From: Gammaproteobacteria bacterium
Lineage (GTDB): Bacteria > Pseudomonadota > Gammaproteobacteria > Steroidobacterales > Woeseiaceae
Assembly: GCA_029865385.1 (NCBI GenBank)
Contig: JAOUGX010000032.1
Coordinates: forward strand, 1 to 33,210
Direction: 5' to 3'
DNA length: 33,210 bases
This document shows positions 1-33,210 of this stretch, piece after piece; the stretch's first letter is position 1; the number at the start of each line of letters is the position of its first letter. Under the pieces are notes generated by a model. It searched no databases and was not told the DNA's origin. It was given only the letters and a program-made list of their open reading frames with translations. The position numbers and the translations under genes were made by a program.

Positions 1-21
1 CTGAAGTGAATGGCGAATGGG

Positions 22-67
22 TTCGGGGACAGTGAATCTAACTCTTAATAATTAATGTCACTGTCCC
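22..67. repeat. REP-like palindrome, family A, copy 1
   Basis: Left arm TTCGGGGACAGTGA (22-35) faces TCACTGTCCC (58-67) across an AT-rich centre. The ten-base core GGGACAGTGA/TCACTGTCCC is a perfect inverted repeat. The same core recurs at six other places in this window, so this is a dispersed repeat and not a local operator. The centre (TAATAATTAAT region) is unlike the CAACGTTG centre of the best-preserved copies, which suggests an older or divergent copy. Confidence 0.8.
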
Positions 68-312
68 TTCATTCTGTGTCTGGCCCTCGTCCTGGGTAAC
101 CGAAAAAATAGATCCGGTACCTTTTCCAAGTCGAAACACCAGCATTGCCGCTTCGATCGGCAAGTAATCCGGGATGCATGTCCGCTTTGCCGGGTTCGCT
201 CCGTTATGACCTATGTCAGGAACTTTTTCGGAGCGGAACCAGCAGAGCATCACCGTACGCGTAATGGACGGTGCAGCATGCGGCGCTCCTGCTACGGCAT
301 GGGAGGGTTGCA
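68..312. other. Intergenic region without a supported gene
   Basis: About 245 bases between the first repeat and the porin start. Reading frames here are short or run antisense into the porin gene and do not resemble any family I recognise. A 7-bp inverted repeat, CGCTCCG (197-203) and CGGAGCG (229-235), is present with a 25-base spacer and could be regulatory. No convincing sigma-70 promoter was seen. The porin ribosome-binding site GGAGGG lies at 302-307. Confidence 0.4.
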
Positions 313-1089
313 ATGCCCGGAAATCTCGATAACAAGGCGGCTGGTGCATTTTCGAAAGCGCCAGGCCCGCAGGCAGGAACATGGCTTGGCAATGCTGGAC
401 TTCTGTTTGCAATTGCCGTGATCGGAATGCGCTCCGCATCCGCCGCAGGATTGGACGTCAGCACGGAACTTACACTGACATCCGATTACGTTTTTCGCGG
501 CGTGTCGCAAACGATGTCATCGCCTGCGCTGCAGGGAAGCCTGAACGTTTCGCACGATAACGGCTTCTTCGCCTATGTCTGGGCTTCGAATGTCGACTAC
601 GTTGCGGACGGTGCCCCGGACGATGGCGCAGAAATCGAGGTCGACCTTTTCTTTGGTTACTCGCTCGGCCTTTCGGATCGTGTCACCGCGACCGCAAGCT
701 GGGTCCGCTATGCGTTTCCGGGTATGCAAGACGAGATTCGCTACGACTTCAGTGAGTGGACAGCTGCAGTAACCGTCGACGACAGGCATAGCGTGACAGT
801 CGCCTATTCGCCGGACGTATTCGGCAGCGGCGGGTCGAGTCTTTATTACAGCGCATCGACCATGTTCGAACTGCCGGCGAATCTCGAGCTGGCGCTGGAG
901 CTGGGGCGATACGATCTGCGGAATTCCTATGCAGAGTCCTACGATCATGCGGCGGTATCGATCGCCGGCAGCTTCGAAGCGCTGAATTGGACACTGGCTT
1001 ATCACCGGACCAGTAACGACGCGAAAAAAATCTTTCATGCATCGACGGTCGCGCCGGAGTTCGTACTCAGTTTAAGCGTGTCTTTCTGA
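313..1089 (+). CDS. TorF-like outer-membrane porin (TIGR02001 family)
   Basis: Predicted 258-residue outer-membrane beta-barrel. The ATG at 313 is preferred over an in-frame upstream start at 271 because GGAGGG sits six bases upstream. An N-terminal extension is followed by a hydrophobic segment (about residues 26-40) and an Ala-rich cleavage region (SASAAG, about 41-46). The mature protein opens with LDVSTELTLTSDYVFRGVSQ, the typical start of this family (TSDY.FRG.SQ). Alternating polar/hydrophobic strands follow and the last residue is Phe, as expected for BAM-dependent insertion. The substrate is unknown. It precedes the SpeD-like gene by 49 bases on the same strand and may be co-transcribed with it, which would fit outer-membrane passage of small solutes, but that link is inference. 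Confidence 0.85.
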   Translation: MPGNLDNKAAGAFSKAPGPQAGTWLGNAGLLFAIAVIGMRSASAAGLDVSTELTLTSDYVFRGVSQTMSSPALQGSLNVSHDNGFFAYVWASNVDYVADGAPDDGAEIEVDLFFGYSLGLSDRVTATASWVRYAFPGMQDEIRYDFSEWTAAVTVDDRHSVTVAYSPDVFGSGGSSLYYSASTMFELPANLELALELGRYDLRNSYAESYDHAAVSIAGSFEALNWTLAYHRTSNDAKKIFHASTVAPEFVLSLSVSF

Positions 1090-1138
1090 GTTGCCACCGG
1101 TTACACGAAACCACAATTTTTTTGATGGAGACGAAATA

Positions 1139-1567
1139 ATGGACATCTGTACTTTTGGGGAGCATCTCACTATCGATGGCTATGGCGGTGACTTCGAATT
1201 GCTGAGTGATCGTGTTCGAGTACAGCATTGCCTGCGCGAACTGCCCCAGTTACTGGGAATGCGGCCGCTGGCACCGGCCATGGTCCGGTGGGCGGAGCCG
1301 AATGATTTCAAGGATCCCGGCGGCTGGAGCGGTTATGTCCTGATTGCAGAAAGCCATATCAGCATCCATACCTTCCCGCATCGCCGCTTTCTCAGCGCGG
1401 ATGTCTACACCTGCCGGGAGGGAACCGACGTCGACAAAGTCATTCAGTATTTCACAGGGCTTTTCGGGCTGACGGACACGGATACCTGCTTTTTTAAACG
1501 GGGCACGAAGTACCCGGTGCACAACCTTATGCCCGCACTAACCAGGCAAGCGGCGCAGGCCCAGTAA
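1139..1567 (+). CDS. speD: S-adenosylmethionine decarboxylase-like pyruvoyl enzyme (SpeD family)
   Basis: Predicted 142-residue proenzyme of the small bacterial AdoMetDC family, which self-cleaves to form a pyruvoyl group and normally makes the aminopropyl donor for spermidine. The core motif AESHISIHTF is at residues 70-79. The expected cleavage is between Glu71 and Ser72, with His77 and Cys92 (VYTC) at exactly the +5 and +20 spacing of the processing and catalytic residues in the family. An unusual point is His81 where family members usually have Glu after the TxP motif. ATG at 1139 has GGAG at 1126-1129. No speE is visible in the window. The family also includes homologues shown to have become ornithine or arginine decarboxylases, so the substrate is not settled. 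It is followed 13 bases later by a small transporter. Confidence 0.85.
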   Translation: MDICTFGEHLTIDGYGGDFELLSDRVRVQHCLRELPQLLGMRPLAPAMVRWAEPNDFKDPGGWSGYVLIAESHISIHTFPHRRFLSADVYTCREGTDVDKVIQYFTGLFGLTDTDTCFFKRGTKYPVHNLMPALTRQAAQAQ

Positions 1568-1580
1568 TCGGAGCACCAGC

Positions 1581-1949
1581 ATGGTAATTGGTATGAGCAC
1601 GGTGATGCACTTCGGCTTGATAATTCTCGCGGTGGCGGCCGTCGCGATCGCAGACGTTTTCCTGAAGAAGGCATCGCTTGCGGGCGATTTCGCGCAAGCC
1701 GTAAGCAGCCGATGGATGATTGCCGCGGTTGTTTTGTATCTTTATCAGATCATGTTTTTCACCTATGTGTTCGTCGCCGGATGGCGATTGAGCGTCATCG
1801 GCATGATGCAGACCGTGCTGTACGCGGTCATCGTGCTCGGTGTCGGCATTCTCTATTTCAAGGAATCTTTGACGACAGGACAGGGCATCGGCATGGTGCT
1901 GGCCTTTACCGGTGTTGTGTTGATGAACATCGAATCCGGAGCGGCGTGA
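1581..1949 (+). CDS. Four-helix SMR/EamA-like small transporter
   Basis: A 122-residue inner-membrane protein with four hydrophobic segments at about residues 7-27, 45-66, 71-93 and 99-118, the size and layout of small multidrug resistance proteins or half an EamA transporter. FKESLTTGQGIGMVLAFTGV near the end resembles the last-helix region of EamA/SMR proteins. The membrane Glu of EmrE is not at its usual place; Asp25 at the end of helix 1 is the only acidic residue there. GGAG (1570-1573) precedes the ATG. Only 13 bases separate it from the speD-like gene. Since the SMR pair MdtI/MdtJ of E. coli exports spermidine, a role in polyamine export is a reasonable guess but unproven. Confidence 0.7.
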   Translation: MVIGMSTVMHFGLIILAVAAVAIADVFLKKASLAGDFAQAVSSRWMIAAVVLYLYQIMFFTYVFVAGWRLSVIGMMQTVLYAVIVLGVGILYFKESLTTGQGIGMVLAFTGVVLMNIESGAA

Positions 1950-2048
1950 CAATCGGCAACCCCTTTGCTGCCTATTTGTTAGTATAAGTGCAGCGCGTGA
2001 CCGGCTTCGGCGCGCGTGCCGATACAACAACACTAACAGGGTGCGCAT

Positions 2049-3293
2049 ATGAACCTGGTCCTTGCTGCTTGTTTTTCCATTGGACTGCTGTCGAGCCTGA
2101 CGGTATTTACGCACGCTGCCGCCGAGATCGTTGTCGGCGACCGCCGCGTAGGCTGCGCCGAGGATCCGGCGTGTATCAACCGCCTGCATCCGGACGTCCC
2201 GATGGTTGCCAGCGCCGATCCAGGCGAGCGCATCGTATTCGTCGGCCGCGACGCCTTCGACCTGACTCTCGACCCGGACAAGTTCTCCAGCGCCAAAGCT
2301 ATCCCCCGGGAAGGCATCGGCATTGTGCACGCGCTGACCGGCCCGGTCTTTATCAACGGTGCCGAGGCGGGCGACGTGCTGGCGGTGACCATCGAGGCGT
2401 TCGAACCCGCCGACGTCGGCTGGACCAAAGCCGGGCCATTCGGTTTTGCCGGCGACCAGTTCGGCACCGACGAGCGTTTCATCGTCTGGCGCATCAACGA
2501 CAAATATGCCGTCAGCGATGCGCTGCCGGGCGTGCGTATTCCGAACGCGAGTTTTCCCGGCGTCGTGACAACGCTGCCCGACGACAAGTTGCTCGCCGCG
2601 GTGCTGGCGCGGGAGACTCAGCTGCTCGAGTCCGGCGGCGCCGTATTGAACCCTGACCCGGATGAAGCCGAGCCGGCGGCGTTGTGCGGAGTGGAAGGGA
2701 CCAAACGGGCGGAGTGCCTGCGGACCATCCCGCCACGGGAGCACGGCGGCAACATGGACATCCGCTACATCACCACCGGCACCACCTTATACCTGCCCTG
2801 TTACATCGATGGCTGCGGACTCGCGGTCGGCGATTTCCATTACGCGCAGGGCGACGGCGAGGTGGCGGGCACGGCCATCGAAATGGGCGGCAGGATGACC
2901 GTCACGACCCGTGTTGTCGATAACCCTCCCGACCTGTCCCGCGGCCCCCACTACGAAGGCCCGGCATCGGTGCTCAGGATACCGTCGGAGCGCTTCTACG
3001 CCGTTACCGGTTTCCCGCTGAAAGAGAAAGGAAGCGTACCCGCAGACCTCGCTTACCTGGACTCGCCGAAAATTGCGGGCTTGAGCAATCTGTCGGCTGA
3101 TATCAATCTCGCGGCGCGAAACGCGCTCGCCGCGATGATTGATTACATTGTGGCGGAGTATGGTTACGACCGGACCCAGGCGTACATGATTGCGAGCATC
3201 GCGGTGGATATGCGTATCGGGCAACTGGTCGACGTGCCGAACGTCGGTGTCACCGCGATACTGCCGCTGGACATATTCGTTGGGCGCGATTGA
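2049..3293 (+). CDS. Exported acetamidase/formamidase family protein
   Basis: A 414-residue protein of the FmdA/AmdA family, which hydrolyses short amides to ammonia and the carboxylate. A clear signal peptide (about residues 1-25, ending THAAA) predicts export to the periplasm, unusual for a family best known from cytoplasmic enzymes. Recognisable elements are the N-terminal HPDVPMVASADPGERIVF segment followed by the acidic RDAFD stretch, the central YITTGTTLYLPC and CGLAVGDFHYAQGDGEVAGT segment, and the C-terminal AYMIASIAVDMRIGQLVDVP segment with conserved Asp residues. Length agrees with the family. It lies alone, about 100 bases after the transporter and convergent with the next gene. 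The true substrate cannot be read from sequence. Confidence 0.85.
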   Translation: MNLVLAACFSIGLLSSLTVFTHAAAEIVVGDRRVGCAEDPACINRLHPDVPMVASADPGERIVFVGRDAFDLTLDPDKFSSAKAIPREGIGIVHALTGPVFINGAEAGDVLAVTIEAFEPADVGWTKAGPFGFAGDQFGTDERFIVWRINDKYAVSDALPGVRIPNASFPGVVTTLPDDKLLAAVLARETQLLESGGAVLNPDPDEAEPAALCGVEGTKRAECLRTIPPREHGGNMDIRYITTGTTLYLPCYIDGCGLAVGDFHYAQGDGEVAGTAIEMGGRMTVTTRVVDNPPDLSRGPHYEGPASVLRIPSERFYAVTGFPLKEKGSVPADLAYLDSPKIAGLSNLSADINLAARNALAAMIDYIVAEYGYDRTQAYMIASIAVDMRIGQLVDVPNVGVTAILPLDIFVGRD

Positions 3294-3302
3294 CGCGCTT
3301 TC

Positions 3303-3989
3303 CTAATACCCTCGCCGCTCACTCTTGTGCAGCCAGGCATCCCACAGCGTTTTCAGAACAATAACTACAACGGCGAAAGCCGTGGTGCTGGCAAGCGCCG
3401 GCACCATCGCGACGAACGCAATGCTTAGAGCAATCGTCACCAGCAAGGCAAGGCAGCGTTTGAAAGGCAGTGCAAGCAGCGTGCCTATCCGGGCGGTTTT
3501 GAATTCGCCCAGCAGCAGGAAGTTGCCGACGAAGGAGATCGCATGTGATGCCATCAGCAGCAAGGATGCGCCGAGAACGAGACCGATGTGATTAAACATG
3601 GCGTCGCCGGGGTTGCTTAAAGCGAGTGCCTCGTTCGCCATGAGGATGCCCATCAGGATCATGCCGAGCAGCGAGAAAAAAGCCGTGCTCGAAAAACCGA
3701 TGACGAACAGGGACAGGAATACGCCGGTGCCACCGGAAACTTCGGCGAAGCGATTGCGGTACGGATCTCCGATCGTCGAGGCCGTGATCAGTTTGAAAGC
3801 GCTGAAGATGCCGATCCAGACACACTCGCACCAGTAGACGAGTACCAGCTGGAAGAGCGTCACGTCGTAAACGAAGAAAAGCACCAGCAGCAGGGAGTTC
3901 GCGGTAATAAGGCTCAATGCACTCAAACCCAGCTGCCCGGCCAGGGGCAGGCTGGCGTCAGTGCTTGCAGGTTTCGCTACGGTGCTCAT
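3303..3989 (-). CDS. DUF6498-like polytopic membrane protein
   Basis: A 228-residue inner-membrane protein with about six hydrophobic segments. The early pattern ANSLLLVLFFVYDVTLFQLVLVYWCECVWIGIFSAFK (described here in two parts: ANSLLLVLFFVYDV, then LVYWCECVWIGIFSAFK) has the YW-E signature I associate with DUF6498 proteins, whose function is unknown. The stop lies only nine bases from the end of the convergent amidase gene, so the two share a very short 3' junction with no visible terminator hairpin. The start is 107 bases from the divergent membrane protein gene. Confidence 0.6.
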   Translation of the reverse strand: MSTVAKPASTDASLPLAGQLGLSALSLITANSLLLVLFFVYDVTLFQLVLVYWCECVWIGIFSAFKLITASTIGDPYRNRFAEVSGGTGVFLSLFVIGFSSTAFFSLLGMILMGILMANEALALSNPGDAMFNHIGLVLGASLLLMASHAISFVGNFLLLGEFKTARIGTLLALPFKRCLALLVTIALSIAFVAMVPALASTTAFAVVVIVLKTLWDAWLHKSERRGY

Positions 3990-4023
3990 GCCGCCACTGT
4001 AGCGAAGCTGGACTTTCCTGTAA

Positions 4024-4036
4024 GTGACCGGGTCAC
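4024..4036. promoter_or_regulatory. 13-bp palindrome in a divergent intergenic region
   Basis: GTGACCGGGTCAC is a perfect palindrome around a central G. It lies between the divergent genes starting at 3989 (minus) and 4097 (plus), where an operator would be expected. It shares the GTGACC core with repeat family A, so it could instead be a relic of that repeat. Confidence 0.3.
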
Positions 4037-4096
4037 GAATTCAGGCACAGGGAGCGGATTGGACAGGCGCCGGCCGCAGCAACACAATCGGCTGCC

Positions 4097-4810
4097 ATGA
4101 CCCTTCTTCGCACCATTTTCATAGCGCAACTGGTAATGATGCTGCCGGCGTTCGCGTTCTTTGTCGTAACGCCTGTCAACTTGCACACCGGCATTCTGCT
4201 TTTCTACCTGGTGCCGCCGGGATTTGTTCTCACGCTGTATGCCCTGTGGCAATGGAAAACACACCCGGACCGGCGGCGCCTGGCGCTCGCCACCGCGGCA
4301 ACGCCGCTGATCTGTCTCGCTGCTCCGTTCGGCATCGTGTCGCTGATCGGTGGCCCGGTGCCGGGGGCGGTGCTGGTGGCTGTGGTGATCCTGCTGATTG
4401 CGATCGCCATCTTCGTGTTGCTCGGCAAGACAGACCAGTGGCGTGTCGGCGGCCTTTTCGCGAACCGCCACTTCAACCTCGTTTACGTCCTGGCGATGGT
4501 CATTCTGTTTGCACTGCTCTGGATTCCGGCGCTTGTCTGGCTGAGCGGCAGGGAAAGCATTTCGCTGCCGATGGACGTGGTTGGCTATCGCGGCACCTTT
4601 CGCATTGCGCTGCACTACTACATAGCCGTGGCCGCGCCGTCGCTCATGCTTTGCCTGTTTGCTCTTTTCTATGCGCCTGTCGGACTGGTACGCAATGCAG
4701 GCTCCTACAAGTGCTGCCACGTTCTTTCGAACCAGTCTTCACTTTACGTTCGCACGGAAAACTGCGGTTTGTTTCCGGCAATCCACCGGGTCGTGTGGCG
4801 CAGCAGATGA
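4097..4810 (+). CDS. Polytopic membrane protein with a repeat-derived C-terminus
   Basis: A 237-residue reading frame of unknown family. Residues 1 to about 198 contain roughly six membrane helices (for example MTLLRTIFIAQLVMMLPAFA at the start and LHYYIAVAAPSLMLCLFALF near 177-196) and look like a genuine inner-membrane protein. From about nucleotide 4692 the frame runs into a partial copy of repeat family B, encoding RNAGSYKC, and then continues as a polar tail (CHVLSNQSS to the stop) that overlaps the 3' end of the convergent HEPN gene by 67 bases. The native C-terminus has therefore probably been lost and replaced by repeat-encoded and antisense sequence. No family or function is recognised. 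Confidence 0.6.
   Translation: MTLLRTIFIAQLVMMLPAFAFFVVTPVNLHTGILLFYLVPPGFVLTLYALWQWKTHPDRRRLALATAATPLICLAAPFGIVSLIGGPVPGAVLVAVVILLIAIAIFVLLGKTDQWRVGGLFANRHFNLVYVLAMVILFALLWIPALVWLSGRESISLPMDVVGYRGTFRIALHYYIAVAAPSLMLCLFALFYAPVGLVRNAGSYKCCHVLSNQSSLYVRTENCGLFPAIHRVVWRSR
4691..4709 (+). repeat. REP-like repeat, family B, copy 1 (partial, inside a gene)
   Basis: CGCAATGCAGGCTCCTACA matches the right-hand part of the family B unit; the left part GTCGCCT is missing, as if the membrane-protein coding sequence ends at the junction. The bases that follow (AGTGCTG) also match what follows other copies, for example at 8227. Confidence 0.8.
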
Positions 4811-5199
4811 TTGGCCGCCTCGATGCTTTCATTGACGGAAGCTTTGTCGACGTCTGCTCCTGTGTAGTCAATGGCGTTACGCTTGATGCGCACGGTATCC
4901 AGCAGCAACATCCGGTTCCGGGCGAGCCCGATGGAATGTACCAGTGACTGAATCATCGTCTGGTGATGGCCGGGCTTGCTTTTCGATGGCCGATAACCGT
5001 TGACCCACAAAGCGACCATGCAGAGTTGCGTTATCGCGCGATAGGCGGCGTCGAGGCGGGTTTCCAGACTGATGGAATCCTGTGTTGCGTCACGAATGCT
5101 GCGCCCGGCGGATTCGAGCATGCGACGAACCTGATCCGTACTTGTCTCATGCTTTTCCAGCAGCCCGATTTTTGACAAGTTTTGCAAGCTCACCGTCAT
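4744..5199 (-). CDS. HEPN-domain protein (SAV_6107-like), partner of the nucleotidyltransferase
   Basis: A 151-residue all-helical protein. The ATG at 5199 is chosen because NLSKIGLLEKHETS directly after it matches the usual start of this HEPN type; it overlaps the end of the nucleotidyltransferase gene by 53 bases, implying translational coupling. Family features are LDAAYRAITQLCMVALWVNGYR, here noted as AAYRAI and NGYR, the GHH motif in the middle, and RIKRNAIDYTG, equivalent to the R..RN...Y motif. The RX4-6H ribonuclease motif of HepT-type toxins is not evident because Asp stands where His would be expected, so it is probably not a nuclease. In known HEPN-MNT modules the nucleotidyltransferase modifies the HEPN partner; whether that happens here is inference. 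Confidence 0.75.
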   Translation of the reverse strand: MTVSLQNLSKIGLLEKHETSTDQVRRMLESAGRSIRDATQDSISLETRLDAAYRAITQLCMVALWVNGYRPSKSKPGHHQTMIQSLVHSIGLARNRMLLLDTVRIKRNAIDYTGADVDKASVNESIEAANHLLRHTTRWIAGNKPQFSVRT

Positions 5200-5764
5200 T
5201 GCCGATCGCGAACACCTTCGGCTCGCCAAGAAGATTCTTGATAAAGCGGTCCCTGGCGGCGGACTGTTTGGACAATTTTTTGGCCGTCAAGACAACGGGG
5301 TTGATTTCCCGCCGCAGGCTTTGCTGCATGGATGACAACGCCATTACCACTTCGAGCAGCGTTACGTCTCCGATCACGCACACGTCCAGGTCGCTGCCAA
5401 CTATCGCCTTGCCACTGGCCATCGAGCCGAACACGAAGGCCACCTGGATTTTGCCAGCCAGGCCCGACAATGCGGTCTGCAATAAGCAGGCAATTCCAAT
5501 GGTTTTGCGAAAGATCGAAGCGAGCTCTTCGTATATCGCGCAGTGCGTGTCGGCTTTGTAGAAAACCTGGTTGCCGATTTGCTCGCGCAGCAGCAAACCG
5601 GATTCGGCCATGGCTTTCAGTTCGCGATGAAGTGAGCCGGCAGAGATGCCCGTCATTCTCTCCAGTTCGCGTACATGAAATTGTTCATCCGGACGCATAA
5701 AAAGCGTGGACAGCAATTGTCGCCGGTAAGGGCTGAACATGAATTCGATGGGCTGCTTGGGCAT
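5147..5764 (-). CDS. Winged-helix DNA-binding nucleotidyltransferase (MNT type)
   Basis: A 205-residue fusion. Residues about 5-75 form a winged helix (RELERMTGISAGSLHRELKA is the recognition region, followed by the wing LLLREQIGNQVFYKA). Residues about 100-170 are a minimal nucleotidyltransferase domain with the GSMASGKAIVGSDLDVCVIG signature, including the GS and SDxD metal-binding residues. The ATG at 5764 follows a 5' region carrying a perfect inverted repeat over the predicted -10 box, so autoregulation is likely. The start at 5923 would read through that operator and a repeat and is rejected. The gene overlaps the HEPN gene downstream. Together they resemble MNT-HEPN modules, but with the DNA-binding domain built into the enzyme. 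Confidence 0.8.
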   Translation of the reverse strand: MPKQPIEFMFSPYRRQLLSTLFMRPDEQFHVRELERMTGISAGSLHRELKAMAESGLLLREQIGNQVFYKADTHCAIYEELASIFRKTIGIACLLQTALSGLAGKIQVAFVFGSMASGKAIVGSDLDVCVIGDVTLLEVVMALSSMQQSLRREINPVVLTAKKLSKQSAARDRFIKNLLGEPKVFAIGNDGELAKLVKNRAAGKA

Positions 5765-5777
5765 AGGCGCTTCGAGT

Positions 5778-5815
5778 GTTCTCAATATCGCTGCGATTGT
5801 AGCGATATTGAGAAC
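5778..5815. promoter_or_regulatory. Perfect 15-bp inverted repeat, predicted operator
   Basis: GTTCTCAATATCGCT (5778-5792) and AGCGATATTGAGAAC (5801-5815) are exact reverse complements with an eight-base spacer. The -10 hexamer of the predicted promoter lies in the spacer and one arm lies between -35 and -10. A protein bound here would block polymerase. The obvious candidate is the winged-helix domain encoded just downstream. Confidence 0.8.
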
Positions 5816-5823
5816 GGAGGCAA
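5796..5823 (-). promoter_or_regulatory. Predicted sigma-70 promoter of the nucleotidyltransferase-HEPN pair
   Basis: Read on the minus strand, TTGCCT (5823-5818) and TACAAT (5801-5796) are separated by 16 bases. The expected transcript start near 5789 gives a leader of about 25 bases before the ATG at 5764. No strong ribosome-binding site is seen. Confidence 0.6.
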
Positions 5824-5857
5824 GGGGGGTAGCCGACGCTGGCGGTCGCTTATGGAT

Positions 5858-5877
5858 CGGGGACAGTGACCCTGATT
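5858..5877. repeat. REP-like repeat, family A, half copy (copy 2)
   Basis: CGGGGACAGTGACCCTGATT is one arm of family A; the matching arm is absent. It lies just upstream of the nucleotidyltransferase promoter. Confidence 0.75.
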
Positions 5878-5912
5878 CTTGCAGAGTACACGTCTGGTCT
5901 GCGTCTTGTGAT

Positions 5913-5937
5913 GTCGCCTGCAATGCAGGCTCCTACA
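5913..5937 (+). repeat. REP-like repeat, family B, copy 2
   Basis: GTCGCCTGCAATGCAGGCTC followed by CTACA. The inner part CCTGCAATGCAGG is an inverted repeat. It is followed after 28 bases by another copy; the copy-to-copy distance of 53 bases is the same as for the pair at 8038 and 8091. Confidence 0.85.
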
Positions 5938-5965
5938 CATGCTTTTAGGCCTGGTTGTCACGTCG

Positions 5966-5990
5966 GTCGCCTGCAATGCAGGCTCCTGCA
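5966..5990 (+). repeat. REP-like repeat, family B, copy 3
   Basis: Same unit as the copy at 5913 with one change near the end (CTCCTGCA). It lies 25 bases after the 3' end of the minus-strand gene at 6016, the usual position for REP elements. Confidence 0.85.
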
Positions 5991-6015
5991 TTCGCGGCGA
6001 AATGAGCATATTCCT

Positions 6016-6840
6016 TCAAGCATCCATCGATTGCATTTTCTTGAGCTCGAGTTGCTCGTACTGTGCCGACAGCTTGCCGCGCATTTTGCCGAACACCGCG
6101 ACCAGGATGATGCCGACCAGCAGCAACGGAAAGTAAACCGCATACGGCTGAGCAGTCGCGATCGCCACGACGCCGCCGACGAGGCTCGCGACACCGATGA
6201 CCACCAGAACGTTCACCGAAGCGACCACGAAAAGCCGTGCCTTGCCGCGCGAGGACAGCACGCCGATCAGCGCGCCCCATAGTCCGATCAGTGCACCGCC
6301 GATACCGCCGAGCAGCCCGGCACTGCGATCGCCAAACCATTGCCCGGCCGCCTGCATCGGATCTTCACCGCTGGCGTATTGATACAGGCCGACGTCGCGA
6401 ATCGACACTGTGCCGGCACCGGGAAGAACGAGCGACAACGTAAGCTTGTCGGGCAACGGCGCCGTGCCGTCGGCCGGATCCCCGCTGTTCGCGTAAAAGG
6501 GCAACACGAACGGCCGCCAGTCCGAGCTGCCGGACAGCTTGCCGAGCGGGCCGGCCGCTGCGAGGGTCTTCGTGAAGAAGGTGCCCGCGTCACCGAAATG
6601 ACTGTCCAGTTGCAGGAAGCCGTCGCCCTGCACGCCGTCATAGCGAACCATTCCTTTCAGCGCATAGACGGGCAAGGTGACGCCGGGGTCGGGTAACTCG
6701 AGCAACAGTTGCCGTTGTTCTCCTGGCACCGCAGTAGCGGTCAGGGGTTCCTCTGCAAATGTCACGGTGCCAAGCCGTTCTTCGGCCTGCAGCGAAATTG
6801 AAAGTAAGAGTAAAGATAATGCAACGCTCAAGATTTTCAT
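6016..6840 (-). CDS. Exported/membrane protein of unknown function, DUF2089 partner
   Basis: A 274-residue protein with a signal peptide (MKILSVALSLLLLSISLQA). A periplasmic beta-rich domain (about residues 20-155) is followed by a Gly-rich segment (AGLLGGIGGALIGLWGALIG) and two hydrophobic segments (about 200-255), ending in a charged cytoplasmic helix (KMRGKLSAQYEQLELKKMQ). The ATG overlaps the stop of the upstream DUF2089 gene by four bases (ATGA), so the two are translationally coupled. I do not recognise a family beyond a conserved hypothetical. The sensor-like layout next to a regulator suggests a signalling or envelope-stress role, which is inference. Confidence 0.65.
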   Translation of the reverse strand: MKILSVALSLLLLSISLQAEERLGTVTFAEEPLTATAVPGEQRQLLLELPDPGVTLPVYALKGMVRYDGVQGDGFLQLDSHFGDAGTFFTKTLAAAGPLGKLSGSSDWRPFVLPFYANSGDPADGTAPLPDKLTLSLVLPGAGTVSIRDVGLYQYASGEDPMQAAGQWFGDRSAGLLGGIGGALIGLWGALIGVLSSRGKARLFVVASVNVLVVIGVASLVGGVVAIATAQPYAVYFPLLLVGIILVAVFGKMRGKLSAQYEQLELKKMQSMDA

Positions 6841-7154
6841 GGTGGCCCTCTCCTTCCTGAGTCGGGTTGAATGTCCAATTCCTTTTGATGCGCGGCGAGC
6901 AACGCCTTCAACGTATCCATGTCGATCTTGCCTTCGGCATAGCGAGCTCGCAGCGTGCGCTCGAATTCCGAGACGATCTCCTGGCTGTCCAGCACTTTGA
7001 TTTTTTCGATCAGGCGATCGAGCCGCAGCCGTACCGTCGGGTAGCTGATCCCGTAAGCCTTGGCGAGGTCTTTGAGTGAGCCGGAGGCCAGCACGAAGCG
7101 CTTGATGAACGATGCGTCTTCCTCCGAGAGCTGTTTAAACCATGGTGCCGACAC
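6837..7154 (-). CDS. DUF2089-type small DNA-binding regulator
   Basis: A 105-residue protein. Residues about 10-60 contain the helix-turn-helix SLKDLAKAYGISYPTVRLRL followed by DRLIEKIK, which is the DUF2089 pattern and resembles sigma region 4. The C-terminal part (AEGKIDMDTLKALLAAH) is helical. The start is GTG at 7154 with AGGGA a few bases upstream, and a good promoter lies about 40 bases further up. Its stop overlaps the start of the membrane protein gene. It probably regulates its own operon, given the nested inverted repeats around the promoter. Confidence 0.8.
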   Translation of the reverse strand: MSAPWFKQLSEEDASFIKRFVLASGSLKDLAKAYGISYPTVRLRLDRLIEKIKVLDSQEIVSEFERTLRARYAEGKIDMDTLKALLAAHQKELDIQPDSGRRGPP

Positions 7155-7169
7155 GGGATCCCTGTATAC

Positions 7170-7230
7170 GTAAAATTAAAGTCGATTTCAATTATATTGA
7201 TAATAATACTAATATCAAGCTTAATTTTAC
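7170..7230. promoter_or_regulatory. Nested inverted repeats around the DUF2089 promoter
   Basis: Outer arms GTAAAATTAA (7170-7179) and TTAATTTTAC (7221-7230) are exact reverse complements. Inner arms TTGATA (7197-7202) and TATCAA (7213-7218) are also exact. The whole block is strikingly AT-rich against GC-rich surroundings and encloses the predicted promoter, so it is a likely operator region. Confidence 0.6.
7191..7218 (-). promoter_or_regulatory. Predicted sigma-70 promoter of the DUF2089 operon
   Basis: On the minus strand, TTGATA (7218-7213) and a consensus TATAAT (7196-7191) are separated by 16 bases. The expected start near 7184 leaves a leader of about 30 bases before the GTG start at 7154. 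Confidence 0.75.
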
Positions 7231-7251
7231 TTAAGTGCGGCCGTTACCGAA

Positions 7252-7303
7252 TTCGGGGACAGTGACCCTGAATAAACGTTGAATCAGGGTCACTGTCCCC
7301 GAA
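7252..7303. repeat. REP-like palindrome, family A, copy 3 (perfect 20-bp arms)
   Basis: TTCGGGGACAGTGACCCTGA (7252-7271) and its exact reverse complement (7284-7303) enclose a 12-base loop. It lies between the divergent DUF2089 operon and the lipocalin-like gene, one of the few copies not at a gene 3' end. Confidence 0.9.
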
Positions 7304-7453
7304 CTAGCGGCCCGAATAAGCGCGGTGCCGAGACCTGCAGGAAACCTACAGCGCATCTGCAGAACGCCTCCATGTTCGCCATCTGCCCCCCGCGTGAGGA
7401 TTCAGGCTCCGCAGTTTGTTGCGGCACCCAATCGGAATCAGCAGGAGACGCAC

Positions 7454-7966
7454 ATGAAAAGCTTAAGAAAAATATTTCTCGGCGCCGCTATCGGCGCCTT
7501 GCTAAGCCTCGGAACCGCAGTGGCCGGAGACGTGGGCGTTAACGCGTGGCACTACCAGCCGTCGCTGGTCGGTAACTGGCAGTTCGTCATGACGGTGCGA
7601 TTCGATGCGCCGGACTGCACGACCGCAGAGCCGATACCCTTCGGCCCCAACCCGTTCCCGGGACTGATCACCTACCACGACGGGGGCACGTTGAACGAAT
7701 ACGCCTCACGTTCGCCGGTGTCGGTACGCAGCACCGGCTTCGGCGCCTGGAAACAGACCGGCAAGAGAAGCTACAGGGCGCGTTACACCTTCATGGAGTT
7801 CGACTCGAACGGCCTGCTGTGGCGTACCATGGTTGTCGAATCGGACATAAAGCTGAACAAGAAAAGCGACGGCTACACCGGCGTGAACCGTCTCGTGTCG
7901 ACGGACATCAGCGGCAACGCCGTGAACATCTGCGCGACGGTGGAAGGCGTGCGCTTCGAAGCTTAG
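7454..7966 (+). CDS. Lipocalin-like small exported protein
   Basis: A 170-residue protein. The ATG at 7454 is chosen because it has CAGGAGA just upstream and begins a clean signal peptide (MKSLRKIFLGAAIGALLSLG, cleaved near AVAG); an in-frame start at 7325 would precede this with unlikely sequence. The mature part follows a lipocalin-like beta-barrel pattern: SLVGNWQFVMTVR, GLITYHDGGTLNEY, GFGAWKQTGKRSYRARYTF, then MVVESDIKLN and GNAVNICATVEGVRFE. Conserved hypothetical proteins with this arrangement are common in Proteobacteria and have no assigned function. It converges on the beta-propeller lipoprotein gene, with a repeat cluster in between. Confidence 0.7.
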   Translation: MKSLRKIFLGAAIGALLSLGTAVAGDVGVNAWHYQPSLVGNWQFVMTVRFDAPDCTTAEPIPFGPNPFPGLITYHDGGTLNEYASRSPVSVRSTGFGAWKQTGKRSYRARYTFMEFDSNGLLWRTMVVESDIKLNKKSDGYTGVNRLVSTDISGNAVNICATVEGVRFEA

Positions 7967-7973
7967 GAGATAA

Positions 7974-8019
7974 GGGACAGTGACCCTGGCTATGCAATTG
8001 CGTCGGGGTCACTGGTTCC
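7974..8019. repeat. REP-like palindrome, family A, copy 4 (degenerate)
   Basis: GGGACAGTGACCC (7974-7986) faces GGGTCACTGGTTCC (8006-8019), an arm with mismatches. It begins eight bases after the lipocalin-like stop codon. Confidence 0.7.
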
Positions 8020-8037
8020 GACCTGGCATTTCGGCAG

Positions 8038-8062
8038 GTCGCCTGCAATGCAGGCTCCTACA
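8038..8062 (+). repeat. REP-like repeat, family B, copy 4
   Basis: Identical over 25 bases to the copy at 5913 (starts GTCGCCTGCAATGCAGG). First member of a pair spaced 53 bases, as at 5913/5966. Confidence 0.85.
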
Positions 8063-8090
8063 GGTGCTGTCAAGCCTGGTCTTCACGTCG

Positions 8091-8115
8091 GTCGCCTGCA
8101 ATGCAGGCTCCTACA
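8091..8115 (+). repeat. REP-like repeat, family B, copy 5
   Basis: Identical to copy 4. The linker between the two, ending GCCTGGTCTTCACGTCG, matches the linker of the 5913/5966 pair (GCCTGGTTGTCACGTCG), so the dimer moved or was copied as a unit. Confidence 0.85.
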
Positions 8116-8141
8116 AGAGTGCTGCGGTGTCGTTCGCGGGC

Positions 8142-8167
8142 TGTAGGAGCCCGTACCACGGGCGACA
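8142..8167 (-). repeat. REP-like repeat, family B variant, inverted copy 6
   Basis: TGTAGGAGCCCGTACCACGG followed by GCGACA. Outer ends match the reverse complement of family B (TGTAGGAGC...GCGAC) but the central hairpin is different (CCCGTACCACGGG). This is the same arrangement as Pseudomonas REP elements with variable centres. Confidence 0.75.
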
Positions 8168-8201
8168 CGGTGTGGAATTGCGTGCCATTTTTGCGGCCGC
8201 C

Positions 8202-8226
8202 GTCGCCTGCGATGCAGGCTCCTACA
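8202..8226 (+). repeat. REP-like repeat, family B, copy 7
   Basis: Family B unit with one change in the loop (CCTGCGATGCAGG), followed by AAGTGCTT as after the copy at 4691. Confidence 0.85.
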
Positions 8227-8281
8227 AGTGCTTTTTGGGGATGAAGCGAATCAGGGCGTCGTGGCGCTGGACGTACTTTTG

Positions 8282-9499
8282 TCAGGGATGAACCCCGGTT
8301 GCGTGCAGGGAGAATTCGATATCGGTCGTCGCACCGCTGCCGGTGACGGTGGTGATCACCAGCAATACGCCGGTGTCGCTGTTCGCGTCATAGGTGCAAA
8401 GGCCCGGGCCCAGGCTATTGCCGTCGGCCGTGATGATGGCACGAGGAATCGCCACGCCATTCACGTCACGTGCGATCGAAGCCGTTGCGAAATCGTCGAA
8501 CGAGAACACCACGCAACCCTGGTGACCGGGATCCGCTCCCGGAATAATCGGCGTTACCACCAGGATGATGCTGCCATCACGCGCGACAGAGATGTCTGCC
8601 TGTTCAATGGTATCGACGCCGAGATCAGCCGCGTCCTGGCCATCAAGAACGGTGCCGACATAGTCGTAACCGTTCACGGTTTGTCGCAGCAACTCGATGC
8701 GCTCCAGATCCGTTCGCCGACCCGCCGCATCGACAACCAGGCAAGACGTCGCCAGGTAGGTTTCGCCATTGAATGCGAACAGGCCCGGCTCGGTCTGCAA
8801 AATGCAATCCGCGAGTTGCGGGATTGCATTGAAATCGATCGGCGCGCCCCAGGATGGAGACGTCGCGGCAAATTTTCCCCAGACGACACTGTTGTCGCCG
8901 AGCATGTCCGGTGCTGCTGCTGTTGTGCGCCAGTAAAGAAACTCCTGGCGTTCGTCGACACCCGCAGTCGTTCCGAACGGGTTGAAATATTTCAACCACA
9001 AGATCTGCCACGAACCTGACGGCTCCTTCACCAGCGTCGACACCTCATGTATGCTCCACCCCATCACACCGGTATCGGGGTGTGCCTCCATCTGCATGTC
9101 ATTGACGGTGCGTACGAACGTAAAGGACGCGCCATTGTCGTCACTGCGGGCAAGCCGGGTTCTCACGCCAAGATCGAAAACGACCGGCGGACCCGCGTTG
9201 CTGACCTCCGTGTTGAGCCAGCTGTACGCCAGCCACAGGGTTCCCGTTGCGGAGTCGTACTCGAGGCTGGGATCACCATAGCCGCGGAAAGGGTCCGGCA
9301 TGCCGTTAACTTCAGAGTGCGGATCGCCAATGATAGATACTTCGGGACAGGTCGCGTCCTTGTTGCAATGGAAAGTGATCGGCGCCGGAGGGGGCGGAAC
9401 GACAGTCGGCGGGGTCGATGCGTTGGAGCCGCCGCCGCAGGCGGACAGGCCAAGGACCCCTGCCAGAGTCAGCACAGTTTTCGTGAATTGGAATGGCAT
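8282..9499 (-). CDS. Beta-propeller (sialidase-like) lipoprotein
   Basis: A 405-residue lipoprotein. Lipobox LSAC places the lipidated Cys at residue 21, followed by a Gly/Ser- then Pro-rich linker (about 22-41). The rest looks like a sialidase or family-43-like propeller: DPSLEYDSATGTLWLAYS is a blade start, and SDDNGASFTF (119-128) is an Asp-box-like turn. Further repeats of this type include GDPHSEVNGMPDPF and SIILVVTPI. Catalytic residues of a known glycosidase family cannot be assigned. It is probably anchored in the outer membrane. It stands alone, with repeats at its 3' end. The ribosome-binding site is weak. Confidence 0.7.
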   Translation of the reverse strand: MPFQFTKTVLTLAGVLGLSACGGGSNASTPPTVVPPPPAPITFHCNKDATCPEVSIIGDPHSEVNGMPDPFRGYGDPSLEYDSATGTLWLAYSWLNTEVSNAGPPVVFDLGVRTRLARSDDNGASFTFVRTVNDMQMEAHPDTGVMGWSIHEVSTLVKEPSGSWQILWLKYFNPFGTTAGVDERQEFLYWRTTAAAPDMLGDNSVVWGKFAATSPSWGAPIDFNAIPQLADCILQTEPGLFAFNGETYLATSCLVVDAAGRRTDLERIELLRQTVNGYDYVGTVLDGQDAADLGVDTIEQADISVARDGSIILVVTPIIPGADPGHQGCVVFSFDDFATASIARDVNGVAIPRAIITADGNSLGPGLCTYDANSDTGVLLVITTVTGSGATTDIEFSLHATGVHP

Positions 9500-9651
9500 G
9501 AGGCAATCGTAAGGGTGGCAGTGGTTTCAATCCCGTGCACGGGTCTCAGATCGGCCAGTCCTTCGAACCACCGGTAAGCGGATTTGCAATAGACAAGCTT
9601 TGCCATTACCAGCGGCGGCAGCTTTTCATGACCGGTAAGTCGCCGGATCCA

Positions 9652-9682
9652 TTGAGGTTTCGAGCATCCTTCACGCTATACT
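9652..9682 (+). promoter_or_regulatory. Possible promoter of the TolB-TPR gene
   Basis: TTGAGG (9652-9657) and TATACT (9677-9682), with a long 19-base spacer, lie 32 bases before the ATG at 9714. The hexamers are acceptable but the spacing is not ideal. Confidence 0.35.
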
Positions 9683-9713
9683 GCGCGCTTCTCTACCGGA
9701 CCCAAAAAAACAA

Positions 9714-11564
9714 ATGTCTTTAATCGCAGAGCTAAAACGACGAAACGTGGTGCGCGTGGGCGTTGCGTATATTGTCATCGGCTGGGTCCTCGCCCAAATC
9801 GCTGAATTCGCGTTTGAGAATTTCGGTGCCCCGGACTGGGTGCTGAAAACCGTTGTCGTTATCTTGCTGCTCGGGCTTCCGCTCGCCCTGTTCTTCGCCT
9901 GGGCATTCGAGATGACGCCCGAGGGCGTCAAGCGGGAAAAAGACGTCGATCGATCGCAATCCATTACGCACTCGACTGCCCGCAAACTGGATTTCCTGAT
10001 CATCGCGGCACTCGTTGTGGCACTCGGCTATTTTGTTTGGGAGCGGCAGTCGACGGTCGAGACAGCGGCTGTCGCCGAACAGGCGGATGCTCCGGATAGC
10101 GGAGAGGTTTCAAGCGATGAGCCCACGGCCCGCTCGATCGCCGTATTGCCCTTCGTCAACATGTCGTCGGACCAGGAGCAGGAATGGTTTTCCGATGGCC
10201 TGACCGAGGAGCTCCTGAACGCACTCGCGCGGACGCCCGACCTGCTGGTTGCGGCGCGCACTTCGTCATTCAAGTTCAAGGGCTCGACCGAAGATGTGCC
10301 GACCATTGCAAAAGCTTTGGGCGTCGCTCATATCCTCGAAGGTTCGGTGCGTCGCGGCGGTAACCAGCTACGCGTCACCGCGCAGTTGATTCGCGCGAGC
10401 GACGGTTTCCACCTGTGGTCGCAGACCTACGACCGGAACCCGGAAGACGTCATCGCCATCCAGGAAGAGATCGCCATCAATATCGCGACGGCGCTGGAGA
10501 CCGCGATGGACCCGGAGGCGTTGGCAAAAATGGTGTCCTCGGGCACCAATTCGGTGGCGGCATACAATGCGTACCTTAAGGGGCTCGCCTACGGCGCGAG
10601 CACGCTGTCGACGGGAGACACTTACACCTTCCTCGGCGCCCGCGACAGTTTTGAGCAGGCGATTGCACTCGACCCGGAATTCTCGCTCGCGTACTGGAAG
10701 CTGGCCGATTTCTGGCGCATACAATTGTCTGAAACCAATATCGTCGCCGGCATCGTCGAAATGCCGCGCGAGGAAATGCAAAAGCGCTTTGACGACGCGA
10801 TAGAGAAAGCCATCGCAACCGAGCGGGATCCGGTTACCGTGATTCGATTTCGTGTCCTGCGGGCCATGCAGAACATGCAGCTTGCACAGGCGCTGCGCCT
10901 CAACACCGAGTACCTCGAGCAACGGCCGAACGATCAGGATGCGCAAAACCGGCAGCTCGAACTGCTGGTCGACCACAGCCGCGACGACGAGCTCCTGGCC
11001 GCGATCAAGGAGTTCCAGCAACGCGACGGCTACGACGTGGTTGTGGTGCAGGCGTCCATGACTTTCCTGTTGATCAGTAATGACCAGCAAGCCATTCGCG
11101 ACTTCGTCAAGACGGCACTGGAACGCGTCGGTGACAGCGCGTTCGTGATGTACCAGGCACACCGGGCCTTGTTATGGGCTGGCGACATCGACGGTGCCAG
11201 CCAGCTTTCGCGATTGATTCAAGCCAGCGATTTGCCAGAGGTCAGTCGCTCCACGGTGTCACTGCGACAGGCTTGTGCCGAGAATCGAATTGCCGATGCC
11301 ACGCGGATCTTCGAGCAACTCAAAACGGATTACCCCGATCAGACATCAATTATGTGGATCATTCACCGCATCATGAGTAGAGACCAGGAAGCATTCGAAA
11401 TCCTGAAAGAATTCGATAAGCGCGACGATCTCAAGCCGCTGGGTGATTTCCTGTCGTATGCATACTTCGATGCCAGGCCGTTTCCGAATTTGATGGCGCT
11501 GTTGAAAGCACAGGGCATCGAACCGCGTGAGCCGCTGGAAATTCCTTATCGCTGCAAAATCTAA
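9714..11564 (+). CDS. TolB-like/TPR inner-membrane protein (CadC/adenylate-cyclase-like family)
   Basis: A 616-residue protein. Residues 1-70 hold MSLIAELKRRNVVRVGVAYI and two membrane helices (about 12-32 and 43-66), a very conserved opening in gammaproteobacterial proteins often labelled adenylate cyclase although no cyclase domain is present. A third helix lies at about 92-109. Residues 140-265 are a TolB N-terminal/FlgO-like domain (SIAVLPFVNMSSDQEQEWFS, DGLTEELLNAL, ILEGSVRRGGNQLRVTAQLI). The C-terminal half is TPR-like helical repeats, probably in the periplasm. No Shine-Dalgarno sequence is clear upstream; the leader is A-rich. The role is unknown but is usually guessed to be sensory or scaffolding. 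A decayed relative lies at 26641. Confidence 0.85.
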   Translation: MSLIAELKRRNVVRVGVAYIVIGWVLAQIAEFAFENFGAPDWVLKTVVVILLLGLPLALFFAWAFEMTPEGVKREKDVDRSQSITHSTARKLDFLIIAALVVALGYFVWERQSTVETAAVAEQADAPDSGEVSSDEPTARSIAVLPFVNMSSDQEQEWFSDGLTEELLNALARTPDLLVAARTSSFKFKGSTEDVPTIAKALGVAHILEGSVRRGGNQLRVTAQLIRASDGFHLWSQTYDRNPEDVIAIQEEIAINIATALETAMDPEALAKMVSSGTNSVAAYNAYLKGLAYGASTLSTGDTYTFLGARDSFEQAIALDPEFSLAYWKLADFWRIQLSETNIVAGIVEMPREEMQKRFDDAIEKAIATERDPVTVIRFRVLRAMQNMQLAQALRLNTEYLEQRPNDQDAQNRQLELLVDHSRDDELLAAIKEFQQRDGYDVVVVQASMTFLLISNDQQAIRDFVKTALERVGDSAFVMYQAHRALLWAGDIDGASQLSRLIQASDLPEVSRSTVSLRQACAENRIADATRIFEQLKTDYPDQTSIMWIIHRIMSRDQEAFEILKEFDKRDDLKPLGDFLSYAYFDARPFPNLMALLKAQGIEPREPLEIPYRCKI

Positions 11565-11659
11565 ATGCTGCAGTTCCGCGCTATTGCACCTGCTTTGCTG
11601 CGTTTTGCGCCTTGTCATCGCCTGTTCCCTGCTATGATTCTTTTAGGGAGGACACAACA

Positions 11660-12385
11660 ATGAATAAACTCTTTTGCATTTTGACCTTAGCGCTCTTCGT
11701 CGCGGCCTGTGGCCAGACCACCGACTCCGGCAAGCCGTTCAGCTCGCGCGATGGCCAATGGCAGGCGGCGATGGACGCCGGTGACGCCGGCGCCTTGGTT
11801 GCGCTCTACGCCGAGGACGCGCGGCTCATGCCACCGAATGCCGAAGCCACGATCGGGCGAGAGGCGGTCGCTGCGACCTTTAGTGGAATGATCGAATCCG
11901 GAGCGAGAGTCGAGCTCACGGTCGTTGAGTCGAAATCATCCGGCGACATGGCCTACAACGTCGGCACGTACAAGATGACGGCTGGCGGTGAAGTTTCGGA
12001 CAGGGGCAAGTACATCGAGGTCTGGCAGCGCGGCGCCGATGGTGCCTGGCTGATGACGAACGATATCTGGAACAGTGACCTGCCCGTCGCTGGTGGCGGT
12101 GGCGATAACGCGCATGTCATGGCGGTCCACGAGGTCAAGGATTTCGACAGCTGGATTGCCGCCTGGCGTGGCGAAAACAGCCGCCACGATTTGTTCAAAG
12201 CCCACGGTGTCGCGCACGCGCACACATTCCAGAACGCCGACAAACCGAACCTGACGGGCGTGGTCATGAGCGTCAGCGACATGGACGCCTTCAACGCGTT
12301 CATGACAACGGAGGAAGCCGCCGCGGCGGCGGCCGCGGACGGCGTCGACCTCGAGAAAACGACGTTTCTGATGGAAGTCGATTAG
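11660..12385 (+). CDS. Two-domain lipoprotein with SnoaL-like (DUF4440) N-terminus
   Basis: A 241-residue lipoprotein. The ATG at 11660 follows GGGAGG (11646-11651) and starts a lipoprotein signal peptide with VAAC, Cys17. Residues about 27-130 match the SnoaL/ketosteroid-isomerase-like fold: WQAAMDAGDAGALVALYAED, then ARLMPPNAEATIGREAV, and YIEVWQRGADGAWLMTNDIWN. Residues about 145-241 form a second alpha/beta ferredoxin-like domain (VMAVHEVKDFDSWIAAWRG, VVMSVSDMDAFNAFM, then an Ala-rich helix). The fusion implies a small-ligand binding or oxidative-stress role, but no substrate can be named. It is a single-gene unit converging with the oxidoreductase gene. Confidence 0.75.
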   Translation: MNKLFCILTLALFVAACGQTTDSGKPFSSRDGQWQAAMDAGDAGALVALYAEDARLMPPNAEATIGREAVAATFSGMIESGARVELTVVESKSSGDMAYNVGTYKMTAGGEVSDRGKYIEVWQRGADGAWLMTNDIWNSDLPVAGGGGDNAHVMAVHEVKDFDSWIAAWRGENSRHDLFKAHGVAHAHTFQNADKPNLTGVVMSVSDMDAFNAFMTTEEAAAAAAADGVDLEKTTFLMEVD

Positions 12386-12402
12386 TCCGTCGAAATCCGC
12401 TT

Positions 12403-12441
12403 GCACCCCGTTTAACGGACCTCGCTCACTATGCGGGGTGC
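12403..12441. terminator. Possible bidirectional terminator-like stem
   Basis: GCACCCCG (12403-12410) and CGGGGTGC (12434-12441) are exact reverse complements with a 23-base loop, between two convergent stop codons. The loop is long and no U-run follows, so termination activity is uncertain. Confidence 0.3.
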
Positions 12442-13151
12442 TACCGGAGTCCCACCGCGATCCGCCGGACCTCGTCCGCGCTGCGCTCTCCGGCAAGCGC
12501 CGTTCCCGGCATCAGGTATTGCCCCATTTCTTTCCCGCCGACGATGACGGGTTCAAAACCGACGTCGCGGATCAGGTCGGATGCGACCTTGAGCGCTTCG
12601 GCGTCGTCACCCGCGATCGGCATGCCGACGCGACCGGGCTCCTTGTAAGCCGCACCCATACGCGCTGCCCCGACGGCATTGAAGGCACGCACGACGTGAG
12701 CACCGGCAAGCAATTCTGCCGATGCAAGCCCTGCACCCTTCTCACGCGCCCAGTCGGCGATCTCGCCATCGCGCGACGGGAAAGGATTGCAGGCGTCGAT
12801 TATCAACTTGCCTTTGATCTCATTCGCCAGGTTCTTGCCAAGTTCCGGCAACGCGCGATACGGCACTGCGAACAAGAGCACTTCTCCGAACGCAGCCGCT
12901 TCCTGCGGCGTGCCGGCGTGCGCACCGGCGCCTAGCTTTGCCGCAAGCGACCGGTCGTGTTCGATGTTGCGCGAGGAGAACATGACTTCGTGCCCGGCCC
13001 TGAGCCAGCTGCCGCCCAGTGCGCTGCCGACATTGCCCGAGCCGATGATGCCGATCTTCAATTTTTCTGCGGCGTGTGTCTCAAGCGGCAGGGCTGCTGC
13101 AGCAACGGCAATCCCGGTAAGTATAAGAAAGTGGCGGCGGTGCAGGTTCAT
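12441..13151 (-). CDS. Tat-exported NADP-binding oxidoreductase, F420-reductase-like
   Basis: A 236-residue protein. The ATG at 13151 has GGGAGGAATAATT directly upstream. The N-terminus MNLHRRHFLILTGIAVAAAA is a twin-arginine-type signal (RRHFLIL) ending THAAE. The mature protein opens with KLKIGIIGSGNVGSALGGSW, a Rossmann GxGxxG motif, and RNIEHDRS, consistent with NADP binding. The pattern LLFAVPYRALPELG and LIIDACNPF...RAFNAVGAA places it with NADPH-dependent F420 reductase-like proteins (FNO/ProC superfamily). The Tat signal fits export of a folded cofactor-bound enzyme. It starts just beyond the acyl-CoA synthetase stop codon and is almost certainly in the same operon. The substrate is unknown. 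Confidence 0.8.
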   Translation of the reverse strand: MNLHRRHFLILTGIAVAAAALPLETHAAEKLKIGIIGSGNVGSALGGSWLRAGHEVMFSSRNIEHDRSLAAKLGAGAHAGTPQEAAAFGEVLLFAVPYRALPELGKNLANEIKGKLIIDACNPFPSRDGEIADWAREKGAGLASAELLAGAHVVRAFNAVGAARMGAAYKEPGRVGMPIAGDDAEALKVASDLIRDVGFEPVIVGGKEMGQYLMPGTALAGERSADEVRRIAVGLR

Positions 13152-13153
13152 AA

Positions 13154-14803
13154 TTATTCCTCCCAAACTACCAATGCCGAATACGACGCATCGAGCAGCG
13201 GCCGGTAATGCTTCTCCAGCACTTCGCGCTTCACTTTGAGTGTCGGCGTGAGCAGCCCGTTTTCGCTGGTCCATTCTTCTTTGACGATAATCGCGCGCCC
13301 GAGTCGTTCATGCGATTCCAGCTGTCTGTTCACCTCCTGCAAGGTGGCCTTGACGCTGGCCTCGACGTTTTCCCTCGGCAAACGCCGCGCAGCATCGCTC
13401 AGCACGACGACCGCAACCGGCGCGGGCTGGCCCGCGCCCATTACACAGACCTGTTCCAGCAGGGGATTGGCGGACAGCTTTGATTCGATCGGCACAGGTA
13501 CGACGTATTTGCCTTTGGCGGACTTGAAAATGTCCTTAACGCGACCGGTGATCCGGTAGGCCTGAATGTTCGCATCCCACTCTGCCTTGTCGCCCGTGTG
13601 AAAAAAACCGTCGTCGGTCAACACTTCACGGGTCAGGTCCGCTTGCTTGTAGTAGCCACTGAACAGTCCCGGGCTGCGAAGAAGAATTTCGCCTTCGTCC
13701 GACAGCCGCATTTCCGTTCCCTCCAATGGCGCACCGATGCTGCCAATGCGCTGACGCTTAAACGGCGTGTTGGTACAGGACAGCCCGCTGGTTTCACTCA
13801 TGCCCCAGCCCTCGCTGATGCCCACGCCGAGTTTGTCGAACCACCTCAGTGTCGATTCCGAAATGGGCGCGCTGCCGGAACCGTAAACGCGGCAGGCGCC
13901 GAAACCCAGTTGCTCGCGAATTTTTTTCGCAACGCGTTTGCCCAGCACCGGGACGGCCAGCAGTAATTTCAATCGCTCGCCCGGCATCTGTGCCAGCACA
14001 CCGGATTGGAACTTGACCCACAGGCGTGGCACGGAGATGAAAACCGTCGGCCTCGCACGGCGCAGATCCGCATTGAAAGTCTTCAGCGATTCCGTGAAAG
14101 CGCAGGTGGTGCCGCCGTAGATTGCCGGGCCTGCGGTGCAGGTACGCTCCGTTACGTGCGCGAGCGGTAAATACGAAAACAGGCGGTCCCCGGGCTCAAT
14201 ATTGATACTCGCAGCGGCGGCCTTGCTGGCATAACAGTACGCACCGTAGCTCATGACAACGCCCTTTGGGCGACCGGTACTGCCGGAGGTGTACAGGATG
14301 GTCATGACGTCGCCGGGTTGCGGGTCGTGTAAATCCTGCAGTGCAGCGTAGTCGTCAACGAGTGTCTGCCACTGGTGCTGGCATCCTTCGATCGGGTAGG
14401 GAAACGCGATCGTCGGCAGCGAATCCGGCACCGCCGCCGACACCACCCCGGGCTCGTCGAGCTTGCCGACAAACACGGCGCTCGCTTCGCTGTGGCCGAT
14501 GATGTAGCCGATGGTGTCGGCCCCGGCGGTCGGATAAATCGGCACGGAAATCATGCCGGCCATCGCAATTGCGGCATCCGCGAGGATCCATTCGGCGCTG
14601 TTCTTTGCCAGGATCGCGACCTTGTCGCCGGGCTTCAGGCCCAGGCCCATCAGGGCGCTGGCCATGCGCCGGGCAAGGTCAGCCGATTGTTGCCAGGTGT
14701 AGCTGCGCAGCTCGCCGTTGACCGGCTGGATGAGAAATTCGCGATCCGGTGTCTGTTCCGCCCGTTCGACGAGCACGTGGTGCGCCGTCTGGAATTCAAT
14801 CAC
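13154..14803 (-). CDS. Long-chain acyl-CoA synthetase (AMP-binding, FadD15-like)
   Basis: A 549-residue member of the ANL superfamily, which activates fatty acids as acyl-AMP and transfers them to CoA. The P-loop motif YTSGSTGRPKG is at residues 171-181. The aromatic/Glu motif GISEGWGMSETSG is at about 330, TGDKAEWD at about 417-424, and the hinge motif GRVKDIFKSAKGKYVVP at about 436-452. The C-terminal LTPTLKVKRE carries the candidate catalytic Lys. The shape matches eukaryote-like long-chain synthetases of about 550-600 residues. It overlaps the window of the downstream oxidoreductase gene by the shared ribosome-binding region only, with two bases between stop and ATG. Confidence 0.9.
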   Translation of the reverse strand: MIEFQTAHHVLVERAEQTPDREFLIQPVNGELRSYTWQQSADLARRMASALMGLGLKPGDKVAILAKNSAEWILADAAIAMAGMISVPIYPTAGADTIGYIIGHSEASAVFVGKLDEPGVVSAAVPDSLPTIAFPYPIEGCQHQWQTLVDDYAALQDLHDPQPGDVMTILYTSGSTGRPKGVVMSYGAYCYASKAAAASINIEPGDRLFSYLPLAHVTERTCTAGPAIYGGTTCAFTESLKTFNADLRRARPTVFISVPRLWVKFQSGVLAQMPGERLKLLLAVPVLGKRVAKKIREQLGFGACRVYGSGSAPISESTLRWFDKLGVGISEGWGMSETSGLSCTNTPFKRQRIGSIGAPLEGTEMRLSDEGEILLRSPGLFSGYYKQADLTREVLTDDGFFHTGDKAEWDANIQAYRITGRVKDIFKSAKGKYVVPVPIESKLSANPLLEQVCVMGAGQPAPVAVVVLSDAARRLPRENVEASVKATLQEVNRQLESHERLGRAIIVKEEWTSENGLLTPTLKVKREVLEKHYRPLLDASYSALVVWEE

Positions 14804-14930
14804 GTCCGTCGGTTCCGCTCATTACACATGCCCCCGGGCGATCGCACCGCCGTCATTTCATAGGACAGCAGTGCAAAGAACACTGACATTAACAGCGCAA
14901 GCCGATCGAAACCAACGCCCTGCCGGTCGG

Positions 14931-14954
14931 AAAAATGGGGTCGAACGGATTTTT
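14931..14954. repeat. REP-like repeat, family D, copy 1
   Basis: AAAAATGGGGTCGAACGGAT followed by TTTT. The core GGGGTCGAA recurs at 28181 and 33180. The stop codon of the minus-strand lipoprotein gene (14953-14955) lies inside the element. Confidence 0.7.
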
Positions 14955-15591
14955 ACCAGAGGGTCGCGCTTATTCGGTCGGCGACCTGGGCAGCGATACG
15001 CTTGGCAGTGGCTTCGTCCGTCGGGCCGCCCTGCACCTCGACGAAGAACAGCGCGTCGTCGCGGCAAACCAGCAGTTTTGCCCAGCCGAATGACTCCAGG
15101 AACTCCCACTTTGCCGTTCCACCGAACAACGCTTCCGTTACCTCTTCTTCGTAGATGCCATGGCACTGCACTGTGCCACCTGGAAACTGATCGCGGCGGC
15201 TGACCCATACGTTCATGCTGCCGCCGTCGCCCCAGTTGTTCCAGCTGCAAGCCTCGGCCTGCCAGGATGACGATTCTCCGGTATCGGCGTTCTGCACGTT
15301 CTTGAACTCATGCGCATATTCCGGCGCCTCCACCGTCGCGCCCAGAAGCGCGGCGGCGGCTTCCTTGTCGAACAGTGTGCAGGGATAGCGCACCGCACTT
15401 CGCGCGGCTTCTTTGGCGAGTTCCTCGTCGATAATGGGTTCTGCTTCCTGCCACACGGCTTCGAGCTCCGCCTGGCTTGGCTCGCGATCCGGCGACGGTG
15501 TTGTACTGCCGTCACTGCAGCCGGCGAGCGCGGCAAGACCAAGTATTGAACAAGCAGCGATGTCTTGTGCAATCGACTTGTTATTCATCAC
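14953..15591 (-). CDS. Lipoprotein, second of two related genes
   Basis: A 212-residue lipoprotein with lipobox ALAGC (Cys25). The start can be GTG at 15591, overlapping the upstream stop by four bases, or ATG at 15588; both are coupled to the upstream gene. The mature part has a Pro/Glu-rich linker, then PCTLFDKEAAAALLGATVEA, a single SWQAEACSWNNWG segment and a C-terminal helix (ATAKRIAAQVADRISATL). The arrangement Cys, small hydrophobic helix, LG, then an internal Cys-bearing strand is the same as in the neighbouring lipoprotein, so the two are probably paralogues, similar in style to DUF3558-like lipoproteins. Function unknown. Confidence 0.65.
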   Translation of the reverse strand: MMNNKSIAQDIAACSILGLAALAGCSDGSTTPSPDREPSQAELEAVWQEAEPIIDEELAKEAARSAVRYPCTLFDKEAAAALLGATVEAPEYAHEFKNVQNADTGESSSWQAEACSWNNWGDGGSMNVWVSRRDQFPGGTVQCHGIYEEEVTEALFGGTAKWEFLESFGWAKLLVCRDDALFFVEVQGGPTDEATAKRIAAQVADRISATLW

Positions 15592-16166
15592 AGAGTATCC
15601 ACGATGTATCGAGCCAGCGCCTGTCGCGCCGCGGCCATATTACCGGCGTCGCTACCGCCGAAACTGATGATCGCGAGTTGGTAGTAGTCGTTCCAGTAGA
15701 CGACCAGTTGCTGGTAGTTGCCGTTATCATCGAAATCGTAAGCGATATCGCCCAGCCCCCGGATGTCCGTGCCCGCTTCGATGGCATTGGCCACGTCTTC
15801 TCCGATGCCGAGCGAATCTTTTTTCTTGCGCGAAGCGTCTGCATCCGCCTGGCGGGAGTGCTCCTGCTTCGCGCCCGAACGGCTGATCTGCACCGACAGC
15901 CCCATGCCGCCGCCGTCGAACTTATAAGAGCACTGCGAGAACGCATTCTTGCCACTGGCAGACTCCATGGAAGGCGTTGCGTCGGACACGGGAATGCCGA
16001 AAATTCGCGATACCTCGCTAGCCGGCGCAATGTCGCAGGCATGCAGTTCGCCGCTCGGTTCCGCTGCTCCGTCGCTGTCGGCACCGCAGGAGGCGAGGAG
16101 CAGTGTAAGGAATGCGACAGCAACCCATTGACCACACGGACGCTGGGCTAATTCGGTTTTGTTCAT
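15588..16166 (-). CDS. Lipoprotein, first of two related genes
   Basis: A 192-residue lipoprotein; ATG at 16166 is preferred because GGAG lies at proper distance and MNKTELAQ leads into a lipoprotein signal (LLLASC, Cys27). The mature part has HACDIAPASEVSRIFGIPVS, a second Cys in FSQCSYKFDGGG, an Arg/Lys/Asp-rich middle (about residues 100-125) and a C-terminal beta region with DDNGNYQQLVVYWNDYYQLA. Its layout parallels the downstream lipoprotein. It lies 30 bases after the large exported protein gene and overlaps the next gene, forming a three-gene minus-strand operon. Confidence 0.65.
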   Translation of the reverse strand: MNKTELAQRPCGQWVAVAFLTLLLASCGADSDGAAEPSGELHACDIAPASEVSRIFGIPVSDATPSMESASGKNAFSQCSYKFDGGGMGLSVQISRSGAKQEHSRQADADASRKKKDSLGIGEDVANAIEAGTDIRGLGDIAYDFDDNGNYQQLVVYWNDYYQLAIISFGGSDAGNMAAARQALARYIVDTL

Positions 16167-16196
16167 GATCTTTTTCTCCATTGTGCAGTTCCGCGC

Positions 16197-19100
16197 TCAT
16201 GGGACAGCTGTGAGCTGCAGGCGATCGACGCCGACGATGTAGTCTGTCGACTGCTCGTTCTTGCCGGTCACTTCGAACGCAAGCTCGTGCCGGCCGGCAG
16301 CCAGCGGGTAACGCCCTAGCAATACCTGGCGAAGCGCGACTTGCGGGTTGTATCCGTCCTGCTGGCTCGGGTGGCTGCCGTCGATGTACACGGTGAAGCG
16401 GCCGAAGTCCGGCGCCGTCGTATAAAAGAGTACGAGGTCGTAAGTGCCAGCATTGGACACGATGAATTCGGTCAGCATATGCGGCTTGCTTCCCACAGGA
16501 GCCGGAGGCCGCCAGAAGAGCTGCGCATTGCCGCCCCAAGCGGCGCCGAAGCCGGACATGTCCTGGCGAATCATTTGTCCCGCGGATACGGCCGCCGTGG
16601 CGATCAGCGACTCCGCCTCGACGACCAGCGGCGCAATGCCGAGATCGTTCAGGTCGTTGCTCATCGCGACGGCACCCTGAACCGTGCGCACCGAAGCAAA
16701 CTCTTTCTGTGGGTCGAATGCAGAGTTCGAAACCTGCCCGGCGGCACCCGTGAAATTCTCCGGCGCGTTGCTCCCCAGATCGGGTGACGGAGGATCCGGT
16801 GACGGAACAGGCCGGGGTGACGCGGTCGCCCCTTCGCGTTCCAGTTTCCTGGACGGAACTTCCGGCTGCGGATTCAGTGACGGGTTCACCATGTCATCGG
16901 TGCCTGCCCGTTTCGACGACGGCACTTCCGGTTGTGGATTCAATGACGGATTGACCAGGCTATTATTGCCTCGCGCGGGCGCGTCGGCTCCATTTACTCG
17001 AAATCGCCCATCACGCGCGGTCGGCACGGCTTCCGATGGTAGCGCTCTTACCGGCAGCGTCGATGCGGCCTCGGGTTTGTAGGCCCGATAGGTGAGTCCG
17101 TCCGAACGTGCACTTACGTCGAACGTCACGGCGGAGTTGAGGTAAGTCGGCGAACCCTCTGCCGCATAGCGAAAGGCGTTATCGATCTGACAAGACACTT
17201 CGTGTGCGCCAGGGTCCTCAAACTTCCATGTCTTAGTGCCCGCAAAGTCATTGCCATCCTCGGGCGAGCTAGTCACGCCGACGGTATTGCCGTCTATTGC
17301 GACAATGCCGGAATACCGACTACCGGATTCCTCCGATCGTTGCAGAATCTGCATCGCGGTTCGGGCGGCGGCGTCGCACTGCGGCCAGTCGACGTCTCGC
17401 GTGACTTTTTTGAACGAGCACTGAATCTGAAATTGATCGTTGACCAGAAGTCGTGTTGAGCTGACCGATACGACGGGTTGTTGCGGCACGTAATAGCTGA
17501 CTGCCATGCGGCATGGGTTGGGCGGCGCTTCCGCTGCGCCCTGTTGCGAATTCAAGGCGCGAATCGCCGGCGCGGCAGTTCGTGCGGGTGCGGTGTTCGG
17601 ATCCGGTTGGCCCGGAACCGGTCCCGACATCGTCGTCATCGACGGGACGGACTGGGCCACCGAACCGGGCAATGCGCTTGCCTGGCCGGCATTTGCCACC
17701 GGCGAAGGAACCGGCTGGCCGCCCGGGCTTGCCGTCCGCGCCGGACCCGCTGCCGGGGGTGGCAGGTTTTGTGGCGGCGGATTTACCGGAGACAGGGTCT
17801 GGTTTTCGTAGATCTCCTTGTTGGAATCGGCCGCGGTGAAAACCGTCTGATAACAGACGTTATTCGCACCGTTCTTGTTTGGATCCGGCGGACAGCTCTC
17901 GATGGCTGGCATCGCGAGGTCGCCGGTCAGTGTCGGCATTTTCGTTTGATGCGGGCAATTGATCGCGAGCGGATCCCAAAGTGTTTTGCAAAACTTCGAA
18001 TCGAATGCGGGCGGTAACGATCGATGACCCGTGTCGGGCGACAACTCTGCTGTCGGTCCGCCGTTGAGCACTGCAAGGATCTGCTTCGCGCGAGCCTCCT
18101 GCTCCAGGAATTCCTTGTCCGGGTTGTAAGCGCAACGCATCTGGATCCGGCTGGAGGGTACTTCGAACTTCGCCCTGAACGTATCGAGCAGTGCGTTGCA
18201 GGTTTGCTCTTTCCACGGACGGGAACATTGCACACGCGGATCGAAGTCGCCGAACGTACCTTTCGACAGCGGCACGTAACGGCAGCGCGTGTCACCAAGT
18301 ACGTCGACCAGTGACGCACCAAGCGACTGAGCCGTCTTGTCGCGATCTGCTTTGCAGTAACGGTTCTTGCCGTAGTCCTTGTAGGACTGGTTGACGCAGA
18401 TGCTGAATGAGATGTGACTCTGGCAGTTGAACGAGAACGACGTGCCGGGGACCGACGGGCAGCCGAGCGAATTCAGACCCTCTTTGATTTTCGTCAGCCG
18501 TTTTTCTTCTTCGACCTGGGCCTGGAAGAATTGCTGGGCAGCACCTTTGAAACAGATCCAGTTCGTCAGTGACTTCGGTGCAATATCGGCGACCTCGGGC
18601 ACGCCATAATTGCGGCTGCCGGTCAGTCGTTCATTTACCCAGAATCCGCACTCCCGCCACAGGCCTTTGAAAAATTCCTGGTCGCCTGCGTTTATTCCTG
18701 TATGGGCAGCCATCAGCGACACACCCGAGGCATCGCTTACAAGTGCCGCCCAGTCCGTGATGGGAAGTTTGTTGACGTATTGCAGCAAGGTAGCGCCCTG
18801 GCCGTACCGATCGACGGCTCGCTGCCTGACCGCATCGGCAAGGAAACCGGTCGCGTAGGTTCCGGGCATGGTCTGTACGAGCTTCACCAGCGCCTCGGAT
18901 TCGGCGCGCAATCTCAGCTCGAAAGTTTGGCAATGGACGGTAATCGTTTCCAGGCACTCTTTCATTTCCTTATCGTCGAACCCCAGGTCCTGCCGGTTTT
19001 GAGTGAGCCGCTGCAGCGCGCGCTTGTACATCAGCGATCGGTACGCGGCGTTGTACAGCTCCTCGGCCGAGATGCTCTCCGCACCCCCACCGCCCATGAT

Positions 19101-19805
19101 GGCGATCGTCGCGTCGTTGGCCAGTCCGGCCGCTGCCGCCATCACGCTGCCGACTGCATCGGCGAGGTCCTTGATGGCCTTGATCGCTTCGCCAAGCAGC
19201 CCGCAGGCTTCGTCAGCCAGCGGCACACCCTCGTTTTTTACGATTTCGCAGGCCAGGTTGAAGCCGACTGTGGTCACGAGTTTCCAGACGTTCACGTTCG
19301 GGAAGTCGCGGACGATCACCAGAACCTCGTGCACGACCGGTTCCACGTTATCCAGAATTCGCGTTGCGAACTCGCCGCAGATAAAGGGTTGCAGCGGCCC
19401 GGAGACCGCAAGCGCACCGGTGCAGGCGACCTGTCCCAGCAACTTGACGCCGGTGAGTTCCAGCACGCGCAGCCAGTCTTCCTTCAGCACCGCACGCACG
19501 ATATCGACGGCGGTCTTTACCATCGGGTCGTCCGGAACGAATTCCGCTGCCTTTTTCTCCGCAGCCGACGTGGCATCGGATTTCAGGTCGTCGCCGATTT
19601 GCTGAAAATTCACGCATTGCTCTGGCGAATGCTTCGCAAAGCAGGCAATGAGTTCGCTCGCATCGACGATTTTCGGGTCGATCAACTGCGCCTTTTCAAG
19701 GAATTGCAGGATGGTCTTTATGTCGTCGGCGACGGCGGTCGCCGGCGGTGCCAGCAGCGCCAGCGACAAGGCAAAGCAGGCTGCAAGTTTTCTGATCTTT
19801 TTCAT
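16197..19805 (-). CDS. Giant exported multidomain protein with C-terminal carbohydrate-binding-like domain
   Basis: About 1202 residues. ATG at 19805 is chosen: GAGG lies six bases upstream and MKKIRKLAACFALSLALLAP is a classic signal peptide ending ATAVA. Residues about 25-300 are helical with many Cys, and residues about 300-640 are Cys-rich (for example CVNQSYKDYGKNRYC). A Pro-rich linker (about 650-740) leads to an Ig-like beta domain (about 745-905, from SYYVPQQPVVSVSSTRLLVN). A second linker repeats VNPSLNPQPEVPS twice (about 950-985). The last 140 residues, starting VVEAES and including GTYDLVLFYTT and RFTVYIDG, resemble CBM6-like or related jelly-roll domains. I recognise no family for the whole. 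It heads an operon with two lipoproteins and faces a kinase-sigma operon. Confidence 0.7.
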   Translation of the reverse strand: MKKIRKLAACFALSLALLAPPATAVADDIKTILQFLEKAQLIDPKIVDASELIACFAKHSPEQCVNFQQIGDDLKSDATSAAEKKAAEFVPDDPMVKTAVDIVRAVLKEDWLRVLELTGVKLLGQVACTGALAVSGPLQPFICGEFATRILDNVEPVVHEVLVIVRDFPNVNVWKLVTTVGFNLACEIVKNEGVPLADEACGLLGEAIKAIKDLADAVGSVMAAAAGLANDATIAIMGGGGAESISAEELYNAAYRSLMYKRALQRLTQNRQDLGFDDKEMKECLETITVHCQTFELRLRAESEALVKLVQTMPGTYATGFLADAVRQRAVDRYGQGATLLQYVNKLPITDWAALVSDASGVSLMAAHTGINAGDQEFFKGLWRECGFWVNERLTGSRNYGVPEVADIAPKSLTNWICFKGAAQQFFQAQVEEEKRLTKIKEGLNSLGCPSVPGTSFSFNCQSHISFSICVNQSYKDYGKNRYCKADRDKTAQSLGASLVDVLGDTRCRYVPLSKGTFGDFDPRVQCSRPWKEQTCNALLDTFRAKFEVPSSRIQMRCAYNPDKEFLEQEARAKQILAVLNGGPTAELSPDTGHRSLPPAFDSKFCKTLWDPLAINCPHQTKMPTLTGDLAMPAIESCPPDPNKNGANNVCYQTVFTAADSNKEIYENQTLSPVNPPPQNLPPPAAGPARTASPGGQPVPSPVANAGQASALPGSVAQSVPSMTTMSGPVPGQPDPNTAPARTAAPAIRALNSQQGAAEAPPNPCRMAVSYYVPQQPVVSVSSTRLLVNDQFQIQCSFKKVTRDVDWPQCDAAARTAMQILQRSEESGSRYSGIVAIDGNTVGVTSSPEDGNDFAGTKTWKFEDPGAHEVSCQIDNAFRYAAEGSPTYLNSAVTFDVSARSDGLTYRAYKPEAASTLPVRALPSEAVPTARDGRFRVNGADAPARGNNSLVNPSLNPQPEVPSSKRAGTDDMVNPSLNPQPEVPSRKLEREGATASPRPVPSPDPPSPDLGSNAPENFTGAAGQVSNSAFDPQKEFASVRTVQGAVAMSNDLNDLGIAPLVVEAESLIATAAVSAGQMIRQDMSGFGAAWGGNAQLFWRPPAPVGSKPHMLTEFIVSNAGTYDLVLFYTTAPDFGRFTVYIDGSHPSQQDGYNPQVALRQVLLGRYPLAAGRHELAFEVTGKNEQSTDYIVGVDRLQLTAVP

Positions 19806-19850
19806 AATCGACCTCATCGGCGACGCGAAGCGGGCATCAGGGAAAATTTC

Positions 19851-19876
19851 CGCTCATACAGGTCGCTCATACAGGT
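19851..19876. repeat. Tandem 13-bp direct repeat over a predicted -10 box
   Basis: CGCTCATACAGGT occurs twice in immediate succession (19851-19863 and 19864-19876). On the minus strand each copy contains TATGAG, so the -10 hexamer of the large-protein operon is duplicated. It may also be a paired binding site. Confidence 0.8.
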
Positions 19877-19893
19877 GAAAACGGAATCCGCAA
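19866..19893 (-). promoter_or_regulatory. Possible promoter of the large exported protein operon
   Basis: On the minus strand, TTGCGG (19893-19888) and TATGAG (19871-19866) are 16 bases apart. An alternative uses TTTTCA as -35 with a 17-base spacer to the second TATGAG (19858-19853). The leader to the ATG at 19805 would be roughly 40 to 55 bases. Confidence 0.4.
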
Positions 19894-19945
19894 CGGCGAG
19901 GGGCCATCGTATAGCCGAATTCGACGGCAGATCGGCGCAAAGCCC

Positions 19946-19974
19946 TTGCCGCTCGGGAATGACCGGCCGACAAT
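19946..19974 (+). promoter_or_regulatory. Possible promoter of the kinase-sigma operon
   Basis: TTGCCG (19946-19951) and GACAAT (19969-19974) are 17 bases apart. The expected start near 19981 leaves a short leader before the ATG at 20004 and argues against the TTG at 19986 as start codon. Confidence 0.5.
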
Positions 19975-20003
19975 AGTCCCGGGATTTGCGCGGACTGGCA
20001 GGG

Positions 20004-22925
20004 ATGACGGAAAAGGGCACAGGGCACCGCTGGGAACAGGTCGAAGACCTTTTTCATGAGGCGCTACTGCAACCGCCGCAAGAGCGTGCCACTTTCGTCG
20101 CCGCGGCCTGCGGCGGGAACGAATCGCTGCGACTGGAAGTGGAGGCGATGCTCGCGGCCGACGAAAGCGAGGACGGCGTCCTCGACCGGTCGCTGGCAAG
20201 CCTGGACGTCGGTACCGATCCCGCGCCGATGGCGGACGGCCAGATCGTCGGCTCCTGGCGGATCCTGTCTGAGCTCGGACGTGGCGGCATGGGAATCGTC
20301 TACCTGGCGGAACGCGCCGACGGGACCTATGAACAGCAGGTCGCTCTCAAAGTAATCCGCGGCGGCGTATTTGCGGCCGACATGGAACCGCACTTCGTTC
20401 GCGAGAGGCGGATTCTCGGCCGATTGCAGCATCCGAGTATCGCGCGCCTTATTGACGCCGGCGCCACTGCCGACGGGATGCCGTTCCTCGTCATGGAGCT
20501 CGTGCACGGCGAGCCGATCACCGACTGGTGCAGGAACAACAAGCTCGGCATTCGCGAGAGGCTGCAGCTGATGCTGCAGGTTTGCGATGCTCTGCAGCAC
20601 GCGCACCGAAACCTGGTCGTTCACAGGGACCTGAAGCCCGGCAATATTCTCGTGACCGGCGACGGTAACGTGCGGCTCCTGGATTTCGGTGTGGCCCGCC
20701 TGCTGGCGGGCCCGGATGACGATCAGCAAATACTGACCCGGGCCGGCTTCTTCCATCTGACCCCAGAGTACGCGGCGCCGGAGCAAATCAGCGGCGAAGC
20801 GATAACCACGGCAACCGACATTTTCGCGCTCGGCGCGGTGCTCTACGAACTGTCGACCAACAACCGTCCCCGAGAAAACGTTGCCGGTTCGCCCTCGGCC
20901 GTGCTGCGCGCAATGGAACAGCCTATAGGCCTGCCGAGCAAGGCGCCGGAGCTGGCGGCGAACTGGCGATCGCAACTACAGGGCGACATCGATGCGATTG
21001 TCCGCAAAGCGACAGCACCGGATGCGTCGCGGCGATACGCGAGCGTCGCTGCACTGGCCGAAGACATCCGACGCTATCTCGCACACGAACCGGTTATGGC
21101 TCGGCCCGAGAGCGTTGCGTATCGCAGCGGCAAATTCATCCGCCGACATCGCGTCGGCGTTGCTGCGATGCTCGCGATCGCCATTGCCGTTGCCGGCGGC
21201 ATCACAGCAACGGCATGGCAGGCGGGCGAAGCGGCGGCGCAGGCAAAGAAAGCGGAAGCAGTCAAAGAGTTTGTACTGAGCTTGTTCGCCGGCGTTGATC
21301 CCGCGCAGGCGCTCGGCGAGGAGCTGACTGCCAGGCAACTTGTGGACTCGGGCGCCACGCGCATTCAGAGCGAACTCGTAAATGAACCCGTCGTACGCGC
21401 AGAAGTCCTGACGTTTCTCGCCGACATGTACGACAAGATGGACCAGGACGATCGCGCCATCGAGCTGGTCGGCGATGCGCTGGCACTGATCGAAGGCCCG
21501 CAAAGCACCGAGTTGTCAGAAGCCTTGCTGGTACAGGGCCGCATACTGGTTGGCAGGAGCGAAGACGAGGCCGGCATCGATTCATTGCAACGCGCATTGC
21601 CGATGTTCGAGGATCGCGATGAGTACTTGCAATCGGCGGAAGCGATGGACCTGATCGCGATAGCCCGCTCCCGGCAGGGCGACATCGCTGAATCTGTCCG
21701 CCTGACGGAGAACGCGCTCAAATTGCGAATAGCCGCTTTGGGCGAAGACAATAAAGAGGTTGCCGCCTCCTATAACAATCTCGGCGTACTTGCGCGCACA
21801 CAGGGTAACTATGCGGTAGCGCGCGAGAACTACGAACGGGCGCTTGATATCCGTCGCCGTGTATTGCCGGCAGATCATCCGCAGATCGCGATTTCACTGA
21901 ACAACCTCGGCGCCCTGTTCTATGCCGAGGGTGACTACGCCCGCGCGGCGGACTATTTTTCCGAATCGCTGGAAATCAACGGTCGTGTAAACGGCACCGC
22001 TCATCACGACACCATTGCGGCATTGAACAACCTCGGCTTCATGCAGATGCGGCTTGGCCGCATCGCCGAGGCGGAACGCTCTTTGACCGAGGTTTACAAC
22101 TACTGGCTTGAGCAGGGAAAAGCCGACCACCCGAATGCGCTGGTGACGAGAGTGAACATCGCTACGGTGCATCGTACGGCAGGCGACTTCGAGGGGGCGC
22201 TGGCGGAATACAGGGCCGTTGAACCGCTTATAGTCGAAAAACTCGGGCCGGATCACCCGATTGTCGCGGCAACGCTGCACCACCAGGCCCGCAGCCTGCT
22301 CGAGCTCGGCGAGGTCGATGCAGCAACTCCGTTGCTCGAACGGGCCCTTGCGATACGCGACGAGGTGCTGGGGGCGGAGCACCCGGACAGCGCCGAGATC
22401 ATCCGGGACCAGGGCTTGATAGCGCTCCTTGAAGGCGATTTTCAACTGGCGCGCGAGCGAACAGACCGTGCACTGGAGATGCAACGAAGCAAGTTGCCGA
22501 TCACCCATCCGACCCTGTCCATGAGCATGATTCAGCTCGGCCGCGTGGCACTGGCCGAGGGAGAAATTCCGCAGGCCTTGCAATTGCAGAAGGAAGCGGT
22601 GGAACGACTCGCTTCCCTGCTGCCGGCGGACAACCCGGAGCGCAGCGAAGCGCAATTCGAGTTCGGGCGCTCGCTGCTTGCCGAGGGCAATACCATCGAC
22701 GCCGTCATGCAATTCAAAGCGGCTCGCAGTGTATTGGTATCGCGTTTCGGCGACGGGTCATGGCAGGTTTCGAAAGTCGACATCTGTTTGGCCGCCGCGC
22801 TGGAAATGCAGGGGCGACAGGACGACGCGTTGGCATTGCGGGAAATCGCCATGTCGCACATAGAAGCGCAACTGGAAGACAGCCATCCTCTGCGCAGGCA
22901 ACTGCGCGACGGTCAACTCCTGTGA
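20004..22925 (+). CDS. Membrane Ser/Thr protein kinase with C-terminal TPR domain
   Basis: A 973-residue protein starting MTEKGTGHRWEQVEDLFHEA, the usual opening of this kinase type. The Hanks-type kinase domain spans about residues 80-355. It has the glycine loop LGRGGMG (about 91-97), the ALKV lysine (about 115), HRDLKPGN (from His207), DFG (227-229) and PEYAAPEQ, so all catalytic residues are present. A single membrane helix (about 384-405) leads to an extracytoplasmic TPR region to the end, with kinesin-light-chain-like units such as EVAASYNNLGVLARTQGNYA and QIAISLNNLGALFYAEGDYA. The stop overlaps the GTG of the ECF sigma gene by four bases. It probably senses an envelope signal and phosphorylates the sigma factor or another partner; the partner is inferred. 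Confidence 0.9.
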   Translation: MTEKGTGHRWEQVEDLFHEALLQPPQERATFVAAACGGNESLRLEVEAMLAADESEDGVLDRSLASLDVGTDPAPMADGQIVGSWRILSELGRGGMGIVYLAERADGTYEQQVALKVIRGGVFAADMEPHFVRERRILGRLQHPSIARLIDAGATADGMPFLVMELVHGEPITDWCRNNKLGIRERLQLMLQVCDALQHAHRNLVVHRDLKPGNILVTGDGNVRLLDFGVARLLAGPDDDQQILTRAGFFHLTPEYAAPEQISGEAITTATDIFALGAVLYELSTNNRPRENVAGSPSAVLRAMEQPIGLPSKAPELAANWRSQLQGDIDAIVRKATAPDASRRYASVAALAEDIRRYLAHEPVMARPESVAYRSGKFIRRHRVGVAAMLAIAIAVAGGITATAWQAGEAAAQAKKAEAVKEFVLSLFAGVDPAQALGEELTARQLVDSGATRIQSELVNEPVVRAEVLTFLADMYDKMDQDDRAIELVGDALALIEGPQSTELSEALLVQGRILVGRSEDEAGIDSLQRALPMFEDRDEYLQSAEAMDLIAIARSRQGDIAESVRLTENALKLRIAALGEDNKEVAASYNNLGVLARTQGNYAVARENYERALDIRRRVLPADHPQIAISLNNLGALFYAEGDYARAADYFSESLEINGRVNGTAHHDTIAALNNLGFMQMRLGRIAEAERSLTEVYNYWLEQGKADHPNALVTRVNIATVHRTAGDFEGALAEYRAVEPLIVEKLGPDHPIVAATLHHQARSLLELGEVDAATPLLERALAIRDEVLGAEHPDSAEIIRDQGLIALLEGDFQLARERTDRALEMQRSKLPITHPTLSMSMIQLGRVALAEGEIPQALQLQKEAVERLASLLPADNPERSEAQFEFGRSLLAEGNTIDAVMQFKAARSVLVSRFGDGSWQVSKVDICLAAALEMQGRQDDALALREIAMSHIEAQLEDSHPLRRQLRDGQLL

Positions 22926-23473
22926 GCGGCGAGATCACTCAGCTGCTTAGAGCTGTGTCCGCGGGTGACAACGATGCCGTATCGCAATTGTTCGAGATCG
23001 TGTACGAAGATTTGCGCGCCAGGGCGCGCGCGCAGCTCGCCGGATCGGCGTCGCATACACTCGGGGCAACGGCGCTGGTGCACGAGGCGTATCTCAAGCT
23101 GACTGCCGGTGAGGCGCCCGAATGGAACGACCGCGCGCACTTTTACGGTGTTGCCGCTACCGCAATGCGGCATATCTCGATCGATCACGCCCGGGCGCGA
23201 CAGGCGCAGCGTCGCGGCGGCAATGCGGGCAAGGTGAACATCGACATCGCGCAAATTCCTGTCGATGACGCGGCGGAGTCGCTGCTCGCTCTCGACGCTG
23301 CACTCGATGCTCTGGAAAAAAGAAACGAACGACTGGCGAAACTCGTGGAGCTTCGATTCTTCGCCGGTCTGTCTGTCGAAGAATCCGCGACCGCACTGGC
23401 TATGTCGCCGCGCACGGTAAAACGTGACTGGCGTACCGCAAGGGCATTCATTCACGCACAGATGCCCGGCTAA
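22922..23473 (+). CDS. ECF-type RNA polymerase sigma factor (TIGR02999 family)
   Basis: A 183-residue sigma factor. GTG at 22922 overlaps the kinase TGA (GTGA) and is preferred over upstream in-frame ATGs inside the kinase gene. Region 2 is seen in VSQLFEIVYEDLRARARAQL and HTLGATALVHEAYLKL, then RAHFYGVAATAMRHISIDHA; region 4 helix-turn-helix is in RFFAGLSVEESATALAMSPR followed by TVKRDWRTARAF. This is the kinase-associated ECF type; in Vibrio parahaemolyticus the ECF sigma EcfP is activated by phosphorylation by the kinase PknT encoded next to it. No anti-sigma gene is present here, which fits kinase control. Targets are unknown, but the divergent large-protein operon is a natural candidate. 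Confidence 0.85.
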   Translation: MSGEITQLLRAVSAGDNDAVSQLFEIVYEDLRARARAQLAGSASHTLGATALVHEAYLKLTAGEAPEWNDRAHFYGVAATAMRHISIDHARARQAQRRGGNAGKVNIDIAQIPVDDAAESLLALDAALDALEKRNERLAKLVELRFFAGLSVEESATALAMSPRTVKRDWRTARAFIHAQMPG

Positions 23474-23503
23474 GGTCGCCGAGTTCGGGGATGCCGAGTT
23501 CGA

Positions 23504-23545
23504 GGACAGTGACCCTAATTCAACGTTGAATTAGGGTCACTGTCC
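23504..23545. repeat. REP-like palindrome, family A, copy 5 (perfect 42 bp)
   Basis: A perfect palindrome with no spacer: the left half begins GGACAGTGACCCTAATTCAA, and the centre is CAAC|GTTG at 23524/23525. It lies 30 bases after the sigma-factor stop codon. The transcript would fold into a long hairpin but no U-run follows, so RNA stabilisation or attenuation is as likely as termination. Confidence 0.9.
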
Positions 23546-23684
23546 CCAATCTACTGGGGACGATGAGCCTGACTCCGGCGCGGGAATTAAAGCCACTGTT
23601 GTCAATCTAATGCTGGAAACCCGTATGTCGACGGGCCGATGACCGTGCTAACTTGACTTCGACGATGGCCGGAAGGAGCAAATC

Positions 23685-24176
23685 ATGACGACGCTTAAAT
23701 ATATCCATATACCGGTGTTGGTTCTTGCGCTGCTTGGCGCCTCCTGTGCGGTCTCGCCGGAAGAAACAAGCCGGCGGCTGGCGCTGGAAGCGGACATTCA
23801 ATCAATCCTTGCCCATCCGCTGGACCCTGAAGTCTTTGGCGAGACCAAGCGCTGCCTGGGCGAAAACGAATACCGAAGTTACCGCGCGCTGGACGACCGG
23901 CACATGTTGTTCGAAGGACGTGGTGACAAACTGTGGATCAACACGCTGCGAACCTCCTGCCCGGATCTTCGGCGTGGTCGCAACGATGTGCTTGTTGTGC
24001 GTTCGTTCACGTTGCGGCGTATCTGCGACTCGGATAACTTCGCTGTCGCGGATTGGTTCGACAGGCCCTGGTATCGCGGCTGGGGGGCGGGCATGACCTG
24101 CGTGTTCGGCGAGTTTCAGCCGGTGACCAAGGACCAGGTAGCGGATATCGAGGACCTGCTGAAATCAAAGCGCTGA
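23685..24176 (+). CDS. DUF6491-like small exported protein or lipoprotein
   Basis: A 163-residue protein with GGAAGGAG upstream of ATG 23685. The signal peptide MTTLKYIHIPVLVLALLGAS is followed by Cys21, so it may be lipidated although Gly at -3 is atypical. The mature part has the pattern RSYRALDDRHMLFEGRGDKL, then LRTSCPDLRRG and RRICDSDNFAVADW with paired Cys, and ends with a Cys-containing CVFGEFQPVTKDQV. This matches DUF6491 proteins, function unknown. It sits between two family A palindromes. Confidence 0.7.
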   Translation: MTTLKYIHIPVLVLALLGASCAVSPEETSRRLALEADIQSILAHPLDPEVFGETKRCLGENEYRSYRALDDRHMLFEGRGDKLWINTLRTSCPDLRRGRNDVLVVRSFTLRRICDSDNFAVADWFDRPWYRGWGAGMTCVFGEFQPVTKDQVADIEDLLKSKR

Positions 24177-24181
24177 AAGAT

Positions 24182-24229
24182 CGGCGACAGTGACCCTGTT
24201 TCAACGTTGAATTAGGGTCGCTGTCCCCG
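24182..24229. repeat. REP-like palindrome, family A, copy 6
   Basis: Arms meet at CAAC|GTTG (24205/24206). The left arm starts CGGCGACAGTGACCCTG and the right arm ends GGGTCGCTGTCCCCG, with a few mismatches. It starts six bases after the DUF6491 stop codon and ends 20 bases before the CAP-domain gene start. Confidence 0.9.
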
Positions 24230-24249
24230 AACCGGGAGAATCATCAAAA

Positions 24250-25074
24250 ATGAATCGCATTATCGCGACGTTGGTCTTTGTTGCCCTTCCAGCTTTTGCA
24301 GCAGCCGACGTGGCCGACGTCGTGAACAGCGTGCGCGCGGCATCCTGCGGCAAATCTTCGCGCGACATCGAACCGCTACGCCTGGAACCAGGACTCGACA
24401 ACGCCGCGCGTCGACTGGCCGACGGCATGAGTCTCCGGAACGCTACCGCCGAGGCGCAGTACCCGGCAAAGCTGTCAGCCTCGATCCGCGTCCGCACGCT
24501 GCAGGGCGAGCAGGATCTGGCGCGGACATTGCAACAGCGCTTTTGCGACATCGTCGCCGACCCTCGGCTGACCGAAATCGGTATCTACGAGCACGGCGCC
24601 GAAGCCTGGATAGTGCTGGCGACACCGTTCACGCCGCCGGACTCGGTCGATCCGGCCGAACTCAACCGGCAAGTGCTCGAGCTGATCAACGAGGCGCGCG
24701 AACAAGGTCGACGCTGCGGCCGCAAGAAATTTTCGGCGACCGTTCCGCTGCGGGCGAATGCTGCTCTGGAACAGGCGGCGCGAACGCACGCGCAGGACAT
24801 GGCAGAAAACAATTTCCTGGGGCATGAAGGCAGCTCAGGCAGCCTGCCGGGTGAGCGGGCAAATTCCGCAGGCTATGCCTGGTCGAGCGTTGGCGAGAAT
24901 GTCGCGGCGGGACAGACGACAGCCGAGGAAGTGGTCGGTACCTGGCTTGACAGCACCGGGCACTGCGAAAACCTGATGAGCCCGGATTATAGTGAAACGG
25001 GTGTCGCGCATGCGATCAGCCGCAGTTCGGACAAAGGCACCTACTGGGTGCAGATCTTCGGCAGTCCGAAGTGA
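24250..25074 (+). CDS. Secreted CAP-domain (SCP/PR-1-like) protein
   Basis: A 274-residue exported protein (signal peptide MNRIIATLVFVALPAFAAA). Residues about 135-274 form a CAP domain: LELINEAREQGRRCG, then THAQDMAENNFLGHEGSSGS with the conserved His pair, VGENVAAGQTTAEEVVGTWL with the conserved Glu, and DSTGHCENLMSPDYSETGVA. Residues about 20-130 look like a degenerate second CAP-like domain (VVNSVRAASCGKSSRDIEPL, LEPGLDNAARRLADGM, TEIGIYEHGAEAWIVL) lacking the His/Glu set. Bacterial CAP proteins are extracellular with poorly defined roles. It is bracketed by two family A palindromes. Confidence 0.85.
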   Translation: MNRIIATLVFVALPAFAAADVADVVNSVRAASCGKSSRDIEPLRLEPGLDNAARRLADGMSLRNATAEAQYPAKLSASIRVRTLQGEQDLARTLQQRFCDIVADPRLTEIGIYEHGAEAWIVLATPFTPPDSVDPAELNRQVLELINEAREQGRRCGRKKFSATVPLRANAALEQAARTHAQDMAENNFLGHEGSSGSLPGERANSAGYAWSSVGENVAAGQTTAEEVVGTWLDSTGHCENLMSPDYSETGVAHAISRSSDKGTYWVQIFGSPK

Positions 25075-25079
25075 GTATA

Positions 25080-25135
25080 GTTCGGGGACAGCGACGCTGA
25101 CTCGGCTGCGAGGGTCAGGGTCAATGTCCCCGAAC
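25080..25135. repeat. REP-like palindrome, family A, copy 7 (diverged)
   Basis: GTTCGGGGACAGCGACGCTG (25080 onward) faces CAGGGTCAATGTCCCCGAAC (ending 25135), with several internal mismatches. It begins six bases after the CAP-domain stop codon and ends just before the ribosome-binding site of the amidohydrolase. Confidence 0.85.
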
Positions 25136-25153
25136 TCCGAAGGATGCAATGTC

Positions 25154-26461
25154 GTGAATACAATCTACAGACACCTGTTGCCTGTTGCTGCCATTTGCTT
25201 CTGCCCTGCGGCAGCAGCGTTTGGACAGGAGCGAATTCATGCGAACCCGGAACGCATGGAGGAAAGAATACTGGCGCTGTCGCAGTTCGGCGCGAATCCC
25301 GAAGGCGGGGTTAGCCGTGTAGCCTTCAGCGACGCCGACCTCGATGGGCGAAAATACATCTCGGGGCTCATGCGCGATGCCGGTCTCGACGTCCGCGTCG
25401 ATACGGCCGGCAACATCATTGGTCGCCGGGCCGGGCGCGAGCGCGGGCTGCCGCCGATCCTGTTCGGCTCGCACATCGATTCGGTGCCGGGCGGCGGCAA
25501 TTACGACGGTGATGTCGGCGTCATCGGCGCAATTGAAGTCATCGAGTTGCTGAACGAGAACAGCATCGATACACGCCATCCGCTCGAAGTTGTGAGCTTT
25601 ACAGACGAGGAAGGCGGCCTCACCGGCAGCACGGCAATGATCGGTAAGGTGACCGAGCAAGAGTTGCAACTCGTCTCGCATAGCGGCATGACGACCCGTG
25701 ACGGCATCCGGCGCGTCGGCGGCGACCCGGATCGCATCGAGCTCTCGGCAAGGAAGCCCGGCGATCTTGCGGCCTACCTCGAACTTCACATCGAACAGGG
25801 CGGCATTCTTTATGCGGAAGACATCGACATCGGCGTGGTCGAGGGCATCGTCGGCATACGCTGGTGGGAAATCACGGTCGACGGCATGGCGAACCACGCC
25901 GGCACGACCCCGATGGGCCACCGCTCGGACGCGTTGGTCGCCGCAGCGGAACTCACTCTCGCGATAAACCGTGTTGCCAATGATCTCGAAGGCCGGCAGG
26001 TGGCGACCGTGGGTCGCATCCAGGCTTTTCCCGGCGCACCGAATGTCATCCCGGGCCGGGTTACGATGAGCCTTGAAATCCGTGACCTGGATGCCGCGAA
26101 GATGCAAAAGGTCTTTGACCTGATCCAGGCCGAGGCCGACCGAATCGCGCAGGCGAGAGAGACCGCAATTCGTTTCGAGCAAAGCTATGCGGTTCTACCG
26201 GCGCCGACGAACGAGCGCATGCGCGACATCATCGCCGCAGCGGCAGACGAGCTTGGTCTGTCCTATCGGCGCATGCCATCCGGCGCCGGCCACGACGCGC
26301 AGGACATCGCACTGATCGCGCCGGTCGGCATGATCTTCGTACCGAGCGTCGACGGCATCAGTCATTCGCCCCGGGAATTCACATCGGCGCAGGATATGGC
26401 AAATGGCGCCAGCGTATTGCTGCACAGCATTCTCGCCGTCGATAATCAGTTCGCGGACTAG
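25154..26461 (+). CDS. Exported Zn-dependent amidohydrolase (N-carbamoyl-amino-acid hydrolase/allantoate amidohydrolase family)
   Basis: A 435-residue M20-type hydrolase. The GTG start at 25154 is chosen because GAAGGA lies nine bases upstream and the signal peptide (MNTIYRHLLPVAAICFCPAA, ending AAFGQE) follows; longer in-frame starts would run through the repeat into the CAP gene. Metal ligands are visible: GSHIDSVPGGGNYDGD gives His107 and Asp118, TDEEGG gives Glu152/153, LHIEQG gives His212, and GISHSPREF supplies the last His. The lid domain motif GMANHAGTTPMGHR is present. The family hydrolyses N-carbamoyl amino acids, allantoate or ureidoglycolate in the cytoplasm; the signal peptide here suggests a periplasmic relative. 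The substrate is not determined. Confidence 0.85.
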   Translation: MNTIYRHLLPVAAICFCPAAAAFGQERIHANPERMEERILALSQFGANPEGGVSRVAFSDADLDGRKYISGLMRDAGLDVRVDTAGNIIGRRAGRERGLPPILFGSHIDSVPGGGNYDGDVGVIGAIEVIELLNENSIDTRHPLEVVSFTDEEGGLTGSTAMIGKVTEQELQLVSHSGMTTRDGIRRVGGDPDRIELSARKPGDLAAYLELHIEQGGILYAEDIDIGVVEGIVGIRWWEITVDGMANHAGTTPMGHRSDALVAAAELTLAINRVANDLEGRQVATVGRIQAFPGAPNVIPGRVTMSLEIRDLDAAKMQKVFDLIQAEADRIAQARETAIRFEQSYAVLPAPTNERMRDIIAAAADELGLSYRRMPSGAGHDAQDIALIAPVGMIFVPSVDGISHSPREFTSAQDMANGASVLLHSILAVDNQFAD

Positions 26462-26477
26462 AAAAGAGAAAATGGAG

Positions 26478-26600
26478 AAAAGGGGCCGTAAAAGGGGCCG
26501 GATACATTTTCCAGGGAGAAAAGGGCCCGGATACATTTTCCAGAAAATGTATCCGGCCCCATTTTCGCATTTTCGGAAAATGTATCCGGCCCCATTTTCG
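26478..26600. repeat. REP-like repeat array, family C, copies in both orientations
   Basis: Forward copies of AAAAGGGGCCGGATACATTT lie at 26478-26488 (truncated), 26490-26512 and about 26517-26541; reverse copies lie at 26543-26567 and 26576-26600. The middle copies pair as a hairpin (GGATACATTTTC with GAAAATGTATCC, loop CA). The array starts 17 bases after the amidohydrolase stop and runs up to a gene remnant. Confidence 0.9.
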
Positions 26601-26640
26601 CTCACATCAGCCGCGACAGCGCTTCGGTAATGCGCCGGGC

Positions 26641-26931
26641 GAGCACGACGGCGCCAATCGCTGGCAAGCCGAGCTGATTAGAAAACATGAAGAAGATGCC
26701 GCTTACAACATCGCCTACGTGATGGCCTACCGTGGCGCGCCCGACGCTGCCTTCGACTACCTGAAGCAGGCGGTAAACTATGGCGACCCCGGGCTTGCAG
26801 ACATTGTTGCGGAGCCGCGGTCCGATAATCTGCGCTCCGATCCGCGCTGGTTGCCGTTTCTCGAGTCCATTGGCAAGGCGCCGGCACAGCTGGATGCGAT
26901 TATTTTCGACTCCCGGTTACCACGTTCCTGA
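26641..26931 (+). pseudogene. 3' remnant of a TolB-TPR/adenylate-cyclase-like gene
   Basis: The plus-strand frame ending at 26931 reads, from about 26653, ANRWQAELIRKHEEDAAYNI, then AYVMAYRGAPDAAFDYLKQA and DPRWLPFLESIGKAPAQLDA. This is the conserved C-terminus of the large gammaproteobacterial TPR proteins (typical end DPRWxPFLxxIGxxxxQL). About 90 codons remain; everything upstream, including start, membrane helices and TolB-like domain, is missing and is replaced by the family C repeat array. A GTG at 26719 could start a 70-residue peptide but lacks a ribosome-binding site. It is most likely debris of a deleted paralogue of the gene at 9714. Confidence 0.8.
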
Positions 26932-27044
26932 GGTCGCAAACGTTTCAGGCCGAATACCTGCTATATTTACCGTACCGGCCCAGTATCGTTTTCGACTTTC
27001 ATCGATCAACGAGGTCCGGTCAAAACAACAAGAGGTGATGAACC

Positions 27045-27482
27045 ATGGCGAAGAAATATACGGGCGGGTGCGAACACGTGCACACCGTTTCGAACAAAGA
27101 CCCGATCGACAACCACACCTGTCATTGCTCCGTTTGCAAGAGCGTTACCGGACAACCCAGCACACACGTTGTCTTCTTCAAGCACGGAGACCTGGCGTTG
27201 GACAAAGGCGCCAAGCTGAAGCGTCAGCCGTTCAACGCAAAGAATCCCGACGGCCCGCTCGAGTTGTGCACTTGCGCGAAATGCGGCAAGCCCATCATGC
27301 TCGACGATAAGAAAAAACGAATTCGTGCGATTGTGCCGAATCTCATGGGCTTCGACGCGAAGAGCCTGCCGGCGACGTACCACGCATTCTACGACCCGGC
27401 CGCTGGTGCGCCGCGCCCGAAGGACGGTCGTCCCGTTTACGAAGCACTGCGGCCCGATTTCAAGTGGCCGGCTTCTGCGTAA
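27045..27482 (+). CDS. GFA-family (Mss4-like) zinc-binding protein
   Basis: A 145-residue protein with a near-perfect Shine-Dalgarno AGAGGTGAT at 27031-27039. The Cys pattern is that of the GFA/Mss4-like fold: GGC (Cys9), CHCSVC (Cys26, Cys28, Cys31) and CTCAKC (Cys75, Cys77, Cys80), enough for two zinc sites. The family was named for glutathione-dependent formaldehyde-activating enzyme, but most members have no proven activity. It lies 27 bases before the bicupin gene and may be co-transcribed. Confidence 0.8.
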   Translation: MAKKYTGGCEHVHTVSNKDPIDNHTCHCSVCKSVTGQPSTHVVFFKHGDLALDKGAKLKRQPFNAKNPDGPLELCTCAKCGKPIMLDDKKKRIRAIVPNLMGFDAKSLPATYHAFYDPAAGAPRPKDGRPVYEALRPDFKWPASA

Positions 27483-27509
27483 GAGCGTTGCGACGACAAC
27501 ACCAAAACT

Positions 27510-28175
27510 TTGCTGATCAACGCAGATTTTTCGCAAAGGGTTGTCGTTCGGCCGGAGGACTATCGGTGGGTTGAATCGCCAATGCCGGGCGTCGAGCGCA
27601 TGATGCTCGATCGCATTGGCGACGAGGTGGCGCGTGCCACGTCGCTGGTGCGCTACGCACCGAACAGCTCATTCTCATCGCATGTTCACGGCGGCGGCGA
27701 GGAGTTTTTTGTGCTGGAGGGTGAGTTCGCTGACGAGCATCGAACTTACCCTGCCGGCACCTATGTGCGGAACCCGATCGGCACCGCGCACACGCCGCGT
27801 GTTGGCGAACAGGGCTGTGTCCTTTTCGTCAAACTGCATCAGTTCGACAAGGATGACGATGCCCCGGTCGTCGTCGATACATGCAATACGGAATGGCCTG
27901 CGCCCTACGCACCCGGCTTTGAGCTCATGCCATTGCACCGGTTTCGCGACGAAAGTGTCGATCTGGTGCGCTGGGCGCCGAATACACCGTACGGGGAGCA
28001 CAAACATCCTCTCGGCGAGGAAATCTTCGTCATCGAGGGCTGTTTCTATGACGAGTACGGCGCGTACCCTGCCGGCTCCTGGGTACGTTACCCGGACCGA
28101 AGCAGTCACAACGACTTCACCCGCGGCGAAGGTGCGCTCCTGTACCTGAAGTCCGGTCACCTGCCGGCGAATTGA
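27510..28175 (+). CDS. Bicupin protein with ChrR-like cupin domains
   Basis: A 221-residue soluble protein starting MLINADFSQRVVVRPEDYRW from a TTG codon at 27510 with no clear ribosome-binding site; the start fits homologues. Two cupin domains are seen: HVHGGGEEFFVLEGEFADEH (about residues 58-77) and YGEHKHPLGEEIFVIEGCFY (about 165-184), each with a His/Glu metal-binding set. This is the double cupin of ChrR/anti-ECF-sigma C-terminal domains without the N-terminal zinc anti-sigma domain, so it is probably an enzyme or metal sensor and not an anti-sigma factor. The 3' end carries a family D repeat. Confidence 0.8.
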   Translation: MLINADFSQRVVVRPEDYRWVESPMPGVERMMLDRIGDEVARATSLVRYAPNSSFSSHVHGGGEEFFVLEGEFADEHRTYPAGTYVRNPIGTAHTPRVGEQGCVLFVKLHQFDKDDDAPVVVDTCNTEWPAPYAPGFELMPLHRFRDESVDLVRWAPNTPYGEHKHPLGEEIFVIEGCFYDEYGAYPAGSWVRYPDRSSHNDFTRGEGALLYLKSGHLPAN

Positions 28176-28200
28176 AAAGTGGGGTCGAACCGCACTTTTT
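28175..28200. repeat. REP-like repeat, family D, copy 2, terminator-like
   Basis: AAAAGTGGGGTCGAACCGCA followed by CTTTTT. The ends AAAAGTG and CACTTTT pair, and a U-run follows, so it could act as a weak terminator after the bicupin stop codon (28173-28175). Confidence 0.65.
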
Positions 28201-28236
28201 CGCTTTCTCGATGAAAAAGAGCTAGAAATAGGACAT

Positions 28237-28671
28237 ATGGCCAAAATTTCACACACTCAAGAATGCGACAGACTGAACAGCGCGACCTTGCCGGAGGTCG
28301 TCAGATCGTTTCCGCGTAAGCGCAGAAAGACGCCGTATGTGGTGTCGACGTGGCTCACAAGTCGCAATATTCCGTCAGCGGAAGGACTGGTGATTGACGG
28401 TTTCCTTGAGTGCGATCTGGCGCATCACCAGCGGCAACTGTTGGTCCGCGAGACCGCGCGCGTGGTCGGCAGCGTGCAGGCCCACACGGTTGTCGTTCTG
28501 GGGCAACTGAGAGGGGATATCTTCAGTGACGGCACGGTGTGGCTGGCCAGCGGCTCGGAAGTTCAGGGCAATATTCACTGCGCCCGCCTGTTTATCGAGG
28601 AGGGCGCACTGTTCAAAGGGCAGATCGAATCGGGTGAAAGTGTTGCCCACGACGATCTGGAGTATTCTTGA
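28237..28671 (+). CDS. Bactofilin-family protein, first of tandem pair
   Basis: A 144-residue protein. Residues about 45-135 follow the bactofilin (DUF583) beta-helix pattern: GLVIDGFLECDLAHHQRQLL, then RVVGSVQAHTVVVLGQLRGD and SEVQGNIHCARLFIEEGALF. The N-terminal 45 residues (for example RSFPRKRRKTPYVVSTWL) are basic and unlike the partner gene. Bactofilins polymerise into membrane-associated filaments that position cell-envelope enzymes. It is followed 58 bases later by a second bactofilin, with which it may co-polymerise. Confidence 0.85.
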   Translation: MAKISHTQECDRLNSATLPEVVRSFPRKRRKTPYVVSTWLTSRNIPSAEGLVIDGFLECDLAHHQRQLLVRETARVVGSVQAHTVVVLGQLRGDIFSDGTVWLASGSEVQGNIHCARLFIEEGALFKGQIESGESVAHDDLEYS

Positions 28672-28729
28672 GGCGGCGACGAGGCAGCAGTAGCTGCCAC
28701 TTACATGGCACGGATCCGGAGGTTTAATT

Positions 28730-29209
28730 ATGTTTAATAAGAAAGATCGCGGTGACGAGGACTCCAGGGTAGCCCCGCCGCTTCGGATCGGCGAGCAATC
28801 ACCGGTTCGCTCAAAAAACGTTTCCGTCATTGGCCCGACCCTGGTCTTCAAGGGAGAATTATCGGCCGATGAGGACCTTGTTATCGAAGGCACGATCGAG
28901 GGCACCATTGCCCACCACAAAAAGAACCTGACGATCGGTGCCAAGGGCAGGGTTTCGGCCGACATCCACGCGAGTTCGGTTCTTGTCGAGGGTCAGCTCG
29001 AAGGCGACATTCACAGCGACGGACTGGTATCACTCGCCAAGGGCGCGATCGTGCACGGCAATATCTTTTGTCAGCGCCTGGTATTGCAGGATGGCGCCCG
29101 CTTTAACGGCAAAGTCGAGATGGCCAAGCAATCAGCGCTGAAAATTGCGCCCAAACCCGATGCCGCCGACGAGTCGTTTACCGACTCTGGAAAAAACAAG
29201 ACGGCATAG
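28730..29209 (+). CDS. Bactofilin-family protein, second of tandem pair
   Basis: A 159-residue bactofilin with GGAGG before the ATG. It starts MFNKKDRGDE, a typical short amphipathic/basic bactofilin N-terminus. The beta-helix core spans about residues 35-135: FKGELSADEDLVIEGTIEGT, then GRVSADIHASSVLVEGQLEG and GNIFCQRLVLQDGARFNGKV. The C-terminal tail is charged and probably disordered. It is more canonical than the preceding copy; KKNLTIGAKGRV here aligns with RQLLVRETARVV there. A family C repeat array follows 12 bases after the stop. Confidence 0.9.
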   Translation: MFNKKDRGDEDSRVAPPLRIGEQSPVRSKNVSVIGPTLVFKGELSADEDLVIEGTIEGTIAHHKKNLTIGAKGRVSADIHASSVLVEGQLEGDIHSDGLVSLAKGAIVHGNIFCQRLVLQDGARFNGKVEMAKQSALKIAPKPDAADESFTDSGKNKTA

Positions 29210-29220
29210 GAAAAAAAGAA

Positions 29221-29298
29221 AAAAGGGGCCGGATACCTTTTCAAAAGAAAAAAGGGGCCGGATACCTTTTCTGGAAAAATGTATCCGGCCCCATTTTG
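29221..29298. repeat. REP-like repeat array, family C, second locus
   Basis: Two forward copies (29221-29242 and about 29248-29271, AAAAGGGGCCGGATACCTTT) and one reverse copy (29274-29298) carrying the GATACATTTT variant. Forward and reverse copies can pair into a hairpin. It begins 12 bases after the second bactofilin stop codon. Confidence 0.9.
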
Positions 29299-29338
29299 TA
29301 GCAAGTTTGGAAACGCAAGCCGGTCCCGGCTTTGCTAC
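29298..29338. promoter_or_regulatory. Nested inverted repeats upstream of the AraC-type gene
   Basis: Outer arms GTAGCAA (29298-29304) and TTGCTAC (29332-29338), inner arms AAGCCGG (29317-29323) and CCGGCTT (29326-29332). Located 40 bases before the regulator start; could be an operator or a leader hairpin. Confidence 0.35.
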
Positions 29339-29377
29339 CTTGCCCCGTAACAGGAAGCATTTGAACGGGGTGCCGCA

Positions 29378-30241
29378 ATGGTTGCCAGCTATTCGGATCG
29401 AATCGATCGCATCGTCCGGTTTCTGAACGAACAGGTTCAGTCCAGTCACTCGCTGCGGGATCTTGCCAGCGTCGCTGAAATCTCCCCCTACCATTTTCAC
29501 CGCGTTTATCGCGCTGTAACCGGCGAGACGCCCTCCGGTACCTTGCGCCGGCTGCGTATCGCGCGCGCAGTCGCGATGTTACGGGATAGCACTAAAACCA
29601 TTACCGAGATTGCTTTCGACGTCGGCTACGAAACTTCGCAGGCGTTTTCGAAAGCGTTTCGCCAGATGACCGGACACAGTGCAACCGAAGCACGTAATGA
29701 CCGGAGCAAACTGGACGCGCTGATCGAGCAGCTGTCGGGCGCGCCAAAGCCGCTCGGCCAGAGCGAGCTCGAGGTGCGGCTTGTGTCGGTCGAGCCCTTC
29801 AAGGTTATCGCATCGCGGCACATCGGCCGGCCCGAAGGCTTGTTTGCCGCATTCGGCGCTTTGTTCGAGTGGGGCGAGAAAGCGGGATTGCTCAATGATT
29901 ATCGCGGCATTTACGGCATCCCTGTCGACGACCCGCGGGACGAACAGGCCGCCCGCTTCGACTGCTGCTTCGACTTCGGCCCGGACGCGAAACCGGGCAA
30001 GGAATACAGGAAAGAAACGCTGGGCGGCGGTCTTTATGCGGTGACCCGTCTCACCGGTCCCTACGATGGGCTAGAGGACAAGTACGACGAATTCTACGGC
30101 TCGTGGCTCGCATCATCGCATTACGCTCTTCGCGACAGCCGTATCTACAATCATTACGTCGTCGATCCGGAATCCGTGCCGCCGGAGCAATGGGTAACGG
30201 ATATCTACCTGCCGGTGGCGAAGCTGCCGTTGCACTCGTGA
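29378..30241 (+). CDS. AraC-family regulator with GyrI-like effector domain
   Basis: A 287-residue protein. Residues about 8-105 hold the two AraC helix-turn-helix units: HSLRDLASVAEISPYHFHRV and KTITEIAFDVGYETSQAFSK. Residues about 125-285 form a GyrI-like/SHS2 small-molecule-binding domain: EVRLVSVEPFKVIASRHIGR, then WGEKAGLLNDYRGIYGIPVD and YAVTRLTGPYDGLEDKYDEF. This is the Rob/SoxS-GyrI style of multidrug-responsive activator with the DNA-binding domain first. Its likely target includes itself and the next gene, 25 bases downstream. Confidence 0.88.
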   Translation: MVASYSDRIDRIVRFLNEQVQSSHSLRDLASVAEISPYHFHRVYRAVTGETPSGTLRRLRIARAVAMLRDSTKTITEIAFDVGYETSQAFSKAFRQMTGHSATEARNDRSKLDALIEQLSGAPKPLGQSELEVRLVSVEPFKVIASRHIGRPEGLFAAFGALFEWGEKAGLLNDYRGIYGIPVDDPRDEQAARFDCCFDFGPDAKPGKEYRKETLGGGLYAVTRLTGPYDGLEDKYDEFYGSWLASSHYALRDSRIYNHYVVDPESVPPEQWVTDIYLPVAKLPLHS

Positions 30242-30266
30242 ATCGACTCAAGAGGAAATCGCGCAC

Positions 30267-30758
30267 ATGAAAACCACAGCCCTGTTATTGCTAATTGTAT
30301 CCGGTACCTTTTCGGCGCCGGACGCTCTGGCGCAGCATCCGCTCGACTACCTGCACGGCAGCTGGGAGGGCGCAGGAACAACTTCCGGGATGCGGTCGTC
30401 AGTGAGATTCACCTGGGGCCCTGCGCTCGGCGGACGCTATACCCGCTTGCAGATCCGTAACCGGATGCGCGGCGAAAACGATCAGGAATACCTGTTCGAG
30501 GGTATCGGCTACTACCAGCCATCGGATGAGCACACATTGACGGGCGTATGGATCGACAGCCAGGGCGACGTTCTTCCGATACTCGCAACACTCGAAGAGC
30601 AAACGCTGATCGCCACCTGGGGAAGCGAAGATTCCAAACAGGGCCGCTCCGAATACCGCCTGTTGCCCGATGGCACACTCGAGGCGATAGACTCGATCAG
30701 GAACGACGAAGGCGAGTGGCGCGAGTTCGGCCGCGCGCTCCTTGTTCGACAGCAGTAA
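30267..30758 (+). CDS. DUF1579-like small exported protein
   Basis: A 163-residue protein with a signal peptide (MKTTALLLLIVSGTFSAPDA, cleaved near ALAQ). The mature part is a beta-barrel of the DUF1579/lipocalin-like type: LDYLHGSWEGAGTTSGMRSS, then RFTWGPALGGRYTRLQIRNR, GIGYYQPSDEHTLTGVWIDS and SEYRLLPDGTLEAIDSI. Ligand unknown. It follows the AraC-GyrI gene by 25 bases and is probably regulated by it. Its last 62 bases overlap the 3' end of the convergent rhombotarget gene. Confidence 0.75.
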   Translation: MKTTALLLLIVSGTFSAPDALAQHPLDYLHGSWEGAGTTSGMRSSVRFTWGPALGGRYTRLQIRNRMRGENDQEYLFEGIGYYQPSDEHTLTGVWIDSQGDVLPILATLEEQTLIATWGSEDSKQGRSEYRLLPDGTLEAIDSIRNDEGEWREFGRALLVRQQ

Positions 30759-31611
30759 CCGCAATTGCTGCGTGCTTACGGCGCCGGACACCGAACAACA
30801 GCAGCATCAGCAACATCGGGCCGCCAAACATGCCGCCTCCGCCGGAGCCGTCCTTCCAGCTGACTTCCGCGAGCTGCGGCTCTTCCTTCAGGCGCAATTC
30901 GAAACGGTCGAGTTCGCCCAGCAGATTCCCGGTCATGTCATCCACCGCGGCGGTAAAACTGGTATTGCGCCCTCTGCGTATCGTTTCCGCAGATTCAACG
31001 GCAGTCGAGTTCGATTGAAACTGGTCGGTACCCGGTGCGCGAAACAGCAACTTGCGCGTGGCGACGTCGAACACCGCCGTATCGACGAATGTCTGAACCT
31101 CGTTGCCGGTACCTTTGATGACGTAGGCACCGACGATCGTCCAGTACAGGAACGACGACTTCCGGTCTTCGCTGACCGATACCTGGTCATAGGACACCAG
31201 CGCCATCACGTCGACGCCGTAGAGTCGGGCAACCTGCTGCATGCCCTCGAATCCTTTGCTCGATCGCAGGTAGGTATCCGGAATGACCTCGATATGCGCG
31301 ATGTAGTCGCGATCCATGAAGGCGGTTTTGACGTTACCAAGGAGATCCGTCTTGGTTGCTTCGCTGATCGCTGCGTCGGACGCGTTGCGAGCGGGAACGA
31401 AGGCGATGCCGACGCGCAGTGGCAGGCTCAGGCGGGGAATGCTCTCAGTCGGTTCCGGCGGGACCTCGCCCTTGGGATACAGGTAATCCACCAGGCTGCT
31501 CGAGACGCCGTCGCGAGTGCCATACGGTTCGCCCAGCTGCCACAAGGCGCTGCACCCGGCCAGGAAAAGCAGTGAGAGTGCAAGGACAATTGAAGTATAA
31601 CGTTGCGTCAT
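30697..31611 (-). CDS. Rhombotarget-type lipoprotein with GlyGly-CTERM-like tail and C-terminal extension
   Basis: A 304-residue lipoprotein. ATG at 31611 has GGGAG upstream; lipobox LAGC gives Cys20. The core (IPRLSLPLRVGIAFVPARNA, then LYGVDVMALVSYDQVSVSED) matches rhombotarget lipoproteins (TIGR04179-like). Near the end, GGGGMFGGPMLLMLLLFGVR followed by RRKH is a textbook GlyGly-CTERM signal: glycines, one membrane helix and a basic cluster, cut by rhombosortase. Unusually the frame continues about 24 residues past the basic cluster, overlapping the convergent gene by 62 bases. This may reflect loss of the original stop codon. No rhombosortase gene is in the window. Confidence 0.8.
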   Translation of the reverse strand: MTQRYTSIVLALSLLFLAGCSALWQLGEPYGTRDGVSSSLVDYLYPKGEVPPEPTESIPRLSLPLRVGIAFVPARNASDAAISEATKTDLLGNVKTAFMDRDYIAHIEVIPDTYLRSSKGFEGMQQVARLYGVDVMALVSYDQVSVSEDRKSSFLYWTIVGAYVIKGTGNEVQTFVDTAVFDVATRKLLFRAPGTDQFQSNSTAVESAETIRRGRNTSFTAAVDDMTGNLLGELDRFELRLKEEPQLAEVSWKDGSGGGGMFGGPMLLMLLLFGVRRRKHAAIAVTAVEQGARGRTRATRLRRS

Positions 31612-31887
31612 AATCGTGCTCCCGAAAAGCATTGTCGATGACCGGCGCGATTATGCCGGTTTTCAGAAACAAGAATGGCTTTTCCGGAGCTGCGGACGCC
31701 TGATGATTCCCTGATATTTCCTTGACTATTGGGCGAAGGGCCGGTGCGATTGCGCCAGCAGGCATAAGCCGGCGCCACAGTGCCGCTACGGCCAGAAGCA
31801 ATCAACCGGATACGAGTTGTTACAGACTGCGTATTTCCTGCATGGCATGGTAGGGTCCGGTAATAACAGGAATATCCGGAGTCTTTC
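31612..31887. other. Intergenic region between divergent genes
   Basis: About 275 bases. TTGACT (31722-31727) with TGCGAT 17 bases later (31745-31750) is a possible weak promoter on the plus strand. The glutathione peroxidase ribosome-binding site GGAG lies seven bases before its ATG. No gene or repeat family seen elsewhere is recognised. Confidence 0.35.
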
Positions 31888-32427
31888 ATGCGCGCTTTTC
31901 TGGGAACACTATTTGCAATGAGTATTTCACTTACCAACGCCAACGCTGCCGATCTCCTCGACCAGGATTTTCGCCGCCTCGCGGCAGATGAGGTCGTGAA
32001 CCTGCAGAGCGCTTATGCCGGCAAGGTCGTTCTCGTGGTGAATACTGCGTCCAAGTGCGGCAACACGCCCCAGTACGAGGGCCTGGAAGCCCTGTACCAG
32101 GAATACGGCGATGACGGCCTCGTTGTGCTCGGCTTCCCGTCCAATGACTTCATGGGTCAGGAACCCGGCACCGAGGAAGAAATCCAGGATTTCTGCCGGC
32201 TCACCTACAAGGTCAAGTTCCCGATGTTCGAGAAGGTGGTCGTGAAGGGCGACGATGCGCACGCATTCTACAAGGAACTGGCGGCGGAATCGGGTACCTA
32301 CCCCACCTGGAATTTCCACAAGTACCTGATCGGCAGGGATGGAAAGTTAATTGCACAATTCAGCCCGCGAACGCAACCCGACGACAGCAAGCTGCTCGAC
32401 AGCATCAAGACCGCGCTCGCCAACTGA
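31888..32427 (+). CDS. Exported glutathione peroxidase-family protein
   Basis: A 179-residue thiol peroxidase with a signal peptide (MRAFLGTLFAMSISLTNANA), so periplasmic. The catalytic residues are Cys57 (TASKCGNTPQ), Gln91 (GQEPGT), Trp141 and Asn142 (PTWNFHKYL). In the FPxNxF motif Ser85 replaces the resolving Cys found in thioredoxin-dependent GPx proteins, so it may depend on glutathione or another Cys (Cys103) for turnover. It reduces hydroperoxides in the family. The stop TGA at 32425-32427 abuts the ATG of the alpha/beta hydrolase, so both genes form one operon. Confidence 0.88.
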   Translation: MRAFLGTLFAMSISLTNANAADLLDQDFRRLAADEVVNLQSAYAGKVVLVVNTASKCGNTPQYEGLEALYQEYGDDGLVVLGFPSNDFMGQEPGTEEEIQDFCRLTYKVKFPMFEKVVVKGDDAHAFYKELAAESGTYPTWNFHKYLIGRDGKLIAQFSPRTQPDDSKLLDSIKTALAN

Positions 32428-33147
32428 ATGACGCTGAAGACTTCTCGCCAGAAGGAATTCGGACTCAGGCCGCCGCACCGCATACTCAAACTTTTAGAGG
32501 TACGGGCGCTGTTCGAGATGGCCTCGCTGCTGCCGACCTTGCCGGTTTTGCTGGCTCATGAGCGCGGCGACGGGCGGCAGGTGATGCTGATCCCCGGGCT
32601 GTTTGCCAACGACCGCTCGACCTGGGCATTGCGACGCTACCTTGAAGCGCTTGCTTACGATGCGCTGCCGTGGGGTCTTGGACGGAACAGCGGCCAGCCC
32701 GAAGTCGACGCGGCGCGAGTCATCGAACAAATTCACAAAGTGCGGCGCAGTGACGAGCCGATTACGCTCATAGGCTGGAGTCTCGGCGGTGTGATCGCCC
32801 GTGAAGTTGCGCGGCGCGAACCGCAAATGGTTCGAGAGGTGCTGACGCTCGGCACGCCGGTGGAAGGCGGCCCCAAATACACGGCGGGCGCGTCCCGCTT
32901 TGCAGAGCGTGGCAATATCGACCTGGACGAACTGGAAGAACACATTCACGCGCTCAACGCACAGGGAATCCGGCAACCATTGACGGTGGTCTACAGCCAT
33001 GGCGATGGCATCGTGGATTGGCGCGCCGCGATTGACCGCTACAATCCGCACGCGCGGCACAGGCGCGTTATCGGTTCGCACCTCGGCCTCGGCTTCAACC
33101 CGCTGGTATGGCGGCTGGTGGCGAAAACCCTTTCCGGCACGGCCTGA
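32428..33147 (+). CDS. Alpha/beta-hydrolase fold esterase/lipase-like protein
   Basis: A 239-residue cytoplasmic protein without signal peptide. The nucleophile motif GWSLGG puts Ser118 at the elbow. The oxyanion region is LIPGLFANDRSTW (about 54-66). The acid is probably in YSHGDGIVDW and the His in GSHLGLGFNP near the C-terminus, so a full triad is present. It resembles small lipase/esterase proteins with an N-terminal helical cap (RILKLLEVRALFEMASLLPT). The start codon follows the glutathione peroxidase stop with no gap; no independent ribosome-binding site is clear, which suggests translational coupling. Substrate unknown. Confidence 0.85.
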   Translation: MTLKTSRQKEFGLRPPHRILKLLEVRALFEMASLLPTLPVLLAHERGDGRQVMLIPGLFANDRSTWALRRYLEALAYDALPWGLGRNSGQPEVDAARVIEQIHKVRRSDEPITLIGWSLGGVIAREVARREPQMVREVLTLGTPVEGGPKYTAGASRFAERGNIDLDELEEHIHALNAQGIRQPLTVVYSHGDGIVDWRAAIDRYNPHARHRRVIGSHLGLGFNPLVWRLVAKTLSGTA

Positions 33148-33179
33148 CGCGCATCGACACTTGCGTGCCCGGCACGGGC

Positions 33180-33198
33180 GGGGTCGAATAACGGATCC
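33180..33198. repeat. REP-like repeat, family D, copy 3
   Basis: GGGGTCGAATAACGGATCC, sharing the GGGGTCGAA core and the GGAT with the copy at 14931. It lies 32 bases after the alpha/beta-hydrolase stop codon near the window end. Confidence 0.55.
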
Positions 33199-33210
33199 AT
33201 CGCAGGAGCA

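Follow-up and report, generated by a model that had tools for sequence, protein, structure and literature searches.

ECF sigma factors in which the acidic motif of region sigma2.2 is lost and a phosphorylatable threonine is present are switched by a kinase, according to the consulted parts of two reports (PMC8999054, PMC13147305). Two such pairs, both assigned to group ECF43, are the closest described relatives of the locus analyzed here. PknT/EcfP of Vibrio parahaemolyticus likewise comprises a kinase acting on an ECF sigma factor that has no anti-sigma factor; in EcfP the sequence STTA replaces the acidic sigma2.2 motif (GATA in the sigma factor of our locus), the system responds to polymyxin, and the descriptions consulted mention neither a lipoprotein partner nor an operon for a giant protein, unlike the present locus (PMC8999054). 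In the consulted sections on PknS/EcfK of Xanthomonas citri, the kinase consists of an N-terminal extension, a kinase domain, a membrane segment and a periplasmic TPR region, which is the plan of the locus kinase; EcfK is phosphorylated at T51, in a motif equivalent to the GATA of the locus sigma factor, and the pair governs a type VI secretion system, whereas the output linked to our locus is a giant exported protein and the predicted lipoprotein lp1 (PMC13147305). The word "lipoprotein" is absent from the main text of that paper, which dates from 2026 and names the activation of its kinase via the periplasmic region as future work (PMC13147305). A literature search by title and start of abstract returned nothing matching the arrangement of the locus beyond this study.

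The locus lies in a contig of 33,210 nucleotides (the window; JAOUGX010000032.1, assembly GCA_029865385.1) from a gammaproteobacterium of the Woeseiaceae. A gene for a transmembrane Ser/Thr kinase (20004..22925, plus strand) is followed by one for an ECF sigma factor (22922..23473, plus strand), whose GTG start overlaps the kinase stop so that the two reading frames share four bases. On the opposite strand, across an intergenic region of 198 bp (19806-20003), is a divergent operon with the order large exported orphan protein (16197..19805, minus strand; 1202 aa, 27 Cys), lp1 (15588..16181, minus strand; likely start at 16166, MNKTEL...) and a second predicted lipoprotein, lp2 (14953..15591, minus strand; overlapping lp1 by 4 bases). 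The original prediction, made from sequence alone for positions 16197-23473, had described a TPR Ser/Thr kinase overlapping a TIGR02999-type sigma factor by four bases, the lack of an anti-sigma gene, a divergent region of 198 bases and an exported protein of about 1200 residues; family matches, measured coordinates and the 1202-aa frame at 19805-16197 (minus) agree with these points, and no anti-sigma family was recognized among the neighboring genes scanned with Pfam and NCBIfam. It had also spoken of two similar, paralogous lipoproteins. Two ORFs with lipobox-like N-termini (read by eye) do occur, both outside 16197-23473, whereas their similarity and paralogy are not confirmed: pairwise BLASTP of lp1 and lp2 gives E 0.067 over 18 residues, a profile of lp1 matches lp2 with a probability of 5% (E 0.0075), and a weak match to DUF3558, below the cut-off, is confined to lp2. 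No literature linking DUF3558 with a lipoprotein was found.

The sigma factor scores 209.8 and 182.6 bits against models of the TIGR02999/PF07638 type, both above the cut-offs (209.8 against 126.15 for TIGR02999). Its sigma2.2 region reads GATALVHEAYLK, with GATA where DAED is expected, and a threonine at the position phosphorylated in EcfP and EcfK is found in 39 of 43 related sigma factors, that of the locus included. The acidic DxxD, whose residues are those contacting core RNA polymerase, is thus missing while the phosphorylatable threonine is kept, which is, by sequence, a predicted EcfP-type phospho-switch motif. The kinase matches the Pkinase and TPR families of Pfam and NCBIfam; its catalytic domain (approximately residues 87-351) has intact motifs (GRGGMG at 92, HRDLKP at 207, DFG at 227, APE at 258), a hydrophobic segment is located at about 384-405, and the C-terminal half is formed by TPR repeats. 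Because the acidic sigma2.2 residues are lost and the EcfP/EcfK phospho-threonine is retained, the pair fits ECF43, as does the presence of a Hanks-type kinase gene adjoining the sigma gene with no anti-sigma family found among the scanned neighbors; the use of TIGR02999/PF07638 as a marker of ECF43 is our own reading.

Two orthologous loci, on contigs of UBA1847 (L103) and UBA1844 (L104), were located via the kinase, which is 65% and 64% identical, respectively, to that of the window (76% and 72% for the sigma factor). Kinase, sigma factor and lp1 are present in all three loci, the large protein only in the window and in UBA1847, and lp2 only in the window. In the window the gene for lp1 lies 3' of the large gene; in UBA1847 and UBA1844 it lies 3' of the sigma gene and has thus changed sides. 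The constant partner of the pair is lp1 and not the large protein, since the UBA1844 locus carries an unrelated exported protein in its place. With lp1 alone as query, matches were obtained in two of 99 relatives of genome G399 (G399 itself and G400) and in one of 196 genomes of the order (the own genome), in every case adjoining the pair, and lp1 was not found apart from the pair in either set; a kinase match at E <= 1e-140 occurs in the same two genomes among 148 relatives of G399.

For the large protein the original prediction had regarded homologues found mostly without the pair as evidence against it, a pattern that was not observed. The one homologue recovered, in UBA1847 (45% identity across residues 1-705; truncated at the contig end), is encoded divergently from the orthologous pair, a single case biased towards co-occurrence since that locus was found by its kinase. 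With the large protein as query, no other genome of three sets (99 relatives, 196 of the order and 185 of the class, the own genome included in each) gave a full-length or N-terminal homologue, negatives that are weak because the contig scan with this query, an insensitive test, missed the UBA1847 homologue although it is in that collection.

Upstream regions at the three loci share a bipartite element, CGMTGGCCC-N14-TTCCGTT, located in front of the large gene (window and UBA1847) and of lp1 (UBA1847 and UBA1844), the UBA1847 locus thus carrying two copies. The window copy (CGATGGCCC-N14-TTCCGTT; 19880..19909, minus strand) ends 74 nt 5' of the ATG of the large gene, and at all four sites the distance to the start codon is 34-74 nt; between the element and the gene, in the predicted leader, is a tandem 13-bp direct repeat (19851..19876, minus strand; CGCTCATACAGGT twice on the plus strand). 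Across the four regions the motif scores 41.9 bits against a mean of 32.5 for shuffled sequences (sd 0.7, maximum 33.8, n = 20), a value drawn from four sites across three genomes, for which three region sets at three lengths had been tried, the motif having been seen after the alignments were inspected. In 142 sequences (1.27 Mb, overlaps counted) the full motif has 13 matches, all copies of the four sites, versus none for the reversed words, and in 364 kb (about 9%) of the own genome the window site is the only one. Shorter forms are less specific: TGGCC-N15-17-TCCGT has 24 matches in the loci versus 4 for reversed words, and TGGCC-N14-16-TCCGT has three sites beyond that of the window in the scanned part of the own genome. 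The element is probably the target promoter of the sigma factor. Control of the envelope operon by the pair across the 198 bases, as proposed originally, is supported by the motif 5' of the large gene and of the relocated lp1; the large protein, however, is not the constant partner. The pair itself has a putative housekeeping-like promoter, TTGCCG-17-GACAAT (19946..19974, plus strand), conserved with the same spacing in the window, UBA1847 and UBA1844; its 8 matches in the fetched loci all fall in loci spanning these three places, and a stricter sigma-70 scan returned no site at this position. A trial pattern, GGCCATCG-N14-18-CGNCA, gave 15, 18 and 17 matches in three genomes versus 6, 9 and 11 for controls and was rejected as defining no clean regulon. 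The single box CGATGGCC was likewise rejected as a promoter, being over-represented across the window (8 occurrences versus 2.46 expected); the bipartite motif, found later, includes this box.

No sequence of a solved structure was matched by lp1 up to E 1 (a companion search gave one unrelated entry at E 0.63), and neither lp1, its profile nor lp2 gave anything convincing in such searches. A model of lp1 built from three sequences (mean pLDDT 66.8; best Foldseek match E 0.015) aligns with mycobacterial TiME (Z 11.3) and the sensor domain of PknH (Z 10.5), both over 135-141 residues, and with the C-terminal domain of RseB (Z 9.6). On this model lp1 is tentatively predicted to share the fold of TiME and the PknH sensor domain; lp1 differs from these proteins and RseB in being a separate lipoprotein.

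Taken together, these data make it likely that the locus is an ECF43-type phospho-switch driving the divergent operon and lp1 via the bipartite promoter, with lp1 placed beside the kinase. An envelope signal would lead the membrane kinase to phosphorylate the threonine of GATA in the sigma factor, which could then bind core RNA polymerase and recognize CGMTGGCCC-N14-TTCCGTT. Active sigma factor would transcribe the operon for the giant protein, lp1 and lp2 in the window, and lp1 from just 3' of the sigma gene in UBA1847 and UBA1844, the pair itself being read from its separate housekeeping-like promoter. The constant partner lp1, with its sensor-like modeled fold, most likely acts in the periplasm by the kinase, either binding a ligand or providing feedback; this is the most tentative part of the scheme. 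A natural rearrangement thus points to a candidate target promoter, and conservation of lp1 across the three loci makes it a candidate sensing partner. More speculative, and on balance doubtful, is a closed loop in which the kinase, through its TPR region, reads the state of lp1 while the sigma factor makes lp1 and, in this lineage, the giant protein from a dedicated promoter, so that the output of the sigma factor would also be the input of the kinase; related pairs in this order might each be wired likewise to another giant exported protein.

It is a possibility of some weight, though we lean against it, that neither lp1 nor lp2 takes part in signaling, both being ordinary envelope lipoproteins and at most regulon members. 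A common fold alone proves no function, but lp1 is the sole gene beyond kinase and sigma factor found in all three loci, and in none of the genomes searched was it encountered apart from the pair. It appears unlikely that the regulon of the pair is scattered or distant, with the large gene a mere neighbor and the 30-bp element a site for another regulator or a leader element. UBA1844 does retain the pair beside an unrelated divergent exported gene with no clear copy of the motif (the best partial score is within background), the first box of the element lacks the AAC usual in ECF promoters and a typical ECF -35 word, and the single box CGATGGCC is common in the window, mostly within called genes. 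On the other hand, the element accompanies lp1 in its change of sides relative to the sigma gene, occurs twice in the UBA1847 locus, ends 34-74 nt 5' of the start codon at four of four sites and was not found elsewhere in 1.27 Mb.

A secreted weapon or adhesin-like effector, from which the lipoproteins shield the producer and for which the pair is the stress trigger, seems very improbable. The related PknS/EcfK pair governs type VI secretion, as far as the consulted parts of its description go (PMC13147305). The predicted fold of lp1 aligns with chain B of the Tse3-Tsi3 complex (Z 8.4), below TiME, PknH and RseB in rank. We take this chain to be the immunity protein Tsi3. Against a weapon, no toxin domain was found in the large protein with Pfam, NCBIfam or a search of solved-structure sequences, and lp1 is kept in UBA1844 without the large protein.

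In agreement with the original statement that the large protein could not be recognized as a whole, neither Pfam nor NCBIfam gives a match to it at E <= 0.01, and no lyase domain was found; its C-terminal part nonetheless resembles a xanthan-binding module (MiXBM, 7ehg), with residues 1115-1200 matching as a single sequence (E 9.4e-8) and a profile of the C-terminus with five relatives matching positions 34-140 (1.8e-8). The likeness is confined to this part, the remainder being without a match; the window's own C-terminal domain matches no Pfam family, and one of the six members is weakly Golvesin_C (E 0.02). A predicted structure of the N-terminal part (pLDDT 34.5) was unusable. In the proposed scheme the giant protein would be an exported output that varies between lineages and ends in a carbohydrate-binding-like part.

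Neighbors of related pairs were counted in 60 fetched regions (hand-chosen, mainly from the top of the match list, some overlapping) and the window, with genes called by a home-made program and export judged by a regular expression. Exported products of at least 1000 aa account for 8 of 26 divergent neighbors versus 5 of 342 other ORFs (8/26 versus 6/369 in a first count), 1 of 60 same-strand neighbors and none of 30 convergent ones. Dropping an antisense-looking ORF (L080) and one not truly divergent (L093) leaves 6 of 26, and excluding the window as well 5 of 25 (one-sided p 2e-4); an ORF of 1851 aa at L048 was left out because a small ORF lies in between. The enrichment of giant exported proteins divergent to such pairs is suggestive only, because four of the five belong to one homologous family. 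Common motifs were rejected both for six upstream regions of this giant family, where a 30-base word scored 31.5 against a shuffle maximum of 27.6 (n = 12) at inconsistent distances, and for three exported genes of the own genome, not clearly above shuffles. By eye and post hoc, a word that was not found elsewhere in the fetched loci, GTTTACAG[AC]TT-N10-G[CT]CGCATT, is seen to be shared by three of the six giant-family regions (L048, L059 and L096).

In the window, the TPR Ser/Thr kinase (973 aa; 20004-22925, plus strand; families Pkinase and TPR) is followed on the same strand by the ECF sigma factor (GTG start at 22922; TIGR02999 and PF07638), which overlaps the kinase stop by four bases, and a divergent region of 198 bp (19806-20003) separates this pair from the gene of a large exported protein of 1202 aa with no family match (19805-16197, minus strand); the gene arrangement first noticed is confirmed. 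Two ORFs with lipobox-like N-termini lie behind the large gene on the minus strand: lp1 (16181-15588, likely start 16166), with no family match, and lp2 (15591-14953), with a weak match to DUF3558 below the cut-off. Comparison of the two did not demonstrate that they are paralogues, as they had been described. The kinase retains the motifs GRGGMG, HRDLKP, DFG, and APE; its TPRs come after a hydrophobic segment that lies around residue 385, a domain plan that matches the one described for X. citri PknS (PMC13147305).

Scanning genome contigs with the window kinase as query identified two orthologous loci, L103 (DDIP01000280.1, UBA1847; 65% identity for the kinase and 76% for the sigma factor) and L104 (DDIS01000178.1, UBA1844; 64 and 72%). 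In both, an lp1 homolog immediately follows the sigma gene (33%, E 1e-27 in L103; 40%, E 6e-32 in L104), a position that differs from that in the window, where lp1 lies behind the large gene. The divergent position is occupied in L103 by a homolog of the large protein (45% over residues 1-705, where the contig ends) and in L104 by a 769-aa exported protein with 14 Cys that is unrelated to it (phmmer scores below zero); the N-terminal profile of the large protein found no match in the genome of L104, and neither locus contains an lp2 homolog. As both loci were found with the kinase, the frequency of the large protein without the kinase is not readable from them, and lp1 was therefore searched independently. 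It was detected in 2 of 99 relatives of G399 (G399 itself and G400) and, in a sample of 196 from the order, in the own genome alone, in every case beside the pair; kinase matches at E <= 1e-140 occurred in the same two genomes out of 148 relatives of G399. Since lp1 is present in the three loci and its own searches always placed it beside the pair, kinase, sigma factor, and lp1 constitute a constant module; the exported protein on the divergent side is variable.

The kinase has paralogues: its family occupies four places in the own genome and, at E <= 1e-60, was matched in 22 of 60 genomes when the own one is counted; the two same-genus genomes, 67 and 85% complete, had no such match. The large protein was matched at full length in the own genome only, among 99 genomes of relatives and 196 of the order, as was its N-terminal profile among 185 genomes of the class. 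Its C-terminal domain, which resembles the xanthan-binding module MiXBM, is common to eight other genomes of the order sample, seven of them in one genus. In another genus of the order (L002-L008), ORFs that are otherwise different carry this carbohydrate-binding-like domain.

Downstream of the sigma gene, window 23685-25074 encodes a DUF6491 lipoprotein-like protein and an exported CAP-domain protein, neither with a significant match in L103 or L104. Just after the sigma gene lies a palindrome (23497-23552; 28-nt arms, 89% complementary) that looks like a dispersed repeat, because a 16-base half-site recurs in two other stretches of the own genome (L144 and L154) and 12-base parts occur at window 5861, 7257, 7287, and 7975.

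In EcfP the DAED motif of sigma2.2 is missing and STTA stands in its place, the second Thr being the target of PknT phosphorylation (PMC8999054), and the equivalent position reads QTTA in the ECF43 consensus and QATE, including T51, in EcfK (PMC13147305). The window sigma factor reads GATA at this position, and Thr is found at the phospho-position in 39 of 43 aligned sigma factors (window, L103, L104, and 40 from kinase loci of relatives).

Alignment of the divergent regions revealed a kinase-side element, TTGCCG-17-GACAAT, with identical spacing in the window, L103, and L104; its eight matches in the fetched loci all fall within loci covering these places. A motif search (three region sets, three lengths each) found CGMTGGCCC-N14-TTCCGTT upstream of the large gene in the window and L103 and upstream of lp1 in L103 and L104, scoring 41.9 bits against a mean of 32.5 for 20 shuffles (sd 0.7, maximum 33.8). 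When the region of the 769-aa gene of L104 was added, the best word still exceeded the shuffles (37.2 vs. 30.2). A scan of 142 sequences totalling 1.27 Mb, with overlapping copies included in the count, gave 13 matches to TGGCCC-N13-17-TCCGTT, all copies of the four sites, and none to reversed words; the shorter TGGCC-N15-17-TCCGT gave 24 against 4 for reversed words. Within 364 kb of the own genome the bipartite motif occurs at the window site only (0.04 per Mb expected from base frequencies); TGGCC-N14-16-TCCGT has three sites besides it. The motif is best read as a candidate target promoter of the sigma factor, as it has two boxes with ECF-like spacing, kept before lp1 in both relatives and, in the window, ahead of the large gene, behind which lp1 lies; by eye the spacer is not conserved. 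Against this reading, there are only four sites, the first box lacks the AAC usual in ECF promoters, the segment upstream of the L104 exported gene has no fit or clear copy, and an earlier single-box motif failed as a promoter. The proposed control of the envelope operon by the pair gains support from this candidate, but the constant partner is lp1 rather than the large protein. In the leader predicted for the large gene there is an exact tandem 13-bp repeat (window 19851-19876); the corresponding upstream region of L103 showed none.

An AlphaFold2 model of lp1 from three sequences (pLDDT 66.8, pTM 0.66) had TiME of M. smegmatis as best Foldseek match (E 0.015). VIA-align, in which Z differences within 1 are ties and best values of 7-8 are typical without true relatives, gave TiME of M. 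tuberculosis (Z 11.3, 3.0 A, 139 residues), the PknH extracellular domain (Z 10.5, 3.9 A, 135 residues), Dip2269 (Z 10.2), the C-terminal part of RseB (Z 9.6, 2.9 A, 91 residues), and chain B of a Tse3-Tsi3 complex (Z 8.4). A separate lipoprotein with the predicted fold of a Ser/Thr kinase sensor, encoded beside a Ser/Thr kinase, is a suggestive hint at function and no proof.

Of the three further kinase-sigma pairs in the own genome, two adjoin large lipoprotein-like ORFs (L044, 1005 aa, divergent, with Calx-beta and propeller repeats; L045, downstream, at least 978 aa, with Calx-beta); the contig of the remaining pair (L043) stops shortly after its sigma gene. Among relatives, a homologous family of exported proteins (1832-2690 aa) is divergent from kinase loci in L052, L059, L092, and L096, with NHL, cadherin-like, and Ig-like repeats in L059 and L092, the two that were Pfam-scanned. 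Exported proteins of at least 1000 aa represent 6 of 26 divergent neighbors vs. 5 of 342 other ORFs (two doubtful cases removed), an enrichment that is suggestive only, because four cases are homologous. The giant family also occurs beside kinase loci in L077 (by homology) and L048 (by eye; L016 is a second copy), where the proteins run off their stretches. Those of L048, L059, L092, and L096 finish with a run of prolines plus glycine-rich and hydrophobic stretches, somewhat like GlyGly-CTERM sorting signals. A second promoter-like motif, GTTTACAG[AC]TT-N10-G[CT]CGCATT, absent in L092, L052, and L077 and not found elsewhere in the fetched loci, was noticed by eye before the genes of three giant exported proteins that adjoin other kinase loci (L048 at 7691, plus strand; L059 at 9372 and L096 at 9353, minus strand).
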